DNA from: Pseudomonadota bacterium
Lineage (GTDB): Bacteria; Pseudomonadota; Gammaproteobacteria; Xanthomonadales; SZUA-38
NCBI GenBank assembly: GCA_039033415.1
Contig: JBCCCR010000017.1
Location: forward strand, 1 to 64,000
DNA length: 64,000 bases
Reading direction: 5' to 3'
Part shown: in pieces, positions 1 through 64,000 of the stretch
Numbering within the stretch: position 1 is the stretch's first letter
How the letters are laid out: every line of letters starts with the position of its first letter
Made by a program: the position numbers and the translations under genes
Notes under the pieces: generated by a model
What the model saw: the letters and a program-made list of their open reading frames with translations, nothing else
What the model was told of the DNA's origin: nothing
The model's database searches: none

Positions 1-27
1 CAGGCCTTGTGGGACGCGCCCGAAGGG

Positions 28-123
28 AGCCCCCTTGGGCGCCAATAACGGCGTTGCATCGCTAGCCAAGGGCTACGGCCATGGTTGGCGCGATGCGCCT
101 TGTTCTTGGCGCCCAACGGGGCT
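28..123. repeat. Long imperfect palindrome (96 nt)
   Basis: Nested inverted repeats fold this stretch into one long hairpin. The arms are AGCCCC (28-33) with GGGGCT (118-123), TTGGGCGCCAA (35-45) with TTGGCGCCCAA (106-116), and GCATCGC (56-62) with GCGATGC (90-96). The centre is also partly self-complementary. No convincing protein-coding frame covers it. There is no T-tract directly after it, so it is not an ordinary intrinsic terminator. It may be a dispersed palindromic repeat or a structured RNA, and the sequence alone does not decide. The rest of 1-186 shows no gene I can support. Confidence 0.55.
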
Positions 124-186
124 CTGAAACGCAACGAACTTTTCAAACAGGACACTGGCACCGCACGGTCCACAAAACCTCAGGCC

Positions 187-213
187 AAAAAAAATCCTGC
201 CGAGGCAGGATTT
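187..213 (-). terminator. Intrinsic terminator of rpmJ
   Basis: On the minus strand a hairpin with arms AAATCCTGCC and GGCAGGATTT is followed directly by a run of eight T. It lies about 45 nt beyond the rpmJ stop codon and so fits as that gene's rho-independent terminator. Confidence 0.75.
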
Positions 214-257
214 CCTACGAACATCTAAGGGCTCTTCACACAGAGCCCGCCGCTGGG

Positions 258-383
258 TTAGCGCTGGCGCGCCTTAAACCGCGGATTGGATTTGCAGATG
301 ACAAACAGCTTGCCGCGACGGCGGACCACCTTGCAGTCGCGGTGGCGCTGTTTGGCTGACTTGAGCGATGACAAGACTTTCAT
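258..383 (-). CDS. rpmJ: Ribosomal protein bL36, zinc-free (type B) form
   Basis: This 41-residue protein begins [18 protein letters not shown] and ends in the family signature [12 protein letters not shown]. It is a small basic protein of the large ribosomal subunit. Only two cysteines (17 and 30) are present, so the four-ligand zinc knuckle of the C+ form is missing. It therefore resembles the YkgO-type paralogue that many bacteria express when zinc is scarce. The ATG is at 383-381 and the TAA at 260-258. A hairpin terminator follows at 187-213, so the gene is probably monocistronic. No Zur operator was recognised upstream. Confidence 0.9.
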
Positions 384-530
384 GGCGGCGTTCCGTTAAC
401 CAACAAAGCCCACTATTGTAGCAAAAAAATCTCCCGTAAACACTCCCTGTGGACATGTTCGGACATCCAGCGTACTTTGCGCCTCCGAAGGGATCGGGTT
501 GCGCCCGATACATACAGGGTGGAGCAAGAC

Positions 531-1259
531 ATGGACCTTTCGGTAGTTATTCCGGTCTATAACGAAAGCGATAACCTCGAGCCTCTGGTCAAGCAGGTTT
601 TTTCCGCTTTGCAGGAGCGGGTTGAATTCGAGCTGGTGCTGGTCGACGACGGGAGCAGCGACGACTCCGGGCCCGTCCTGAGTCAGCTCCGTGATGAGTT
701 CGGGATTGTGGTTGTGACCCATCCAAGAAACGCTGGGCAGTCTGCGGCGCTTTGCACCGGGATTGCGGCCGCCAGCGGTTCGCTGATTGCGACCCTCGAC
801 GGTGATCTGCAAAACGATCCGGCAGATATTCCGACCCTGCTGGAGGCAGTGCAAGCCGCCAAAGAGCCGGTGCTGGTCGCGGGGAACCGGGTCAACCGAA
901 AAGACACCTTTATTCGTCGCCTTTCTTCGCGGGTCGCCAACGGGATCCGCCAGTGGGCGCTAGGGGACAACTGTCCGGATACCGGTTGCTCGCTGAAACT
1001 CTTTCGTCGACAAGACTTCCTGCTGCTGCCGCAGTTCAATCATATGCACCGCTTCCTCCCGGCGCTGTTTGCTGCCCAGGGGGTTGGCATTATCAATTTG
1101 CCGGTGAACCACCGACCCCGCCAGGCGGGGATCTCCAAATACGGCGTAGGAAACCGGCTGTGGGTCGGTATCGTCGACATGCTGGGGGTTCGCTGGCTCC
1201 GCCGCCGGCGATTTCCTCTTTCGGCAACGCAGCGTGCGGAGATGGCCAGTGATGAATGA
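531..1259 (+). CDS. Family 2 glycosyltransferase (DPM1/ArnC-like)
   Basis: The 242-residue protein opens with MDLSVVIPVYNESDNLEPLV, the GT2 nucleotide-sugar fold. It carries LVDDGSSDDS and the metal-binding DGDLQNDP that typify enzymes transferring a sugar to a polyprenyl or dolichyl phosphate. The ATG at 531 is chosen over an in-frame codon at 477 because GGAG lies at 521-524 and the conserved fold starts at once. There are no C-terminal membrane helices, unlike ArnC or GtrB. The next gene overlaps by 8 nt and encodes a LAB_N membrane protein that could supply the membrane anchor. The acceptor is not predictable. The role is presumably in making the lipid-linked sugar used by the ArnT-like transferase next door. 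Confidence 0.85.
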   Translation: MDLSVVIPVYNESDNLEPLVKQVFSALQERVEFELVLVDDGSSDDSGPVLSQLRDEFGIVVVTHPRNAGQSAALCTGIAAASGSLIATLDGDLQNDPADIPTLLEAVQAAKEPVLVAGNRVNRKDTFIRRLSSRVANGIRQWALGDNCPDTGCSLKLFRRQDFLLLPQFNHMHRFLPALFAAQGVGIINLPVNHRPRQAGISKYGVGNRLWVGIVDMLGVRWLRRRRFPLSATQRAEMASDE

Positions 1260-1602
1260 GTGTGAGCAGGGAGGGCAGGGCTTTCTCCAGCCGCTGTTGG
1301 ATCCGCTGGTCGGTAACTGGCTTTATGCGGACTCATTGTGGTGGACGGTCCTGGGGTTTGCCGGCGCAGCCGTTTTCGGGTCCCGCTTTTTACTGCAGTG
1401 GCTGAGCTCGGAGAAAGAGAAGTCGCTGGTGGTACCCTGGTATTTCTGGCACCTCAGCTTCTGGGGCAGCACCCTGAATCTGATCTACGCGATGCATCTC
1501 GACAAAGCGCCCCTGATTGCCGGTACGATCGCACTACCTATCTTGTATGGCCGTAATCTGGTGCTGCTCAATCGCGGTGGCCGACGCCACCTCAGACAGT
1601 GA
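1252..1602 (+). CDS. LAB_N (lipid A biosynthesis N-terminal) membrane protein
   Basis: This 116-residue protein has three hydrophobic segments: roughly residues 26-46, 59-79 (around WYFWHLSFWGSTLNLIYAMH) and 85-103. The pattern FGSRFLLQWLSSEKEKS, then VPWYFWHLSFWGS, is the signature of the LAB_N domain, found in small proteins beside GT2 enzymes. The ATG at 1252 has GGAGA nine bases upstream and overlaps the GT2 stop, so the two are probably translationally coupled. The 3' end overlaps the 3' end of the convergent ArnT-like gene by 69 nt. The biochemical role of stand-alone LAB_N proteins is not well defined; a membrane partner of the GT2 enzyme is an inference. Confidence 0.85.
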   Translation: MNECEQGGQGFLQPLLDPLVGNWLYADSLWWTVLGFAGAAVFGSRFLLQWLSSEKEKSLVVPWYFWHLSFWGSTLNLIYAMHLDKAPLIAGTIALPILYGRNLVLLNRGGRRHLRQ

Positions 1603-3222
1603 GCAGCTGACGTTCTCAGGCCCCACCAAGCGCCATTCGCGTCGATGTGCGATGCCTAGATCGACCGATAAACCCTCTTCAAAACAATAAACTATATCTT
1701 TTTCCTGAAGCAAAACCTTACCACTGGGATTGGCCGCGAGCCAGTTGACGGCGGCTTTAGCTTGATCCTCAACGGGCACAAGAAAGCCAAAATTGGTGGT
1801 TGGCCGGCGCGACTGCAGGATCGTTTGCTCTTTCCAGTCCACCAGCGCCAGTGGCGTATTAGGCCCAAGCGCCTGTTCCACCCTCAGCAGCAGGTCGCGG
1901 CCCGACTTCACGTCGTCCAGGCGCGGATAGACCCACAGCCCCATGGTGAGCCACAGCGCGCCCATCATCCCCAGGAACGGGCCGCCGGCGAAACGCCGCA
2001 GGAGCCCCACGGCAACGACAACGCTTCCGCCGGCAAGCGCGAGCGTGGCCGGCAGGCTGATGCCATAGCGATCGGCGAGCTCCGCGGCTCGTTCCGGGTC
2101 ACCGAAGCTAAGCCAGGAGGCCGCAGCGACCAGCAGCACGCCGAGCGCTAAAGGAACCAGCCAAGCGCCGGTTTTCGCCCATCCTTTTTGCAGCAGAGCA
2201 GGCAGTACTGGTGCCGCCGCGAGGCAGACCCAGGGCAGGGCGGGGAGGATGTAAACGCCTCGCTTGGCGGGGCTTAAGGAAAAGAACAGCAGCACCAGCG
2301 CCGCCCAGCCGAGGAGCAGCACCGTCACAGGCTCGGGCCTGCGCAGCTGTTTCCACCAATAGGGAACCAGGCCAGGGAGCAGCAAGAAAACCGGCAACCA
2401 CAGGGCAGGAATGACGTTGGTAAGAAAGTACCACGGCGGCTTGAAATGGTGGCTGGGCCGGGCGTAACGCTCGGCCGTCTGCTGCATCAAGATGTTGTCC
2501 CGGTAGGCGTCGTAGGCGGGATCAGCCGCACTGTTCACGAGCCAGAGCATCGGCAGCAGCCAGCAGCACGCCGCCAGCAGCATTACGCCGAACCCCGCCA
2601 GGCCATAGCCGCCAACCCGTCCGGGCAGCGATTGGCGCCGCAGCGGGAGCAGCAGTAGCAACATCAGCAGCGGCAGGAACCCAACACCTTTTGTGATGGT
2701 GCCAAAGCCGCAGGCCGCAAAGCCGACCAGGAGCCAGCCGGGCGCCGGCCCGAGCAGGATATGGCGAAGAAACCCGTAGACGCCTAGCGCGATCCATGCG
2801 GTCACCATGGCGTCGACCTGACCGGCCCGTGCCTCGAGCACAAACTGCGGTGACGCCAGCAGGAGCAGAGCCGCGGCCGTTGCCGTTTTCCCGTCCCAGA
2901 TGCGTCGACCCAGATCGAACACCAGCAGCAGCGTGATCAGCCCATAGAGCAGGCTGGGCAGGGTGTGGGACAGGCGAAGCGAGCCGGTAAGCTTCAGGAC
3001 AACCGCCTGGCTCCACATATACATTGGTGGTTTGTCGGGATACAGCTCTCCGCCGCGGCGTGGAAAGAACCATTCCCCGCTCTCAACCATCTCCCAGGCA
3101 ACCAGCGCAAAGCGAGGCTCGTCGGACGGCCAGGGGTCCTTGAGCCCGATGCCGCTGCCGATCAGCACAACCGCCAGCGCCAGCAGCGCCGCGAGCCGCT
3201 GGCCGTCGGTGAGGCTAGGCAC
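1534..3222 (-). CDS. ArnT/PMT-like membrane glycosyltransferase
   Basis: A 562-residue polytopic inner-membrane protein with about twelve hydrophobic segments. The first periplasmic loop has SDEPRFALVAWEMVESGEWF and PDKPPMYMW, the acidic metal-site loop and YPDKPP motif of the GT83/GT39 superfamily that includes ArnT. These enzymes move a sugar from a polyprenyl phosphate onto an envelope acceptor such as lipid A. The start is GTG, overlapping the TAG of the upstream small gene as TAGTG. Its last 22 codons lie antisense to the LAB_N gene. The gene group suggests lipid A or envelope glycan modification. The sugar, and any polymyxin phenotype, cannot be read from sequence. Confidence 0.85.
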   Translation of the reverse strand: MPSLTDGQRLAALLALAVVLIGSGIGLKDPWPSDEPRFALVAWEMVESGEWFFPRRGGELYPDKPPMYMWSQAVVLKLTGSLRLSHTLPSLLYGLITLLLVFDLGRRIWDGKTATAAALLLLASPQFVLEARAGQVDAMVTAWIALGVYGFLRHILLGPAPGWLLVGFAACGFGTITKGVGFLPLLMLLLLLPLRRQSLPGRVGGYGLAGFGVMLLAACCWLLPMLWLVNSAADPAYDAYRDNILMQQTAERYARPSHHFKPPWYFLTNVIPALWLPVFLLLPGLVPYWWKQLRRPEPVTVLLLGWAALVLLFFSLSPAKRGVYILPALPWVCLAAAPVLPALLQKGWAKTGAWLVPLALGVLLVAAASWLSFGDPERAAELADRYGISLPATLALAGGSVVVAVGLLRRFAGGPFLGMMGALWLTMGLWVYPRLDDVKSGRDLLLRVEQALGPNTPLALVDWKEQTILQSRRPTTNFGFLVPVEDQAKAAVNWLAANPSGKVLLQEKDIVYCFEEGLSVDLGIAHRREWRLVGPENVSCSLSEVASATAIEQHQITAIQDR

Positions 3223-3440
3223 TAACGCTGGAGCGCGTCGAGCTGGCGCCGAATAGCCTTCAGCTGGCGCTGCTGTTCCTTGAAATCGGCTTCGATGGCG
3301 ACGGTCAGCTGGTAGACGGCTTTGCTCAGGTTCTGCACCGCCGGGTCACACTTGGCATTGAGGTAAAGCTCGAGGTTCTTGTTGAGTTCCTCAACCGCTG
3401 CCTGATAGCTCATGAGAGGTGTCGCCTGCTGTGGTTTCAT
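3222..3440 (-). CDS. Small coiled-coil protein, unknown function
   Basis: This 72-residue protein, from ATG 3440, starts MKPQQATPLMSYQAAVEELN. It is almost entirely helical with heptad-like spacing and ends in KEQQRQLKAIRRQLDALQR, so a short coiled coil is likely. There is no signal peptide and no known motif. Its TAG overlaps the GTG of the ArnT-like gene, suggesting co-translation. An in-frame TTG at 3476 and an ATG at 3413 are alternative starts; none has a strong ribosome-binding site. I do not recognise a family. Confidence 0.6.
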   Translation of the reverse strand: MKPQQATPLMSYQAAVEELNKNLELYLNAKCDPAVQNLSKAVYQLTVAIEADFKEQQRQLKAIRRQLDALQR

Positions 3441-3525
3441 TGACTGGTATGTAGCTCGCCTGTCTGGGGATTGCAAGACCCAACGCCGAGGCGCATACTT
3501 CGGCTAGGGGGAGTGTGGAAATAAT

Positions 3526-6276
3526 GTGATCAAAAACAGCGCGTTAAGCTTTCTGGCGACGTCGCTTGTGCTCCTTTGGCTGCAGCCGGTCATGGCGGCA
3601 ACCAGCTGGCGCCAGCTCGACCAGCTCACCGCTGAGCAGCTGTTGGTGACCCAGCGGCCGTTTACAGACATCGACGCGGCCAGGGCTAATCTGCTCCTGG
3701 CTCACAAGCTTGCGCCGACCCGAGGCAAGGCAGCGCTCGGTCATTTGGAGACCGCGCGGGAGGCGTTTGCCTGGAGCCGCGGATCGGATGAGGCGGTCTT
3801 CGCTGAGGCGGTACAGTGCTACAACTGGCTGGTGTGGGGCGATATGGGGCGCGCCCTCAAACACTGCGCCGTAGCGGAGGATCCCGCCAAGATCAGCCCC
3901 TTCGTTGCTTCCCATCTTATGAGGGCCCGCGCCATCGCGGCATTTCGCGACGGGCGGCCCGTCGAGGCGATGGAAAATATTGCGCTAGCGATCGGTCATG
4001 CACGGCGCAGCGGAAGCGCCGCTCAACTGGGCAACGCGCTGATGAATCGGGGCCTGATGCTTTATGAGCGAGGCTTGATCGACGAAGCGCTGGTGGCCTA
4101 CGACGAGGCGAGCGAGCTGACGTCGATTGTTGCGCCGGATGATCCCCTGGCCACGCTGCTGTTTTTTAATCTTGGGCTGGTGCATATCGCCGCCGGACAA
4201 TACCGGCAGGCAACGGTGAACCTGCAGGCAGGGTTGGACTGGGCGATCGAAACCGAGCAGCACCAGCGACAGCTGATTGCACAAACCTATCTAGGGCTGG
4301 CTCGACTCGGCCTCGACCAACCGGACAAAGCCATCGAAGGCCTATCCCCGCTGCTCGATAGCCCTCCTGAAACGTTTTCCCCCGATGCGGTGAGCAACGG
4401 TCTGCTGGTCCGGGCCAAAGCAAGGCTCGCTACCGGGCAGCTCGATGAGACCCGCCAGGATTTGGAGCGGGGGCTGGCGCTCATCGAGGCGACCGATAGA
4501 AACAACCTGCGCCATTGCCAGCTTGAGCTGGTTCAGGCTGACCTCGAAATCCTTGAGGGTCAGGACGTGGTTGCCCAGCAGTTGCTCTTCCGCGTTTTGG
4601 AGCACACCTCCGGCGCGGGCGTTTCGGAACATCTCGAAGCGCTGGAAAAACTTCAGGCGATCTACGAAAGGGCTGGCGACTTTCCTCGTGCACTGGAGCT
4701 GAGTCGGCGTCTGTTTGAGCGCCGGCAGGAGCAGATCGGCGAGAACTACGAGAGCCGACTCTCCATGCTCCAGGTGGCAACTGATGTTGCCAATCGGGAA
4801 AACGAGCTGAGTTTGCTGGAGCAGCGCGGGATCGCCGCGAGCGCGGCTGCCCGCACCGATCGCTACGTGCGCAACGGCGTCCTATTTGGCAGCCTGCTGG
4901 TTTGTGCGCTGATCTTCGTGCTCGTCAGCCATCGAAGCTCGCGACTGGTTTCCGACGCGCGTCTGAAGGCGAATCAGGAATTGGAACGGCAGGTGGTCGA
5001 GCGCACCGCGGAACTCTCGGCGCAAGCGGAGCAGACCGCCAAACTGCAGTCTCAGCGGGCCAAGCTGGCGCGTGAGTTGGCGCTCGTAGAAAAAGAGCGT
5101 GCGGTCGGGCAGTTGACCCAGGGGATCACCCACGACTTTAACAACGTGCTCATGGTGCTGGCGCGCTCCGCTGAAGAGCTGCGCCGCGGGGCGACAGCGC
5201 AGCAGTGCGCCTTGCTTGATGAGATTGAGGCTGCCATCGACTCCGGCTCTGGTCTGACGCGCAGCCTGCTGTCTTATGCCCGCATGCAGCCTCTCAATCC
5301 GCAGTACCTGCGGCTGGACTTTTTCATCGAGGAGGTTGAGTCTCTGCTTCAGAGAACGCTGGGGCCCAGCATTACCCTGTCGTCGCGACTCTGCCCGGCC
5401 GCCGCGGTGGTTGACGCCAGTGCGCTCAGTACAGCGCTGCTGAATCTTGTGATCAACGCGCGCGACGCGATGAACGAGCAGGGTGAGGTGGCGATCGCCG
5501 TTTTCCCGGTCGCCGGCGCCAGCCCGCCGCTGGTCAATATTCAGGTCACCGACTCGGGCAGGGGAATGTCCAAAGAAGTGCTGAACCGTGGGACCGAACC
5601 GTATTTCACGACGCGCGGCGACTCGGGCGGCACGGGTCTCGGGCTCAGCATGGTGGCGGGTTTCGCCCAGCAGTCGGGTGGCAAGCTGCTGCTCGGCAAT
5701 GCGCCGAAAGCCGGAGCCAGGATCACGCTTCAGCTCCCCGCGGCTCCAATCAGGGAGCAAAACGTGATCGGCCATAATCCGGCGAGTCAAGCGCTGCCGG
5801 AACGACGTTCCGACGCCGCCATGATTCCCGGTTCAGCCGAGGGCCCGAAACTCGATGGTGAAGCAAACTGGTCGATGTCCGAGGACGCTTCGGCTCTTCT
5901 GGTCGAAGATCATCCCGGTGTCGCCGCTGTGCTGACCACCGGCCTGGAGCAGTTGGGTTATGACGTCACCCACGTTGAGAGTGCGGAGGCCGCGCTGGAA
6001 AACCTGCGAAGCTCAGGTTCGCCTGCACTGCTTGTTGCTGATATCGGCCTTTCGGGGTCGATGGATGGCCTGACCCTGGTTCGTCAGGTTCGCGGGGACC
6101 ACCCTCACTTGGCCGTCATGGTAACCACAGGTCGAACGCAGTCATGCACCGATGAGTTTGTGGTGCTGACCAAACCGTTTCGGATGGCTCAGCTCAAAAC
6201 GGCGGTCGAAGAGGCGACCCACGGTGCTGAACTCAAGCGCCTGGCCGGGCCGGCCGATCGAGGCAGCGCTAGCTAG
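3526..6276 (+). CDS. TPR-containing hybrid sensor histidine kinase
   Basis: A 916-residue protein. A signal peptide (residues 1-25, ending VMA-A) leads into a helical periplasmic region to about 400 with TPR-like repeats. A transmembrane helix lies near 449-466 (VLFGSLLVCALIFVLVS), followed by a coiled coil. The HisKA box GITHDFNN has the phospho-acceptor His536. The ATPase domain has NARDAMNE (N box), GRGMS (G1) and GTGLGLSMV (G2). A C-terminal receiver begins ALLVEDHPGV with Asp839 as likely acceptor, then LTKPFR. It would sense a periplasmic signal and pass phosphate internally. The start is GTG. No cognate output regulator is adjacent. The stop overlaps the convergent acyltransferase by 8 nt. 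Confidence 0.9.
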   Translation: MIKNSALSFLATSLVLLWLQPVMAATSWRQLDQLTAEQLLVTQRPFTDIDAARANLLLAHKLAPTRGKAALGHLETAREAFAWSRGSDEAVFAEAVQCYNWLVWGDMGRALKHCAVAEDPAKISPFVASHLMRARAIAAFRDGRPVEAMENIALAIGHARRSGSAAQLGNALMNRGLMLYERGLIDEALVAYDEASELTSIVAPDDPLATLLFFNLGLVHIAAGQYRQATVNLQAGLDWAIETEQHQRQLIAQTYLGLARLGLDQPDKAIEGLSPLLDSPPETFSPDAVSNGLLVRAKARLATGQLDETRQDLERGLALIEATDRNNLRHCQLELVQADLEILEGQDVVAQQLLFRVLEHTSGAGVSEHLEALEKLQAIYERAGDFPRALELSRRLFERRQEQIGENYESRLSMLQVATDVANRENELSLLEQRGIAASAAARTDRYVRNGVLFGSLLVCALIFVLVSHRSSRLVSDARLKANQELERQVVERTAELSAQAEQTAKLQSQRAKLARELALVEKERAVGQLTQGITHDFNNVLMVLARSAEELRRGATAQQCALLDEIEAAIDSGSGLTRSLLSYARMQPLNPQYLRLDFFIEEVESLLQRTLGPSITLSSRLCPAAAVVDASALSTALLNLVINARDAMNEQGEVAIAVFPVAGASPPLVNIQVTDSGRGMSKEVLNRGTEPYFTTRGDSGGTGLGLSMVAGFAQQSGGKLLLGNAPKAGARITLQLPAAPIREQNVIGHNPASQALPERRSDAAMIPGSAEGPKLDGEANWSMSEDASALLVEDHPGVAAVLTTGLEQLGYDVTHVESAEAALENLRSSGSPALLVADIGLSGSMDGLTLVRQVRGDHPHLAVMVTTGRTQSCTDEFVVLTKPFRMAQLKTAVEEATHGAELKRLAGPADRGSAS

Positions 6277-7999
6277 CCCCGCGTCGCTGGCGGAGGCTTT
6301 TGAGCGGTCGACCGTCGGCCGTTTGCGCGCTGGGCGTCGGTGCGGCCCGCTTGCGGCTCGCTTTCTTCCGACGTTTCTTTTTGGTGCCGGTACCGTTCAC
6401 CGATCCAGCTGTCCTGGCCGCCTTACTGTCGGCGCCAGGCTTTGATCCCGCCGAAGCTTTTTTGCGGGCTGCGTTCGACGTCTTTCGAGCGGCCTTTGCC
6501 TGGGTCTTCTTGCTGGCTTTCTTGCTGGCCTTCTTGGCGACCTTCTTGGCAGTGCGCGAAGTGGCTTTTCGTTTTCGCCGGGGCTTGGTCTCGCTGGCCT
6601 CTGTCGCTGGGTCCTCCGCCACGGGGTTGGCGGCGGCCGCCGCCTTCAGCTCGAGAAACGCCTTTTGCAGCAGTCGGCTGAGCACATCGACGTCCGGCAC
6701 CGCATCCCGGCAGGCCATCACGCCAAAATCGACGGAGTCGACGTAGCTAAGCACGGTGATATTGAGCGCCTGGCCGTCCACGAGCACCGACAGCGGATAC
6801 CCGGCTTTGAGCTGGGCGCCGGCAAAGTAGAGAAGCTGTCTGGGGCCGGGCACGTTTGAGATCACCACGTTGGCCGGGGGCGGGACGAGGTCGGTGGCCC
6901 CGAGTCGATTGAGCACCGCTACCAGGCCCTGGGCCATCACCGCAAAATTGATTGACGCTGAGGGGAGAACGTTGGCCACCTCTTTCTTGGCCGCCCGGGT
7001 TGAACGGCCGATATCGGCGAGCCGGCCCAGCGGCGTTTTGCGGTGGGTGGCTAGCCTGGCGCTGACGTAGGTGATCTGGTTACCGCTGCGATTGATCTGG
7101 CGAATCGACACCGGAACGCTGGCGACCAAAGACCTTTTGGGCAGCGCCTTGTGCTCCCTTAGGTACTCGCGAATGGCACCGCTGCAGATGGCCAGCACGA
7201 TATCGTTGACGGTGGCGCCGGTTGCCTTACCGAGCGCTTTGAGCTCGTGCAGCGGCATGCTGGTAGCGCCAAATTTTCTGGCCCCGGAAACCGGAACGTT
7301 GAAGATGGTTTTGGGTGCGGTGAACGGCGCCGGCGAATCATCCGGCTGAAGGCCGACGGCTTTCATGCCGTGACCGACCAGGAGCTTCCCGAGATCGATC
7401 CCCATCTGGGCCTGTCCCAGGAGACGGCGGCGAAGCCGAGCCGGAAGTCCCAGCAGGCTGCCGCTGCTGCGCCGGCCACGGCTCTTCGTAGCGAGGCCCG
7501 CCCAGGGGGCTTTGAGGGGGGCGTCAGGCTCGGTGCTGAGACAGGCCTCGAGCAGCGCAATGCCGCCCATGCCGTCGATCGCCGCGTGGTGCATCTTCAT
7601 GTAGATGGCAAAGCGGCCGCCCTCCAGGCCCTCGATGATGTGGAATTCCCACAGCGGTCGTTCACGGTCCATCACCCGGCTGTGCAGCCGCGACACGAGT
7701 GAGAGCAGGTCCGCCATCGAGCCGGGCTGCGGGAGCGCCGAATGGCGAACGTGATAGTTGAGATCAAAGTGGTCGTCTTCGACCCAGGATGGGGCGGTGA
7801 GGACGCTCGTGCTGCTCAGCCTCAGATTGAACGGCGGTCCTGGTGGCAAAGTCTGAAGATTGGCCAGCAGATCGCGAACGAAATGCCCCGCGTAGTCAGC
7901 CGGTGGCTCGAAGATCTGGAGCGAGGCGACGTTCACCGGCGTTTTCTGTGTTTCCAGGCCCAGGAACGCCAGATCCAGGGCATTGAGTCGAGTTGCCAT
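6269..7999 (-). CDS. Wax ester synthase/diacylglycerol acyltransferase with histone-like tail
   Basis: A 576-residue WS/DGAT enzyme joining acyl-CoA to fatty alcohol or diacylglycerol to make storage lipid. The active-site HHxxxDG motif is HHAAIDG at 137-143. Other family blocks such as RPLWEFHIIEGL and NVVISNVPGP are present. The ATG at 7999 is chosen because MATRLNALDLAFLGLE is the usual family N-terminus; the open frame further upstream is not conserved-looking. Residues from about 471 to 576 form an unusual Lys/Ala/Arg-rich tail with AKK and SKK repeats, like histone H1 or AlgP tails. The family normally ends near 460 residues. The tail may bind nucleic acid or lipid-droplet surfaces; this is inference. 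Confidence 0.92.
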   Translation of the reverse strand: MATRLNALDLAFLGLETQKTPVNVASLQIFEPPADYAGHFVRDLLANLQTLPPGPPFNLRLSSTSVLTAPSWVEDDHFDLNYHVRHSALPQPGSMADLLSLVSRLHSRVMDRERPLWEFHIIEGLEGGRFAIYMKMHHAAIDGMGGIALLEACLSTEPDAPLKAPWAGLATKSRGRRSSGSLLGLPARLRRRLLGQAQMGIDLGKLLVGHGMKAVGLQPDDSPAPFTAPKTIFNVPVSGARKFGATSMPLHELKALGKATGATVNDIVLAICSGAIREYLREHKALPKRSLVASVPVSIRQINRSGNQITYVSARLATHRKTPLGRLADIGRSTRAAKKEVANVLPSASINFAVMAQGLVAVLNRLGATDLVPPPANVVISNVPGPRQLLYFAGAQLKAGYPLSVLVDGQALNITVLSYVDSVDFGVMACRDAVPDVDVLSRLLQKAFLELKAAAAANPVAEDPATEASETKPRRKRKATSRTAKKVAKKASKKASKKTQAKAARKTSNAARKKASAGSKPGADSKAARTAGSVNGTGTKKKRRKKASRKRAAPTPSAQTADGRPLKSLRQRRGAS

Positions 8000-8096
8000 C
8001 ACGCCAGCATACCTCGACTGGCCGAGTGTGAAAAAACGTGAGAAAGATTCTGTGGTTGGAAGCTCGCGGCAAAAGCGAGTCCGGCCGGCGTTTCCG

Positions 8097-9905
8097 CTAC
8101 TCGGCGTACGACTCCAGGACGGCAAGGAACTCGCGACCGTAGCGCTCCAGCTTGGTCTCACCGACCCCGTTGATCTCAAGAAGCGACGCGGCGTCGGTCG
8201 GTTTGCTGGTGGCCATCTGACGCAGCGTGGAATCGTGGAAGATCACGTAGGGCGGCAGCTTGAGCTCCTCGGCCAGCCGTCGTCGACAGTCGCGTAGCGC
8301 TTCCCACAGCGGTGCGCTGGCAGGATCCAGCACAACTTTTGCGCTGGCTCGGCTGCGGCCGCCAACGCTGGCAACCGGCTTTGGATCCTGGCGCAGCTCA
8401 AGCGTGGCCTCGCCCTTCAGCAGATCGCGGCATTGCTCGGTAAGCCTGAGTGCGCCGAACAGTTCGGCGTCAGCCACCAGATAGCCGTGGACGATGAGCT
8501 GACGGGCAACCGATCGCCAACGCGCCGTCGAAAGCTCTTGGCCGATGCCGTAGGTGCTCAGCCGATCGTGTCCGTACTGACGAATTTTGGCGGTGTCGCC
8601 ACCGCGCAGCACATCGATGATGTGGCCCGCGCCAAAGCGCTGGCCGCAACGGTAAACGCAAGAAAGGAATTTCCGCGCAGCGTCGGTCCCGTCAAACGTT
8701 GTGGTCGGGTTCAAGCAGTTGTCGCAGTTGCCGCAGCGCTCCATCACGTTCGGATCGTCGAAGTAAGCGAGCAGCGGGGCCCGCCGGCAGCTGCTTACCT
8801 CACACCATCCGAGCAGGGCATCGAGCTTGCGCTTCTCCAGCGCTTTGATGTGGTCCGCGGCCTCACTCGCGTCCATCATCTGCTTCAGTCGAACCACGTC
8901 CTGCAGACCGTAGACCATCCACGCGGTGGCCGGCTCCCCGTCGCGCCCAGCGCGCCCGGTTTCCTGGTAATACGCTTCCATGCTCTTTGGGAGATCCAGG
9001 TGGGCGACAAACCGCACGTCGGGTTTGTCGATGCCCATGCCGAACGCGATCGTGGCCACGATCACGATGCCGTCTTCCGTGGCAAATCGCTGCTGGTGTC
9101 GTTCGCGCTGCTCGCCGTCCATCCCTGCGTGGTAGGGCAGGGCGGGCCAGCCTTTCGACGCCAACCACTCGGCGATTGCGTCGACCTTCTTGCGGGCCAG
9201 ACAGTAGACGATGCCGGACTGGCCGCGAAACGGTTCCAGGAATGCGGCCAGCTGACGACGCTCGTCGGTGCGTGGCTGGACGTGGTACGAAATATTGGGT
9301 CGATCAAAGCCGCTGACGAACCGTTGCGGGGTCTGCAGCTTCAGACGTTGGACGATATCTTCGCGAGTCTCGCGATCCGCTGTGGCGGTCAACGCCATCA
9401 TAGGAACCCCTGGGAAAGTTTCGCGGAGCTCGCCAAGCTGCAGGTAGTCCGGTCGAAAATCATGCCCCCACTGCGATACGCAGTGCGCTTCGTCGATGGC
9501 GATCAACGCCAGCGGACAGTTGGCCAGACGTGCTCGGGTGCCTGATTGGTTGAGCCGCTCCGGAGCGACGTAAAGCAGGTCGAGTTTGCCCGTCTGGACA
9601 GCCCCCCAGACGGACGCCTGGTCCTCGCTGGTCATCGACGAGTTGAGGCAGGCCGCCGCAATACCCAGTTCTCGCAGCGCTGCCACCTGATCAGCCATCA
9701 GCGCAATCAGCGGTGACACCACCAGCGCAACACCCGGACGGATCAGCGCCGGAAGCTGATAACAAAGGGATTTCCCGCCGCCTGTCGGCATGAGCACCAG
9801 GACGTCGGAGCCCCCGATCACCGCCTCGATGATGCGCTGCTGCTCGCCGCGAAACGTGTCGAAGCCAAACTTCTGCTGCAGCAGATCTTGAGCGGATTGG
9901 GGCAT
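8097..9905 (-). CDS. recQ: ATP-dependent DNA helicase RecQ
   Basis: A 602-residue superfamily 2 helicase that unwinds DNA 3'-5' in recombination and repair. Visible motifs are 0 (FRGEQQRII), Walker A MPTGGGKSLCYQLPA, the DEAH box AIDEAHCVSQWGHDFRPDY, motif III LTATAD, and motif VI QETGRAGRDG. The RQC zinc site follows with CRRAPLLAYF and CGNCDNC. A winged helix and a C-terminal HRDC domain (LREMATSKP-like region) complete the usual architecture, and the length is normal. The ATG at 9905 is directly followed by the conserved PQSAQDLLQQKFGF. It diverges from the Kef-like gene across about 157 nt. Confidence 0.97.
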   Translation of the reverse strand: MPQSAQDLLQQKFGFDTFRGEQQRIIEAVIGGSDVLVLMPTGGGKSLCYQLPALIRPGVALVVSPLIALMADQVAALRELGIAAACLNSSMTSEDQASVWGAVQTGKLDLLYVAPERLNQSGTRARLANCPLALIAIDEAHCVSQWGHDFRPDYLQLGELRETFPGVPMMALTATADRETREDIVQRLKLQTPQRFVSGFDRPNISYHVQPRTDERRQLAAFLEPFRGQSGIVYCLARKKVDAIAEWLASKGWPALPYHAGMDGEQRERHQQRFATEDGIVIVATIAFGMGIDKPDVRFVAHLDLPKSMEAYYQETGRAGRDGEPATAWMVYGLQDVVRLKQMMDASEAADHIKALEKRKLDALLGWCEVSSCRRAPLLAYFDDPNVMERCGNCDNCLNPTTTFDGTDAARKFLSCVYRCGQRFGAGHIIDVLRGGDTAKIRQYGHDRLSTYGIGQELSTARWRSVARQLIVHGYLVADAELFGALRLTEQCRDLLKGEATLELRQDPKPVASVGGRSRASAKVVLDPASAPLWEALRDCRRRLAEELKLPPYVIFHDSTLRQMATSKPTDAASLLEINGVGETKLERYGREFLAVLESYAE

Positions 9906-10062
9906 CGGCGGTGAGGGCTCTGGATAGAATCGTGACTGTATACGCGTGTTGCCCGGCCAAGGGCAACCGCCTGGCCGCTTTTTCTACAGGCTCGGGCTTC
10001 CCACAAGCCGGCCAGGCCATGACAATAGCAATCGATCGAACCGTTCTAAACAGGATCCGATA

Positions 10063-11832
10063 GTGGATGAGTCCCATTTTCTGCTGAAGCCGCTGGCGTA
10101 TCTGGGCGCGGCGATTGTCTTTGTGCCGCTGTTCCGCCGCTCCGGGCTGGGTGCGGTACTCGGCTATCTGGCTGCCGGTGTTTCGCTCGGGCCGTCGGGC
10201 TTTGCGCTCGTGGAAAACCCGAGCGACGTGCTGCACTTCGCCGAGGTGGGCGTAATCATGCTGCTCTTTGTCATCGGCCTAGAGCTGGAGCCGGCAAAGC
10301 TATGGCAGCTTCGTCGAAACATTGTGTTCACCGGGCTCAGCCAGCTGCTGATCAGCGGCGCGCTGCTGGGCTTGCTCCTCATGCTGCTCGGCCTGGCGTG
10401 GGGGCTGGCGTTGTTGCTCGGCTTTGTTTTGGCGCTGTCGTCCACCGCGTTTGCCCTGCAGCTGATGGAAGAGCGCAAGATACTCGGCAGTCAGCTCGGT
10501 CGGCGGGGTTTCTCGATCCTGCTGCTGCAGGATATTGCGGTGATACCGCTGGTGCTGGTGGTTGGCGCGACGGCCAAGTCCACCGCGGCGCTGGAGCACC
10601 AGCCCAACACGCTGGTCGGTGTCGCTGCGGTGGTCGGTCTGCTGCTGGCGGGTCGGTTCTTGCTCAAACCCCTGCTGAAATTGATTGCTGCCTACGCAAG
10701 CCGCGAAATCATGGCCGCCACCGCGCTCTTCATTGTGCTGGGGTACGCCGGCGTCATGCAGATGGTGGGCTTGTCAGCCGGCTTAGGGGCATTCATGGCC
10801 GGTATTGTGCTGGCGACGTCCGACTATCGGCACCAGCTTGAGGCCGACATCAATTCATTTAAGGGGCTGCTGCTGGGACTGTTCTTCATGGCCATCGGCA
10901 TGACGCTCGACCTGAGTCTGCTGGCCCAGCAGCCGGTGCTGATCCTGGGCTTTGCACTGGCACTGATGGCGGTTAAGACCGCGGTCATCGCCGTGGCGCT
11001 CAAGGTCCGTGGCGCCACTCTCAGAGAAGGATTGACCATGGGCCTGCTGCTTTCACAGGGTGGTGAATTTGCTTTTGTGCTGCTTACCCAGATGGTGACC
11101 GGTGACCACCTCAGCCAGGAGACGGCCAGCCTGGTGACCCTGGTGGTCGGCATGTCGATGGCGCTGACGGCGCCGCTGTTGGTGCTCTTTGAGCGCCTGA
11201 GCGGCGGCAAGGATGGCGCCATGGCTGACCCGGATGATCGCTCCGGCATGGAACGCGAGCCGGAGGTGATCATCGCGGGTTTTGGCCGCTACGGCCAGAT
11301 TGTCGGGCGCATTCTGCAGGCTGGGAATATCCCGTTTACGGCACTCGATAAAGATCCTCGGCAGATCGAATTTGTTAAACGTTTCGGCAATCAGGTCTCT
11401 TTTGGTGACGCTTCCCAGCTGGAGCTGCTTTACGCCGCGGGCATCGCGCATGCCCGAGTGTTTGTGGTCGCCATCGACGACCCGGATACGACGCTGCATA
11501 TCGTTGAGCTGTGCCGAGAGCACTTTCCGAAGCTTCAGGTGCTGGCGCGGGCGCGCAACCGGGTTAACGCACTGCAGCTTCGGGGTGCTGGCTGCTCGCA
11601 GGTGGTGCGCGAAACCTGGCACAGCAGCCTCAACACCGCCACCAGCACGCTGGTTGCCCTGGGCTACAGCGAAGGGGCGGCGATGCGCCGTGCCCAGCTG
11701 TTTGCGAACCACGACGAGGCTGTCCTGGAGCAAGCGGTTGGGAAAGAGGAAGACATGGAAGCACTGATTGAAATCGGTAAGCGAGGGCGCGCTGAGCTGG
11801 AGCAGCTGTTCGAACAGGACCAGTCGATCTAA
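10063..11832 (+). CDS. KefB/KefC-type cation:proton antiporter
   Basis: This 589-residue protein has an N-terminal CPA2 Na+/H+-exchanger domain of 12-13 membrane segments (about 1-375), with GVIMLLFVIGLELEP and FMAGIVLATSDYRHQLEADI. It is followed by a cytoplasmic TrkA-N nucleotide-binding domain from about 402 (IIAGFGRYGQIVGRIL). This is the layout of glutathione-gated potassium efflux systems KefB/C. The GTG at 10063, preceded by AGGA, is the likely start; the longer frame from 9946 adds a non-hydrophobic stretch without family similarity. No KefF/KefG ancillary gene is adjacent. Ion specificity and glutathione gating are inferred from family. Confidence 0.9.
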   Translation: MDESHFLLKPLAYLGAAIVFVPLFRRSGLGAVLGYLAAGVSLGPSGFALVENPSDVLHFAEVGVIMLLFVIGLELEPAKLWQLRRNIVFTGLSQLLISGALLGLLLMLLGLAWGLALLLGFVLALSSTAFALQLMEERKILGSQLGRRGFSILLLQDIAVIPLVLVVGATAKSTAALEHQPNTLVGVAAVVGLLLAGRFLLKPLLKLIAAYASREIMAATALFIVLGYAGVMQMVGLSAGLGAFMAGIVLATSDYRHQLEADINSFKGLLLGLFFMAIGMTLDLSLLAQQPVLILGFALALMAVKTAVIAVALKVRGATLREGLTMGLLLSQGGEFAFVLLTQMVTGDHLSQETASLVTLVVGMSMALTAPLLVLFERLSGGKDGAMADPDDRSGMEREPEVIIAGFGRYGQIVGRILQAGNIPFTALDKDPRQIEFVKRFGNQVSFGDASQLELLYAAGIAHARVFVVAIDDPDTTLHIVELCREHFPKLQVLARARNRVNALQLRGAGCSQVVRETWHSSLNTATSTLVALGYSEGAAMRRAQLFANHDEAVLEQAVGKEEDMEALIEIGKRGRAELEQLFEQDQSI

Positions 11833-11895
11833 GCGCATCTGCCGGCCTCAAAAGCCGCTATGATGTACGGCATCTGCCGTAGAAAATGGTGGCCC

Positions 11896-14800
11896 ATGAT
11901 GCTTGTCCGCACGACGGCGCTGCTGACGTTGCTTGGTCTCTGCTGGCTCTGGTGGCGGCCTGAGCCGTCGGCGCCTGGTCCCAGGATCCCTCGCGAGGCA
12001 CTCGAACTGCCGAAAGCCCACGCCTATGAGCGCGCCCACTTTCACGTACTGAGGCGCCTTCCGGCGGGCGGTGCGGAACTGCCGGCACAGGGTCTAGACC
12101 GCGCTCGGGCGGCAGCGGCAAGGCTGCCGAGCGCCAACGCGGCAAAACGCTACGGTCAGCGGTTCAGCGAGAAGGCGGCCGCGGCCTGGGAGTCGCTGGG
12201 GCCTGATCGAAAGGGTGGCCGCACGCGACGGATCGTTTTTGACGATCAGCGGCGCATGTATGCCGCCGGCGTATCGGGTGGGGTCTGGCGTTTCGATAAC
12301 GGTCGCTGGCGCCCGCTTGGAGACCGGCTGAGTAACACGAATGTTGGGGCTTTGGCGGTCGCGTCAACGCCAGGCGCAGATCCGGGGCTGGTGATGTATG
12401 CCGGCACCGGTGAGCTGTACCGACGCACCAACCGGCCTTACGCCAGCATGACCGGTTCGGGCATCTTTAAGTCCACCAACGGCGGCGAAGACTGGGTGCA
12501 GCTGTCGGCCACCGTCAACGACAACTTTCTCTACGTCAGCGACCTGGTGATTTCACCCGGCAACCCAAACCGGATCTATGCTGCCACCAACACCGGCGTC
12601 TGGCGATCGGATAACGGCGGCGCCACGTTTTCGGTATCCCTGTCAACGATGGATGGCGACACCAATCGCTTTGAGGGGTGCACGGACCTGGAGCTGCTCG
12701 ACTTCGGCGGTGGTGACCGTCTGCTCGCCACCTGTGCGTCCCGTTCAACAGACGATCGCTATTTTCTACCGGGGCTCCTCCCGGACGGCTGCATGGGTCC
12801 GTGTGACGCCCGCATTCTCCTGAACGCGGCGGCCGAACAGTCCGACGCCTGGGACGTGGTGCTCACGGAGCCCGGCATGGGAAGAACCTCACTGGCGGCT
12901 TTTGCCGGTGACCCCAACGTCGTCTACGCCCTCAGTGCCAGCACGCAGCCGGGTCCGGACAAAACCGGTGACGGCGTCGGCGACTACGACAACGGCCTGC
13001 ACGGCGTCTTTCGCAGCAACGACGCCGGCGCTACCTGGGAGGCCACCCTGCGAAACACCAGCAGCGACCCGGTGAGTACGTGGATGCTGTCGTTTGCGTG
13101 GCAGGCGCGGACCGATGGCAATACGCCATACGGAGCGGGCTGGTACAACCAGGCGATCGCCGTTGACCCGTTCGACCCCGAGGTGGTGTGGGTTGGCGGC
13201 ATGCAGCTGTATCGATCGGACGACGGCGGACGAGAGTTTGGGCTGACCTCCAACTATTTCGCCGACCGTGACGTGCCCGCGTCGCAGGGGCCTGAGATGC
13301 ATCCTGATATCCATGCGCTGGTGTTCGACGAGTCCGGTCAACTTTGGGTGGGGAACGACGGCGGTGTCTGGCGCGCTCGCAATCAATCGGCGCCAACCAA
13401 CCGAACTCGTGATGGCTACCGGACGGTGCTCACCTCGGGCGTGAACTTCGATGCCGAGGTGCGCGACTACACCACCACGCAGTTCTATCACGGCAGCGTG
13501 TCCCCGGATGGCCAGCTGGTGCTTGGTGGTATGCAAGACAACGGAACCGATGTTTTCAATCATCCGGAGTTTCCCGACCAGTGGGTGAATTTTTTTGGCG
13601 GAGACGGCAGCTACACGGCCTTTAATCCGATTGATGAGTTTCTCTACGTATCCGCTCAGAATGGGTACATCGCGCGGATCGATCGGAGTCTTCAGTACAC
13701 CGTCCTGGCGGACCGGCTCCGGGAAGAAGCGCTAGACCGCGATGAGTTCATGTTTATCACGCCGTTTGTGCTGAACCCCGACAACCCCTCGACCGTGTTT
13801 GTCGGCGGCAAGCGCCTGTTTCGCGGAAATTTTGACGGTCAGATCTGGAACCGTGCCTCATCAACTTTTGGGAACACGTTTTACGATAAGACCAATGCGC
13901 TGGCTGCCGCGAGTGGGGGAACAGCGGTCCTGGTTGGCACGGGCAACGCCATTTATCGCATTGCCTCCGGTGACGCGGCCACGCAGGCAACCGTTCCGAA
14001 TGAGACGGCGCCCCGGCAGGGCTGGGTGTCGTCGCTGACCTTTGACCCAGGTAATCCCGACGTTGCCTACGCTACCTATTCGAATTTCGGCGGCGACCAC
14101 GTCTTTCGATCGATCGATGGTGGACTGAGTTTCCAGCCGATCGACGGCAGCGGGGCAGGGCGTCTGCCCGACGTACCGGTCCACTCGCTGGCGGTGCATC
14201 CCGAGGAGCCCGATTCCCTGTACGTCGGCACCGATCTGGGGGTCTTCTTCACGGCTGACGGCGGTCAGAACTGGCAGGTCGAAGAGACCGGCTTCGGCGG
14301 GGCGATTGTTGAGCGGGTGGTGATCAACGAACCGCAGGCGGCCGGTACCGCCTATCTCTTTGCCTTCACCTACGGCCGAGGAGTCTGGCGAGTGCCGCTG
14401 AGCGAGGTGGACGGCGCGCCCGGATATACGCTGACCTCTGCGGTGAACGGCCTGTGGTTTGACCCAACGCAGCCGGGCCACGGCATCCAGGTGCAGCTGA
14501 TCGACGGCGAGGCCGCGCCCCAGCTGCTGGTGACCTGGTACGTTTACGACAACGGTGAGCCGCGCTGGCTCATCGGGACTGGTGAGATCAATCGCGATCG
14601 GGCGGTGGTCGACATGACGGTCACCCGGGGCGGCGAATTTGGTGCTGCCTTTGATCCGGCCAACATCGTAAGAGAGCCGTGGGGACAGCTAGAGCTGGTG
14701 TTCCGCGATGAGGACTCGCTCTCGCTGCGTTGGCAGTCAGCCTTTGAGCGCGGCCAAAACGGGACGCTGGCCATGGCGCGCCTGAGTCAGCCGAAAGATA

Positions 14801-15204
14801 TCGCGGTGCCCGGCATGCCGGTGTCGCTCTGTTCCACGTCAGTCTATTTCAACGCGGCACAGGACGGGCACGGCATGGTGCTCGAAACGGTGGAGACCAG
14901 CGGCGAGCCTGGCATTGCCTGGTCGTGGTTCCACTATCGCAACGGCCGTCAGCTCTGGCTCGTTGGCAGCGGCACTTTTGCCGATGGGATGGTGGAATCC
15001 GAAGCGTTTGCCGGCCGGGCGGGGCAGTTTCCGCCGGCCTTCACGGCGGACGCGGCGCTTGTCGAGCGTTGGGGGACCCTGACCTTCGACTTTACCGATG
15101 AGCGCGAGTTTGTGGCGAGCTGGAGTCCCGACGACCCGACGCTAGCCCCGGATTCGCTCCGCTTCAGCCAGCTGACCACCCTGGCGCAAAGCGGCTGCAA
15201 CTGA
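11896..15204 (+). CDS. Exported BNR/Asp-box beta-propeller protein with repeated C-terminal domain
   Basis: A 1102-residue protein. An N-terminal hydrophobic segment (TALLTLLGLCWLWW) acts as signal or anchor. The body is a sortilin/YCF48-like beta-propeller rich in Asp-box loops: STNGGEDW, SDNGGATF, SNDAGATW, SDDGGREF, SIDGGLSF and TADGGQNW. The C-terminus has two tandem copies of a domain at about 845-960 and 978-1095. Each carries PGHG or DGHG, then WYVYDNGEPRW or WFHYRNGRQLW, then a glycine-rich G-x-G turn. No catalytic motif is evident, so a carbohydrate- or protein-binding extracellular role is only an inference. The start could also be 11860 (ATGATG). Confidence 0.8.
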   Translation: MMLVRTTALLTLLGLCWLWWRPEPSAPGPRIPREALELPKAHAYERAHFHVLRRLPAGGAELPAQGLDRARAAAARLPSANAAKRYGQRFSEKAAAAWESLGPDRKGGRTRRIVFDDQRRMYAAGVSGGVWRFDNGRWRPLGDRLSNTNVGALAVASTPGADPGLVMYAGTGELYRRTNRPYASMTGSGIFKSTNGGEDWVQLSATVNDNFLYVSDLVISPGNPNRIYAATNTGVWRSDNGGATFSVSLSTMDGDTNRFEGCTDLELLDFGGGDRLLATCASRSTDDRYFLPGLLPDGCMGPCDARILLNAAAEQSDAWDVVLTEPGMGRTSLAAFAGDPNVVYALSASTQPGPDKTGDGVGDYDNGLHGVFRSNDAGATWEATLRNTSSDPVSTWMLSFAWQARTDGNTPYGAGWYNQAIAVDPFDPEVVWVGGMQLYRSDDGGREFGLTSNYFADRDVPASQGPEMHPDIHALVFDESGQLWVGNDGGVWRARNQSAPTNRTRDGYRTVLTSGVNFDAEVRDYTTTQFYHGSVSPDGQLVLGGMQDNGTDVFNHPEFPDQWVNFFGGDGSYTAFNPIDEFLYVSAQNGYIARIDRSLQYTVLADRLREEALDRDEFMFITPFVLNPDNPSTVFVGGKRLFRGNFDGQIWNRASSTFGNTFYDKTNALAAASGGTAVLVGTGNAIYRIASGDAATQATVPNETAPRQGWVSSLTFDPGNPDVAYATYSNFGGDHVFRSIDGGLSFQPIDGSGAGRLPDVPVHSLAVHPEEPDSLYVGTDLGVFFTADGGQNWQVEETGFGGAIVERVVINEPQAAGTAYLFAFTYGRGVWRVPLSEVDGAPGYTLTSAVNGLWFDPTQPGHGIQVQLIDGEAAPQLLVTWYVYDNGEPRWLIGTGEINRDRAVVDMTVTRGGEFGAAFDPANIVREPWGQLELVFRDEDSLSLRWQSAFERGQNGTLAMARLSQPKDIAVPGMPVSLCSTSVYFNAAQDGHGMVLETVETSGEPGIAWSWFHYRNGRQLWLVGSGTFADGMVESEAFAGRAGQFPPAFTADAALVERWGTLTFDFTDEREFVASWSPDDPTLAPDSLRFSQLTTLAQSGCN

Positions 15205-15238
15205 CGGTCGGCGCCGGGAGCGTCCCCTGACCAGTCGA

Positions 15239-16585
15239 TCAGCGCTCGGCTGCCAGCCTGAGCTCCGCCAGCCGTTCTTTGCTGAGGTTGTACTTGAGCA
15301 GTATCGGGATGGTTGCGAGGTTTAGGACCGCTGGCAGCAATGATGCACACCACAGGACCGCGGTAATGGCGGACTCGGGCTGCGCCTCTGCGCCCACATT
15401 CCCCTTGATCAGCCCGGCGGCGCTCAGCGCCACCCCTACCACCAGCGGCCCGAGAGCGCCTGCGAGCTTTTCGGTGGTAGTAAAGATACCGCTGTAGGCA
15501 CCGGCGTTGTCTTTACCGCTGGCCAGTCGTCCGTACTCCATGGTGTCAGGCAGCAGGGCCTGGCCGCAAAGCAGGCCGCCCGTGGAACCGACGCCGATCA
15601 GCACGGCCCGCGCATAGATCAGCCAGCCGGGCTCCGTCGCGGTCCAAAGCACCCAGGTGGCGATGGCCAGCGCATACAGCGTGACGCAAATGATGTAGGT
15701 GTTTCGTTTGCCGATCCGGTCGATCACCGGGCGCCAGAGTGGAATGGAGACCAGTCCTGCGAGCGTAAAAACCAGCAGGTAGTTGCCGATATCGGCGGTG
15801 CTGAGCTGCAGCACGAAGCGAAACAGATAGGGGGCGCTGGCGAGCACGCTGGCCAGCGCAGCGAGCTGCAGCAGCTTGACGCCCACCAGCAGGAGGAAAG
15901 GGCGATTGCGGAGCAGCAGCTTTAGCCCGTCCGCAAAGCCCGCGGTCTGTTCAGCCGCCGTTGTACCGCCCACGGTGAGCCGGGTGTGGCTGGCCGTTGA
16001 GAAAAAAGCGAGGCATCCGGCACCGGCGGCAACCGCCGCGAACACCAGCGCCATGAGCTGATAGCCGGCCTGGCCCTCCCCGCCGAGCGCTACGAGCTTC
16101 GGCCCGCCGACCGAGCCGAGCATCACGCCCAGCATCAGAAACAGGACCCGGTACGACATCATTTTTGTTCGCTCGTCGTAATCGCGGGTCATCTCCGCGG
16201 GAATCGCCAGGTAGGGCACCGAAAACACGGTGTAGGCGGTGGCGTGAAACAGGAGCGCCAGCACGACAATCGTGACCGTCACGGCTGTGGTGGACAAGGG
16301 TTCAATCAGAAAAATCAGCCAAAAGGACAAACCTAGCAAGACACCGCCCGCGAGCAGGTAGGGGCGACGTTTGCCGAGCCGGTGCCGGGTTCGGTCGCTG
16401 ATCATGCCCATCAGCGGGTCCGAGACCGCGTCGTACAGTTTGGTGATAAAAAACAGCGATCCGGCCAGCGCGGGCTCGAGCCCGACAACCGTGGTGAGAT
16501 AGAACAGGCCGAACAAGGCCAGCGCGTTGTACACGGTGCCGGTCCCAAAAGATCCCGCACCCCATCCGATCATGCCCCAGTTCAA
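15239..16585 (-). CDS. MFS/GPH-family sugar:cation symporter
   Basis: A 448-residue protein with about twelve transmembrane helices. It belongs to the glycoside-pentoside-hexuronide:cation symporter branch, as shown by GAGSFGTGTVYNA, the loop YDAVSDPLMGMISDRTRHRLGKRRPYLL, and LPDTMEYGRLASGKDNAGAYSG late in the protein. The start is TTG at 16585, with GGGA seven bases upstream; ATG at 16573 is an alternative. It diverges from the aldehyde dehydrogenase gene, so it may import a substrate for that cluster. The substrate is not predictable. Confidence 0.87.
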   Translation of the reverse strand: MNWGMIGWGAGSFGTGTVYNALALFGLFYLTTVVGLEPALAGSLFFITKLYDAVSDPLMGMISDRTRHRLGKRRPYLLAGGVLLGLSFWLIFLIEPLSTTAVTVTIVVLALLFHATAYTVFSVPYLAIPAEMTRDYDERTKMMSYRVLFLMLGVMLGSVGGPKLVALGGEGQAGYQLMALVFAAVAAGAGCLAFFSTASHTRLTVGGTTAAEQTAGFADGLKLLLRNRPFLLLVGVKLLQLAALASVLASAPYLFRFVLQLSTADIGNYLLVFTLAGLVSIPLWRPVIDRIGKRNTYIICVTLYALAIATWVLWTATEPGWLIYARAVLIGVGSTGGLLCGQALLPDTMEYGRLASGKDNAGAYSGIFTTTEKLAGALGPLVVGVALSAAGLIKGNVGAEAQPESAITAVLWCASLLPAVLNLATIPILLKYNLSKERLAELRLAAER

Positions 16586-16694
16586 GCGCGTTTCCCGTCA
16601 ACCAAGTGGGCGGAACATAGCAGATTTTCACCTCACCTGTATGTGGGTGGATTAAACTATTAACTTATTCAGGAAGCGCGTTCGGGAGTAAGTC

Positions 16695-18239
16695 ATGAAT
16701 CGGGCACCCGGGAAGCAGGTTCGGTCCGTCGAAGCGGTCAAACAGGAGTACAAGCTGACGTTGCCGAAAGTTGTCACAGGGTTCGTTGACGGCGAGAGCC
16801 TGCCTGCCCATGGCGACTTTCAACTGACGGCCATTTGCCCGGCGACCGAAACCCCGCTCTACGAGCTGGATGAGAGCAGCGCAGCGGATGTCGACAGGGC
16901 CGTTCGGGCTGCCCGAGCGGCCTTTGATGGCACCGCCTGGCCGACGCTCCCGCACAGCCAGCGCAAGGGAGTGCTGCGGCGGATCTGTGACGTCATCGAA
17001 AAGCACCAGGAAGAGCTTGCCGTGATCCAGGCCCTGGAAGTCGGCCTGCCGCTGAGCGGTATCCACGCCATGCACATGCCCCGCACGATCGAAAACTTCG
17101 ATTTTTTCTCCGAGGTGGCGGGAACTCTGGCCGGGGAAAGCTTCACACAGACCGGCAACTATCTCTCGGTCGTCACTCACGAACCGGCGGGCGTGGCTGC
17201 GCTGCTGACGCCCTGGAATGCCCCGCTGGTCCTGGTGTCGATGAAGCTGGCGGCGGCACTCAGCCTCGGTAATACCGTGGTGCTCAAACCTTCCGAATAC
17301 TGCCCGTACTCACTCCGTCGGTTTGTCGAGGTGCTGCACGAGGCCGACCTGCCGCCCGGCGTTGTCAACCTGGTGAACGGCCGAGGGCCCGTCACTGGCG
17401 ATGCGCTGGTACGCCACCCCGGCGTCGACGTCGTCGGTTTTGTGGGCGGCACCGAAACAGGCAAGGTCATCATGGCCAGTGCTGCACAAAGCCTCAAAAA
17501 GGTCGGCATGGAGCTGGGCGGAAAGTCCGCCAACATCGTGACCGACTCGGCAAACCTCGAGACGGCCATCGACGGCTCGCTGCTGGCGATCCTGGCCGGC
17601 AACGGATCACAGTGTCTGGCCGGTTCCCGAATCCTACTCCAGCGAGGGATCGCTAATGAGTTTGTCGAAAAATTCACCGGCCGCCTGGCTAATATCCGCG
17701 TCGGCGACCCGTTTGATCCGCAGACCGAAGTCGGAGCGATGGCGTTTGCCGCGCACTACCAGCGTGTCCTGTCGTACGTCGACGTGGCGCGGGAGGAAGG
17801 TGGCGAAGTGCTGGTCGGCGGTAAACCCGCCCCCGGCTTCGAAGCCGGGTATTTTATGGAGCCCACCGCGGTCATGGCGAGCAGCAATCAGACCCGGGTT
17901 TGTCAGGAAGAGATCTTTGGCCCCTTTGCGTCACTGCTGACATTCGACACGTTGGATGAGGCGGTGGCGATGGCTAATGAGTCAGACTTCGGGCTTGTCA
18001 GCTACCTGTGGTCAGACGACCTGCCGACAGTGATGCGCGCAAGCCGGCAGATTAAGGCCGGGACCGTATGGGTCAACACGCCGCTGACTCGAGATCTGCG
18101 CGCCCCCTTCGGCGGCTACAAGCAGTCGGGTGTCGGTCGCGACGGCCTTCGCGCTTCCGTGGAGCTGCTGACGGAAGAAAAAACCATGATGATCCCCAAC
18201 GAGCCGCTGTCGCTGCCGAAGCTGGGGCAGGGAGATTGA
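16695..18239 (+). CDS. NAD(P)+-dependent aldehyde dehydrogenase
   Basis: A 514-residue member of the ALDH superfamily, oxidising an aldehyde to a carboxylate. The catalytic cysteine is Cys307 in GNGSQCLAGSR and the general base is Glu273 in MELGGKSANIV. The Rossmann region has FVGGTETGK and the N-terminal active-site block has LTPWNAPLVL, all intact. The C-terminus carries EEIFGPFASLL. Its nearest recognisable relatives are hydroxymuconic- and betaine-type semialdehyde dehydrogenases. It is the first gene of a same-strand cluster continuing to 21486, with a methyltransferase 4 nt downstream. Confidence 0.93.
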   Translation: MNRAPGKQVRSVEAVKQEYKLTLPKVVTGFVDGESLPAHGDFQLTAICPATETPLYELDESSAADVDRAVRAARAAFDGTAWPTLPHSQRKGVLRRICDVIEKHQEELAVIQALEVGLPLSGIHAMHMPRTIENFDFFSEVAGTLAGESFTQTGNYLSVVTHEPAGVAALLTPWNAPLVLVSMKLAAALSLGNTVVLKPSEYCPYSLRRFVEVLHEADLPPGVVNLVNGRGPVTGDALVRHPGVDVVGFVGGTETGKVIMASAAQSLKKVGMELGGKSANIVTDSANLETAIDGSLLAILAGNGSQCLAGSRILLQRGIANEFVEKFTGRLANIRVGDPFDPQTEVGAMAFAAHYQRVLSYVDVAREEGGEVLVGGKPAPGFEAGYFMEPTAVMASSNQTRVCQEEIFGPFASLLTFDTLDEAVAMANESDFGLVSYLWSDDLPTVMRASRQIKAGTVWVNTPLTRDLRAPFGGYKQSGVGRDGLRASVELLTEEKTMMIPNEPLSLPKLGQGD

Positions 18240-18243
18240 GTAC

Positions 18244-19371
18244 ATGAGCGACAACTTCACGCAAATCTACCAACCGAATCAGGATGAGGCCGCACGGCAG
18301 GCGTTCGTTGGCGCGCTAAAGCGGCAGATCAACGCCAATCTTGAGCGGCGGCTTACCCAGCGCTACGACGAGGTGTGCGCGCCAAGCTTCGAGCAGCACC
18401 ATGGGCATACACCCACGAACCGCGACGAGGCGACGCAGGCATTGAAGAGCGACCCGCTTTTTCAGATGTGGGGTTCGTTGACCTATACCTCGCAGGACCT
18501 GATGTGGGAGACCGTCGGCGATACCGTCGATCGGACGGTCGCCCGCCTGGAAACCCGGGCTGCGGAGCTGGAGCAGGGTGAGTCAGTCGGCACGCTGGCA
18601 CTAAACCCCGAACTGGAAATGCCCGAGCCGATCGGCAGTACGGAAATCCATCGCCAGCCCGGGGGCTACTTTTTCGCTGGCGGCAATCTGACGGCCGCCG
18701 CTCTCTATGCCGGCACGCTGATGCTTTACACGTCAGCGAAGGGCTTCTCCAGCAGCGCCGACTCACCGTTTTCTTTTGTCGGTCAGGGCGTGGCCAAAAT
18801 GGTTGAGCCGATGCTGGAGGGCAAGAAGCCGCTCCGTATTCTCGACATGGGGTGCGGGCCTGGGACGGTGACGTTTGGCCTGAAGCAGTACTTCCCCGAG
18901 GCGGAAGTTTACGGCGTCGACCTTTCTGCGTCGTTCGTGCGGTTTGCCCATCTCTGGGCTGAGGAAGCTCGCGTGCCGATTCACTACCGGCAGGCGGACG
19001 CCGCCGAAACGGGCCTGGAAGCAGGGACGTTCGACCTGATTGTTTCCCAGATCATGTTTCATGAAACGTGGCACGACAAGGCGCCCGCGATCTTTGCTGA
19101 AGCCAAGCGACTTTTGGCGCCTGGCGGCATGATGGTCAATATCGATGTTCCCTACCAGCCCGAGCGTATCAGCCTGGTCGAGCAGGTGACCAACAGCTGG
19201 CAGGTCGAAAATAACGGCGAGCCCTTCTGGACCGGTTTTGCAGACAGCAGCGTCATAAAGATGATGCAAAAAGGCGGTTTTGCGGAGGAGGAGTGTTTCG
19301 CCCGCTATGTCGCTGCGGGTCCATCGCGCGACTACTACGTGTTTGGCGCACGCCCGGGGGCAGCGGCATGA
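18244..19371 (+). CDS. Class I SAM-dependent methyltransferase
   Basis: A 375-residue protein. The N-terminal half is helical and lacks a familiar domain. The C-terminal half holds the Rossmann SAM-binding fold: motif I ILDMGCGPGTVTFGL at about residue 199, then VYGVDLSASFVRFA, FDLIVSQIMFHE and LLAPGGMMVNID. Such a layout is typical of O- or C-methyltransferases with an N-terminal substrate domain. The ATG at 18244 lies 4 nt after the ALDH stop with GGGAG upstream. The stop overlaps the next ATG (ATGA). The substrate is unknown; the context suggests a step in the same catabolic route. Confidence 0.88.
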   Translation: MSDNFTQIYQPNQDEAARQAFVGALKRQINANLERRLTQRYDEVCAPSFEQHHGHTPTNRDEATQALKSDPLFQMWGSLTYTSQDLMWETVGDTVDRTVARLETRAAELEQGESVGTLALNPELEMPEPIGSTEIHRQPGGYFFAGGNLTAAALYAGTLMLYTSAKGFSSSADSPFSFVGQGVAKMVEPMLEGKKPLRILDMGCGPGTVTFGLKQYFPEAEVYGVDLSASFVRFAHLWAEEARVPIHYRQADAAETGLEAGTFDLIVSQIMFHETWHDKAPAIFAEAKRLLAPGGMMVNIDVPYQPERISLVEQVTNSWQVENNGEPFWTGFADSSVIKMMQKGGFAEEECFARYVAAGPSRDYYVFGARPGAAA

Positions 19372-19658
19372 GCGACTCGGCTTCCGTCAGCGAGCTTTTG
19401 CTGAAACCCCAGCGCGGCAAACCTGGCTTTGTCAGCGAGGTCGGCGCTGATCAACTCGTCGATGTGGTGATGCGCCTGGCCATGGAAATCTCCGCGCTTC
19501 GCGATCGGCTAGACGTTCATGAGGCGCTGGCGGAAAAGCACGGCTTTGGCGGACCGCAAGTCATCGACAGCTTTGAGCTCGATGACGCCACCCGTGACCG
19601 CCAGGCGGCCCGTCGAGAACGGTGGGTTCAGCGCGTTATCCATGACCTGACCACCTGA
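19368..19658 (+). CDS. Small protein of the catabolic cluster, unknown
   Basis: A 96-residue soluble protein beginning MSDSASVSELLLKPQRGKPG. It has a helical, charged middle (VMRLAMEISALRDRLDVHE) and a C-terminus rich in Arg and Asp. The ATG overlaps the methyltransferase stop as ATGA and the following hydrolase starts 10 nt after its stop, so it is embedded in the operon. The residue pattern suggests a short coiled coil or an accessory subunit. I do not recognise a family. Confidence 0.7.
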   Translation: MSDSASVSELLLKPQRGKPGFVSEVGADQLVDVVMRLAMEISALRDRLDVHEALAEKHGFGGPQVIDSFELDDATRDRQAARRERWVQRVIHDLTT

Positions 19659-19668
19659 GCACGTCGAC

Positions 19669-20511
19669 GTGACCACGCATTCCCCCTCAAACCCCGGCCG
19701 GCGCCAGGCCCTGGCGGTCGGTAGTGCAGCGCTGGCCGGCGCGGGCCTGCCGGCGGTCCATGCGACGGGTAAGTCCTACACCTTTGTTCTGGTGCCGGGG
19801 ACGTGGCACGGCGGCTGGGTCTGGCAGCCGACAGCACGCGAGCTGCGGCGCCGTGGCCATCGAGCCTATGCGGTCACATGCACCGGGGTTGGCGAGCGAA
19901 GCCATCTGATGAGCCCCGATATCGGTCTCGAAACGCATGTGCAGGACGTCGCCAACGTTCTGCGTTTTGAGGAGCTCGAGAACGTGGTTCTCGTCGGCCA
20001 TTCGTTTGCCGGCCTTACCGTGACTGGCGTGGCAGACGCCATGGGTGATCGTATCGCCCGAATCGTTTTCTACGACGCGTTTGTGCCGACTCGAGAGCGT
20101 CCGGCCTGGGTCATGCGGGACGAGGCGGGCAACTGGCCGGAATGGTGGGTCGACCGCCAGTCGCGTTTTGTCGACGGTTATCAAATGGCCTTCGACAAAG
20201 AATATCCCATCGAAATGCTGCTGGATCCCAAGACTCACCCGCAGCTGGCTCAAAGCGTCGCGTCGCGACTGACCAACCATCCCTCGCGCCAGTGGACCGA
20301 GCCGGTGTCGTTCAGCAACGGAGGCTGGGAGTCGTTCCCATGCGCCTACATCCACTGCGTCGGCCAGAAGTACCGGCAGTCGAGTGCCGCCATGTGGCAG
20401 CCCGCGAGAGATCAGCAGTGGCCGTTTATTGAGCTGGACGGTCCGCGACTCGCCATGCTGACCCAGTCTGCGCAGGTTTCTGACGTACTCGAAAACCTTG
20501 CGGCAGGCTGA
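19669..20511 (+). CDS. Alpha/beta-fold hydrolase with Tat-like leader
   Basis: A 280-residue hydrolase. The N-terminus has twin arginines in GRRQALAVGSAALAGAG, resembling a Tat signal. The core has the oxyanion block LVPGTWHGGWVW, the nucleophile elbow GHSFAG, and a late His candidate near QQWPFIELDGP, although no conserved His lies where expected, which leaves the triad uncertain. It resembles the MhpC-like/salicylate-esterase-like group (RGHRAYAVTCTGVGERSHL). GTG at 19669 is the start. The role is ester or C-C bond hydrolysis of a cluster substrate, possibly in the periplasm. Confidence 0.85.
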   Translation: MTTHSPSNPGRRQALAVGSAALAGAGLPAVHATGKSYTFVLVPGTWHGGWVWQPTARELRRRGHRAYAVTCTGVGERSHLMSPDIGLETHVQDVANVLRFEELENVVLVGHSFAGLTVTGVADAMGDRIARIVFYDAFVPTRERPAWVMRDEAGNWPEWWVDRQSRFVDGYQMAFDKEYPIEMLLDPKTHPQLAQSVASRLTNHPSRQWTEPVSFSNGGWESFPCAYIHCVGQKYRQSSAAMWQPARDQQWPFIELDGPRLAMLTQSAQVSDVLENLAAG

Positions 20512-20541
20512 TCCTTCACTCTTGAGGCTGACGACAAGGCC

Positions 20542-21486
20542 ATGACTGACTCCGCCTCCACCCGTTTTGCGTGCGTTGGTGGCGGCAATGTCGGGCGCGC
20601 CTGGGCCATTGTGTTTGCCCGCGCGGGCTTCCAGGTGTCGCTCTACGATGCTGACGAGGAAGGGCTATCGGTCCGATCCATGCCGGCGATTCAACGCAGC
20701 CTTCGGGACCTCGAGGAAGCAGGCCTCCTGTCAGACGCCGAGGCGGTTCTGACGCGGATTCACGTTGAGCCGTCCCTCGCCGAGGCGGTGGCCAACGCCA
20801 GCTACGTTCAGGAAAGCATCTCGGAAAACCTGACGGCCAAGCGGGCGCTGTTTCGCGAGCTCGGTGAGCTTGCGCCATGGGACGCAATCCTGGCGAGCTC
20901 CACCTCAGCGATTCCCGGATCCCGGTTCATGGAGACGTTGCGCGAACCGGGGCGCTGTCTAATTGTTCACCCGGTCAATCCGCCGTACCTGATTCCGCTG
21001 GTCGAGCTTTGTCCGACACCGTGGACCGATCCTGAGATTCTTGATCGGTGCCGCGAGCTCATGACCACCCTGGGCCAGCGGCCCATTACAGTTCAGCGAG
21101 AGATTCCCGGCTTTGTGCTCAATCGACTCCAGTTTACGCTGCTCACCGAAGCGCTCCACCTGGTGGGGGAGGGGTATTGCACCCCCGAAGACCTGGACCA
21201 CGTGCTCACCGACGGCCTCGCCATGCGGTGGGCGTTTCTCGGGCCTTTTGGGGTAGGGCACCTCAACGCAACCCAGGGCTTTCAAGGCTACATGGACAAC
21301 CTGGGCCCCATGATGCGCGAGCTGGCGGCAGACGCTCGAATGGACTATCCGTGGGACGAAACGCTGGTGGCTAAGATCCACGACTCGCTGGGTGACCATT
21401 GCCCGGTGGATGAAGTGCCAGAGCGTCAGGCGTGGCGCGACCGAGAGATTATGGCGTTGCGTCGACATCGCAAATCACGCGAGTAG
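20542..21486 (+). CDS. 3-hydroxyacyl-CoA dehydrogenase family protein
   Basis: A 314-residue NAD-dependent dehydrogenase. The Rossmann fingerprint is CVGGGNVGRAWAIVFARAGF with Asp near 35. SSTSAIPGSRF and IVHPVNPPYLIPLVEL carry the catalytic His region typical of lambda-crystallin and L-carnitine dehydrogenase-like members. The C-terminal helical domain includes GFVLNRLQFTLLTEAL. It would oxidise a 3-hydroxy acid or 3-hydroxyacyl compound. It is the last gene of the 16.7-21.5 kb cluster, 30 nt after the hydrolase. Confidence 0.9.
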   Translation: MTDSASTRFACVGGGNVGRAWAIVFARAGFQVSLYDADEEGLSVRSMPAIQRSLRDLEEAGLLSDAEAVLTRIHVEPSLAEAVANASYVQESISENLTAKRALFRELGELAPWDAILASSTSAIPGSRFMETLREPGRCLIVHPVNPPYLIPLVELCPTPWTDPEILDRCRELMTTLGQRPITVQREIPGFVLNRLQFTLLTEALHLVGEGYCTPEDLDHVLTDGLAMRWAFLGPFGVGHLNATQGFQGYMDNLGPMMRELAADARMDYPWDETLVAKIHDSLGDHCPVDEVPERQAWRDREIMALRRHRKSRE

Positions 21487-21566
21487 AGTGAGGGAGTCGG
21501 TCAGCGTTACCCAGACTTTGTCTGCGGACTTTGCGTGAAAATGATTTTGCGGAAATTAGCGCTCCG

Positions 21567-23006
21567 TCACTCTGACTGGTCCGCGGCAAGTTTGGCGATT
21601 GCGTCCCGATAGCTGCCAAACAGATCCTGATCAGAGAAAAGCTCAACGGAGCGCTGCGGCGGAACGCCGATGCCCTCGTAGAGCTGTCCTTCAGCATCCT
21701 TTACGGTCTGGTAGGAGATTGTCACGCGAAAACCTCGCGGCAAAGGTTTGGGTAGCAGTCCAGACAGGGCGCCGCGGGTTGAGCTGCCAACGTGCTCGAC
21801 CTTGGGTAGAGCTCTCATCATCAACACAAATGCTTCCGCCGCGCTCGCGGTGATTTCGCTTGTCACAAGAACAATCTTCTGCTGGTCAAACACACTGGCC
21901 GGAGAGAGTCGTATGATCCGGGGTTTCGATCCGGGCGCGCTGTATTCCATCACGTCGCGGGGATCGTTCATGAAGGCGGCGACTGCGGTCATAGCCGCCG
22001 CATCATTGCCGCCGCCGTTGTGGGACACATCGACAATCATCCGGCGAGTGCTCTGCAGACTGTCGCCTGCCCGCGTGAGCGCGCCGCGGAACGTCGCGAG
22101 CTGGTTTTGACGAGACTCTGGGTCTACCGTAAAGCTCGAGAACCGATTGATGCGAACGTAGCCCATGTCTTTTCCGATGATGCCCCATTCAAGGGCACCG
22201 TTGGCGCCGCTGGCATAGGTGCCAGGGTCAATCAGCTCGACAATGGACCGCTGGACCGAGCTGGCCCAATTCCCCACAAACGCACCCTCCGAGAGCTGCT
22301 GGTCGCCGCGCTCCCAGATCTGCCGTAGCCGTGTCCTGAGTCGCGGGCGGCCGGCGTTAAAGTGTTTATCGCGCCACGTCAGATTGACGTGGCTATCATT
22401 GAGCTCGCCGAGCATCTCAACAAGAAGATCAAAAAGCTCGCTGTCGGTCTTAAGCTGGGCCGCCCGCGGACGGTAGCGTGCTCGGGCGGCCGCCCAGTCG
22501 ACTCCGCGCTCGTCAAAGAAGCCGTAGTACCGGTCGAACAGCAACCAGGCGGTATCGAAAACGTCTAGCAACTCTGCGCTTTCTACCTCCGACAAACGCT
22601 GGCAGGGCTCGGGGAGATCGGCTAAGCGAACGTATTCGAGGTGGTTCTGTAGCAGCGCCGGATGATTGCGGTAGTCGTAGTAAGAAAACTGTGTTTTGTC
22701 AGCTGCAGCGGCGTGCCGGTAGATCGAGAATGGCGGGATCACGCCGGTATCTGCGATGCAATACTGATCAAGCTGGTGGAAAAGCGTTACCTCATCATTG
22801 GCGAATACGGCAACGTGACCCAGCACGTTATTGCGCCAAATTCCGGTAAGGTGCTGCTTTGCCTCCTTTGAGGTAACGCTCTGCCATTCTCGAAACTGCT
22901 CGAGATTTTCTTCGCCGCTGCAGCTCACGAGGAGGCCTAGAGTGAACGTTAGGGCGGCCTGGCTGACTTTCTGCTTCGTTGCTAGCACTTTGGTGGATCT
23001 CTCCAT
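21567..23006 (-). CDS. S41-family peptidase lipoprotein
   Basis: A 479-residue protein. The N-terminal signal ends in the lipobox LLVSC, with Cys about residue 29, predicting a lipid-anchored periplasmic protein. The C-terminal half holds a tail-specific protease-like core: ELNDSHVNL, then DMGYVRINRFSSF, then a GGGND turn (DVSHNGGGNDA), then VTSEITASAAEAFVLMMRAL with the likely catalytic Ser. No PDZ domain is apparent between the N-terminal and core regions. ATG 23006 is chosen because it directly precedes the signal sequence. Confidence 0.83.
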   Translation of the reverse strand: MERSTKVLATKQKVSQAALTFTLGLLVSCSGEENLEQFREWQSVTSKEAKQHLTGIWRNNVLGHVAVFANDEVTLFHQLDQYCIADTGVIPPFSIYRHAAAADKTQFSYYDYRNHPALLQNHLEYVRLADLPEPCQRLSEVESAELLDVFDTAWLLFDRYYGFFDERGVDWAAARARYRPRAAQLKTDSELFDLLVEMLGELNDSHVNLTWRDKHFNAGRPRLRTRLRQIWERGDQQLSEGAFVGNWASSVQRSIVELIDPGTYASGANGALEWGIIGKDMGYVRINRFSSFTVDPESRQNQLATFRGALTRAGDSLQSTRRMIVDVSHNGGGNDAAAMTAVAAFMNDPRDVMEYSAPGSKPRIIRLSPASVFDQQKIVLVTSEITASAAEAFVLMMRALPKVEHVGSSTRGALSGLLPKPLPRGFRVTISYQTVKDAEGQLYEGIGVPPQRSVELFSDQDLFGSYRDAIAKLAADQSE

Positions 23007-23210
23007 GTAACCCGTATTTGAGATTTTGAGTCGAAATATCTCGAGCCTTACTGCTAATTCCATGCTCTTTTGATGTAACGACGTGCGAGAAGAGGTTTTG
23101 TCACTCGCTGATTATCGAGCCCGAGTTTTTCTTCTTGACCGGCGACGAAAGGCTTTGCACGGCATGGCGGTATGATATCGAGGGTACCGCGCTAACGAGG
23201 AACCGACGGA

Positions 23211-24404
23211 ATGAATGCTTTTCAGCGCTGCTCGCAGCTCGCACTGTTCGGCGTCTTAGCGGTGGTTGGAGGTTGCGGAACGGGTTTCGGTGACAATTCA
23301 GAGGCCACCATCAACCTGCTGCGACAACACTTTGGCGCGGACACGGCGCTTGAGGAAACCGGCTGGAAGCTGCGGGACATCAGCGGCGCTGGTGACCGCT
23401 TCGTGGTGGTGCTGGACTTCCCGCCGGCCGGCAGCGGGTCGCGAAGCGCCCCCGTGTTCACCGAACTGGTTGCGCTGTGCCCGGTCACTTCCTCGGACGC
23501 CTACTGGACGAACAAGCATGCTCAACCCTTTTCGCTCTTTATCTCGAGATCTGGGAAGAAGGGCGCCGAGGCGATGGCGTTTTGCACACGAAGTTTCGAC
23601 TATGACGCCTACCGGCGATTGACCGACCCCCGTTCAATCGCCCGGGAACCGCTGACGAATCTCCCGCCCGCTGACGCCGACCCTGAATCACTGAATCGAA
23701 TGGTCGAGCAGGGCAGCCCAAGCTTTGCTGAAGCTCAGCGTGCGCTAATGGACGACGATACGGGCCGCCTGCAGGACATCCTTTTTGCGCGGCAGGAGCT
23801 GGTTGAGGCGTATACGGGAGGAGGGCGGACGCTCCTGTTCGACGCGGACTCGGCGTCTGAGGTTAAGGTGCTGATCGCCTTCGGCGCGAACCCGAATGTT
23901 GCCGACAGCGACGGTGTCCCGCTGCTCGAATGGCATGCCCAGCTCGGCGAGAATCGGCTGGCCGTCCTGCGCCAGCTGATTGAGATGGGTGCTGCGGCCA
24001 GGCACGTCAGGCCGGAATATGCGGGTACACCTGAGGTTGCGCTGCTGTTGCTGGACAATGGCGCGGAAGCCACGGGGGATTCGTTACTCGAAGCCATTCG
24101 CGCCGGTATGCCGGGTGTGCCGCAGGTGCTTTATGATCGCGGTGCCCGCCTCGACCAGGCACCCAATCAGGCAGACGTGCTCCATTCGCTGGTGCGTTCG
24201 TCCAATCTTTACACCGAGGCGCAGCTGCCCGGATGGTTGAATCGGCTTGAACGTTTTGTCGCGTTAGGGGGTGATATCAATCTGCCGGATGGGAGTGGTG
24301 TGGGCGTGCTTTCGGTTGCCACGCAAACGGAACCCTGGCACGGAAAGGATGCCTTGATCGAGCGTCTGGTTGAGCTCGGCGCCGAAGCGCAGCTTGAACG
24401 ATGA
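23211..24404 (+). CDS. Ankyrin-repeat lipoprotein
   Basis: A 397-residue protein with a lipoprotein signal (ALFGVLAVVGGC; Cys about residue 22). The N-terminal domain to about 170 is unassigned. From about 190 onward there are ankyrin-like repeats: EVKVLIAFGANPNVADSDGVPLLEWH, then LRQLIEMGAAARHV, ALLLLDNGAEATGDSLLEAI, VLYDRGARLD and LERFVALGGDINLPDGSG. It is probably envelope-anchored and mediates a protein contact. ATG at 23211 follows GAGGAACCGACGGA. It diverges from the S41 peptidase gene; the 204-nt gap holds nothing I recognise. Confidence 0.8.
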   Translation: MNAFQRCSQLALFGVLAVVGGCGTGFGDNSEATINLLRQHFGADTALEETGWKLRDISGAGDRFVVVLDFPPAGSGSRSAPVFTELVALCPVTSSDAYWTNKHAQPFSLFISRSGKKGAEAMAFCTRSFDYDAYRRLTDPRSIAREPLTNLPPADADPESLNRMVEQGSPSFAEAQRALMDDDTGRLQDILFARQELVEAYTGGGRTLLFDADSASEVKVLIAFGANPNVADSDGVPLLEWHAQLGENRLAVLRQLIEMGAAARHVRPEYAGTPEVALLLLDNGAEATGDSLLEAIRAGMPGVPQVLYDRGARLDQAPNQADVLHSLVRSSNLYTEAQLPGWLNRLERFVALGGDINLPDGSGVGVLSVATQTEPWHGKDALIERLVELGAEAQLER

Positions 24405-24453
24405 AGACCGGCCAGCGAGAAATGATCAAGCTGACTTTTCCAAAGGACACCCT

Positions 24454-25326
24454 ATGATTCGTCGCGGCGTTATCGTGGCATCGCTGCTGGGTGCAGCGAT
24501 AGCTGCCGCTTGGGGGTTACCAGACTTTGCTGAAGCGGCGGACCGCCCAAAGACGGTCCTGGGCCAAAAACCCCCTGGGTTGATACCCGTTCAGTTTGCC
24601 CCGGGCCATGTTGGGACGGACCACCTGGAGGTGATGGGCGCGTTGCATCCGGACATGACGGAATTTTTCTTCGTCAGGCAGGTGCTGGGCGAACCGTCCA
24701 AACACTGGTCGATTCGTCTCAAGGAAGGCCGTTGGCAGGATCCCGTGGAGCAAACACATGATGAGGCTGTCTTTGTTTCGCGTGACGGTCAGACAATGTT
24801 CCTGGGCAATCGGGTTCGACAGCAAACGGCCAACGGCTGGTCTGCACCCAAAAGCCTGGGGCCGATGTTTGAGCCATATTCCATCATGCGGCTGACGTCG
24901 TCGGCGTCCCAAACCTACGTGTTTGATGAGGCTGACGACGTGGGCACCATCAGGTTCTCGCGGATTGTGAACGGCCAGCGGCAAAGACCGGAAGTTTTTG
25001 GATCGCACATCAACAGCGGTAGGTTCACGGCGCACCCATTTATTGCGCCCGATGAGAGCTACCTGATCTGGGACAGCGAACGCGCTGTTGGCTACGGCGG
25101 TTCGGATCTTTACGTGAGCTTTCGTGAACCTGACGGCTCCTGGGGTGATGCCATCAATCTTGGCGGTGACGTCAACTCGTCGGATGAAGACGCCTTTGGA
25201 AGCGTCACGTCTGATGGGCGGTTCTTCTTTTTCCATCGGGTAAAGCTTGATCGTGAAAACCCCGAGAACAGCACTGCCAATATCTTTTGGGTCGACGCAC
25301 GGGTGATTCACGCGCTGAGGCCTTAA
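24454..25326 (+). CDS. Exported WD40-like (PD40) beta-propeller protein
   Basis: A 290-residue protein with a cleavable signal peptide (GVIVASLLGAAIAAAWG to about residue 30). The mature part has PD40-type blades: HPDMTEFFFVRQ, SRDGQTMFLGNR, APDESYLIWDSER and TSDGRFFFFHRV. Strand pairs with GGSDLYVSF and NSSDEDAFGS occur in secreted TolB-like and OmpA-associated PD40 proteins. ATG 24454 has AAGGA eight bases upstream. It follows the ankyrin lipoprotein by 49 nt and may be co-transcribed. No enzymatic motif is seen. Confidence 0.8.
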   Translation: MIRRGVIVASLLGAAIAAAWGLPDFAEAADRPKTVLGQKPPGLIPVQFAPGHVGTDHLEVMGALHPDMTEFFFVRQVLGEPSKHWSIRLKEGRWQDPVEQTHDEAVFVSRDGQTMFLGNRVRQQTANGWSAPKSLGPMFEPYSIMRLTSSASQTYVFDEADDVGTIRFSRIVNGQRQRPEVFGSHINSGRFTAHPFIAPDESYLIWDSERAVGYGGSDLYVSFREPDGSWGDAINLGGDVNSSDEDAFGSVTSDGRFFFFHRVKLDRENPENSTANIFWVDARVIHALRP

Positions 25327-25442
25327 CAGGTCTATCACTCTGTTACCCTCCAATGTACAGATCTATGCGCATAATGTATATTATGTTAAATAGCGTAACT
25401 GCCGGTTAGAGCGGGACCCGAGAAAAACCCAGAAAACATGAC

Positions 25443-26849
25443 TTAGTGAGCGCCCTCTGCTCCTGCAGGCGTGGCTTGGATCTTCTCAATCATGGCGGTG
25501 GCATGAACGTTGCCCGGGTCGAGCTCCAGGACTTTACGGTATTGCGCCAATGCTCCAGCGACGTCTCCCGAGGCCAGCAGCGCCTCGCCCAGGCTATCGT
25601 GAGTGTTTGGCGAGCTCGGAAACAGCTCCACGTTCAGTGAAAACACCGCAATCGCATCGCTCATGTCGTCGCGCTCTGTGAGCGCATAGCCAATCGTGTT
25701 CAGGAGCACTTCGCTTTCCGACAGGTCGAAGCGTTCTCCTTGCCTTGCTGCATAACGATAGTTGGCCACCACCTCAGCGCCGGTAGCCGTCTCATAATCG
25801 GCCAGCGCCACCAGAAGCGGTGTTTTGGGCGTTTTACCCGTATAAATCTCCTCAATGAGCATGCGGGCGAGCGTAATCGTCAGCTCGTTATTCTGCGTAT
25901 CGTCGGTGCACACCATCACCCCAATCTTCTGATCGGGCGCATAGCGGATATTCGCGCGAGCGCCGCCGCCACGATGACCCAATGTCAGCACACCGTTTCG
26001 GCGATCGATGATATTCCCCAGGCTGTAGTTGCCAAATGCGTGGCGCTCATCGAGCAGCAACATCTTCCAATAGCCTGCACCGATAACGGTCGCGCTGTTG
26101 ATTCCCAAGAATAAGCGGGCCATATCGTCGGCGGTGGTTTGATAGCCGCCTGCGCTGAGGATCAGCCTTGGCTGGGATTCATCAGACAGTGCAGGGTGGG
26201 TGGTCTTTGTCATGCCAGCTGGATCGGTCACGTAGCGTTTAATGAGGACATCAAATCCCTCCCCTAGCCGCTGGCTCAAAATCCATTCGCCCACCGCATA
26301 ACCCGATTGTCGGTAACGAGAAAACTCGCCCGGCTGATAGTCCAGCGGCGCACCTTTGACCAGCCGATAGATCGTTTCATTGCTGGCGTTCGGGTCAGAA
26401 AGGAGATCCCCAAAGGCTGGCTTGTTAACCACCATCGTGATGCCAGAGGTATGGTTCAACAGTCTATAGAACGGTATGTCGCTCCAGTCGGCAGGGGCAT
26501 CTTCCAGCAGGTCGTCCAGCGGGGCATCCAGATCGAGACGCCCTGCCCTGGCAAGGTTGGCATAAGTGAGCGAAGCCAGCACTTTGGTGGCGGAGTAAAG
26601 GCCGCAGGAAGAACTAGACGTGTATGGGTCACCATTGGACATTTCGCCGAAGCCTCTGGCGACGAGGATGTGGTCCCTGGACACTGCCGACACGGCCAGG
26701 CCGTCCACCCGGAAGGATTCCATGAGGCTGGGTATCTGCTTGACCGTCGCCAGCTCCGACGCGACGGATTCACCGCTGAGGAGGATGGCAATCGTCAGCC
26801 AGAGGCCCGCCAAGACGGCCGCGTGCGGTCTTGTTCCGATCGGCGACAT
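25443..26849 (-). CDS. Class C beta-lactamase-fold serine hydrolase with C-terminal TPR
   Basis: A 468-residue protein. A signal peptide occupies about residues 1-31. The penicillin-binding fold has SATK (Ser86, Lys89) as SxxK, a Tyr-containing second motif in YRQSGYAVGEW, and LGHRGGG as the third motif. The last about 70 residues form TPR-like helices (LGEALLASGDVAGALAQYRKVLELDPGN). This is the layout of esterase or peptidase relatives of AmpC rather than drug-hydrolysing enzymes. ATG 26849 overlaps the TGA of the upstream small zinc-knuckle gene (TGATG), so the two are coupled. Confidence 0.87.
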   Translation of the reverse strand: MSPIGTRPHAAVLAGLWLTIAILLSGESVASELATVKQIPSLMESFRVDGLAVSAVSRDHILVARGFGEMSNGDPYTSSSSCGLYSATKVLASLTYANLARAGRLDLDAPLDDLLEDAPADWSDIPFYRLLNHTSGITMVVNKPAFGDLLSDPNASNETIYRLVKGAPLDYQPGEFSRYRQSGYAVGEWILSQRLGEGFDVLIKRYVTDPAGMTKTTHPALSDESQPRLILSAGGYQTTADDMARLFLGINSATVIGAGYWKMLLLDERHAFGNYSLGNIIDRRNGVLTLGHRGGGARANIRYAPDQKIGVMVCTDDTQNNELTITLARMLIEEIYTGKTPKTPLLVALADYETATGAEVVANYRYAARQGERFDLSESEVLLNTIGYALTERDDMSDAIAVFSLNVELFPSSPNTHDSLGEALLASGDVAGALAQYRKVLELDPGNVHATAMIEKIQATPAGAEGAH

Positions 26850-27028
26850 CACGACTCTTCGCGGCACTGCTCGAAGTGTTTGATGGCTTTCTCGAACTTG
26901 TCGCGACAGCCGGGATTGCAAAAGCCCACCACGTCGCCGTGGAGTAGTGTCAGCGAATCCGCTGAGACGGGATCGCCAGACCAGGGGCAAACCTGATTAA
27001 CGCAGTCTTTGAGCTTGAGCTTTTCCAT
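26849..27028 (-). CDS. Small TRASH/YHS-like metal-binding protein
   Basis: A 59-residue protein that starts MEKLKLKDCVNQVCPWSGD. It has four well-spaced cysteines of the form CPWSG, then VVGFCNPGCRDKFE. This resembles the treble-clef TRASH/YHS fold that binds zinc, copper or nickel. A strong AAAGGAG lies seven bases before the ATG at 27028. The stop codon overlaps the start of the serine hydrolase gene. No signal peptide is seen, so it is probably cytoplasmic. The link to the hydrolase is unexplained. Confidence 0.75.
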   Translation of the reverse strand: MEKLKLKDCVNQVCPWSGDPVSADSLTLLHGDVVGFCNPGCRDKFEKAIKHFEQCREES

Positions 27029-27132
27029 TCAGAGACTCCTTTGAAGCCGGGGTGGTTGGCCTCGGTTAAAACGGCACTGCCGTCGTTCCATGAGGTGAGC
27101 GACGCAGATTGAGGCCTTTTGTTACGTTGTTC

Positions 27133-28098
27133 TTATTTCGACTGGTGTCCGCGATACCTCATCGCGACGTTACAGCGCTCATAGCGCGATCCAAATTGCT
27201 GCATGATGTGGGCGTCGTGTTCAAAGCCGAGCTTTTCGTAAAGTTTGACCGCGGCGCTATTTTTTTTGTTGCTGACGAGAAACAGTCTGTCTTGCCAGCC
27301 CATCTCGCGTACACGCTCCAGCACGAAACGCAGCAAAAACTCACCGGCACCCTTACCTCTCGCCGCTGAGCGAACGCCCATTTTGGTCACTTCCACAAAT
27401 CCCTCGTCGGCTTGCTCCAGTGCACACGTTCCGACGATTCCGTCCTCGTCGCTGCGCACAAAATAGATCGCCCCGCCTTGATCGATAATGTTCTCCCTGG
27501 GGTTCATCAAGACATTCTGGTCATGGGGTTCGATCGTAAACATGTCTTTGATCCACTCCACGTTGATGTCGTGAAAATCCCGCGCGTGGTGGTCAGCGTA
27601 TGGCTCGATGGTCAGCGTGTTGGCTTGCACCCGATCGAGCATCGAATTCTCGTCAAGGCGCCGTTCGATCTCCGCCACGCTGTTTAGAAAGTCTCCGGAC
27701 AATCCGGTGGTCAGACTCCGCGCGGCGGCGTCCACGCGCAGCCACATCGACTGTTTCATCCGCGAAACGCTGCCCCGCCCCAGCTCGGTGAGCGAGAGCT
27801 GGCGGAATCGTTTGTCATGCTCTCCGGGAGCGGAGGCCACCAGGCCGCTTTTGGTCGCTTCAGCGACGGCGCGGGTGGTGGCGGGTTGGCTGATGCCGAG
27901 CACCTCAGCGGCGTCATTGACACTCATGGGCCCATAGCGATCCAGGGCCGCAACCAGCGGAAACTGGCCGGGCTGAAGGGGCTCCCCGCTGGCTGAGTGG
28001 ATCTTGGCTGCGTCCGCCAATAGCGTATCGGCTAAACGTTTGAGACGACTCGCCAGCGCCAGCGGCCCGAGATCACGAAGGATGTCATGCTTTCTCAT
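27133..28098 (-). CDS. MarR-type regulator fused to GNAT acetyltransferase
   Basis: A 321-residue two-domain protein. Residues about 1-150 are a MarR winged helix (FPLVAALDRYGPMSVNDAAEVLGISQPATTRAV and a KRFRQLSLTELG wing). The C-terminal part, about 165-321, is a GNAT acetyltransferase with the acetyl-CoA loop VRSAARGKGAGEFLL and the NKKNSAAVKLYEKLGF signature. Such fusions may couple DNA binding to acetylation of a small molecule. ATG 28098 is chosen because MRKHDILRDLG begins the conserved fold. A 16-bp palindrome at 28109-28124 sits just upstream and suggests autoregulation. It diverges from a methyltransferase gene. Confidence 0.9.
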   Translation of the reverse strand: MRKHDILRDLGPLALASRLKRLADTLLADAAKIHSASGEPLQPGQFPLVAALDRYGPMSVNDAAEVLGISQPATTRAVAEATKSGLVASAPGEHDKRFRQLSLTELGRGSVSRMKQSMWLRVDAAARSLTTGLSGDFLNSVAEIERRLDENSMLDRVQANTLTIEPYADHHARDFHDINVEWIKDMFTIEPHDQNVLMNPRENIIDQGGAIYFVRSDEDGIVGTCALEQADEGFVEVTKMGVRSAARGKGAGEFLLRFVLERVREMGWQDRLFLVSNKKNSAAVKLYEKLGFEHDAHIMQQFGSRYERCNVAMRYRGHQSK

Positions 28099-28108
28099 AT
28101 AACCAGAT

Positions 28109-28124
28109 ATATAGCGGACTATAT
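28109..28124. promoter_or_regulatory. Candidate MarR operator
   Basis: The perfect inverted repeat ATATAG-CGGA-CTATAT lies 11 nt upstream of the MarR-GNAT start, in the 118-nt divergent gap shared with the methyltransferase. Its size and AT-richness against a GC-rich background fit a MarR dimer site. Assignment to this regulator is inferred from position. Confidence 0.55.
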
Positions 28125-28216
28125 TTAATCTTGCAACCCGAAAAAATAAGTTCCCACTAGACTCGTGGCCCTGGCTCGGCCCCATTTTGCGCGCTAAGGT
28201 CCCGCCGGAACTCGCC

Positions 28217-29017
28217 ATGGAGACCGATATTTCCAGCTCAAACCCCAACCCATCAGAAACGCAGCGCGAGAACCCTTTTGAGTCTGGGGGTAAACGTTAT
28301 GCCAGCTACCGCCCGTCATACCCGCCAGCGCTGGCGGACGCCCTGGCAGGATGTCTTCAGAATCGGCGGCTGGCGTTAGACGTCGGCTGCGGCAGCGGGC
28401 AGCTGACCCAACTGCTGTCTCCGCTGTTTGATCAGGTGCTGGGCATTGACCCTAGCGAGGACCAGCTGGCGCAGGCCCGACTGAAGGCGCAGCACCTATC
28501 CAATCTGACGTTTAGGCAGAGCCCCGCCGAGCACACCGGGGTTGCCGACGGATCGGTGGATCTGGTAGTTGCGGCTCAGGCGGCGCATTGGTTTGACCTG
28601 CCTGCCTTTTATGAAGAATCGCGTCGTATCGCGTCACCGCGGGCAGCGATTGCGCTGGTCACCTACGGTGTGCCCTACATCAATCACTGGGTGAACACGA
28701 TCTTCCAGCAGGGATACTGGCAGCGCGTCCACGAGTTCTGGCCCCCGGAACGCGCGCAGGTGGAGTCGGGCTATGCTGACCTCGACTTCCCCTTTGCCGC
28801 CATCGACTTTCCATCGTTCCAGGAGAGCCAAGCCATGACCTGCGATGAGTTCACTGGCTATATCACCACTTGGTCAGCGTATAAGAACGCCGTTGCACGC
28901 GGTTGCCGTGACCGGTTCGACGACTTTTTTGCGCGTTTGGAGCGTGCCTGGCCAGGTTCAGCAACCTGCGAGGTGGTGTGGCCGATTGTCGTCCGGGCAG
29001 GCCACGTGCGGGCCTGA
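28217..29017 (+). CDS. Class I SAM-dependent methyltransferase
   Basis: A 266-residue cytoplasmic enzyme. The motif I DVGCGSGQLTQLL is followed by VLGIDPSEDQLAQA, then VDLVVAAQAAHWFD, matching the trans-aconitate/UbiE-like methyltransferase group in which a His-Trp-Phe segment follows motif IV. The N-terminus RYASYRPSYP is also typical. ATG 28217 is chosen with GGAA nearby; an upstream TTG at 28187 is possible. It is divergent from the MarR-GNAT gene and so is a plausible regulatory target. The substrate is unknown. Confidence 0.88.
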   Translation: METDISSSNPNPSETQRENPFESGGKRYASYRPSYPPALADALAGCLQNRRLALDVGCGSGQLTQLLSPLFDQVLGIDPSEDQLAQARLKAQHLSNLTFRQSPAEHTGVADGSVDLVVAAQAAHWFDLPAFYEESRRIASPRAAIALVTYGVPYINHWVNTIFQQGYWQRVHEFWPPERAQVESGYADLDFPFAAIDFPSFQESQAMTCDEFTGYITTWSAYKNAVARGCRDRFDDFFARLERAWPGSATCEVVWPIVVRAGHVRA

Positions 29018-29049
29018 CCCGGTATGCTGATCGCTGTCTGCTCGTAGTT

Positions 29050-30036
29050 TTACGATTCGATCACCACCTTCCCGACGGCCTGACCGCTTGCCAAACGGCC
29101 ATAAGCTTCACCCGCCTGAGCCAGGCGAAACTGCGGCCCGTCTAACAGCGGCTTGAGCTCTCCGGCGTCAGCGATGGCAGCCAGCTTCTCCAGAATGGAT
29201 CCATGCTCGGCACGGCCAACGTTGTGCAGCATCGGAATCAGCATAAAGACAACGTGCAGCGACAGGCCCTTAAAGTGAGCCTCGGTCAGATCGATTTCGA
29301 CCAGCGATACCGTGGAGACTACGTGGGCGTTCAAGGCCGCTGCGGAAAAGGAGTTCAGCATGTTCATGCCGCCCACCGAGTCGTACACCACGTCAAAACC
29401 CGCGCCGCCCGTATGCGTCTGGACGTAGTCTTCAACCGACTGGCTTTTATAGTTGATGGCGGTGGCGCCATAACCCTCGACGACAGCGGCCTGCGCGTCG
29501 CTCGACACGGTGGTGTAAACGTCAGCCCCCATATGCTTCGCCAGCTGCACCGCAACATGCCCAACGCCGCCGGTCCCGCCGTGAACGAGCACCTTTTGCC
29601 CCTTGCCCGTCGCTGCGCGGACCAGCCCCTCATAGGCGGTGATGCCCACCAGCGGCAGCGCAGCCGCTTCGCGCATGCTCAACGATTGCGGTTTGAGAGC
29701 CAGCAGCTGGGCATCAGCGGCGATGTACTCAGCAAGGGCGCCGGGGAGGTCGGTCAGACCTCCGGCGCATCCGTAAACCTCATCACCCGGTGCAAACCGA
29801 TCAACCCCGTCGCCGACTGCCTCAACGACACCGGCGAAGTCCATGCCCAGCAATGCTGGAAGCTTCGGCGAGAGCGGCAGGGCTTCGCCGGCAGACCGAA
29901 TCATCGTGTCTACGGTATTGACGCTGCTTGCGGCAATCCGAACTAACACCTGGCCCGGCGCCGCCTCGGGCGTCGGCAGCTCGGTGGACTGGAACTCGGC
30001 TTGGTCGCCGTACTCATTGAGAATCATGGCCTGCAT
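29050..30036 (-). CDS. MDR-family quinone oxidoreductase/alcohol dehydrogenase
   Basis: A 328-residue NADPH-dependent medium-chain dehydrogenase without the catalytic zinc ligands, hence of the QOR (zeta-crystallin) type. It shows GMDFAGVVEAVGDGV, PLVGITAYEGLV and the nucleotide-binding VLVHGGTGGVGHVAVQLAK. ATG 30036 has GGAGAG seven bases upstream. It is divergent from nothing and co-directional with the LysR gene upstream, which may control it. The physiological substrate is unknown. Confidence 0.9.
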   Translation of the reverse strand: MQAMILNEYGDQAEFQSTELPTPEAAPGQVLVRIAASSVNTVDTMIRSAGEALPLSPKLPALLGMDFAGVVEAVGDGVDRFAPGDEVYGCAGGLTDLPGALAEYIAADAQLLALKPQSLSMREAAALPLVGITAYEGLVRAATGKGQKVLVHGGTGGVGHVAVQLAKHMGADVYTTVSSDAQAAVVEGYGATAINYKSQSVEDYVQTHTGGAGFDVVYDSVGGMNMLNSFSAAALNAHVVSTVSLVEIDLTEAHFKGLSLHVVFMLIPMLHNVGRAEHGSILEKLAAIADAGELKPLLDGPQFRLAQAGEAYGRLASGQAVGKVVIES

Positions 30037-30153
30037 GGGTGGGCTCTCCGATTGAAATACCAATCAGGTGAGCTTAGGGGCTACCCTTCTGACAGAACAC
30101 CCACCGTCCGGATATTCAGTATTCGGGAAACGTTGGTAAAGGCGTTCGATCCC

Positions 30154-31089
30154 TCAGGGCTTCCGCAGCCATACCGGTGGATTGCCAATTTTTTCTAGCA
30201 GGAAATCGATGAGTGCTCTCACCTTGGCCGTGAGCACGTTGGACTTGGGATACACCAGCCAGATGGCCGAGCTGTCGGCGATTTCGTAATCGGGAAGCAC
30301 GCGCACCAGCGATCCGTCAGCAATATCCTGGCCGACACTCCAGTAGGAGTTCATGGAGATTCCCGCTCCCGCAAGCGTGGCGATCCGCATGCTGGTGCCG
30401 TCGTCACAGACCACTCGTCGCGCTGACACTGTGGGCGGGAAAATCCCGTCCGGGCCGTCGGTGGACGAGGCGAGTCTTCTCGGGCTGGCGTCGCCGAACG
30501 TCAGTAGCTGGTGCTGGGCAAGATCATCGGGGGTTACCGGTGTCCCGAACTTTGCGAGGTACTGAGGGGCGGCACAGAGCAGTCGAAGGTCGTCGGCCAG
30601 CTTCCGGGCCCGCAGGCTGCTTTCCTCAATTGGGTAATTGCGAAGCGCCAGGTCAAATCCCCCTTCGATCAGATCTTGCGGCAGGTCTGACAGCCGCAGC
30701 TCCAGGTTGATTTTCGGGAAGCGATCGAGAAACTCGGGCAGGAGCGGCGCAACGTATAGCTGGGCAAACGAGCTCGACGCGGCAAACCGCAGCGTCCCCG
30801 TGACCTCCGGGGTGCCCTGCCCCAGCGCCGCAAAGGCCGCATCCTCCTGGGCGAGCAGCTCCCGCGCAAACGGCAAAAACTCGGCGCCCTCCCGGGAAAG
30901 TGAGATTTTTCGCGTCGAACGGTGCAGCAGGTCGGCACCGAGCTGCTTCTCGAGCTTGGCCAAACGAGCGCTGGCGACCGCCGGCGCCAGCCCCAGCTGG
31001 CGCCCCGCCGCGCTGATATTCAGCCGTTCAGCGGCCAAGACAAATAGACGCACGCCCTCGGTGTCCAAGCAATTATCTCCAAAAGCCAA
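30154..31089 (-). CDS. LysR-family transcriptional regulator
   Basis: A 311-residue LTTR. The N-terminal HTH is RLFVLAAERLNISAAGRQLGLAPAVASARLAKLEKQLG, followed by the linker helix and a periplasmic-binding-protein-like effector domain (GTLRFAASSSFA onwards). It fits the CrgA-like subgroup. The start is uncertain: TTG at 31089 or a TTG about 18 nt downstream. It diverges from the glyoxalase I gene and lies just upstream of the QOR gene on the same strand, so either could be its target. Confidence 0.9.
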   Translation of the reverse strand: MAFGDNCLDTEGVRLFVLAAERLNISAAGRQLGLAPAVASARLAKLEKQLGADLLHRSTRKISLSREGAEFLPFARELLAQEDAAFAALGQGTPEVTGTLRFAASSSFAQLYVAPLLPEFLDRFPKINLELRLSDLPQDLIEGGFDLALRNYPIEESSLRARKLADDLRLLCAAPQYLAKFGTPVTPDDLAQHQLLTFGDASPRRLASSTDGPDGIFPPTVSARRVVCDDGTSMRIATLAGAGISMNSYWSVGQDIADGSLVRVLPDYEIADSSAIWLVYPKSNVLTAKVRALIDFLLEKIGNPPVWLRKP

Positions 31090-31258
31090 AGAAGCATGAT
31101 TGTCTGGCCGACTTTATTTCTATTTTCTGATAAATGCCACGCTCAAGCGCGGGAAAGGCTATCGCTAGCGCGCGTCAAACGCCCCCGCAGAAAACACTCC
31201 CCTTGGCGCGGGAAAGCTGTTAGAAACGCAGCATGGAACACTCAGGAAAAAGCTCGCT

Positions 31259-31699
31259 ATGAATTATCTGCACACGATGGTGCGCGTCAGCGATCTGGAA
31301 AAATCGCTTGCGTTCTACTGCAACGCGCTGGGGCTGGTCGAAGTGAATCGATTCGACAACGAAGGCGGTCGGTTTACGCTGGTTTTTCTTGCCGCTCCGG
31401 ACGACGTGGCGGCCGCCAGTGAGAGCAAGGCGCCGCTGGTGGAGCTAACGTACAACTGGGACCCCGAGGACTACCAGGGCGGGCGAAACTTTGGCCATCT
31501 CGCCTATCGGGTCGACGATATCTACGCGCTGTGCCAGCAGCTATCGGATGCTGGCGTTACGATCAACCGTCCCCCGCGGGACGGCCACATGGCATTCGTT
31601 CGGTCCCCAGACGGGATCTCGATTGAGCTGCTGCAGCGGGGAGAGGCGTTGCCAGCACAGGAGCCCTGGGCCTCAATGCCCAACTCCGGTCAGTGGTAG
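31259..31699 (+). CDS. gloA: Lactoylglutathione lyase (glyoxalase I)
   Basis: A 146-residue VOC-fold metalloenzyme converting the methylglyoxal-glutathione hemithioacetal to lactoylglutathione. It has MNYLHTMVRVSDLEKSLAFY with the metal His5, VELTYNW with the first Glu, FGHLAYRVDDIY with the second His, and GISIELLQ with the last Glu. All four metal ligands are thus visible. The ATG is preceded by AGGAAAAA. It diverges from the LysR gene. The 3' end overlaps the convergent acyl-CoA dehydrogenase gene by 10 nt. Confidence 0.95.
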   Translation: MNYLHTMVRVSDLEKSLAFYCNALGLVEVNRFDNEGGRFTLVFLAAPDDVAAASESKAPLVELTYNWDPEDYQGGRNFGHLAYRVDDIYALCQQLSDAGVTINRPPRDGHMAFVRSPDGISIELLQRGEALPAQEPWASMPNSGQW

Positions 31700-33381
31700 G
31701 CTGGCACGACTGCTGCGAGGATCTGCTCTGGGTCAACGCCCGCCGGCAGGGTCCCGTAACTCGGCAGCCCCACGCTTGCACGACCGAGCCGGAATTGGCA
31801 CCAGGCCTCCGCTATCTCGGACTGGTCGCTGCGCAGTAGCATTAAGGCCTGCAGCGTGACAATCAACTGATGGGTCATGCGTCTGGCCTGCGACGGATCC
31901 GGTGTTTCCAGTCCGGCTACTGCGAGATCGGCCGCCTGATCAAAAGCGGCGATGCCGCCCCGGCCACTGTCGAGCTGCCGGGAAAGCTCCGCTAGCGCTG
32001 TCGGTTCGGCTGCAATTGATCGAATCACGTCGAGGCACATGATGTTGCCGGAACCTTCCCAGATCGACAGTAGGGGCATCTCCCGGTAAAGGCGTGCAAG
32101 CTCCCAGTCTTCGACGTATCCGTTGCCGCCCAGCACCTCCATAGTCTCTGCCACAAAGCCGGCGCCGCCCTTGCACACGTGGTACTTGGTCGCAGCGACC
32201 AAGAGGCGCCCCAGGGAGCGATCTTCGGGGCTGGCGGAGGGTTCAAACAGGGTGGCGAGCCATAGGGCAAGCGCGGTGGTTGCGTGGGATTCCAACGCTA
32301 GACTGGCAAGGACGTTGGTCATTAAAGGCTGTTTTATCAGCTGTTTACCAAACACTTTTCGATCATTTGAGTGATTCATCGCGATACAGAGGGCGCGACG
32401 CTGAATGCCGGCGGTTGCTAGCACACAGTCCATGCGAGTGTGGGTGGCCATCTCGATGATTTCAGCTACGCCGCGACCTTCGTCGCCGAGCAGCCAGCCC
32501 TCGGCTTTGACAATATCCACCTCCGAACTGGCATTCGAGCGATTGCCAAGCTTGTCTTTGAGCCGACGTGGATGAATTCCATTGGGGGAGCCGTCAGACT
32601 TTAGACGCGGCACGAGAAAGCAGCCTGCGCCGTGGTCCGCGACAGCGGTAACCAAAAAACCGTCGCACTGTGGGGCCGAAAAAAACCACTTGTGCCCATT
32701 GAGCAGATAACGCTGACCCGCGCCGCCCTGCCCGATGGGCTCCGCGGCTGTGCGGTTTGAACGGATGTCGGAACCGCCCTGTTTTTCGGTCATACCCATC
32801 CCTAGCAAAAGCCCCTGTTTGGCGTCTGCGGGCGCATCGCTAGGGTCGTATTGCTGGCTCAACATCCGCGGCAGCCAGATCTCCCCGATCTCGGGAACGT
32901 TGTCCTGATGCCGACGTAGAACCGGAATGGCGCCGTGAGACATGGAGATCGGACACTGGTGGCCCGCCTCAGTTTGTGCGGTCAGGTACATCTGTGCGGC
33001 CCGCGCCGTATAGCTGCCGTGCCCCTCAGCGTGCCAGGATCGGGATATGGCGCCCGCTTCGATGTTCATCGCCATCAGTTCATGCCAAGCCGGGTGGAAC
33101 GCGAGCTTCGTCTCAGGCTGGCCCCGGCGATCAAGCGTTGAGAGTTGGGGCGGAAAACTATTTGCATCGACGGCTAATTGTTGCGCTCGGGCGCTGGCAA
33201 ACCGGGTGCCAATCGATTCCAGCTCGGCCTGGTGGTCTGGAGCATTGTTCTTAATCGCTGCCTGGAGCGCGGGATCGCCTTCGAAACGATCTTCATCGAG
33301 CAGCAGCTCAGTTTGATCGTTTTCTACTTCCGATGCCGGTAATACGGAGTCAGTGGCGGGCTTTTGGGTGAGATCTCGCAT
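31690..33381 (-). CDS. aidB: AidB-type acyl-CoA dehydrogenase
   Basis: A 563-residue FAD flavoprotein. The segment GMGMTEKQGGSDIRSN is the signature of AidB, the alkylation-response isovaleryl-CoA-type dehydrogenase. HKWFFSAPQCDGFLV and GGNGYVEDWELARLYREMP (conserved acyl-CoA dehydrogenase blocks) are present. AidB in E. coli is 541 residues, so the length fits. The usual DNA-protective activity of AidB is debated; a flavin-dependent role in alkylation stress is the safe statement. ATG 33381 is clear. It diverges from the OmpR-type regulator. Confidence 0.92.
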   Translation of the reverse strand: MRDLTQKPATDSVLPASEVENDQTELLLDEDRFEGDPALQAAIKNNAPDHQAELESIGTRFASARAQQLAVDANSFPPQLSTLDRRGQPETKLAFHPAWHELMAMNIEAGAISRSWHAEGHGSYTARAAQMYLTAQTEAGHQCPISMSHGAIPVLRRHQDNVPEIGEIWLPRMLSQQYDPSDAPADAKQGLLLGMGMTEKQGGSDIRSNRTAAEPIGQGGAGQRYLLNGHKWFFSAPQCDGFLVTAVADHGAGCFLVPRLKSDGSPNGIHPRRLKDKLGNRSNASSEVDIVKAEGWLLGDEGRGVAEIIEMATHTRMDCVLATAGIQRRALCIAMNHSNDRKVFGKQLIKQPLMTNVLASLALESHATTALALWLATLFEPSASPEDRSLGRLLVAATKYHVCKGGAGFVAETMEVLGGNGYVEDWELARLYREMPLLSIWEGSGNIMCLDVIRSIAAEPTALAELSRQLDSGRGGIAAFDQAADLAVAGLETPDPSQARRMTHQLIVTLQALMLLRSDQSEIAEAWCQFRLGRASVGLPSYGTLPAGVDPEQILAAVVPAYH

Positions 33382-33455
33382 GATGTTTGAGCCGTAGCTA
33401 TTTCAGTATTCGCATCTTTTATTGAGTCTGTGACAAACCTCGCTACAGAGCCAAT

Positions 33456-33472
33456 TGTTACACGTGTTTACA
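33456..33472. promoter_or_regulatory. Candidate regulator site upstream of OmpR-type gene
   Basis: TGTTACACGTGTTTACA lies 51 nt before the OmpR-type response regulator gene. It is both near-palindromic (ACACGTGT core) and a pair of TGTTTA/TGTTAC half-sites 9 nt apart. Related sequences occur at 34344-34360, 34459-34470, 35259-35270 and 37944-37950, so it may belong to one regulon. Confidence 0.4.
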
Positions 33473-33523
33473 TTGTGTGGCTGAATTGGGACAATGCTTG
33501 CGGGGGAGTTCGGGAGTTTTTTC

Positions 33524-34225
33524 ATGCAAATCGCCTTGCTAGAAGACGATAACGACCAAGTTGCCCTTATCAGCTTGTGGTTGTCCCGTATGGACGCCAA
33601 AGTCTCCAGCTTCACCACCGGCCAGGCTCTGAAGTCCGCCCTCAAGAAAGCCCATTTTGATTTATTCCTGCTCGACTGGGAACTGCCGGACACCACGGGG
33701 CTGGAGGTTCTCGACTGGATTCGCAATCAGATGGATTGGCGGGTGCCGGTCGTTTTTCTCACGCTGCGGGACGCGGAAACCGACATTGTGCGGGCGCTGG
33801 ATGGCGGCGCGGACGACTATATCGTTAAGCCGCTAAACGCCGAGGTGACGCTCGCGCGGATTCGTAACGTACTGCGTCGCACCAGCCCCAACACCACCAA
33901 AGGCATCATCGACGCTGAACCCTATCGGATCGATCTGGAGCAGCGCAGCATCATGGTCAACGGCGAACCCATAGCCGTCACCCAGCGCGAATTCAATCTG
34001 GCAAGCTACCTGTTCCAGCATCCGTCTCAGGTGTTGTCTCGCGAAACGCTGCTCCGCGAGGTCTGGGGCATCGACGCTGAGCTCAACACGCGTACCGTCG
34101 ATACCCATATCTCCCGCGTGCGCTCAAAGCTTGGCATCAACGTCGACAACGGATGGTTGCTGCACAGCATCTATCAGTATGGCTACCGGCTGGAACCGCT
34201 CTCCCAGGGCTCTGCCCCCACCTAA
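33524..34225 (+). CDS. OmpR-family response regulator
   Basis: A 233-residue two-domain regulator. The receiver (1-120) has acidic residues 8-9, phospho-acceptor Asp51 (LFLLDWELPDTTGLE), Thr79-type switch in FLTLRD, and Lys101-type in YIVKPL. The C-terminal winged helix spans about 130-230 with TQREFNLASYLFQHP and TRTVDTHISRVRSKLG. ATG 33524 follows GGGAG by eight bases; an upstream ATG at 33494 is less likely because the fold begins at MQIALLED. No sensor kinase is adjacent. A free HPt protein and a free receiver follow. Confidence 0.93.
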   Translation: MQIALLEDDNDQVALISLWLSRMDAKVSSFTTGQALKSALKKAHFDLFLLDWELPDTTGLEVLDWIRNQMDWRVPVVFLTLRDAETDIVRALDGGADDYIVKPLNAEVTLARIRNVLRRTSPNTTKGIIDAEPYRIDLEQRSIMVNGEPIAVTQREFNLASYLFQHPSQVLSRETLLREVWGIDAELNTRTVDTHISRVRSKLGINVDNGWLLHSIYQYGYRLEPLSQGSAPT

Positions 34226-34288
34226 AAGGCACCTTTACGTCCGAAGACCGGTGGTTGAAAAGGGATGTAAACAGTTGTGTGCAGATGC

Positions 34289-34314
34289 TTGCGATCTTCA
34301 GGAAAAGCTCGCAA
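34289..34314 (+). other. RNA hairpin with GGA in the loop
   Basis: TTGCGA (34289-34294) pairs with TCGCAA (34309-34314), and CTT pairs with AAG inside, leaving the loop CAGGAA. A GGA presented in a hairpin loop is the shape CsrA/RsmA proteins bind. It lies in the 260-nt gap between the response regulator and HPt genes. It may be a 3' or 5' UTR element; no independent promoter is clear. Confidence 0.4.
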
Positions 34315-34343
34315 AGTGTTTAGAACAAAGGGCTGAGCGTGTT

Positions 34344-34360
34344 TGTAACGCCAGTTTACA
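34344..34360. promoter_or_regulatory. Near-palindromic TGTAAC/GTTTACA site
   Basis: TGTAAC-GCCA-GTTTACA, a near-perfect inverted repeat, sits 125 nt before the HPt gene and is related to the other TGTTACA-type sites of this island. An exact 12-mer GTTACAGCTTGT lies nearer the same gene at 34459-34470. The binding protein is unknown. Confidence 0.4.
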
Positions 34361-34485
34361 TTTGAGCTGCAGCTTTTTTCTCCGTTTTGTTGTGAAATGA
34401 CGTTGGGGGAACTTCCGGCAAAGACATGAAGTCACGCGGGAAGGTCCAGGAAAATATAGTTACAGCTTGTTTGCGAGGGTTTGTA

Positions 34486-34830
34486 ATGGCGGCCTCAACT
34501 CTACAATATGAGTCAGAACTCGTCCGTATTCGGCGCGAGTACCTCGACTCTCTTCCGAAGAAAATAAACGCCTTGGAAAATGCCCTCAGCGGCTTAAGCG
34601 GTTCGGAGCGTCCACAGCATGAGCTTAATGAGCTCAACCGGCTGGCGCATCAGCTAGCGGCTTCCGCTGGATCGCATGGCTTCTTGGAGGTATCGAACGC
34701 CGCGCGAGAGCTCGATCTTGCGTTCGACGACATCGAGCCACCGGATGCTGCGCTGGATCACACTGTGGCTGAGGCGGTGCAGGAGATGGGCGACGCGCTC
34801 GTTGACCTGCTGCGTCAGGTCCCTTCCTGA
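34486..34830 (+). CDS. Free histidine phosphotransfer (HPt) domain protein
   Basis: A 114-residue all-helical protein. The block LNRLAHQLAASAGSHGFLEVSNAARELD matches the HPt signature, with His55 as the phosphate-carrying residue and SAGSHGF following it. Nothing else is attached, so it is a free phosphotransfer module. ATG 34486 has GAGG about nine bases upstream. Its 3' end overlaps the convergent free receiver gene by 16 nt. Together with the neighbouring receiver and OmpR-type regulator it could be the middle of a phosphorelay fed by a distant hybrid kinase. Confidence 0.85.
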   Translation: MAASTLQYESELVRIRREYLDSLPKKINALENALSGLSGSERPQHELNELNRLAHQLAASAGSHGFLEVSNAARELDLAFDDIEPPDAALDHTVAEAVQEMGDALVDLLRQVPS

Positions 34831-35207
34831 TCCTTCGCTTCCCACAGGGCTAACAATTGGTCCCCTATGCCTCGGGGACTAAACGGTTTATCGATTACGC
34901 CTAAACACCCGGGCAGCTGGTCACAAGGTTCCCGGCGACCCGTCAGAAACACCACCGGTACATCGCAGGCGGGCGAGCTGAGTTGGCGGAGCCGCGTAAA
35001 CGTCTCTCGACCGTCCATCTCCGGCATATTCATATCCAAGACCACCAGATCCGGTTTATCCTCGGTCACACGGTCAAGCGCCCCGGCGCCGCTGCCGGCT
35101 GTGTCGATTCTGAGGTCCGGGCAGGCCATGCTGATGCCCAATTTCGCCAGTTTCAGAATCTGCGGGTCGTCGTCGACCATCAGAATGTGATTGAGCGGCG
35201 TTTCCAT
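34815..35207 (-). CDS. Single-domain response regulator (receiver only)
   Basis: A 130-residue CheY-like protein with acidic residues at 12-14 (MVDDDPQ), acceptor Asp58 in VVLDMNMPEMDG, FLTGRR switch Thr and IDKPFSP Lys. There is no output domain, so it works by protein contact or as a phosphate sink in a relay. It is convergent with the HPt gene and divergent from the FleQ-like gene. The 230-nt gap to that gene carries several inverted repeats. Confidence 0.9.
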   Translation of the reverse strand: METPLNHILMVDDDPQILKLAKLGISMACPDLRIDTAGSGAGALDRVTEDKPDLVVLDMNMPEMDGRETFTRLRQLSSPACDVPVVFLTGRREPCDQLPGCLGVIDKPFSPRGIGDQLLALWEAKDQEGT

Positions 35208-35249
35208 TCGAGCGGTACAATTTCCCGAAATTGAATTGTTATCGGTCAG

Positions 35250-35341
35250 GATACAGTTGTTACAGCTTGTATCGGCAACGACTTACAAGCCATTTCTCCT
35301 GAAGTTATTTGCTATGTTAACTCCGCGGGAGTTACTCCCGC
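35250..35341. promoter_or_regulatory. Inverted repeats upstream of the FleQ-like gene
   Basis: Three structures lie between the receiver and FleQ-like genes. GATACA (35250-35255) and TGTATC (35268-35273) flank GTTGTTACAGCT. AACTCC-GCG-GGAGTT spans 35319-35333. GCGGGAG-TTA-CTCCCGC spans 35325-35341 and overlaps the previous one, so the two hairpins are mutually exclusive in RNA. The first may be a protein-binding site and the other two could be alternative leader structures. Confidence 0.4.
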
Positions 35342-35436
35342 CAGTCCATAGGGGGACCGAAGTAAGAAAAGTGCTTCAGACGCATCGAGAGCAAACGAAT
35401 GAACGTCTGAAATACTGACACCTACCGGGAGGTGCT

Positions 35437-36786
35437 ATGAATCTGGCTCAGGACAGCCTATATATCTGCGACGACCACGCAGAACGTGCGGAGGCATTTG
35501 CGAGATCAGCGGACGCGTTAGGATACGCGACGGTGATCGTTGATGGTCGAGAGTCGACGGAAAAGTCGTCTCCTAAACTCATTCTGCTGGGATGCGACAC
35601 CCGCAATCCCGAATGGTCTTCAAAAAAAGCGGATCTGGCGACGCGCTATCCGGAAGCCCGGATTGTTCACATTGACGAAGAATCGGAGAAGCTCACCGAC
35701 CCCAAGCAGCTTCGCCGTCTCCTCAAGCCGAACGAAGAAGAGCCCCGATCTCTGGCCCTTGGCCGCAGCCGCTCCATGCGCGAGCTGTGGGCAGCCGTTG
35801 AGCGCGTGGCCAAGTTCAACGTCACGGTGCTGATCACCGGCGAGACGGGTACCGGCAAAGAGGTGGTTGCACGTCGGATCCATCAGCTCTCAGCAAGATC
35901 CAACAAGCCTTTTGTCGCCGTCAACTGCGCCGCTATCCCGTCCGAACTACTCGAAAGTGAGCTGTTTGGACATGAGAAAGGCGCATTTACGGGCGCCACC
36001 AAGCGACGACCCGGCCGCTTTGAGCGAGCCCAGGGCGGTACGCTATTTCTCGATGAGATCGGTGACATGCCGCTAGCGATGCAGGCCAAGCTTCTACGGG
36101 CACTCCAGGAGCGGAGCATCGAACGCGTCGGTGGCGATCAGGAAATTCCGATCGACGTGCGGGTGGTGGCAGCGACCCACCAGAACCTGCACCACGCGAT
36201 TCAGGAAGGTGACTTTCGCGAGGACCTCTATTACCGCCTGAACGTATTTCCGGTCAAGGTTCCTGCGCTGCGAGACCGCGCTGAAGATCTTCGCGACCTC
36301 ATCGAGTTTTTCTGCGAAAACCTGCAGCGTGAAGGGCGCCCCACCCCGCTGATCTCCGGCGAGGCGATGGCTCGGTTACATCAGTATCCGTGGCCGGGTA
36401 ATGTCCGCGAGCTGTCAAACCTGGTTGATCATCTGTCGGTGATGTATCCGGACGAGCGCGTCTTCGAAGCTGATCTGCCGGAAAACGTCCGCGGTCCTGT
36501 GAAGAAGCAGGCTGAGGAAACACCGCCGACACGCGATCGCCTGCCGAACGAGCTGCTCACCGATCGCAGCCCCGAGGAGACTGCCCCGGTTCTCCCGCGT
36601 TGTGGCGTCGATCTGGCGGATTACCTCAAAACCCAAGAACAGTCGTTGATTCTCCAATCGCTCTCTCAGGCAGGAGGCGTTGTGGCGAAGGCCGCTAAAC
36701 TCCTGGGACTTCGGAGAACAACGCTGGTAGAAAAGATGCGGAAGTACGGCATCGAAAAAGAAGACGGTCTGTCCATGGCGGGCTAG
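35437..36786 (+). CDS. FleQ/NtrC-like sigma-54-dependent activator
   Basis: A 449-residue regulator. Residues 1-100 form a FleQ-type N-terminal domain that keeps the fold of a receiver ([11 protein letters not shown]) but lacks a convincing acceptor Asp. The AAA+ domain has Walker A GETGTGKE (135-142), the sigma-54 contact loop GAFTGA (182-187) and Walker [11 protein letters not shown] (201-210). A Fis-type HTH closes the protein ([25 protein letters not shown]). FleQ proteins are master regulators of flagella and, with c-di-GMP, of matrix genes; here the target genes are not in the window. The ATG is preceded by GGGAGG. A strong terminator follows at 36809. Confidence 0.88.
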
Positions 36787-36808
36787 GCCGCGACACATCC
36801 GGGAGACT

Positions 36809-36836
36809 AAAGCCGCCTTCGGGCGGCTTTTTTTTT
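36809..36836 (+). terminator. Intrinsic terminator of the FleQ-like gene
   Basis: AAGCCGCC-TTCG-GGCGGCTT is a GC-rich 8-bp stem with a UUCG loop, followed by a run of T to 36836. It lies 23 nt after the FleQ-like stop. Confidence 0.9.
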
Positions 36837-36934
36837 GATCCATCCCAACCGCCATAACTGCGCCAGCGGAGCAGCGAAACGAGAGAGGTTTTGCGATAAT
36901 CCGCGCCTTTGCCGCCACAACCTGGACAACCTCC

Positions 36935-37858
36935 ATGAGCAACATCATCAGCGATACGGTTCGAATCATTGGCGTTCCCATGGATCTGGGTGCAAGCCGC
37001 CGTGGCACCGATATGGGGCCTTCAGCGCTTCGCGTTGCCGGCCTGGGTCGCTCGCTGCGCGAACTCGGGCATACGGTGGCCATTGAGGAAGATATTCCTG
37101 TTCCTGCCATGGAGACCCGCGGCGCCGAGTCGGCGACCGCACGATTCAAGTCCGAGATACTGAGCGTCTGTGAGACGCTTTGTGCCCGCGTGAAGCGGTG
37201 TCTAGACGAAGGCGAGAAGCCGCTGGTGCTGGGTGGCGATCACTCGATCGCGATGGGCACCGTCTCGGGTGTTGCGGCCCACTACCGCGAACAAAAAAAA
37301 TCACTCGGGCTCATCTGGTTCGACGCCCATGGAGACATGAATACGCCGGGTTCGTCGCCTACCGGCAACATTCACGGCATGCCGCTGGCACACCTCCTGG
37401 GAAAGGGAGACCCGGACCTCAGCGCCATCGGTGGCTATGTCGGCAAGCTTGACCCGTCTTGTGTCGCGCTGGTGGGGATCCGGGATATCGACGACGACGA
37501 GCGCCGCATCATCCGCGAATCCGGAATCCACGCCTACACAATGCGTGACATCGACGAAAAAGGGATGGCTCGGGTGGCCAGTGAAATTATCAACGTGGTG
37601 GCGGAACACACCGACGGATTCCACGTGAGTTTCGACGTGGACGGCTGTGATCCGGCCGTGATTCCAGGCTCTGGAACGCTGGTTCCGGGCGGCGTGAACT
37701 TTCGCGAGGCGCACCTTTTGCTGGAGATGTGTGCCGATACACACCGGATGACGTCGATGGAAGTGGTGGAGCTAAACCCTTTTCTTGACTCGGGAAATGT
37801 GAGCGCCGAACGAGCCATGGGTATGATTCTCAGTGCGTTTGGTAAGAGAATACTTTAA
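36935..37858 (+). CDS. rocF: Arginase
   Basis: A 307-residue ureohydrolase that splits arginine to ornithine and urea. The dimanganese ligands are intact: His103 (GGDHS), Asp130/His132/Asp134 (WFDAHGDMN) and Asp234/Asp236 (SFDVDGCDP). The substrate loop N-x-H (TGNIHGMPLAH) and the C-terminal MEVVELNP are typical of arginase and not of agmatinase. The ATG is preceded by few purines. It has no arginine-catabolism neighbours and sits between the FleQ-like gene and the small RNA candidate. Confidence 0.95.
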   Translation: MSNIISDTVRIIGVPMDLGASRRGTDMGPSALRVAGLGRSLRELGHTVAIEEDIPVPAMETRGAESATARFKSEILSVCETLCARVKRCLDEGEKPLVLGGDHSIAMGTVSGVAAHYREQKKSLGLIWFDAHGDMNTPGSSPTGNIHGMPLAHLLGKGDPDLSAIGGYVGKLDPSCVALVGIRDIDDDERRIIRESGIHAYTMRDIDEKGMARVASEIINVVAEHTDGFHVSFDVDGCDPAVIPGSGTLVPGGVNFREAHLLLEMCADTHRMTSMEVVELNPFLDSGNVSAERAMGMILSAFGKRIL

Positions 37859-37931
37859 TAAAAATCAATAAAATATTGATTTAAAAGATTTTTTAATGAT
37901 CCTGCAACTGTTCAAAATATGTGCAAACCAA

Positions 37932-37982
37932 TGTCACAAGCTCTGTTACAGCATTGATCGAAAACCTCGTTCGCGGTCCAAT
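37932..37982 (+). promoter_or_regulatory. Candidate promoter with upstream activator site for small RNA
   Basis: TGTCAC-N7-GTTACA (37932-37950) is an imperfect inverted repeat just upstream of TTGATC (37954-37959), a 17-nt spacer and TCCAAT (37977-37982). This gives a plausible sigma-70 promoter with a start near 37989. GacA-type activator sites before Rsm RNAs have the form TGTAAG-N6-CTTACA, which this resembles only loosely. It also resembles the TGTTACA sites near 33.5-35.3 kb. Confidence 0.4.
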
Positions 37983-37988
37983 AAACCT

Positions 37989-38139
37989 GCTCTCGATGTG
38001 TGTGTAACGCAAAGTCTTCAGGACGAAGCAGGGGGAATCGGCAGGGATGTCGACACAGCGCACGCGGCGGCTGTTGAGTGGAATTAATTGCCGTCGCAGT
38101 GCCCAAGCCCGGTTTGTTGAAGCCAAACCGGGCTTTTTT
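37989..38139 (+). ncRNA. Candidate Csr/Rsm-type small RNA
   Basis: No coding frame of note is present between arginase and the DUF3299 gene, but the RNA structure is striking. CTTC-AGGAC-GAAG (38016-38028) presents AGGA in a hairpin loop. TCGGC-AGGGAT-GTCGA (38038-38053) presents AGGGA in a second, and CAGGGATGT there matches the core of the CsrA consensus (ARGGAUGU). Further GGA occurrences lie at 38034 (GGGGGAA) and about 38080 (GTGGAATT). A strong intrinsic terminator ends the stretch. Sequestration of CsrA/RsmA is inferred from these motifs; the exact 5' end is a guess from a weak promoter. Confidence 0.55.
38105..38139 (+). terminator. Intrinsic terminator of the small RNA candidate
   Basis: AAGCCCGGTTT (38105-38115) pairs perfectly with AAACCGGGCTT (38125-38135), with a nine-base loop and a run of T to 38139. 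It points in the plus direction and is 250 nt beyond arginase, so it more likely serves the small RNA than that gene. Confidence 0.88.
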
Positions 38140-38185
38140 ATGCCCGCGTTTTCTTAGCCGCGGTCAGCGCAATGCAGGCGGCGCC

Positions 38186-38743
38186 CTATTCTGGCCATTC
38201 GTAGGGACTGATTTCGCCGGCTTCCATCGTGTAGCCAGCAGATCCCATATAACTTTCGTAGCTTTTTGTTCTGAGGGTCCCCTCAATCCAGAACGGATCC
38301 CACAGCGACTTCAGCTCAAACGGCTCTTTGAGCTTGACGTAAACCAGCTGATTGGGTGGTGGCGGCGGCACGTGGATGCAGGCGCCGAAATAAGGCACGA
38401 GGAAAAACTCGGACATCATGCCAACCTCGTCGGATTCGAGCGGCACCACAAAACCCGGCAGCTTGACCTTCTGTTTGTCTAACTCGGGTACGAGGGCGCC
38501 GAACATCGAGGCTGGGGAGGCCTGCTCCAGCAAATCATCGAGTGCTTCCTCACGGCTGGTAGTCCAGGCGGCCTTCTCTGACTCCGGGATCAGATCGTCC
38601 CAGTTGAGCTCGCGGTATTCCTCATCAGCGTAGGCAACGCCGACCGCGCAAAGGCAAGTGAGCACCACTAGCTGGCGCAAGATCTTCCAGGCTTTCTGGT
38701 TCAGTATCGCTGGTGCCGCCACGTTGACGTCCTTTTTCTGCAT
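38186..38743 (-). CDS. DUF3299-type exported protein
   Basis: A 185-residue protein with an N-terminal signal sequence (ILRQLVVLTCLCAVGVAYA). The mature part has LNWDDLIPES, then LPGFVVPLE, FLVPYFGACIHVPPPPPN and LKEPFELKSLWDPFWIEGTL, the conserved blocks of DUF3299. The segment GACIHVPPPPPNQ contains the invariant Cys-His that could bind a metal. It is probably periplasmic. Function is unknown for the family, though members often sit beside ABC-type export genes, which are absent here. ATG 38743 is chosen to place the signal peptide at the N-terminus. Confidence 0.83.
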   Translation of the reverse strand: MQKKDVNVAAPAILNQKAWKILRQLVVLTCLCAVGVAYADEEYRELNWDDLIPESEKAAWTTSREEALDDLLEQASPASMFGALVPELDKQKVKLPGFVVPLESDEVGMMSEFFLVPYFGACIHVPPPPPNQLVYVKLKEPFELKSLWDPFWIEGTLRTKSYESYMGSAGYTMEAGEISPYEWPE

Positions 38744-38875
38744 TGTGAGATCTGACCAAAGACCGTTCACCTAGTTCATTGGTCACTTGCTTTGCCCGTT
38801 TTCGAGAGGCACTCTTGCGGGCTTGCTGTGGTTGTACTCGACCACCGCCACCCGTACTTTCAACAAGGATTACCC

Positions 38876-41800
38876 ATGAAGTCAACCGTTGACCCAAAGC
38901 GGCGCCAGGCGGGCGTCCTGCTGGCGTTGCTGCTTGCCCTGGGCGCCGTTGCGCCGGTCCTCGCAGGCACGCGTATGCTGCGTTATCCAGACGTTCACGC
39001 TGAGCAGGTCGTATTCAGCTACGCTGGCGACCTGTGGCTGGCACCTATCAGTGGTGACACGCCCGCTCGTCGCCTGACCTCCCATCCCGGTCTTGAGTTG
39101 TTTCCTCGCTTTTCACCAGACGGTACTCAGGTCGCGTTTACGGGACAATACCGGGGTGATGATCAGGTTTATGTGATCGACATAGCCGGCGGCGAGCCGC
39201 GGCAGCTGACATGGTATCCCACCGACGGTCCCCTGCCCGCCCGCTGGGGTGTCGAGCATCAGGTCTACGGCTGGAAGCCGGATGGGTCCGCGGTGCTATT
39301 TCGATCGCAGCGTGAGGATTTTAACGACCGACGCCTTTACACCGTCGACCTCGCTGGTGGCTTGCCCCAGGTGTTGCCCATGCCGCGAGCTGGCTCTGGC
39401 GATTTCTCGCCAGACGGCACCCAGATTGTTTACTCGCCGCTGTTTCGCGACTTCCGGACGTGGAAACGTTATCAGGGCGGCTGGGCACAGAATCTCTACG
39501 TGTACAACCTAAACGAGACCAGCTCGAGCCAGCTCACCAGCCATATCCGCACCGAGCGCGATCCGGTCTGGCTGAGCAGCGGCATCTACTTTGTCTCCGA
39601 TCGGAATGGAAAGCTTGAGCTTTACGGTCCTGGCGCCAACGGCGCTAGTCAGGCCAAGCTCACTGACAGCGACGGCTGGGACATCAAGTGGGCCAGCGGT
39701 GACGGAGATCAGCAGATTGTCTATGAAGCCGCCGGCACCATCGGTCATTTCGACGCTGCGACCGGCCGGCAGCAGCTGCTGGACATCACCGTACCGGACG
39801 ACCGGGTACGTCGCACGTTGCGCCGCATCGACGCGTCCAAGCAAATCGAAGGGTACGACCTTTCAAGCGACGGAAAGCGGGTCCTTTTTACTGCCCGCGG
39901 TGACGTGTTCAGCGCGCCGGTCGAGCACGGCATCACCCGCAACCTGACGCAACGCGGCAACGCCCACGATCGCGAGGCCACCTGGTCTCCGGACGGATCA
40001 CTGGTGGCCTTCGTCAGCGACCGTAGCGGCGAGGAACAGATTTACGTGGTGCCGCACGACGGCGGCGAAGCCAGAGCACTGACGCCCTCGCGGGCCGCCC
40101 GGATCTATGGCTTGAGCTGGGCGCCGGATGGCGAGTCGCTCGCTTTCCGAGACCATACCGGCCGAGTTCGGGTAGTGGACTTGGAAGGACAGGAGACCGA
40201 CGTGGTTTACACCACGCTGGATGGCGTCAATGACTACGTCTGGTCGCCAGATTCTCGCTACCTGGCGTTCAGCCAGGAAATGGAAAGCGGTATGAACGCG
40301 GTCTTTGTGTGGTCTGCGAACAGCGGTGACACCCGGATGGTGACCGACGGTTTCTTCCAGGCGTTCGGGCCAGCCTTCGGCGCTGACGGGGAGCACCTGT
40401 TTTTTGTCGGTGACCGCGAGTATGCCCCGCAGATTGGCTCGTTTGAGTGGAACTACGTTGTTGATCGCGAGAGCCGCGTGTACGCACTTGCCCTCAACAC
40501 CGACTCACCCAACCCCTTTGGTCCGCGTAACGACGAAACCGGGAAGTCTGACGACGACGAATCCAAAGACAAAGAGGAAGATGATGAGGACGAAGAAATG
40601 CGGGTGGAGATCGACTTTGACGGCATCGCGCGACGCGTGATTCGTCTGCCGATCGACGCGTCCAACATCTTCGGCGTTCAGTCGGTTGACGGTGGGCTGA
40701 TTTACCTCACCGGGAGCCCCTTTGTTTACGGCCGTCAGGGCCCAACGCCAAATAAACTCTTCCGCTTCGACTTCGAGAAGCGAGAGAGCAAAGAGCTGGC
40801 CACCAGTTTCCGCGGGCTTTCCGTGCCCAGCAGCGGCAAGTACCTGCTGCTCCGCACGGGCGATGGCTTCTCGCGGATAGAGGTGAGCGACGGTGACAAG
40901 AAGACCCAGGTGAGTACGGCTAACCTGATTGTCCACCGCGCACCCGCCGAGGAGTGGCCAGTGGTCTTTGACGAGGTTTGGCGCCGCTTCCGCGACTACT
41001 TCTACGTCGCCAATCTGCACGGCTACGACTGGGAAGCGCTCCGCGAGCAGTATCGACCGCTGGTTGCGGACGTCTCGACCCGCGAGGACCTCAACACCCT
41101 CATGGGTGAGATGATCGCGGAGCTGAACGCAGGGCATGCCTATGTGTCCGGCGGTGACCTGCAGGCCGGTGATCGGTCGTCGGTAGGACTCCTGGGAGCC
41201 CGGTTTGAGCTCGACGGAGACCACTATCGGTTTACCCACATCTATGACGGCGACAACGCCGAGCCGAAGTATCGAGCGCCGCTGAACGAAGTGGGCGTCA
41301 ATATCAGCGAAGGCGATTACCTGCTGGCCGTGAATGGCCGAACGCTAACCGCCGCCGACAACCCCTATTCGCTGCTGACCGACCTCGGATCGCAGCCGGT
41401 TGAGCTGCTGGTGAACGACAAGCCGACCGAAAAGGATGCTCGGCGTGTGCTGGTGGATCCGATCTCTGGCGAGAGCAACCTGATCTACCTGGAGTGGGTG
41501 GAGAAAAACCGCCGCTACGTGGCGGAGAAGACCGACGGCAAGGTCGGCTACCTGCACATTCCCGATATGGGCTCAGCCGGCATCTACGAATTCATCAAGT
41601 GGTACTACCCACAGCGACGTATGCAGGGACTGGTGGTCGACGTGCGGGGTAATGGCGGTGGCAACGTATCGCAGATGATTCTGCGGCGGCTGATGCTCAA
41701 GCCGCTGGGTTACGGCTATCAGGCGCACCGCACGGCGGTGCAAAGCTATCCGGGGCCGGCGTTCAACGGCCACATGGTGGCGCTGATCAGCGAAGACTCA

Positions 41801-42136
41801 GCCTCGGACGGCGACATCTTCCCGCACTATTTCCGCAAGGCGGGGCTTGGGCCACTGATCGGCAAACGCTCCTGGGGCGGTGTGGTCGGTATCACCAACC
41901 ACGGCCCGCTGATCGATGGCGGCAGCGTCAACGTTCCGGAATTCGGGATTGGCGACGCGGAAAACGGCTGGATTGTTGAGGGTGAGGGTGTGCCGCCAGA
42001 CATCGAGGTGGCTAACGACCCGGCCACCGGCGCGGACGCCCAGCTCGATCGGGGTATCGCAGAGGTGATGGCCAAGATCGAAGCGGATCCGCCGCAGTGG
42101 CCGGCCAAGCCGGCTGATCCGGTGAAGCTGGACTAA
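38876..42136 (+). CDS. Tricorn-type protease
   Basis: A 1086-residue exported protein (signal [17 protein letters not shown]). It has an N-terminal WD40/PD40 six-bladed propeller ([18 protein letters not shown] and similar) and a second propeller ([18 protein letters not shown]). An unusual acidic linker near residue 560-580 ([14 protein letters not shown]) follows. Then come the tricorn C1 domain, a PDZ domain (LGARFELDG to NGRTL) and the C2 S41 core, with catalytic Ser977 in SASDGDIF and [10 protein letters not shown]. Tricorn proteases trim peptides. ATG 38876 has AAGGA eight bases upstream. A hairpin terminator follows. Confidence 0.93.
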
Positions 42137-42150
42137 CCCAAGAGAAACAC

Positions 42151-42180
42151 CCGGAGCCGGTCTTGACCGGCTCCGGTTTT
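42151..42180 (+). terminator. Intrinsic terminator after tricorn gene
   Basis: CCGGAGCCGG (42151-42160) pairs with CCGGCTCCGG (42167-42176), followed by TTTT. It lies 15 nt after the tricorn stop and could also serve the convergent M28 gene, though the minus side has only a weak T-rich stretch. Confidence 0.85.
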
Positions 42181-42183
42181 AGC

Positions 42184-43952
42184 TTAAGGCTGCCCTGCCC
42201 CCTCGGCGGGGTCTGCAACCTCCGCCAGCGCCGCTTTTCTCGCGGCCTCAAACTCGTCACCGGGTTTCCACTGCTGCATCTCGTCAGCGTTGGCGGCGAT
42301 CATGCCGCAGTAAAACCCGAAGCGCGCGTCGTTGACCATCCCGTCGAAATTCCAATCCGCGGTGAGTTCGTCGCTGGGCTGGTGATAGTTGCGGGTGGTG
42401 TATTCACCCATCTTCCGTGCACCCCAGCCCTCTGGCTGCCCGATAAAGTCGGTGCCGCCGCTGAGGTATAGGGCGGGCACGCCGATCTTCGCCAGGCTGA
42501 ACTGGTCAGAGCGGTAGAAAAAGCCTTTGTCGGGGAACTGGTCTCCCAGCACGACCCGGCCCTCCATTTTGGCCACCATGGCGGTCACCTCATCCAGGCT
42601 GGACTTGCCCTTCCCGATAAAGGTGATGTCGCGCGTGGCGCCCCAGATATTGCCGCTGTCGAAATTGACGTTGGCGGCGATCTTACCGGGGTGGAAGGTG
42701 GGTTCGCGGGCCAGAAACTTGGATCCCAGAAGGCCCTGCTCTTCGGCGCCGACAAACGCCATTAATATGGATCGCCGCGGCTTGCTTTGGGCAATCGCGT
42801 CCGCAATCGCCATCACCATGCCGGTGCCGCTGGGTTGTCTCGGGCGCCGTTGTAGATGCGGTCGCCCGGGTCACCGGCAAAGTTTGGCAAGCCGATACCC
42901 AGATGGTCGTGGTGGGCGGTAAAAACCACCACTTCGTCCGCCAGGGCCGGGTCGCTGCCCGGCAACAGTCCGAGTACGTTGGCGGACTGCACGCGGTTGA
43001 TTTGATTGTTTAGCGTAATCGACGTGTTCAGATTCAAATCGACCGGCTCAAACTCCCGGGTTTTGGCCGCTTCGATCAGCTGATTGAGATCCTGGCCACC
43101 AAAGCGCACCAGCTTCTCGGCGGCATCGCTGGTAAGCCAGGCGGCGGCCTGGATCCGGGACTCATCTCCGGCCGGCAACTCAAACTGTTCGCCGGTCCAG
43201 GATGTCTGCACCACCTGCCAGGGATAGCCTGCTGACGGATCCGTGTGGATGATGATCGCGCCGGCAGCACCCTGCTTCGCGGCGCTTTCATATTTATAGT
43301 CCCAGCGGCCGTAATAGAGGCGCCGGTTGCCGGCAAACAGATTGTCATCCCAGTCCGGGTCATTGTTCAGCATCACCAGCGTTTTGCCGGTGAGGTCCTG
43401 GCCCTTGTAGTCGTCCCACTCATACTCCGGCGCCTGGATGCCATACCCGACAAACACCAGGTCGGACTCGGTGATGATCGACCGTTGGGCCTGGATGCCG
43501 CTCCCGACAATAAATTCTGTGCTCTGGATCAGATCGAGCTTTTCGCCGCCGGAGCTGAATGACCAAGTCGGCGGCTGGTCCGCGTTGATCCCAACCAGGT
43601 CGAACGCCTGCTCCCAGCTGCCGTCCGCGGCGCCAGGCTGATAGCCCATCGCCTCCAGTCCCTCAGCAATGTATTCGCGAGCTCTGACGTCGCCGTCACT
43701 CCCGGGACCCCTGCCCTCATAGGCATCGCTGCCGATTTCCGCAACAACGGTCCGAATCGCGTCGCCGGTGATTTTCTCAGCCGCAGCTTTGATGGCTGCG
43801 CTGACCGGCCCGGCTTCAACGGGCGTTGCTTCTACCGGCGCGGGTTCGGCTTGGGCGCTGGGTGCGCTGGGGTTGTCGGATTCAGAGGAACACGCTGCGA
43901 TTAGCAGCAATAAAAGAGAAAGCGGCGCGGCCGCTCGGGGGAACTGTTTCAT
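42184..43952 (-). pseudogene. M28 metallopeptidase lipoprotein with single-base frameshift
   Basis: Two open frames, 43952-42813 and 42819-42184, together make one M28 aminopeptidase of about 589 residues. The lipoprotein signal is LLLLLIAAC. Zinc-site motifs split across the break: HHDHLG is in the first part and AEEQGLLGS in the second. At about 42826-42841 the expected DNASGTGMV is broken. The sequence reads GACAACCCAGCGG where GACAACGCCAGCGG would restore the frame, so one G appears lost. This break falls within the zinc-binding Asp motif. Either it is a recent inactivation or an assembly error; the rest of both frames is well preserved. Confidence 0.85.
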
Positions 43953-44104
43953 AAAAACACTCTCAGAAATGGTCAGAATGCGCCTCGGCGGCTTTGAGCC
44001 GGCCTCGTTTAGCGTTGCGCAATCCTACCTGCCGACGCACGAGCTGGCCAAGAGGGACATCGGCCCGAATGTTGGCTCCGATTGCGGTACACTGGCGCCG
44101 GCCT

Positions 44105-44191
44105 GCCCGGGTGGCGAAATTGGTAGACGCAAGGGACTTAAAATCCCTCGGAGGAAACTCCGTGCCGGTTCGAGCCCGGCCCCGGGCACCA
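44105..44191 (+). tRNA. tRNA-Leu (anticodon TAA)
   Basis: An 87-nt cloverleaf. The acceptor arms GCCCGGG (44105-44111) and CCCGGGC (44181-44187) are followed by A and an encoded CCA. The anticodon stem is AGGGA/TCCCT with loop CTTAAAA, giving anticodon TAA (44139-44141). The D-loop TTGGTAGA, a long class II variable arm and GGTTCGAGCC in the T arm are all as expected for tRNA-Leu. Confidence 0.96.
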
Positions 44192-44222
44192 TTCCGCTGA
44201 TCCTTTCTTGCCAGTCTCCGAT

Positions 44223-45283
44223 TCAAGGCTGTTGAGATCTGACATCCACGGATGGCTGTTGATTGCATTCTTTGACCGCGGCTTCGACGTCTTGTGCCCG
44301 CATAACAGCGTCATAGGCAATCATTGGCAAATCGGTTGACAGCACGTCGAGAGGGCCTTTTGCCAGGCGGACAAATTCAATTGGATTACCCCCTTCCCGA
44401 AGGTCCTCGTCCAGCAACCAGAAAGAGCCCCAGGCTGTACTGACTCCCCGTCTGTTGAGGGCCCGCCACAGATCGGGGCGCCTGGCTTCAACGCCGGTCC
44501 ACGCCATAAAGCGATCCCCCCTGATACCGGTTGCCGTGAGTTTGTCCAGCTGCTGCGTATCAACGATCTCAGCCGAAATTGTGAGGTTCTTATCAACAGC
44601 TGCGACCGTCATGGCGTCGGCTGAAGAATACGCTATAACCGCGGTAAAACTCTGCGCCTGAGCCGTTGCAACCTCTGCTGCGACTCGTCCTATCTCAACA
44701 CCCGGCTAACATCCAGCTGGAGGATTGCGCGTCCGCGTGCCCAAGCTAAGGCCTGTGTCAGCGTTGGAATTCGAAACGACGTTTCCTTTCCGTTGTTGTC
44801 GATGAGCTTGAGAGCCTTGATCTGCGCAAGCGTTTTTTCGGCAACCGGCCCGTTGCCGGTTGTGGTTCGATCGAGCGTCTCGTCATGAAGGAGAACCAGC
44901 TGGCCGTCACTCGTTTTGCGTACATCGGTTTCGATGAGCATCGGTCCGTGTGCTAGCAGGTATGCAAAGGTCTCAATCGCATTTTCCGGATAACCTGGCC
45001 CTGGCCCACCCCGATGTCCGGTTATCAGCATGACGTCGGAATCCCGAAGACACGCAAGATAATCAGCAACGCTTTCGCCTGGGTTATTGATTGCCACCCT
45101 GGGTTCCGATTGGGCGATGCCGTCAGCAGACGCAAAATCCGCCGCTGCGGCGCAAAAGAAAGCGACGAGTAAGGCGGTTGCCGCAGGCCAGTCGAAAAAT
45201 TTTGTGGGTGTCATACCACTCGGCCAAGGGAGTCTGAGCGGGGCGCGGCAAGCATTCTCTGCTAGTTGTTTCAAGTTGAGCAT
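44223..45283 (-). pseudogene. Glycerophosphodiester phosphodiesterase with single-base frameshift
   Basis: The N-terminal frame (45283-44690) has a signal-like segment and the GDPD motifs ITGHRGGPGPGYPENAIETF and ETDVRKTSDGQLVLLHDETLDRTT, with the catalytic His and acidic metal ligands. It breaks near 44709: CTGGATGTTAGCCGGGTG stops early. Adding one A (GTTAAGCC) restores LDVKPGVEIGRVAAEV and joins the second frame (to 44223), which continues the barrel. The whole would be about 350 residues. As in the M28 gene upstream, one base appears missing. ATG 45283 overlaps the ATPase end; ATG 45214 is an alternative just before the signal sequence. Confidence 0.8.
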
Positions 45284-45813
45284 AGTTGTTCCAAAACGAA
45301 GTCAGCGCGCTGATCGACGCGGATCTTGGGTACTTCAATCAGTTCATATCCCAGCTGTTCGTAGGCGCGCGAAATCTCCGCGTGCAGTGCCCTCGATTCG
45401 TCCAACGTTTGTGGTCGCTCGTCGTCGTTGACGTAAATCTCTGGCCAGGGCGGCAGGATGAAGACCTGCTGGGCATAGGTGCAGTGATCGTGCGCTCTTT
45501 TCCAATGATCCGGTATTTCCAGGCCGCTATTGCGCAGATAGCCAAAGACATCGGGGAGTCCGCGATCAAAGAACACAATGCCGGCCTGAGGCTCAACCAA
45601 ATCATGGTCGCGCAGCATCGCTTCAACGGCGAGGGCGGCAAACGCCGGTAGTGATTGCCAGGGCAGCACGCCGTCCTCGATTGCCATCTGCTCGCGGATA
45701 AGCCGCCGCGACACCTCCGGCGAGTGCGCGTAGCCCCGTAAAGTGAGCGCCTCGATGAGCGACGTTTTCCCGCTTCCGGGCCCTCCGGTGATGATGCATT
45801 TCTGGGTCGCCAT
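45271..45813 (-). CDS. AAA_28-type P-loop ATPase/kinase-like protein
   Basis: A 180-residue protein with Walker A GGPGSGKTS at residues 8-16, a VFFDRGLPDVFGYL Walker B-like block, and a C-terminal VPKIRVDQRADFVLEQL. This matches the small AAA_28 family of predicted nucleotide kinases or ATPases of unknown substrate. ATG 45813 is chosen because MATQKCIITGG starts the fold; upstream in-frame codons have no similarity. It overlaps the GDPD start by 13 nt, suggesting co-transcription. Confidence 0.83.
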   Translation of the reverse strand: MATQKCIITGGPGSGKTSLIEALTLRGYAHSPEVSRRLIREQMAIEDGVLPWQSLPAFAALAVEAMLRDHDLVEPQAGIVFFDRGLPDVFGYLRNSGLEIPDHWKRAHDHCTYAQQVFILPPWPEIYVNDDERPQTLDESRALHAEISRAYEQLGYELIEVPKIRVDQRADFVLEQLCST

Positions 45814-45947
45814 CAGGCCGAAGCCAACGCGATTAGGTTCAGTTGATACCTCCGGAGAACCGTGCACCAAGATGCCGACCGGCGTAGACTTAACGTCTTG
45901 GGTACGGACTGACAGATCGTGCCTCTAAAGTACCTCAGGAGATTGGA

Positions 45948-46631
45948 ATGCACATCGAACCGGGCGTCGTCGACGGCACCAAAATTTTGCTCTCGTATGC
46001 GACCGCGGCCGGTGCGGGAGGCCTCGCTGTTGCCATGGCCAGGGAAACCATCAAGAGCGACGGTGGTTTCGGGGCACTGATCACACGAAGCGTGCTGGCG
46101 ACGGCATGCGTGTTTTGTTTTTTCGAGGTGCTGTTCAAATATCCTGTCGGCGTATCGGAGGTACATCTCATCCTGGGCGCTACGCTGTACCTGATTCTTG
46201 GTGCTGGCCCCACCGCCATCGGGCTTGCGCTGGGACTGCTGGCGCAGGGGCTGATATTTGCGCCTTTGGATCTGCCCCAATATTTTATGAACGTTACAAC
46301 GCTGATCGTGCCGCTCTGGGCCGTTTCGCGTTTGTCCAGGCGCATCGTGCCTGTGGGCACCGCGTACGTTGATCTCCGATACCGACAGGTCTTGGCCCTT
46401 TCCGGAGTCTACCAGGGTGGCATCATCGCCTGGGTCGCGTTCTGGGCCTTCTACGGCCAAGGTTTCGGCGCGGAAAACCTCGCCAATATCGCAGCGTTTG
46501 GTGGCGCTTACCTGACGGTGATCGTGCTCGAGCCACTGATCGAACTCGCTGCGCTGGCTGCGGTAAAGCGCTTCGGGGATCTTTCGATCCCGCCGACGCT
46601 GCACACCCGTCGGCTTCGCCACGCCGGCTGA
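45948..46631 (+). CDS. cbiM: CbiM-type cobalt ECF-transporter membrane protein
   Basis: A 227-residue protein with about six transmembrane helices. It begins MHIEPGVVDGTKILLSYATA, matching the family's metal-binding N-terminus, where the amino group, His2 and a following His bind Co(II). It continues with a CbiM-like FEVLFKYPVGVSEVHLILG. It would bring cobalt into the cell. No CbiN, CbiQ or CbiO is present in the window, although solitary CbiM-type permeases occur. The ATG is preceded by AGGAGA. It converges on the end of the cobN/chlI operon and is its natural functional partner. Confidence 0.88.
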   Translation: MHIEPGVVDGTKILLSYATAAGAGGLAVAMARETIKSDGGFGALITRSVLATACVFCFFEVLFKYPVGVSEVHLILGATLYLILGAGPTAIGLALGLLAQGLIFAPLDLPQYFMNVTTLIVPLWAVSRLSRRIVPVGTAYVDLRYRQVLALSGVYQGGIIAWVAFWAFYGQGFGAENLANIAAFGGAYLTVIVLEPLIELAALAAVKRFGDLSIPPTLHTRRLRHAG

Positions 46632-46686
46632 ACTCAAATCACGCAGCAAACGTGAATGACTTGCTCTGAGTAGGTCGGCCGTCATC

Positions 46687-47379
46687 TCAGACCGTCGGCC
46701 ACACCAGGTCACGAGCTCGAAGATGTGTAGCGCCCCAACGCTGAGCCAGTGCATGGCTGCGTCCAGCCGGGACAACGCTTTCTTCGCAGTCGACTAAGAC
46801 ACACCAGTCCGACTCCGGGGGCACTGGCGGGAGGCTTGAAAAACGGCCGTCACTCAGCAACCAGCAATGGATCCTTAACGCCGGGGAGCGGCTCCTAAGG
46901 CGCCGCATCGTCCTGTCTACCAGTTGAATTCCTGAGGACAGCGGCGTTCCGCCTCCGCCAGGGATGCGATCAATCCACTCTCGTATCCGAGCACCTGTCC
47001 CTGGCGCCTTCAAAAGCTGCGCACCGTCGCCGCCAAAGCTGATGACAACGAGCGGGTCGGCGCGTCGGTTGAGCTGGTCACACCAACCCGCCAGCAGCGC
47101 TTTGGCTAGCGCAAGCCCACCGTGGCGAAGCATCGACGCTGAGCAGTCGATCAAAAAAGCGTGGAGGGTTTGCTCCCGCCCCGACCGCTCACGATATTGC
47201 AGGTGGTCTTCCTCAAGCGGCTGCGGGCCTTTTTCGGCCAGTGTTCCAGGCCAATTAATAGATTCCTGAGAGCCGACTCGAGTTATTTGCAGCGGGCCCG
47301 GAACCCGCTTTGCTGACTGTTTGCTGTTCCTGGCAGCGGGCTCTGTCCGGGTGCCCCGTTGCCAGGTCAGGGCTTTTTT
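46687..47379 (-). CDS. chlD: ChlD-type von Willebrand domain, reached by -1 frameshift
   Basis: This is the von Willebrand A portion of a cobaltochelatase D subunit. It has the MIDAS motif LIDCSASML, then the second MIDAS Thr in GGGGTPLSSG, and SDGRFS. The linker before it (SINWPGTLAEKG and HLQYRERSGREQTL) is also typical of ChlD/BchD proteins. The frame is open from about 47450 but contains no ATG or GTG before the MIDAS motif; the only candidate is a TTG at 47154, one codon before it. The frame overlaps the end of chlI in the -1 register at the A AAA AAG site (47379-47373). A -1 shift would give a chlI-chlD fusion of about 614 residues. Confidence 0.85.
   Translation of the reverse strand, partial: KKALTWQRGTRTEPAARNSKQSAKRVPGPLQITRVGSQESINWPGTLAEKGPQPLEEDHLQYRERSGREQTLHAFLIDCSASMLRHGGLALAKALLAGWCDQLNRRADPLVVISFGGDGAQLLKAPGTGARIREWIDRIPGGGGTPLSSGIQLVDRTMRRLRSRSPALRIHCWLLSDGRFSSLPPVPPESDWCVLVDCEESVVPAGRSHALAQRWGATHLRARDLVWPTV
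47329..47379 (-). promoter_or_regulatory. -1 frameshift signal: slippery heptamer and stem-loop
   Basis: On the minus strand the chlI frame reads CCA AAA AAG CCC TGA, placing A AAA AAG (47379-47373) in the in-frame position required for -1 slippage. This is the same heptamer used by E. coli dnaX. After a 6-nt spacer, CCTGGCA (47366-47360) pairs perfectly with TGCCAGG (47335-47329), and an inner GGGC/GCCC helix strengthens it. This matches the spacing of known -1 stimulatory stem-loops. No clear upstream Shine-Dalgarno-like stimulator was seen at the usual distance. Confidence 0.75.
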
Positions 47380-48530
47380 GGCGGTACCGGAATCGGCCGT
47401 ACGCCCTTCACCGCGGCCCTGGGCGGGCTGCGGGGAGCGCGAAGCTCACCCCAATCGACGTCCGACGACCGATTGCTCGTTTCGCGTGTCGGTCCGTCAG
47501 CTGAATCGCCGGCCGATTCACCTGCGGATTGTTGCGGTGGCTCACCCGGTGTCGCCATGTCGGCCTCTGCAGGCTGCCCCGCCGACTTCGCTTGCGGGTG
47601 TTGCGTATGAATATCGCCCTCGTCTCTGTTCGTCGCCGCCTCGCGATTCGCTGGCAACCCGTCACGTCGACGGTGGGCCAACACCCAGGGCTCTACGCGG
47701 TTAAAGTCCATTTCCGTGATGTTTGTGCGGCCCTCAAGCGCGGCATGAGCGCGCGCGGCTCGCAAAAGCGTCAGGTCCGCCCGCACGCCTTCCACCTGGG
47801 CCTGGCTGCAACGCTCGCTCACCCGGGCGATCTGCGAGCTTGTGAAGTCCATGAGTTGCAGTTTTTTTCTCGCCGTGGACACCTGCTCGCGCAGCGCTGC
47901 CTCCTGTGATGCCTGAGCTTCGACGAAGGCCTTCGGGTTTTGATCGAAGGCGAGCCGGGTAGTCACGATGCGCTCTCGAGTGGCAAGGTCAGGTGCGTCT
48001 TCAAGCGCCACGAACAGCCCAAAGCGGTCGAGGAGCTGCGGTCGAAGCTCGCCCTCTTCGGGATTCATAGTCCCGATCAGCACTACGCGTGCCTCGTGAG
48101 AATGGGAGATACCGTCGCGTTCAATAATGTTGACGCCGCTGGCACTCACGTCCAGCAGCAGGTCAACCAGATGGTCAGCTAGCAGGTTGACCTCATCAAC
48201 GTAGAGTACGCCGCCATGAGCCTGCGCCAGCAGCCCTGGCTGGAACTGCACCCCCGCACCCTTGAGCGCGGCGTCGATGTCCAGCGAACCGACCAGCTTT
48301 TCCTCGCTAGCGGCGAGCGGCAGATTCACAAAACGCCCGGCTGGCAGCAGCGCAGCGAGAGCGCGAGCGCTCGTGGACTTTGCGGTGCCGCGAGGTCCCT
48401 GGATCAGCAGGCCGCCGATCATCGGGTCAATGGCACAGAGCAGCAGCGCGCACTGAAGATCGGCCTGCCCCTGAAGAGCTGAGAATGGGAAGCTGACCCG
48501 CACCTCCGGGGCCTGTTTGTCGGCCGTCAT
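47367..48530 (-). CDS. chlI: Cobaltochelatase ATPase subunit, ChlI-like
   Basis: A 387-residue AAA+ protein. Walker A is GPRGTAKST, Walker B GGVLYVDEVNLL, followed by SGVNIIERDGISHSHEARV, IGTMNPEEGELRPQLLDRFG and a sensor 2 region (RADLTLLRAARAHAAL). These are the ChlI/BchI/CobS-like blocks; it would hydrolyse ATP to drive CobN. The C-terminus (from about 320) is a low-complexity linker rich in Pro, Ser and Glu, such as ChlD proteins have, ending PVPPKKP just past the slippery site. ATG 48530 has GAGGAG eight bases upstream. It lies 42 nt after cobN. Confidence 0.93.
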   Translation of the reverse strand: MTADKQAPEVRVSFPFSALQGQADLQCALLLCAIDPMIGGLLIQGPRGTAKSTSARALAALLPAGRFVNLPLAASEEKLVGSLDIDAALKGAGVQFQPGLLAQAHGGVLYVDEVNLLADHLVDLLLDVSASGVNIIERDGISHSHEARVVLIGTMNPEEGELRPQLLDRFGLFVALEDAPDLATRERIVTTRLAFDQNPKAFVEAQASQEAALREQVSTARKKLQLMDFTSSQIARVSERCSQAQVEGVRADLTLLRAARAHAALEGRTNITEMDFNRVEPWVLAHRRRDGLPANREAATNRDEGDIHTQHPQAKSAGQPAEADMATPGEPPQQSAGESAGDSADGPTRETSNRSSDVDWGELRAPRSPPRAAVKGVRPIPVPPKKP

Positions 48531-48572
48531 TACTGGACTCCTCTCATGGCCTGCTCGATCCACGCACCTTGC

Positions 48573-51500
48573 CTACCCTTCCACCAGCTGTTCGGTTTCC
48601 AGCAGGTGCTGCTGGAGCGCCTGTTCGTAGGATCCAGGCTCTTGCCACAGGCCGCGCTGGATGGCTTCCAGCAGGCGCTCGCAGATGTCATGGAGTGCGT
48701 CTGGATTATGCGCCCTTAGAAAACCTCGGCTTTTGTCATCGATCACGTAGGCGTCGGTAACGGCTTCATACTGGTCGTCGCGCACCACGCGTGCCGTTGC
48801 GTCATAGGCAAAGAGATAGTCGACCGTCGCCGCCATCTCGAAAGCACCTTTGTAGCCGTGACGCTGCACGCCGGTAATCCACTTTGGATTCGTCACTCGC
48901 GCACGCATCACCCGACTGATTTCCTGCTCGAGCGACCTCACGCGCGGGGTTGCCGGATTGCTATGATCGCCAAAATATATCCGCGGCTGCTCGCCTCGGT
49001 AGTGGCGCACGGCGGCGGTCATGCCGCCCTGAAACTGATAATAGTCGTCCGAGTCCAGCAGGTCGTGTTCTCGGTTATCCTGGTTTTGCAATACCAGATC
49101 GATCTGAGCCAGGCGCGCAACAAACTGGTCGCGAGCGTCAGCGCCATAATCCTGCTGGCCATAGGCAAAGCCTCCCCAATTTCGGAAAGCACTTGCCAGA
49201 TCTCCGTCGTCCTGCCAGTTGCGGCTATCGATCAACCCCTGCAGTCCTGCGCCATACGCGCCGGGTTTCGCGCCATAGACTCGAAAGCCGGCGATTCGCC
49301 GCGCGTCGTCTTCAGCAACCCCGTTGGCTCTGAGGGCCTGAGTCTCGGCAGCAATTCGCGCTCGGATCGGGTTATCTTCCGGGGCTTCGTTCAAGTCAGC
49401 AACGGCCTGAATGGCCGCATCAAAAAGACGGACGACGTTGGCGAAGGCATCACGGAAAAAACCCGACACGCGCAGCGTTACGTCAACGCGTGGGCGGTCG
49501 ATCAGGTCCAGCGGCAAAATCTCAAAGTCGGTGACCCGATTGCTGCCGCTCGCCCACTTCGGGCGTGCTCCGATCAGTGCAAAAGCCTGTGCAATATCGT
49601 CTCCCCCCGTCCGCATCGTGGAGGTACCCCAGACAGAAAGGCCAATGGCACGCGGGTAGTCACCTTCTTCCTGCTGATACTTTTCCAGCAGCTGAGCGGC
49701 TGATTTCCAGCCGAGCAGCCAGCTGGTAGCCGTGGGGATGGCGCGCGTATCGACGGAGTAAAAATTGCGGCCCGTCGGCAAAACATCGGGTCGGCCCCTC
49801 GACGGCGCGCCGCTAGGTCCGGGCGGAACGAAGCGGCCGGACAGTCCGTTGATCAGCTGCGCAAGCTCCTGCTCCCCACAGGCGTCCAGCCGTGGAGCCA
49901 GATCCGACCAAAGACGTTTGAGCACCTTAGCGGTGGCGTACCAGCCGCGTTTCTCGGCTGAGTCTGGTGGGGCTTTCTCATCGATCAGGCTTTGCGCCAG
50001 GAGTTCCAGCCGCTCACGGGTGTGCCCACCGTTACGCCACCGGGTTCTTGTGTCCAGCGCCTTGAGTGCGACGGGCTGCGGCCCGGTCCAGGGCGCATCC
50101 CAGGTCGCGTCGAGCGGGTCGAAGTCGGTTGACTCAAGCAGGTCATCGGCAAGCGCTCGGATGAGGCTCGCGTTTTCTTCGGTGCCGCTGCCCGCCGGAT
50201 AACGGGCCAGCGCGAGCAGCGTATCGCGCGACAGGCGGCCAGCGGGGGACTGGCCGAACACGTGCAGGCCGTCGCGGATCTGGCTTTCTTTGAGTTCGCA
50301 AAGGTAGGCGTCGGTGCTGTTGAGCAATGCCTGCTCGTCGTCGCTGCTGGCGGGTGCCGGTAGCCCGAGATCAGCGTGTAGATTTTGACCTAGCACGTGC
50401 TCCAGGATCTGCCGGCGAAGCAGCGTTGCGCGGCGTGGATCCATAGTGATTGCGTCATAGTATTCATCTAGAAGACGCTCGAGATCCTGCAGCGGCCCGT
50501 AGTTCTCCGCCCGCGTCAGTGGCGGCATCAGATGATCAATGATCACGGCCTGGGCGCGTCGCTTCGCCTGAGTGCCCTCACCGGGGTCGTTTACGATAAA
50601 CGGATACAGGTGCGGTGTGGGTCCAAGCGCCAGGTCGGGCCAGCAGGTGTCGCCGAGGGCCACACTCTTTCCCGGCAGCCACTCGAGGTTGCCGTGTTTA
50701 CCCACGTGGACGACAGCATCGCAGGCGAACACCTCCCGCAGCCAGCAGTAGAAGGCCAGGTAGGCGTGTGGCGGAACGAGGTCCGGGTCGTGATAGTTTG
50801 CCATCGCATCCAGGTGATAGCCGCGCGCGGGCTGGATGCCGACAAAAACCTGCCCGCAACGGAGTCCGGCGATCATGAACCGACCGTCACGCACCATCGG
50901 GTCATCCTCAGGGCGGCCCCAGCGGGCCACAATGGCCTCGCGATTGTCTGCCGGCAGGCCGGCAAAAAAGTTTTCGTAAGCCTCCATGGCGAGGCTCTGC
51001 AACGCTGGTCGCATGGGCCAGTTGCCGGGATCGTTTGTGACGCCGGATTTCAGGCGTTGCATCAGTGCGTCCCCGCTTTCGGGGATGGCGTCGACGGCAT
51101 AGCCTTGGTTGAGAAGCCTGCGAAGGATCCCAACGACGGACGCCGGCGTATCCAGACCCACGCCGTTGCCCATGCGCCCTTCGCGGGTGGGATAGTTCGC
51201 GAGGATGAGCGCGATGCGCTTGTCCTCGTTCGGCTTGCGGCGCAGCACGCACCATGCCTCGGCTAGTCGCGCCACAAAAGCCAGCCGTTCCGCGTGCGGC
51301 TGATAGCGCACGACGTCAGACTCCGTGTGCTCGCAGTGGTAGGCCAGGCCTTTAAAGCTGACGGCTCGCGTAATGATTCTTCCGTCCACCTCTGGCATCG
51401 CCACGTGCATTGCGATATCTCTGGCCCGCAGCCCCTGTGCATCTTCCTCCCACGTATCTCGATTGTCGCCACTCATGATGAGCTGAAGCACAGGCAGGTC

Positions 51501-52391
51501 AGCAACCAACGAAGCTGGCGAGTCACTGTCCATTGTGCTCACCGCAAAGGCCGTACTGTTCAGCACAAGCTCGGCTTCTGCCAGCCCACATAATTCGCGC
51601 AGCGTGGATTGGCACAGTGGATCTTTCAGCGATACCAACGCAATCGGCAGAGGGTTAAGCCCTCTCTCCAGGAGCGATTCGCAGAGCGCCTCGAAGACCT
51701 GTGTATTTCCAGCCTGCAGGTGCGAGCGATAGAAAATGATCGCAACCACCGGTGCATCAGCGTGCCAGTGTTCGCGCCAGCTATCGATCGAAGCAAGCGG
51801 CACCGCCGGATGAAAAACCGAAATTGCCGGCAGCGGCTTAGCGGGTAAAATCGGAGCGTCGAGCTGAAAGAACTCACGCCCGATACAGGCATAAAACTGT
51901 CGCGCGTTGTCGGCACCACCCTCGCGAAGGTAGCGCCAAAGCTGGCGACAAAGCTCAGCGGGCGCTGTGCTCTTGGCGATCAGGTTGTCGTCTTCGCTGC
52001 CGTCACCGGAAAACATCACCAGCTGGATGCCGCGATCGCGGCAAAGGCGCACCAGACATTCCGTTCCGTAGGGCCAATAGCTTTCCCCGCCGAGATGATC
52101 GACCACAATAAGCTTGGCGTGCTGAAGCACCTCATCGATGTACAGGTCGATAGACGCGTGCTGTCGAAGATGCAGTAGGTTGGCGAGCCGAACTTCCGGA
52201 TAGGCAGCCATCCAGGGCGCTGGTTCGCGATCCGACTCAATAGAATCACGCGCGGGATGCATGGCCGCTAGCAGCCCGAGCGTGGTGTCGGCGGCGCTTA
52301 GGATCACTACCTCTGCGGGTGTTTGCCCCAGGCTCGTGGTCACCGTCTCGTCGTCGACGTACCCTCCGGGTTTTGCGGCCAGCAGGTGCAA
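48573..52391 (-). CDS. cobN: Cobaltochelatase large subunit CobN
   Basis: A 1272-residue protein, matching the usual CobN length. CobN binds hydrogenobyrinic acid a,c-diamide and inserts Co(II), with the ATPase and D subunits encoded downstream. Visible family blocks are LANYPTREGRMGNGVGLDTPAS, VVHVGKHGNLEWLPGKSVAL, YPFIVNDPGEGTQAKRRAQA and GRDPSGRNFY-like PTGRNFYSVDTRAIPT. The start is TTG, with AGGAG about nine bases upstream, directly after cobW. No genes for making the corrin ring are in the window. Its substrate may be made elsewhere or imported; that is open. Confidence 0.95.
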   Translation of the reverse strand: MHLLAAKPGGYVDDETVTTSLGQTPAEVVILSAADTTLGLLAAMHPARDSIESDREPAPWMAAYPEVRLANLLHLRQHASIDLYIDEVLQHAKLIVVDHLGGESYWPYGTECLVRLCRDRGIQLVMFSGDGSEDDNLIAKSTAPAELCRQLWRYLREGGADNARQFYACIGREFFQLDAPILPAKPLPAISVFHPAVPLASIDSWREHWHADAPVVAIIFYRSHLQAGNTQVFEALCESLLERGLNPLPIALVSLKDPLCQSTLRELCGLAEAELVLNSTAFAVSTMDSDSPASLVADLPVLQLIMSGDNRDTWEEDAQGLRARDIAMHVAMPEVDGRIITRAVSFKGLAYHCEHTESDVVRYQPHAERLAFVARLAEAWCVLRRKPNEDKRIALILANYPTREGRMGNGVGLDTPASVVGILRRLLNQGYAVDAIPESGDALMQRLKSGVTNDPGNWPMRPALQSLAMEAYENFFAGLPADNREAIVARWGRPEDDPMVRDGRFMIAGLRCGQVFVGIQPARGYHLDAMANYHDPDLVPPHAYLAFYCWLREVFACDAVVHVGKHGNLEWLPGKSVALGDTCWPDLALGPTPHLYPFIVNDPGEGTQAKRRAQAVIIDHLMPPLTRAENYGPLQDLERLLDEYYDAITMDPRRATLLRRQILEHVLGQNLHADLGLPAPASSDDEQALLNSTDAYLCELKESQIRDGLHVFGQSPAGRLSRDTLLALARYPAGSGTEENASLIRALADDLLESTDFDPLDATWDAPWTGPQPVALKALDTRTRWRNGGHTRERLELLAQSLIDEKAPPDSAEKRGWYATAKVLKRLWSDLAPRLDACGEQELAQLINGLSGRFVPPGPSGAPSRGRPDVLPTGRNFYSVDTRAIPTATSWLLGWKSAAQLLEKYQQEEGDYPRAIGLSVWGTSTMRTGGDDIAQAFALIGARPKWASGSNRVTDFEILPLDLIDRPRVDVTLRVSGFFRDAFANVVRLFDAAIQAVADLNEAPEDNPIRARIAAETQALRANGVAEDDARRIAGFRVYGAKPGAYGAGLQGLIDSRNWQDDGDLASAFRNWGGFAYGQQDYGADARDQFVARLAQIDLVLQNQDNREHDLLDSDDYYQFQGGMTAAVRHYRGEQPRIYFGDHSNPATPRVRSLEQEISRVMRARVTNPKWITGVQRHGYKGAFEMAATVDYLFAYDATARVVRDDQYEAVTDAYVIDDKSRGFLRAHNPDALHDICERLLEAIQRGLWQEPGSYEQALQQHLLETEQLVEG

Positions 52392-52394
52392 AAA

Positions 52395-53522
52395 TCAGCG
52401 CTCCTGCTGCGCTGCGGCTGGCGCCAACGCGGCTTCAAGCGCGCCACGGTCCAGGTGGCGGCCAATGAAAACAAGACTACTGTACGGCGTCTCGTCGTCT
52501 CTCCAGCGCCGGTCGAAATAGTTTTCAAACCGCCGCCCCACCCCGTGAACAACCAGACGCATCGGCTTGTTGGCGAGCGCGACGAAACCCTTCACTCGAT
52601 AGATGGTGTGTGTTTCGACGAGTGTCTGCAAAGCTGCCTGCAGACGATCTCGGTCCATCACCGGCAATCCAATCACCAGCGAGTCAAAGTGGTCATGGCC
52701 ATGATCATGATCATGATCGTGGTCATGGTCATGGTCGTGGTCGTGGTGGTGATCGTGATGGCTGGGGCGCAAATGGATCTGCGTCTCAGCCTCGCAGTTA
52801 AGGCCAAGCATCAGGCCGAGGTCCACGCCGCCAGCATCGCTGTGCACCACCTTCACCGGCGCCGGCACCTCCTTTCGCACCATCGCTTCGACCTGCTCAC
52901 TGGTTCCGGCGTCGACGATGTCCGTCTTACTGAGGATCACCAGGTCTGCGGCGCTGAGCTGATCCTCAAACAGCTCGTGCAGTGCGGGATCGTGGTCAAG
53001 GTTTGGATCGGCGGAACGCTGAAGCTCGACCGCGCCCGGATCAGCGGCAAACCGCCCCTCGGCTACCGCGGGCGTATCCACGACGGTGACCACCGCATCC
53101 ACGGTGCAGGCGTTGCGGATTTCGGGCCAGTTGAAGGCCTGAACTAGCGGTTTGGGTAAGGCAAGGCCGGAGGTTTCGATCAGGATATGATCGATCTCGT
53201 CGCGGCGCTCAACAAGTTCACGCATGACGGGGAAGAACTCCTCCTGCACCGTGCAGCACAGGCAGCCGTTTGCCAGCTCGTAAAGCTGACCACCCTGCTC
53301 TCCGCCAGCGTCACTGTCGTCTTCACAGCCGAGCCCGCAGCCGCGCAGGATGTCACCGTCGATACCGAGTTCACCGAATTCGTTCACAATTACGGCAACC
53401 CGCAAGCCGTCGTTGTTGTTCAGCAGATTTCGCAGCAGCGTCGTTTTACCGCTTCCGAGAAAGCCGGTCACAATCGTTGCGGGAATCCTCTGGTGTGTCT
53501 TGCTCCCGAGGGTGCTGGTCAT
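52395..53522 (-). CDS. cobW: CobW-type G3E GTPase (COG0523 metallochaperone)
   Basis: A 375-residue GTPase. Walker [16 protein letters not shown], the CxCC metal motif GCLCCTVQ, Walker [11 protein letters not shown] and the SKTD base motif are intact. A long His-Asp-rich run (HDHHHDHD repeated) near residue 240-265 is a metal-storage or sensing loop typical of CobW and related G3E proteins. It is thought to load cobalt for the chelatase. ATG 53522 overlaps the preceding DUF1636 stop (ATGA). The DNA of the His-rich run is a short tandem repeat, which is a likely site of slippage. Confidence 0.94.
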
Positions 53523-54016
53523 GGTTCCTGGTTCTCCTGGTTGAGCGTTGGCAGCACCGGAAAACGGGCGACAAATTTGCCTCGCACGCCATCCGGCCAT
53601 TGTTTGAACGGAACTTCACCGGTGTGTGAGGCCCGGTAAAGCAACGCGTAGTCGATCAGGGTTTGTACGCTGGCCGAGTCGGGCTTGAGGTCACCCACCG
53701 TGTAGCCGATTTTGCCGAGGCCGCGCACCTGTGCAGTGCAGCCACGCTTGCAGGCCATCAGACAGCGAAAGGGATGTACCTCAAGGTCAGCCAGCGCCGC
53801 GGCGCGCTGCATTTCGACGTTGTCTGTCGCTGCCTGGGTTTCGCGGCTCAATGCTCGCGTGAGCGACTCTCCGAGCCGCTTGCCTGGCCGAACCGCATCC
53901 GGGTTTTCGGCGTCGTAGCCGCACGTCTCGCAGACAAAGATGACGGTCGGCGTGCCGCTTGCCGCGTCGTTTACGCCCTCTTCGGAGTTGGCGGCTGCGG
54001 ATTCATTTGATGCCAA
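53519..54016 (-). CDS. DUF1636 thioredoxin-like, cysteine-rich protein
   Basis: A 165-residue protein with two cysteine clusters: [11 protein letters not shown] and [15 protein letters not shown]. Both match the DUF1636 pattern, a thioredoxin-like [2Fe-2S] ferredoxin fold found in cobalamin clusters. The Met before it is TTG (54016), with AGGAG upstream. It overlaps the cobW start by 4 nt. A role in cobalt handling or in chelatase maturation is inferred from context only. Confidence 0.85.
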
Positions 54017-54019
54017 GGC

Positions 54020-54952
54020 TCAGGTCTCCTGCCAGTTGAGTGAAAGGTGTTGATCGTCTGGGCTCTGCTGTTCCTCGCCAGCCGGTCGATTGCAGGACCA
54101 GGGCACGATATAGGGTTGTTGGCCGTGCTCACCAACGACGGCCTCGACCTGATAGACACGCTGCAGATGGGCGGGCGTAAGCACCCGCCGCGGTACATCG
54201 CAGGCCACCGCCTCGCCCTCATGCAGGAGGAGCAGGCGATCGCAGAAGCGGCTGGCCAGCGTCAGGTCGTGGAGCACCACAATCGCGCTTTTGCCCTGTT
54301 CACACTGCACCCGCAGCAGGTCCATCAGCCGAAGCTGATGGTAGGGATCCAGCGCGGCTACCGGTTCATCGGCCAGCAGTAGCGGTGCCTGGACGGCAAG
54401 GGCTCGGGCCAGGCGCACGCGGGCAAATTCCCCTCCTGACAGCGAACCTACAGGCCGCGCGGCAAGCGCCTCAAGCTCTGTGTGTGCGAGCGCGGCCGAC
54501 ACCGCATCACGATCAGCGTCGGGACCGGTCAGCGTTCCTGCTGAAACTGAACGGCGTCGCCATCCTGCACGCTGATGAGGAATGCGCCCGAGCATCACAA
54601 AGTCCCTTACGCTGAGAGGCCAGGCGCTCTGTCCGCCTTGGGCCAGATAAGCGATCTGACGAGCTCGACTGTGCGCGTCCAATTCGTTTAAGTGCCGTCC
54701 GCGAAATCGGACGCTACCTCGATAGGCGATCAGCTGCGCAATCGTTTTCAGGAGTGTGCTTTTGCCGGCGCCATTGGGTCCTATCAACCCAAAGAGTTCG
54801 CCGGGCTCAATCGCCAGGGACACGTCTGAAAGTCGGTGCTCGCGGCGGCGACCCGCTGGAGCGGACGGCGGATTATCCGTTCCGCCTGGAACCGACACCC
54901 GTTCCAGCCGCAGGCCGCGGTCGGCGCTGTCTGGCACTTTGTGCTCGGTCAT
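54020..54952 (-). CDS. B12/siderophore-type ABC transporter ATP-binding protein (copy 1)
   Basis: A 310-residue ABC ATPase of the FecE/BtuD type. Walker A GPNGAGKSTLLKTI, signature LSGGEFARVRLARAL, Walker B LLLADEPVAALD and the switch His in VLHDLTLASRF are intact. ATG 54952 overlaps the permease stop (ATGA). With the adjacent permease and binding protein it forms a complete importer. Confidence 0.92.
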   Translation of the reverse strand: MTEHKVPDSADRGLRLERVSVPGGTDNPPSAPAGRRREHRLSDVSLAIEPGELFGLIGPNGAGKSTLLKTIAQLIAYRGSVRFRGRHLNELDAHSRARQIAYLAQGGQSAWPLSVRDFVMLGRIPHQRAGWRRRSVSAGTLTGPDADRDAVSAALAHTELEALAARPVGSLSGGEFARVRLARALAVQAPLLLADEPVAALDPYHQLRLMDLLRVQCEQGKSAIVVLHDLTLASRFCDRLLLLHEGEAVACDVPRRVLTPAHLQRVYQVEAVVGEHGQQPYIVPWSCNRPAGEEQQSPDDQHLSLNWQET

Positions 54953-55989
54953 GACGAAACCCCGTGTCGGCGCCGCAGGACGAGAATGAAGAAAAAGGGT
55001 GCGCCGATCAGGGCCGTGACCACGCCGAGCATGATTTCCCGGGGGCCACTAACGGCACGCAGCAGCAGATCAGCGGCCAGCAGCAACACGGCTCCGCCGA
55101 GCGCGCTCGCCAAAAGCAGGCGGGAGGGTTGCTGGGCGACGAAGGGTCGCAGTAGGTGTGGCACCACAAGCCCGACAAATCCGATAGCGCCGGTGATTGC
55201 GACGCAAGCACCGACACACAGGGCCGTACCGACAATCACCTGCTTCCGGAGCCGGACAACGTTTATCCCGAGACTCTGCGCTTCTTCCTCACCGAGCGAC
55301 AGTGCATCGAGAGCCCTTCCACAGCCCAGCAACAGAAAAGCGCCAATGACCACAAACGGCAGGCAAAGCTGCACGTCGTCAAAGCTTCGCTGGCTCAGGG
55401 AGCCGAGGAGCCACAGCACGATGTCCTGAACGTCCGTGGGATTGGGCGCCAGATTCAGAGCCAGAGAAGTGAGTGCGCTGGCGAGTGACGACAGCGCGAT
55501 GCCGGCGAGAATCAACGTCAGCGAATCGCTGCGCCGGCCGATCACGTAAAGCACGACGGTGGCCAACGCGGCAAAACCCATCGCCAACGCCGGCAGCAGC
55601 CAGGGGCTGAGGGCCGCCAGGCCGAAGTACAACGACAGCACGGCACCCAGGCTTGCGCTCGAACTGATGCCGAGCAGCCCGGGTTCGGCGAGCGGGTTAC
55701 GCAGCAGCCCCTGCAGCGCTGCACCGGCAAGTCCCAGGGACCCACCGGTGAGGATGGCGAGTACCGTGCGAGGAAGGCGCACGTCTTGGATGATGAGCTG
55801 CTGGCGCAGGGCCTCTTCTCCGTCGCCGGCACCGAGGAGTCCGGTAATCACGTCACCAAGGGGGAGATCGACAGGACCGAACGTGAGAGACAGCAAGGCA
55901 AGGACAAGCAGCGTGACGGAAAGTCCCACCGTCACGATCGCGCGCCCGCTGACCAAAGGCGCCGACGCCAGGGTGATGGTGCTATTCAA
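54949..55989 (-). CDS. FecCD/BtuC-type ABC permease (copy 1)
   Basis: A 346-residue polytopic permease of about ten helices. It has LQGLLRNPLAEPGLLGISSSASLGAV, the FecCD coupling and pore signature, then IGFVGLVVPHLLRPFV and GVVTALIGAPFFFILVL. The start is TTG at 55989, overlapping the binding-protein stop as TTGA, with AGGA nine bases upstream. The open frame further upstream lies inside the binding-protein gene and is not coding. Confidence 0.92.
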   Translation of the reverse strand: MNSTITLASAPLVSGRAIVTVGLSVTLLVLALLSLTFGPVDLPLGDVITGLLGAGDGEEALRQQLIIQDVRLPRTVLAILTGGSLGLAGAALQGLLRNPLAEPGLLGISSSASLGAVLSLYFGLAALSPWLLPALAMGFAALATVVLYVIGRRSDSLTLILAGIALSSLASALTSLALNLAPNPTDVQDIVLWLLGSLSQRSFDDVQLCLPFVVIGAFLLLGCGRALDALSLGEEEAQSLGINVVRLRKQVIVGTALCVGACVAITGAIGFVGLVVPHLLRPFVAQQPSRLLLASALGGAVLLLAADLLLRAVSGPREIMLGVVTALIGAPFFFILVLRRRHGVSS

Positions 55990-56903
55990 GTGCCCACGTC
56001 CTGCGCCATAAGCGGAGACGCCAGCTGACCTGCTAGAAATTCGGCGGTGTTGATCAGATGCCAGGTTGCGCAACTGCCCTGGTTCGACGGAAGCCGAAGA
56101 ACGGGACGATCAGCCAGGATCGCCCGCATGGCAGGATGCCTCAGAAGCTGTCCCTCCGCGTGACCGCGGTCGCGCGTGTAATCGCTGAGTAGGAAAAGGT
56201 CGGGCGGGCTAAGCAGGAGCTGTTCGAGATCCAGCCGTCCCCAGCCCTGAAGTCCGAGCTTCGTGGCGTGGTTGCCAAGGCCCGCACCGGTCAGCAGCGT
56301 GTCGATATAGGAGCCAGCGCCGGCGCTACCGCCGCTGGGACGCAGGTAAAGCACGCTGCGTTGGGGCTTTGCTCTGGCGGCTGCTTCGAGTTTGTCCAGG
56401 CGACGCTGCGTCTCCTTCACCAACGTGCGGCCGCGTTCCTCTCGACCGAGCTTCTCTGCGACCCACTGGGTTACGCTGAGGATATCGGGCCAGGTCCTCG
56501 CCAGAGGGACCACCACAATGCGAATACCGAGCGCTTCGAAATTGGCAGCCTGAGGATGTCGCCGCCAGGCGCGCGAGGCCAGCACGATGTCGGGCTTAAG
56601 CGCAATGATTTCCTCAGCGTCAGCGGCGTTAGCGTGATACTTCGCGGCTTCCGCCGCCATCGATGAGCGCGTTGGATCTTGGCTTTTCCACGATACGGAA
56701 AGCAGCTGTTCGGGTGAGGTCAGGCTCAGCGCGAGCAGGTCAGCACACAGGTTGGTGGAGACCACCGTTGGGGGAGTCAGCGAAGCAGCTTGCAGACTCC
56801 TGGGCCCAGGTAGACCCAGCAGCAAAACTGACGCCACAGCTAAGGCGCCAAACGCGGTTCTGTGCCTGCGTTTAGTGATTTGGCTGCCCATACGCCTCAT
56901 CAT
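55986..56903 (-). CDS. Periplasmic corrinoid-type binding protein (copy 1)
   Basis: A 305-residue exported protein. The signal peptide is ALAVASVLLLGLPGPRSLQA. The class III binding fold shows VVSTNLCADLLALSLT, ALKPDIVLASRAWRRH and SPPDLFLLSDYT. BtuF-like binding of a corrinoid is inferred from the operon. ATG 56903 overlaps the cobO stop as TGATG, the tightest coupling in the operon. Confidence 0.87.
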   Translation of the reverse strand: MMRRMGSQITKRRHRTAFGALAVASVLLLGLPGPRSLQAASLTPPTVVSTNLCADLLALSLTSPEQLLSVSWKSQDPTRSSMAAEAAKYHANAADAEEIIALKPDIVLASRAWRRHPQAANFEALGIRIVVVPLARTWPDILSVTQWVAEKLGREERGRTLVKETQRRLDKLEAAARAKPQRSVLYLRPSGGSAGAGSYIDTLLTGAGLGNHATKLGLQGWGRLDLEQLLLSPPDLFLLSDYTRDRGHAEGQLLRHPAMRAILADRPVLRLPSNQGSCATWHLINTAEFLAGQLASPLMAQDVGT

Positions 56904-57508
56904 CAAAAGTCGATACCCGCCTGAGCTTTAACGCCCGCTTTGAAGGCATGTTTAACGTTGCCGATCTCGCTGACCGTGTCCGCCATCTCCACCAAAGCTG
57001 GTTTGGCTCCGCGGCCGGTCAGGATAACGGTCTGCATAGGTGGGCGAGCGCGTATCACGCTGATGACTTCCTCGGTGTCGAGATATCCGTACTTGAGCAT
57101 GTACGTGATCTCGTCAAGCAGCACCAGGTTGAGCGTATCGTTCTCCAGCATTCTCCGAGCCGCGCTCCAAGCCTCCTGCGCCGCGGCGTTATCCGCCTCC
57201 CAGTTCTGCGTATCCCAGCTGAAGCCGGTCGCCATCGCAAAGTAGTCCACGGTGGGTACACATTGCTTCAAGAACGTGACCTCCCCGCTTGCCTGAGTGC
57301 CTTTCACAAACTGAACGACGCCCACCCGATGCCCATGGCCGAGCGCTCGATAGAGCGTGCCAAATGCTGAGGTGGTTTTCCCCTTCCCCACGCCGGTGAC
57401 AAAGATCACGAGGCCGCGCTCTTCCTGCGCATCAGCGATCTGCTTATCGATCACCGTCTTCTTTCGCTGCATGGTTCGGTTGTGTCGTTCTTTTTTGCTC
57501 TGTTCCAT
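56903..57508 (-). CDS. cobO: Cob(I)yrinic acid a,c-diamide adenosyltransferase
   Basis: A 201-residue enzyme that adds the 5'-deoxyadenosyl ligand to cobalt. It is a P-loop fold with FVTGVGKGKTTSAFG, QFVKGTQASGE, LVLLDEITYMLKYGYL and ILTGRGAKPALVEMADTVSE, which identify CobO/BtuR/CobA-type. ATG 57508 has GGAGA eight bases upstream; the longer in-frame stretch upstream is out of family. It sits between two transport modules and may adenosylate imported corrinoids as well as newly made ones. Confidence 0.95.
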   Translation of the reverse strand: MEQSKKERHNRTMQRKKTVIDKQIADAQEERGLVIFVTGVGKGKTTSAFGTLYRALGHGHRVGVVQFVKGTQASGEVTFLKQCVPTVDYFAMATGFSWDTQNWEADNAAAQEAWSAARRMLENDTLNLVLLDEITYMLKYGYLDTEEVISVIRARPPMQTVILTGRGAKPALVEMADTVSEIGNVKHAFKAGVKAQAGIDF

Positions 57509-57536
57509 CACGGATTCTCCGTTGCGGTGCACACGC

Positions 57537-58103
57537 TCAGCCACACACCTGTCGGCTGGGTTCACGATCCAGAGGATCGGGCGGCAAGTTGAGATAGGTT
57601 TGACGCAGGTGATCCCAAAGCTCCAGATGGCTGAAGTTGGGGGTTTTCAGCACCTTCTGGTCGAAGCTGAGATACGGGTTTGGCAAAAATACCGTCATCT
57701 GTTGCTCGCCCGCCCCGTTAAACAGCCGCAGCCCCCAGGACCCAGGGCGCTGATCGGCGCGAAGCCCTCGATAGAGCTGCGCTGTTGCCGTACGTCGCCT
57801 CGCAGCGAGAGTGTCGGAGGTCGGGTTGCCACGGGCACCTTCGTTTTGGCCAATACAAATATGGAAATGCCATGCGCCGAAGTCGACTGTCAGGTAACCA
57901 TCAAACAGGCTGATTTTCTGGGGCGCGTTGGGCGCTCTTACCTCCCAGACCCCACCCTGAACGCAGGTGCCAAAATGGATGCGATCCCAGTAGTTGGCGT
58001 AAACGTCCGTGAGCAGGCGCTCCAGCGTTTCGGTATCGGTGGGCAGGTCGAAAAGCTCTAGCGTTCCGTCACCTTCCTCTTCGACGATTCTTCCTCGGTG
58101 CAT
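57537..58103 (-). CDS. Unassigned protein of the B12 operon (188 aa)
   Basis: A 188-residue soluble protein beginning MHRGRIVEEEGDGTLELFDL. A central His/Trp-containing block, TVDFGAWHFHICIGQNEG, and GSWGLRLFNGAGEQQMTVFLPNPYLSF are the most distinctive. There is no signal peptide. It lies 28 nt upstream of cobO with AGAGGAC before its ATG. Its His-x-His and Cys residues could bind metal. I do not recognise the family; proteins of similar kind recur in proteobacterial B12 clusters, as far as I recall. Confidence 0.75.
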   Translation of the reverse strand: MHRGRIVEEEGDGTLELFDLPTDTETLERLLTDVYANYWDRIHFGTCVQGGVWEVRAPNAPQKISLFDGYLTVDFGAWHFHICIGQNEGARGNPTSDTLAARRRTATAQLYRGLRADQRPGSWGLRLFNGAGEQQMTVFLPNPYLSFDQKVLKTPNFSHLELWDHLRQTYLNLPPDPLDREPSRQVCG

Positions 58104-58111
58104 AGGGTCCT

Positions 58112-58981
58112 CTACTGGATGTGCTGGCGGCCGGTGTCGGAGATACCTACCCCGCCCTCTTTGTTCTGATTTGCGGCGCCCGAGGTCAGCGTGGCCGGTT
58201 CCAGGCCGGTCAGCGTGACCCCTCGCCGATCGCCATCGAGCGAAGGGGTCACCTGAGCGTGAAGCTTGAAGTAACGCAGTAGGTTGGCCGGCGTGAGCAC
58301 CGCCTCGGGTGGTGCGTCAGCCTGCAGGGCGCCGTCACCGAGCAGCAGTAGCCGGTCGCAGTAGCGCGACGCGAGCGCCAGGTCATGAATCGCTGCAATG
58401 ACCAAATGTCCCTCTTCGGCCATTTTCTGGGCAAACTGCAGCACCTCGAGCTGGTGGCACAGATCAAGATTGGCCGTCGGCTCATCCAACAGCACGACGG
58501 GCGTCTCCTGGGCAATGGTGCGCGCCAGCAGCACCCGCTGGCGCTCGCCACCGGACAACTGCGTCACTGGCCGTGCCGCCAACGACAGCACGTCGGCGCG
58601 CTGCATGGCCTGGCGAATGAGCTCGACGTCTCGAACGCCGGGCGGCTGGAACCGTCCCAGCCAGGGGTTGCGGCCCATGGCCACAACCTCCTCAACGCTA
58701 AAAGCGTAGTTGATCTCGGCGTCCTGCGGCACCAGGCTCACCTGGCGCGCCAGCTTCCGCCGGCTGATGGCGGTGAGCGGACGACCAAACAGCGAGATGG
58801 TGCCCGCGGTCGGTTTCGCAATTCCGAGCAGCAGCTTCAGCAGCGTCGATTTGCCCGCGCCGTTCGGCCCGATTAAGCCGACGAGCTGGCCCGTGGATAG
58901 CGCCAGATCGATCTGCCCGAGCACCGAATGCTCACCGTACGAAAACGCCAAGCTGCGGAGCTGGAGACTGGCTTCACTCAT
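58112..58981 (-). CDS. B12/siderophore-type ABC transporter ATP-binding protein (copy 2)
   Basis: A 289-residue ABC ATPase of the BtuD/FecE/HmuV type. Walker A GPNGAGKSTLLKLLLG, signature QLSGGERQRVLLARTI, Walker B VVLLDEPTANLD and the switch His in AAIHDLALASRY are intact. ATG 58981 is chosen because it overlaps the upstream gene's stop as ATGA; an in-frame extension upstream reads through a different gene. The last about 30 residues are a Gly/Asn-rich tail. It pairs with the permease at 60036-61115. Confidence 0.92.
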   Translation of the reverse strand: MSEASLQLRSLAFSYGEHSVLGQIDLALSTGQLVGLIGPNGAGKSTLLKLLLGIAKPTAGTISLFGRPLTAISRRKLARQVSLVPQDAEINYAFSVEEVVAMGRNPWLGRFQPPGVRDVELIRQAMQRADVLSLAARPVTQLSGGERQRVLLARTIAQETPVVLLDEPTANLDLCHQLEVLQFAQKMAEEGHLVIAAIHDLALASRYCDRLLLLGDGALQADAPPEAVLTPANLLRYFKLHAQVTPSLDGDRRGVTLTGLEPATLTSGAANQNKEGGVGISDTGRQHIQ

Positions 58982-60039
58982 GACGCCACCTCCGGAGTTG
59001 GGGATTGTTCGGACGAGCGGTTTGCTGCGCCGTGGACTGAATCGGCAGGCTGATCCCGATGGTGCCGGTCTGCTGCCGTTCGACCTCCGTCGAAGGCGGC
59101 TTGCCAGCGGTCCAGGAGCGGGGCCCGGGTATTGGAAAAATGGCCGCATTGACGCAGCGCTACGCGGGTTGCGGTTCGAGCCATTCGGGTGGAACCCGGG
59201 TCGAAGTCGGCCGGATCGACCGCTGCGGCCAGCGTCGACCAAGTGGCTCGTTTCTGTTCAAGAAAACCGGTTGGGCCCGCCAGGGCCAGCCATTGCTGAA
59301 AGTCGTCAAATACCGTCAACTCAAAGGGCTTCGGCTTGCCCAGCGGGCTGCGGCAGGGATGAGCGGGGTGGAGCGATAGAACGGGAAGCCAACCGGTTGG
59401 CACGGGAATATTGGCCGAGTGTGCCCGCCCCTTCGCGAGAAGCTTCGGCAGCACGTGGGTATGAGGGCCGTCCGGCGACCGCTCGATGCCAATCGGCTGA
59501 AAGACCTCCAGCCGCCCGATCACGGAGGTAAAGACCCGATGAGGCCCGGCTTTGATAATTGTTGGGAGCACCGGATTACCCGGCTCCAGCAGCTGACTCC
59601 CGGCGGCCGCGCGGAGTTTTTTCAGTAAATGGTGGTCAGCGGTGCGCACGCCGACGTTCACAAAACCCTGGTTAAGCCCAAGATCGAACAATATGTCTTC
59701 ACGATCTCCAGTGCGCAACGCCTCGCGATCGGGACCGAGCTCGGTGATGCCTGCTGCCTGCGGAAGCCGCGCTGCCGCGCGCGGCAGGCAAAAGACCACA
59801 CCGTGCTGCCAGTGGTCGCGAGCCTTGCTTAAGCTTTCCCACGCAACGGGGCGAAGGTCGTTGCGCCAGCCAAAAGCCAGTCCGCCTCGGGCGGTAACCC
59901 GACCCAGCCGGCCATCCTCAGGCTCCCAGCTCGTCTCTCCAGCGTCACGGGTGAATTCCCCAATCGCCCCAAAGCTGCCGACGCTAAAGCCATGAGTGGG
60001 TGAGTCAACAGACTCTCGAAGTCGTTCGTAGGCTGTCAT
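58978..60039 (-). CDS. Unassigned protein between transporter genes (353 aa)
   Basis: A 353-residue soluble protein, MTAYERLRESVDSPTHGFSV onwards. It is coupled to both neighbours by ATGA overlaps, which makes it a genuine gene. Notable features are RGGLAFGWRNDLRPVAWE, LFDLGLNQGFVNVGVRT and a cluster of His and Cys in ADHHLLKKL and PVLSLHPAHPC. It has no signal peptide or transmembrane helix and no catalytic motif that I recognise. Position between permease and ATPase suggests a cytoplasmic corrinoid-handling role, which is an inference. Confidence 0.8.
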   Translation of the reverse strand: MTAYERLRESVDSPTHGFSVGSFGAIGEFTRDAGETSWEPEDGRLGRVTARGGLAFGWRNDLRPVAWESLSKARDHWQHGVVFCLPRAAARLPQAAGITELGPDREALRTGDREDILFDLGLNQGFVNVGVRTADHHLLKKLRAAAGSQLLEPGNPVLPTIIKAGPHRVFTSVIGRLEVFQPIGIERSPDGPHTHVLPKLLAKGRAHSANIPVPTGWLPVLSLHPAHPCRSPLGKPKPFELTVFDDFQQWLALAGPTGFLEQKRATWSTLAAAVDPADFDPGSTRMARTATRVALRQCGHFSNTRAPLLDRWQAAFDGGRTAADRHHRDQPADSVHGAANRSSEQSPTPEVAS

Positions 60040-61115
60040 AGCTGCATCAGCCGTCTTTGCCTGAGGAGCAGAAACAAGAAAAAAGGTGCACCCATGGCTG
60101 CCGTAACCACGCCGAGCGGGATCACGGCACGACTCGCGTCGCCGCGGATCAGCAGGTCGGCGCTAACCAGTACCAGGGCGCCAAGCAGACAGGTCACGGG
60201 CAGTAGCCGGCGATGTTGCGGGCCGACCAGCAGTCTCGTGATGTGCGGGACCACAAGGCCCACAAAACCAATGCCACCGGCGACGGAAACCGCCACCCCC
60301 GTCAGTGCCGCCGTAACCAGCAGGAGATTGCGCCGGACCCGAACCACATCCACGCCAACTGAATTGGCGTGGATTTCTCCCACCAGCAGGATATCCAGAT
60401 CGCGCTGGTAAAACACAATTGCCGCAACGCTTGCCAGGAAAACGGGGAGCAGTAGCAGTACGTGATGCCACCCGCGTCCATCCAGCCCGCCCATGGTCCA
60501 GTACACAATCGATTTACCCACTTCCCAGTGCTGCAGCGCGAGCGCCAACACCAGCGAAATCATGGCAACGTTAAACGCACCGACCGCGATGCCTGCCAGC
60601 AGGAGTGTCCCCATTGGAACGTGGCCACGCGCTGTCGCGATCCGGTAGACCACGGCAATGGTGAGCCCCGCTCCGAGAAACGAGAAAAGCGGTAAGGCCC
60701 AGACGTTGATCGCCGCCAGGCCAAAGAAAATGGCGATGACGGCGCCCAGTGATGCACCGGACGACACGCCCAGGATGGAAGGCGACGCCAGTGGATTCCG
60801 GAACAGGCTTTGCAGCACCGCGCCGCTGACCGCCAGCGAGGCTCCGACCAGCAACGCGGTAGCGACCCTGGGCGATCTCAGTTCCCAGAGAACCTTTACC
60901 TGCCAGGCCTCCACCTCTGTCAGCCAACCATCAAGGCGTCCGCCGGTGAGCGCACTCGCTAGCAGCTGGATGGTGGTGCGCAGGTTGACCTCGGTCGGCC
61001 CGATGACCACCGCTGCCAGCGTGACGCAAAGCAGCAGCAATCCCAACAGCACCCACAGCGTCCGGCCGGCAAATACACCGGACGCTTTTCTCCTCGTTGC
61101 GAGAGCAAGACTCAC
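60036..61115 (-). CDS. FecCD/BtuC-type ABC permease (copy 2)
   Basis: A 359-residue permease with about ten helices. It shows LQSLFRNPLASPSILGVSSGASLGAV, GGIGFVGLVVPHITRLLVG and GVVTAAMGAPFFLFLLL, the FecCD signatures. The start is GTG overlapping the binding-protein stop as GTGA. It differs clearly from copy 1, so the two are not recent duplicates. Confidence 0.92.
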   Translation of the reverse strand: MSLALATRRKASGVFAGRTLWVLLGLLLLCVTLAAVVIGPTEVNLRTTIQLLASALTGGRLDGWLTEVEAWQVKVLWELRSPRVATALLVGASLAVSGAVLQSLFRNPLASPSILGVSSGASLGAVIAIFFGLAAINVWALPLFSFLGAGLTIAVVYRIATARGHVPMGTLLLAGIAVGAFNVAMISLVLALALQHWEVGKSIVYWTMGGLDGRGWHHVLLLLPVFLASVAAIVFYQRDLDILLVGEIHANSVGVDVVRVRRNLLLVTAALTGVAVSVAGGIGFVGLVVPHITRLLVGPQHRRLLPVTCLLGALVLVSADLLIRGDASRAVIPLGVVTAAMGAPFFLFLLLRQRRLMQL

Positions 61116-62158
61116 CGTTTCACCACCGAAGCCGGAAACGCGCCCGGGTGCAACAGCCGAGCGACTTCCTCAACGCCCCGCACACGGTGCGGTGAGATCG
61201 AGGTGAGCCAAGCACCCTCGATGCTGTAGACGCGACCGCTGCGGACTGCCGGCACGCCTTCCCAGGCCGGGTTCTTGAGAAGAATGTCGCTCGCAGATGC
61301 TCCGTCGGCCCCGGACCAGCCGTTGAGAAGCACAATCTCCGGCTGCAGGGACACCGCCAGCTCAGGAGAGATTCTAGGCAGCGACCCTAGCCCGGTTTCG
61401 GCAATAACGTTTTTGCCGCCAGCCAGCGTAATGGTCTCGTGCATCAGGCTGCCGGGTCCCGCCGTTGACCCGCTCATGCCGTAGAAAAGCACGCGCGGCC
61501 GCTCTCGACCCGCCACCCGGTTACGCACCGCATCGATCCGCTCATCCATCTCAGCAAGCCACGCTTCTCCCCGACCCTCTTCCCCGACCGCCAGGGCGAG
61601 CGTGCGAACATTGCTGCGGATATCGTCGTGGGAGTCGAAGCGGGTAAAACGCAGCAGCGCGATGCCTGCATCGAGCAGCATCGAAGCGGTGACCGCATTG
61701 GTGTACGCCGCCAGCAGCACCAAGTCGGGCTGCGCGGCGATGACTTCCTCAACGTCGCCGTAGTTGCGTCTAATGCTGGGTGGGTAGATCCCGGAAACGT
61801 TGCTGATACCTGGATCGTCCGCCAGGTACGTCACGCTGCTCACGCGTTCCGGGTCGACGAGCCGAGCAAGCATTTCGTCACCGCCAAGAATGACCGACAC
61901 GATGGCCGATGGCTGTTCTTCCAGGACGACGGTTTTGCCGGCGGGATCGACAAAGGCCCGCCGAAATGTACCGCTTTTGCCAAGGTCCAGAACCTGGCTG
62001 TCGCCGAGGCTGGCCCCGGGGAGAAGTACGGCCCGGTCGGCCAGCTGAAAAACCGCATAAACGGTCGCTAACAGCGCCAACGCCGCCGTGATGACCGCCC
62101 ACGTACCCGGTGTCATAGATTTGTTGGCTGTTAAATTTCTTTGCCTAGTCGTAGGCAT
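61112..62158 (-). CDS. Periplasmic corrinoid-type binding protein (copy 2)
   Basis: A 348-residue exported or membrane-anchored protein with a hydrophobic N-terminus (WAVITAALALLATVYAVF). The binding fold shows AIVSVILGGDEMLARLVD, AAQPDLVLLAAYT and LQPEIVLLNGWSG. It is the first gene of the operon, about 200 nt below the riboswitch B12 box. ATG 62158 (MPTTRQRN) is the probable start; ATG 62116 (MTPGTWAV) is possible. Neither has a strong ribosome-binding site, which would suit translational control by the riboswitch. Confidence 0.85.
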   Translation of the reverse strand: MPTTRQRNLTANKSMTPGTWAVITAALALLATVYAVFQLADRAVLLPGASLGDSQVLDLGKSGTFRRAFVDPAGKTVVLEEQPSAIVSVILGGDEMLARLVDPERVSSVTYLADDPGISNVSGIYPPSIRRNYGDVEEVIAAQPDLVLLAAYTNAVTASMLLDAGIALLRFTRFDSHDDIRSNVRTLALAVGEEGRGEAWLAEMDERIDAVRNRVAGRERPRVLFYGMSGSTAGPGSLMHETITLAGGKNVIAETGLGSLPRISPELAVSLQPEIVLLNGWSGADGASASDILLKNPAWEGVPAVRSGRVYSIEGAWLTSISPHRVRGVEEVARLLHPGAFPASVVKR

Positions 62159-62359
62159 GACGTTCGCATACCGATAGGGCTGACGGGACCCACAGACGAA
62201 AACCGTTGGTCGGGCTCGCAGAGTCCCGATACGCACCGATATGCAGCAGCTGGAGCACAACGTTTCGCACAGTGAGCGCCTGAATGCGGCCGAACCAAGT
62301 ACGCCACTGCAACTGGTACTGGTCCGTCAAGAAGCCTCGCTTCACGGCGCAGCAGCGAT

Positions 62360-62555
62360 TGACGACAGCAGGTCTCCTGGCTTACGCCTCGAACGCTTAC
62401 CCCCTCCTTCCCGCATCACAAGGTGCGTCACCGATTGGTTCAGCTCTGGACACAGTGGCATGTGGGAGGCTCGCTTGGCGTTTACAGTTGCGAGGACAGC
62501 CGTGGATTTGCACCACGTTCCCTTTTTCACTTAGAGCATGATGCTCTAAGGCTTG
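62360..62555 (-). ncRNA. Cobalamin riboswitch upstream of the B12 operon
   Basis: Reading the minus strand, a P2-like hairpin (CTTAGAGCAT/ATGCTCTAAG, 62549-62530) precedes the conserved core: AAAGGGAACGTGGTGC, then AAATCCACGGCTGTCC, then TCGCAACTGT (62525 to 62484). The B12 box GCCAGGAGACCTGC is at 62381-62368. These are the universal elements of adenosylcobalamin-class riboswitches in the right order. The start codon of the first gene is about 210 nt further down. No intrinsic terminator is evident, so translational control is possible. Confidence 0.93.
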
Positions 62556-62566
62556 CCGCTGGTTCG

Positions 62567-62596
62567 AGTCTAGCCGAATCTTTCGACGATAAGCAA
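62567..62596 (-). promoter_or_regulatory. Candidate promoter of the B12 operon
   Basis: On the minus strand TTGCTT (62596-62591), an 18-nt spacer and TAGACT (62572-62567) would start transcription just before the riboswitch at about 62560. The match to sigma-70 consensus is moderate. Confidence 0.4.
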
Positions 62597-62687
62597 AGGT
62601 TGTTTGACCAACGCTGGCTGCGACCGGAAAAAACTGGCGCTAAAGCGCTGCGGTTAAGCGTTTTTTGGCATCGCGACGATGGGGTCG

Positions 62688-62716
62688 TTGACATCGCTCT
62701 GTGTCCACGTCAGCAT
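62688..62716 (+). promoter_or_regulatory. Candidate promoter of btuB
   Basis: TTGACA (62688-62693) is a perfect -35, followed after 17 nt by CAGCAT (62711-62716), a weak -10. It would start transcription at about 62723, where the riboswitch begins. Confidence 0.45.
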
Positions 62717-62719
62717 CTT

Positions 62720-62890
62720 AGGCTGATGGTGCTGCATCCGTGCGGCCAAAAGTGAATACGGTAAGAAGCCGTAGCTGTACCCGCAACTGTATGCCGGGAG
62801 CGAAGGGCCCCGACGCCACTGGAGCAAACCTAGAAGCTCCGGGAAGGCGGCCCCTAGCGTCGATCGGCGAGCCAGGAGACCTGCCATCGC
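62720..62890 (+). ncRNA. Cobalamin riboswitch upstream of btuB
   Basis: The core reads AGTGAATACGGTAAG, AAGCCGTAGCTGTA, then CCCGCAACTGT (62780-62790), followed by variable helices and the B12 box GCCAGGAGACCTGCC (62871-62885). The 188 nt between box and btuB include a hairpin with GCCGG/CCGGC and CCTCA/TGAGG arms (62906-62939) without a T-tract, so translation rather than termination may be controlled. Confidence 0.92.
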
Positions 62891-63073
62891 GTCGTTCGTC
62901 CGGAGGCCGGGATAGCCTCAGCGGGCAGTGAGGTCCGGCGTTCTGCGCAGCACTTTCTCTCAGCAACGACACTCCAAATCGGTCGGCCGCCCCATGGGAT
63001 TATCCATGCAGGCCCACGTAGTCGTTGACTGAGCACCCAAACACGGGCGGACGGGTGCCGGTGGAGAGATTTC

Positions 63074-64000
63074 ATGCGTTACCTGACCACAACAACAGTT
63101 CGGCGGGTCCTTTCCCTTTCTTTGGTTTCATCCCTGGCTGGCACCGCGCTTGCGCAGGAAGATCCGGCAACAGAAAACGGCATCGATATGATTGTTGTGA
63201 GTGCCACCCGCCTCGGACAAACGACAACGGAAACCGGGTCCAGCCTTTCAATCATCACCGCGGAGGATCTCGAAGACCTCGGCGTTATTTACGTGCTGGA
63301 TGCGATCGCTCAGGCTCCCGGGGTCACCATCAACCAAAATGGCGCCTTCGGCGGCAACGCCAGTGTGCGTATTCGTGGCGCCAGCAGCGAGCAGACCGTT
63401 GTATTAATCGACGGCGTTCCGGTGAATGACCCCACCTCACCCGGCGGTGGATTTAATTTTGCCCGCCTGGACACGGAGAACATTGAGCGCATCGAGGTTC
63501 TCAAAGGACCCCAGTCGACACTATGGGGTACGGACGCCATCGGCGGCGTCGTTTCTATTGCCACCAAATCGCCCAGCGAGGGTCTTGGCGGCGAGGCCTT
63601 TGCTGAATTTGGATCATTCAACACCCTGCGCGGTGGCGCCTCCGTGTCTAATGCGAGCGACGTCGGCGACTTCCGGATCGCTGCCGTGACCGTCTCGAGT
63701 GACGGAATCTCCAAGGCAGACGAGGCTAACGGGAACGACGAGGATGACGCGTTTGATTCGCTGACGCTTTCCATCAAAGGTGGGTTGAATCTGGCGGGCA
63801 ACGCGCGGCTCAGCGCGGACGTCCTGTGGACCGATGCTGAAACCGAGTTCGACAGCTTTTCGATCGGATCTCAGGGCCGAGTTGCTGATGGGGATGAGGT
63901 CAGCGAAACCGAGGAGATCGCAGCAAACCTCTCGCTCAACGTTCCGTTGCTGAGGGGGCGCCTCGATAACCTGTTTCTCCTGGGTTACTCCGACATAAGG
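63074..64000 (+). CDS. btuB: TonB-dependent vitamin B12 receptor BtuB (partial)
   Basis: The frame is open from ATG 63074 to the window end: 309 codons, C-terminus missing. A signal peptide (VRRVLSLSLVSSLAGTALA) is followed by a TonB-box-like DMIVVSATR and the plug domain: VRIRGASSEQTVVLIDGVPVND, IERIEVLKGPQSTLWGTDAIGGVVSI. The barrel begins around residue 180. GGAGAG lies before the ATG. With a cobalamin riboswitch directly upstream, B12 uptake is well supported. It diverges from the periplasmic and inner-membrane parts of the same route. Confidence 0.95.
   Translation, partial: MRYLTTTTVRRVLSLSLVSSLAGTALAQEDPATENGIDMIVVSATRLGQTTTETGSSLSIITAEDLEDLGVIYVLDAIAQAPGVTINQNGAFGGNASVRIRGASSEQTVVLIDGVPVNDPTSPGGGFNFARLDTENIERIEVLKGPQSTLWGTDAIGGVVSIATKSPSEGLGGEAFAEFGSFNTLRGGASVSNASDVGDFRIAAVTVSSDGISKADEANGNDEDDAFDSLTLSIKGGLNLAGNARLSADVLWTDAETEFDSFSIGSQGRVADGDEVSETEEIAANLSLNVPLLRGRLDNLFLLGYSDIR

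Follow-up and report, generated by a model that had tools for sequence, protein, structure and literature searches.

A conserved candidate CsrA-sequestering small RNA gene from an uncultured Lysobacterales bacterium

Introduction

RsmW and other minor CsrA-binding sRNAs are reportedly additional, lineage-limited CsrA-binding RNAs. Among open-licence papers, we found no account of an RNA like the one described here in Lysobacter, Lysobacterales or Xanthomonadales. In Xanthomonas, the part of the RsmU study drawn on here describes RsmU as processed from the comEA 3' UTR, reports that it binds RsmA, gives it three or four GGA motifs and no Rfam homologue, and describes its conservation as confined, among bacteria, to Xanthomonas; the same part states that no RsmA-sequestering sRNA has been identified in the other xanthomonads that it names (PMC7694677). 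The canonical GacA/UvrY box is, in the section consulted of a second source, the 18-bp sequence TGTAAG-N6-CTTACA (PMC4682653).

We analysed a window of 64,000 nucleotides (the whole stretch of DNA under study) from the genome of an uncultured Lysobacterales bacterium, G000 below. In one of its non-coding gaps, an earlier note made from the letters alone had proposed an RNA that sequesters CsrA/RsmA.

Results

The gap comprises 327 nt (37859-38185) and is flanked in the window by the ORFs of arginase and of a DUF3299-type gene. The gap length given in the earlier note was confirmed, the arginase ORF ending at 37858 and the minus-strand DUF3299-type ORF at 38186, and so was its strong terminator, with 12 pairs at 38105-38135 and a T run after them. 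The features of the locus are listed below, with G001 and G003 standing for the two related genomes introduced in the next paragraph.

36935-37858, + strand: arginase gene (ORF list)
37920-37941, + strand: conserved upstream element TGTGCAAACCAATGTCACAAGC, with a 19-bp imperfect dyad TGTG...CACA; the 22-nt run is identical in the window, G001 and G003
37932-37950, no strand: imperfect inverted repeat TGTCACAAGCTCTGTTACA of the earlier note, found in the window; G003 does not keep its right half
37952-37960, + strand: CATTGATCG, conserved, possible -35 (TTGATC); run identical in the window and G003
37980-37985, + strand: AATAAA, conserved, possible -10, 20 nt past TTGATC; identical in all three sequences
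37992-38137, + strand: predicted sRNA transcript of about 145 nt, placed from the conserved -10-like box and the terminator; start within about 10 nt either way
38012-38047, + strand: conserved RNA core AAGTCTTCAGGA.GAAGCAGGGGG..TC.GCAGGGA with both A(G)GGA sites; 31 of 35 columns equal G003
38016-38028, + strand: hairpin A, CUUC-AGGAC-GAAG, weak, GGA in the loop; stem invariant in three sequences
38038-38053, + strand: hairpin B, UCGGC-AGGGAU-GUCGA, GGA in the loop (fold and pair probabilities)
38060-38102, + strand: long hairpin C, loop GUGGAA in the window and G001, GUGGGG in G003
38105-38140, + strand: intrinsic terminator, 12-bp stem and T run (terminator scan)
38186-38770, - strand: DUF3299-type gene, named after the earlier note (ORF list), convergent with the gap RNA

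A DNA search of 61 genomes gave matches in three: G000 itself, its congener G001, where the gap RNA is 92% identical to the window, and G003, from another genus of the same family, where the match comes in two pieces and forms a mosaic of kept runs amid diverged sequence. The kept runs in G003 are, in order, TGTGCAAACCAATGTCACAAGC, CATTGATCG and AATAAA, followed by the core runs AAGTCTTCAGGA, GAAGCAGGGGG and GCAGGGA. Conserved columns between the window and G003 concentrate in the upstream block (37919-37940, 21 of 22) and in the core block (38012-38046, 31 of 35 aligned columns), as against 31/77 over 37941-38011, 23/56 over 38047-38101 and 18/44 in the terminator. In G003 the terminator differs in sequence but has an 11-bp stem and a T run, and the RNA gene lies on the strand opposite to arginase and converges with it. 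The opposite orientation, together with a different and intact terminator, indicates that the RNA is neither an arginase 3' UTR nor a leader and forms an independent transcription unit. We thus regard it as very probable that the gap holds a real stand-alone RNA gene, conserved across three genomes that belong to a single family of Lysobacterales.

Four GGA triplets lie in the gap (38021-38023, 38034-38036, 38045-38047 and 38080-38082), including two besides those of hairpins A and B, as previously noted. G003 has lost those at 38034-38036 and 38080-38082, so that two of the four persist. The region 37973-38141 folds at -67.9 kcal/mol (z -3.2), a value equalled by 1 of 200 shuffles, and the G003 RNA reaches a z of -3.5. 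Local hairpin loops contain three of the four GGA in the window; since 15 of 500 dinucleotide shuffles reach the same count, one genome alone provides modest evidence, and one of the two GGA of G003 sits in a local loop, a result that 349 of 500 shuffles do as well. Judged from the aligned sequences, it is conservation that probably lifts the GGA-loop pattern above chance.

The two proposed A(G)GGA hairpins fared differently, the AGGGA hairpin B being fairly robust (about 0.76) and the AGGA hairpin A a minority fold (about 0.24). Hairpin B is favoured in the window, with pair probabilities of 0.52-0.76, and matches the CARGGAUGU of what we take to be the CsrA SELEX consensus. Relative to the window, its G003 form CGC-AGGGAC-GCG has one pair with both bases altered, one with a single base altered and one that no longer pairs; its GGA loop is present in the window, G001 and G003 alike. 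Hairpin A has ensemble pair probabilities of 0.23-0.24 in the window, 0.31-0.33 in G001 and 0.05-0.25 in G003; the minimum-energy fold of the window pairs its GGA instead. Its stem does not vary and therefore says nothing by covariation. Almost no covariation was seen overall, because there are only three sequences and two of these are 92% identical (pairs compared manually in a single alignment that has the terminator shifted by one column).

We then considered the protein partners. CsrA was found in 9 of the 9 genomes searched, with one copy each in G000, G001, G003 and the fourth genome of the family, G002; the G000 protein has L4 and R44, which we take to be key RNA-contact residues. A GacA/UvrY orthologue (NF007018) scores above the curated cut-off in three of the four family genomes (G000, G001 and G003), while the match in G002, at 178 bits, falls under the cut-off and spans profile positions 1-138 only. 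At gathering scores, Rfam recognises in the whole window only cobalamin riboswitches and a tRNA, with no CsrB, CsrC, RsmX, RsmY or RsmZ (PrrB_RsmZ), and relaxed thresholds over 37850-38190 gave seven weak chance matches with no Csr/Rsm family among them; the idea that the gap RNA might belong to one of these families was thereby not borne out. The two cobalamin riboswitches of the window are divergent (62350-62572 on the minus and 62710-62902 on the plus strand), with 137 nt between them.

A CsrA-sequestering RNA would be consistent with what the locus and the genome offer, namely a stand-alone, terminated non-coding RNA whose AGGA and AGGGA sites are conserved, and the coding of a single CsrA together with an orthologue of GacA/UvrY. 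The original proposal is thus supported in part; its suggestion of a GacA-type promoter is not. We moderately favour the reading of the gap RNA as a lineage-specific CsrA-sequestering sRNA, in which the mode of action would be known, the RNA new and the switch region unfamiliar. Counting against it are the retention of only two GGA sites in G003, the weakness of hairpin A and the absence of a canonical GacA box.

The main rival is a base-pairing (Hfq-type) sRNA, in which the conserved core AAGUCUUCAGGAYGAAGCAGGGGG would be a seed for mRNAs and the GGA sites incidental. The core is unchanged over runs of 11-12 nt, which is more than a CsrA sponge requires, and a block conserved in this way, in which the stems do not vary and a run of G is included, resembles a seed region; moreover, the GGA sites outside the core are gone in G003 and the terminator carries a U tail. 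However, the most conserved stretch holds exactly the AGGA and the AGGGA, and hairpin B persists despite changes in its stem, so that we consider a base-pairing sRNA unlikely, if still a serious contender. It is improbable that the gap codes for a small protein, or is a regulatory DNA or repeat element that has escaped recognition, and holds no functional RNA: a 36-codon frame does start in the window at the ATG of 38047-38049, but this ATG reads ACG in G003, where indels of 2, 3 and 6 leave no reading frame intact; in addition, G003 keeps a terminator with a different sequence, and the core and the upstream element are each single-copy in G000. Finally, a cis-acting element (an arginase 3' UTR or the leader of a neighbouring gene) is very improbable, for although the RNA of the window lies directly 3' of arginase on the same strand, it has its own terminator and a convergent neighbour there, and the G003 RNA faces arginase from the other strand.

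Upstream of the RNA, the element at 37920-37941 is a probable activator site. Its 19-nt core, allowing up to three mismatches, occurs once per genome in G000, G001 and G003, always upstream of the RNA, which is what a regulator that controls few targets would lead one to expect; a single match in G002 was rejected, as it lies inside an MtfA-like coding sequence. The earlier note had instead seen a GacA-type promoter, made of an inverted repeat and a promoter-like pair. This could not be upheld, since the repeat is broken in G003 with no canonical box near it, while the different element at 37920-37941 is fully kept, and no sigma-70-like promoter passes a consensus scan. The canonical GacA box is absent upstream of the RNA, where the 19-bp dyad is found instead. 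Across G000, sites resembling this box with up to two mismatches are fewer than in a reversed-pattern control (35 forward versus 63), hence not enriched, and the only site with one mismatch lies within a PIN-domain-like coding sequence.

In order to describe how widely the RNA occurs, a core model (R1) was run over 398 genomes of the order and gave E <= 0.01 in 154, the E-values of this model being rough. True matches were accepted in G000, G001 and G003 only, at 61.7 bits or more, the next best reaching 41.6 bits. In G002 the model gives nothing better than E 0.3. Thirty loci (L017-L046, including those of the three accepted genomes) were inspected from a larger set of matches, L040 in a part outside its match. 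Of the others, L021, L023-L038 and L041-L046 represent palindromic repeats interspersed in the genomes of family f12 and not the gap RNA; L022 (G303) is a comEA 3' UTR; L020 (G374), the best match outside the family, is surrounded by local repeats that form hairpins of a similar kind; and L039 has no apparent relation to the gap RNA. A gapped pattern applied to a collection of 84,980 species returned 17 stretches, two of which correspond to the loci already described in G001 and G003, while the other 15 are chance matches (12-15 of 22 positions of the full element and 11-15 of 24 of the core). In G002, G012 and G027, arginase has another locus beside it, and no RNA was seen there (6 of 29 arginase loci inspected). 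Hence the expectation that hairpins and GGA sites would be kept together with arginase synteny holds in part: two of the four GGA sites persist beside arginase in G003, in the opposite orientation, but two are lost and the RNA is absent beside arginase in G002 and G012. As the host family is represented by few genomes, the reach of any search for additional members is limited.

Several repeats came to light in these searches. Family f12 has up to 15 matches per genome, many with a GGCAGGGATGCC- or GACAGGGATGTC-type hairpin, and such repeats could place sites of a CsrA-like kind in numerous transcripts. At positions 1290-1545 of L020, intergenic in G374, a double hairpin of the form CTTCCGGA / GCGCCA.GGATGGCGC is repeated in three consecutive units. 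In G003 (L003, 1226-1404), short tandem repeats of the GTGACTCCGTGACTCCG type occur between the arginase and RNA genes, on either side of an intervening stretch, and the minus strand of L066 has a stretch that is similarly dense in GGA.

The comEA 3' UTR, taken as the 220 nt after comEA, was surveyed separately. The set for family f2 of the order has 31 loci (L137, L138, L139, L140, L022 and L166-L191), which represent 30 of the 30 genomes drawn and G303, whose locus L022 came by way of the core model and not by random draw; the comparison set has 29 loci of other families (25 new and four of the window's family). Of 56 genomes with a comEA match, those that yielded a locus were measured. In f2, the mean number of GGA is 7.45 on the sense versus 3.32 on the antisense strand, that of GGA in predicted loops 4.42 versus 1.29, and at least seven GGA occur in 19 of the 31 versus 3 of the 31; the GGA means of the 29 other loci are 3.59 and 3.69. 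These f2 3' UTRs thus resemble Xanthomonas RsmU and are richer in GGA hairpins, RsmU being reported from Xanthomonas only in the portion of the study used here (PMC7694677). In the window's family, four GGA follow comEA in G000 (L065) and three in G001 (L067), and in both genomes a terminator-like hairpin with a 9-bp stem carries the last of them (AGGGAC) in its loop, a feature absent in G003. With four GGA, one of them in a terminator-like loop, the organism of the window may also carry an RsmU-like element; its comEA lies on another contig than the arginase-adjacent RNA. Altogether, the comEA survey points to CsrA sponges derived from mRNAs as an older and stronger feature of this order than has been described.

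Discussion

For the gap RNA as a CsrA-sequestering sRNA, we infer a chain of steps that leads from an activator to competition for CsrA. An activator would bind 37920-37941, plausibly the GacA/UvrY orthologue, although the site is not its usual box, and once bound would drive a weak putative promoter made of TTGATC, 20 nt and AATAAA. RNA polymerase would then transcribe about 145 nt from the plus strand, yielding an RNA in which the AGGA and the AGGGA, 24 nt apart, may lie within the span of a single CsrA dimer. CsrA held by this RNA would be drawn off its mRNA targets by competition. A more radical version, to which we give little credence, is a new form of Csr control in which the invariant core would both titrate CsrA and pair with mRNAs, and in which the 19-bp dyad would have replaced the classical GacA box for the GacA/UvrY of this lineage.

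The gap RNA shares with RsmX, RsmY and RsmZ of Pseudomonas and with enteric CsrB and CsrC the layout of a stand-alone, terminated sRNA gene with A(G)GGA hairpin sites, in a genome that encodes CsrA and GacA/UvrY, and with a single-copy element upstream of the RNA. Unlike them, it has no Rfam match, four GGA of which two are conserved, no TGTAAG-N6-CTTACA box, and a core far longer than its GGA sites. It can be likened to RsmW, by description only, as a candidate for an extra lineage-limited CsrA-binding RNA. With Xanthomonas RsmU, to which we saw no sequence relation, it has in common what is apparently the same order, few GGA motifs and the lack of an Rfam homologue; as far as the consulted part of its description goes, RsmU is processed from an mRNA, whereas the gap RNA has its own locus by arginase and its own upstream element. 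If the CsrA-sequestering reading is true, the locus offers a precise DNA site at which to ask which regulator replaced the classical box, or how GacA reads it, and a dedicated RNA gene with a conserved control element would represent a second solution to CsrA control in the order of RsmU.

Follow-up and report, generated by a model that had tools for sequence, protein, structure and literature searches.

A chlI-chlD gene very probably read by programmed -1 ribosomal frameshifting beside cobN in a phototrophic bacterium

In a stretch of 64,000 nucleotides from a Pseudomonadota genome (hereafter the window), chlI and chlD very probably make up one gene, fs-chlD, which is read by programmed -1 ribosomal frameshifting and whose products would act together with CobN. 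A first-pass annotation had proposed that such a shift joins the two reading frames, and this reading was borne out by the conservation in relatives of a slippery heptamer, of the chlI stop and of a downstream hairpin, and by conserved protein that the -1 frame encodes ahead of the only rival start codon.

Reading frames and signals at the shift site

All the elements of the shift site named in the first-pass annotation were found where it had placed them, on the minus strand (Table 1). The phase was re-derived from the sequence, with the zero-frame codons at the end of chlI reading CCG CCA AAA AAG CCC TGA, and the A AAA AAG heptamer fits the X XXY YYZ pattern in the phase proposed. Also as described there, it is followed by a 6-nt spacer (CCCTGA, which includes the chlI stop) and by a 7-bp stem with an inner 4-bp helix, in which CCTGGCA (47366-47360) pairs perfectly with TGCCAGG (47335-47329); an outer 3-bp CUG/CAG helix is possible around it. 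The frame of the von Willebrand (VWA) part has no usable ATG or GTG and yet, as had been noticed, is open back into the end of chlI. It begins 76 nt before the chlI stop and runs on past the end of the VWA domain, with no ATG, GTG or TTG between the heptamer and the TTG at 47154. After the slip it reads KKALTWQR... and contains the VWA domain. In a profile search the chlI part matched TIGR02442 (E 1.5e-114), AAA_lid_2 and Mg_chelatase, and TIGR02442 covered the ChlI and ChlD parts in the correct order, each part, scored separately, lying below the whole-protein cut-off.

Table 1. Coordinates of the chlI-chlD shift site and of the neighbouring cob genes in the window
Feature	Position	Strand	Remarks
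-1 frame after slippage	46687..47379	-	linker and VWA domain of the ChlD C-terminal part; 230 residues counted from the two shift-site lysines
TTG codon	47152..47154	-	sole start-type codon of the VWA frame past the chlI stop; encodes a residue in beta strand 1 of the VWA domain
Candidate stimulatory hairpin	47329..47366	-	47366-47360 paired with 47335-47329 (7 bp); inner 4-bp helix within the 24-nt loop
chlI stop TGA	47367..47369	-	one sense codon past the heptamer; spacing to the heptamer identical in 79/80 loci
chlI zero frame	47367..48563	-	AAA+ ATPase domain and linker, 398 aa, ending ...PVPPKKP-stop
Slippery heptamer A AAA AAG	47373..47379	-	X XXY YYZ phase; A AAA AAR kept in 79/80 loci
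cobN	48573..52391	-	cobalt chelatase large subunit; TIGR02257, 1583.7 bits (cut-off 822)
cobW	52395..53600	-	TIGR02475, 478 bits (cut-off 332)

RNA folding gave the window hairpin a minimum free energy (MFE) of -22 kcal/mol (z = -1.89). Watson-Crick stems of 7 bp or more, starting 5-9 nt past the heptamer, occurred in 1.8% of dinucleotide shuffles and in 1.9% of background windows, and we therefore rejected the stem alone as strong evidence, about 2% of random stretches matching it. Since, in addition, A AAA AAR is present several more times within the 64-kb window outside the shift site, the local features by themselves are suggestive, short of compelling.

According to the mechanism we propose, ribosomes that stay in frame would read CCA AAA AAG CCC TGA and stop, yielding the small subunit, an AAA+ protein of 398 aa that ends in a linker tail. 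Some ribosomes would be delayed by the hairpin past the stop; both of their lysine tRNAs would move back by one base and re-pair on A AAA AAG, after which translation would continue as A L T W... and enter the VWA domain, yielding a ChlID fusion of ~625 aa, the putative medium subunit. Both products would serve the adjacently encoded CobN in an aerobic cobalt chelatase. That the shift occurs in this host, in what proportion the two products arise and that they act on cobalt is inferred; slippage itself has been shown in E. coli for homologous cassettes of this family, three of which gave 63, 40 and 10% frameshifting (PMC3711429).

Conservation across relatives and rival readings

Searches at the genus and family levels gave no orthologue (one member of the same genus and two other members of the family lacked the frameshifted gene), and a search of the order yielded few and distant ones, with a related VWA part in only 4 of 299 genomes, the window's own genome included. 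Conservation was therefore tested in other orders. A scan of public genomes gave 80 loci with ChlI relatives, which were analysed along with two plasmid loci, one locus from a genome of the same order and the window. The set in -1 relation amounted to 80 loci (79 relatives and the window), all with an out-of-frame VWA continuation. Nearest in ChlI were Zoogloeaceae, Comamonas and Pseudomonas benzenivorans; identity between the window's ChlI and those of the relatives is only about 54-67%, with 67% for Denitromonas.

The heptamer was in phase at every one of the 80 loci, being A AAA AAG in 53, A AAA AAA in 26 and C CCA AAA in one, and in 79 of them it stood at position -10 before the chlI stop, the remaining locus having it at -7. 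Its conservation across these loci indicates that the shift site is non-random. A hairpin followed the heptamer at the homologous place in nearly all loci. Perfect stems at the stop had a median length of 13 bp, and the median MFE was -32 kcal/mol; the corresponding values for control stretches from these loci were 7 bp and -21 kcal/mol. Its arms differ in sequence between lineages and keep their complementarity (GGCATTC/GAATGCC, GCCATCG/CGATGGC, CGCGTCC/GGACGCG and, as in the window, CCTGGCA/TGCCAGG). The window stem (7 bp, MFE -22 kcal/mol) lies at the weak end of the relatives' range, its stability being about that of control stretches. The conservation of heptamer and stem that the first-pass annotation had named as a check was thus found, mostly in relatives from other orders. 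The same-order relative has the same gene arrangement, with C CCA AAA in place of A AAA AAR and then a strong hairpin of -33 kcal/mol; its genome holds three tRNA-Lys(CUU) genes.

These comparisons also bear on whether the frame break might be a sequencing error or the mark of a decayed gene, as the homopolymer at the break could suggest. Both domains are intact and the identical break recurs at the same codon in 79 loci of other genomes, a conservation that refutes this explanation and leaves it practically no chance of being right.

It is likewise exceedingly improbable that RNA polymerase slips on the A6 run and adds an A, so that the fusion would come from an altered mRNA. There is a run of A's at the site, and Thermus dnaX, which uses transcriptional slippage, comes from a host with two lysine tRNAs, like this one. 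However, A6 is generally considered short for polymerase slippage, and the strict codon phase, the fixed spacing of the stop and the hairpin suit ribosomal slippage, as which the homologous cassettes were scored (PMC3711429).

The first-pass annotation had named the TTG at 47154 as a rival, and indeed no other codon of start type stands in the VWA frame past the chlI stop and ahead of the VWA core; moreover, the automatic annotation of a Comamonas relative gives the VWA part an independent start. We nevertheless consider it very unlikely that ribosomes re-initiate past the chlI stop, at this TTG or at some other non-AUG codon, and so translate ChlD separately. The TTG lies more than 200 nt beyond that stop and inside beta strand 1 of the VWA domain, and it lacks a well-placed Shine-Dalgarno sequence, the sole purine run, GGGAG, being about 15-18 nt away. 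The codon aligned with it is not a start in 52 of the 80 loci (mostly ATC, ATT or CTG), and is GTG or TTG in only 28, all of which weakens the rival. Furthermore, an alignment of the 80 C-terminal (-1) frames showed that residues upstream of the TTG are conserved, namely W43 (100%), T46 (94%), L47 (97%), L60 (91%) and L72 (98%), all of them lying past the heptamer; the tryptophan W43 is shared by each of the 79 relatives. This conservation of the -1 frame between the heptamer and the TTG argues that translation enters upstream of the TTG and, at the level of sequence, favours entry from chlI.

Gene context and the chelatases of the host

The end of cobN lies 9 bases before the chlI start, with cobW upstream of it, and on the basis of these two neighbours we assign chlI-chlD to an aerobic cobalt chelatase of the vitamin B12 pathway, as its AAA+/VWA part. 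The same strand carries, further upstream, genes for a cob(I)yrinic acid a,c-diamide adenosyltransferase and for a BtuC/BtuD/BtuF-like ABC transporter. In 74 of the relatives' loci cobN likewise stands upstream on the same strand, within ~200 nt. Chl genes fused in one frame, without a frameshift, were found in Marinomonas gallaica and in an alphaproteobacterial MAG, and cobN was absent from the retrieved flanks of these fused loci. Two further observations concern the surroundings of the gene: CobW contains a long histidine-aspartate stretch (17 residues), likely a metal-binding linker, and an open frame on the plus strand (45948-46631), which converges on the chlD end, encodes a hydrophobic, membrane-like protein of 227 aa with no NCBIfam match.

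CobT was not found in the host genome. Contig 8 of the host carries a bacteriochlorophyll cluster with bchXYZ, acsF, puhA, bchI and bchD, and contig 10 encodes a second protein of the CobN/BchH family, which from its context we take as BchH; judging by the bch cluster, the host is phototrophic and has its magnesium chelatase as a separate set of genes. Given the cob neighbours, the lack of CobT and these separate bch chelatase genes, the frameshifted gene most likely belongs to the cobalt set, with the bch genes making up the magnesium set. Considering its distribution, the frameshifted gene was likely gained horizontally.

Known frameshift systems and the lysine tRNAs

Programmed frameshifting of this kind is already known, and the locus is well supported as a new instance of it, as the first-pass annotation had also held. 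A genome survey of 2013 listed 23 such genes in six genera (PMC3711429), and the fs-chlD or 'magnesium chelatase' family has been described from Pseudomonas, Burkholderia, Delftia, Herpetosiphon, Methanocaldococcus and Methanococcus (PMC3711429, PMC5009743, PMC9227772). In a 2016 review A_AAA_AAR was reported to be under strong purifying selection, and the region 3' of it to be structured and poorly conserved (PMC5009743). Frameshifted chlD has been linked to cobalt chelatase and regarded as a means of sparing a separate small-subunit gene (PMC9227772, 2022), and some genomes with fs-chlD also carry a separate chlI (PMC9227772).

By its sequence, the window locus shares the structural features of this family: the chlI/chlD overlap in -1 relation, A AAA AAR, the downstream hairpin, the association with cobN and the existence of fused homologues in other taxa. 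The absence of another small-subunit gene, a tendency of the published set and not strictly defining, does not extend to this genome, which has bchI on contig 8. The window further differs from the family in its phototroph host, which has bchI and bchD as separate genes along with a second gene of the CobN/BchH family, in its weaker hairpin, and in that its A AAA AAG heptamer occurs alongside tRNA-Lys(CUU). With E. coli dnaX it shares A AAA AAG, a downstream hairpin and two products with a common N-terminal part. Slippage in E. coli dnaX yields the shorter product, whereas in chlI-chlD it would yield the longer one, the zero frame stopping one codon past the heptamer; unlike in dnaX, an upstream Shine-Dalgarno stimulator for the heptamer was not clearly seen in the window sequence.

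We counted two points against frameshifting in this host, the weak window stem and the tRNA-Lys(CUU), which may make slippage less frequent by binding AAG tightly. ARAGORN and a pattern search found the latter besides tRNA-Lys(UUU). Genomes with A AAA AAA had the tRNA-Lys(CUU) pattern in 24 of 24 searched (a sample being confirmed by ARAGORN), whereas an ARAGORN-confirmed tRNA-Lys(CUU) was present in only 4 of the 53 with A AAA AAG, namely the window's, Thauera sp. 28 and two Pseudomonas, in which it is seemingly an extra, perhaps mobile copy. Two CTCTTAA matches in Pseudomonas were discarded as not being tRNAs, as were two further candidates (loci L159 and L162). A dedicated tRNA for AAG is expected to dissociate poorly, which may explain why Thermus dnaX is without ribosomal slippage (PMC5009743). 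It is conceivable, if somewhat doubtful, that the last base of the heptamer is adapted to the lysine tRNAs (AAA with CUU, AAG with UUU only), and that the window gene, probably horizontal in origin, is mismatched and slips less; the pattern largely separates Burkholderiaceae from Pseudomonas, and ancestry may explain it.

To summarize what the locus means, it adds another genome in which one gene would yield both the AAA+ and the VWA-bearing subunits of cobalt chelatase, and a case of a phototroph that keeps a frameshifted cobalt set alongside a separate magnesium set. It also serves as a warning, automatic annotation splitting fs-chlD into two genes. That the choice of heptamer may depend on which lysine tRNAs a genome has is a testable lead only, confounded by clade; if such adaptation is true, reduced slipping at the window gene would shift the ratio of the subunits.
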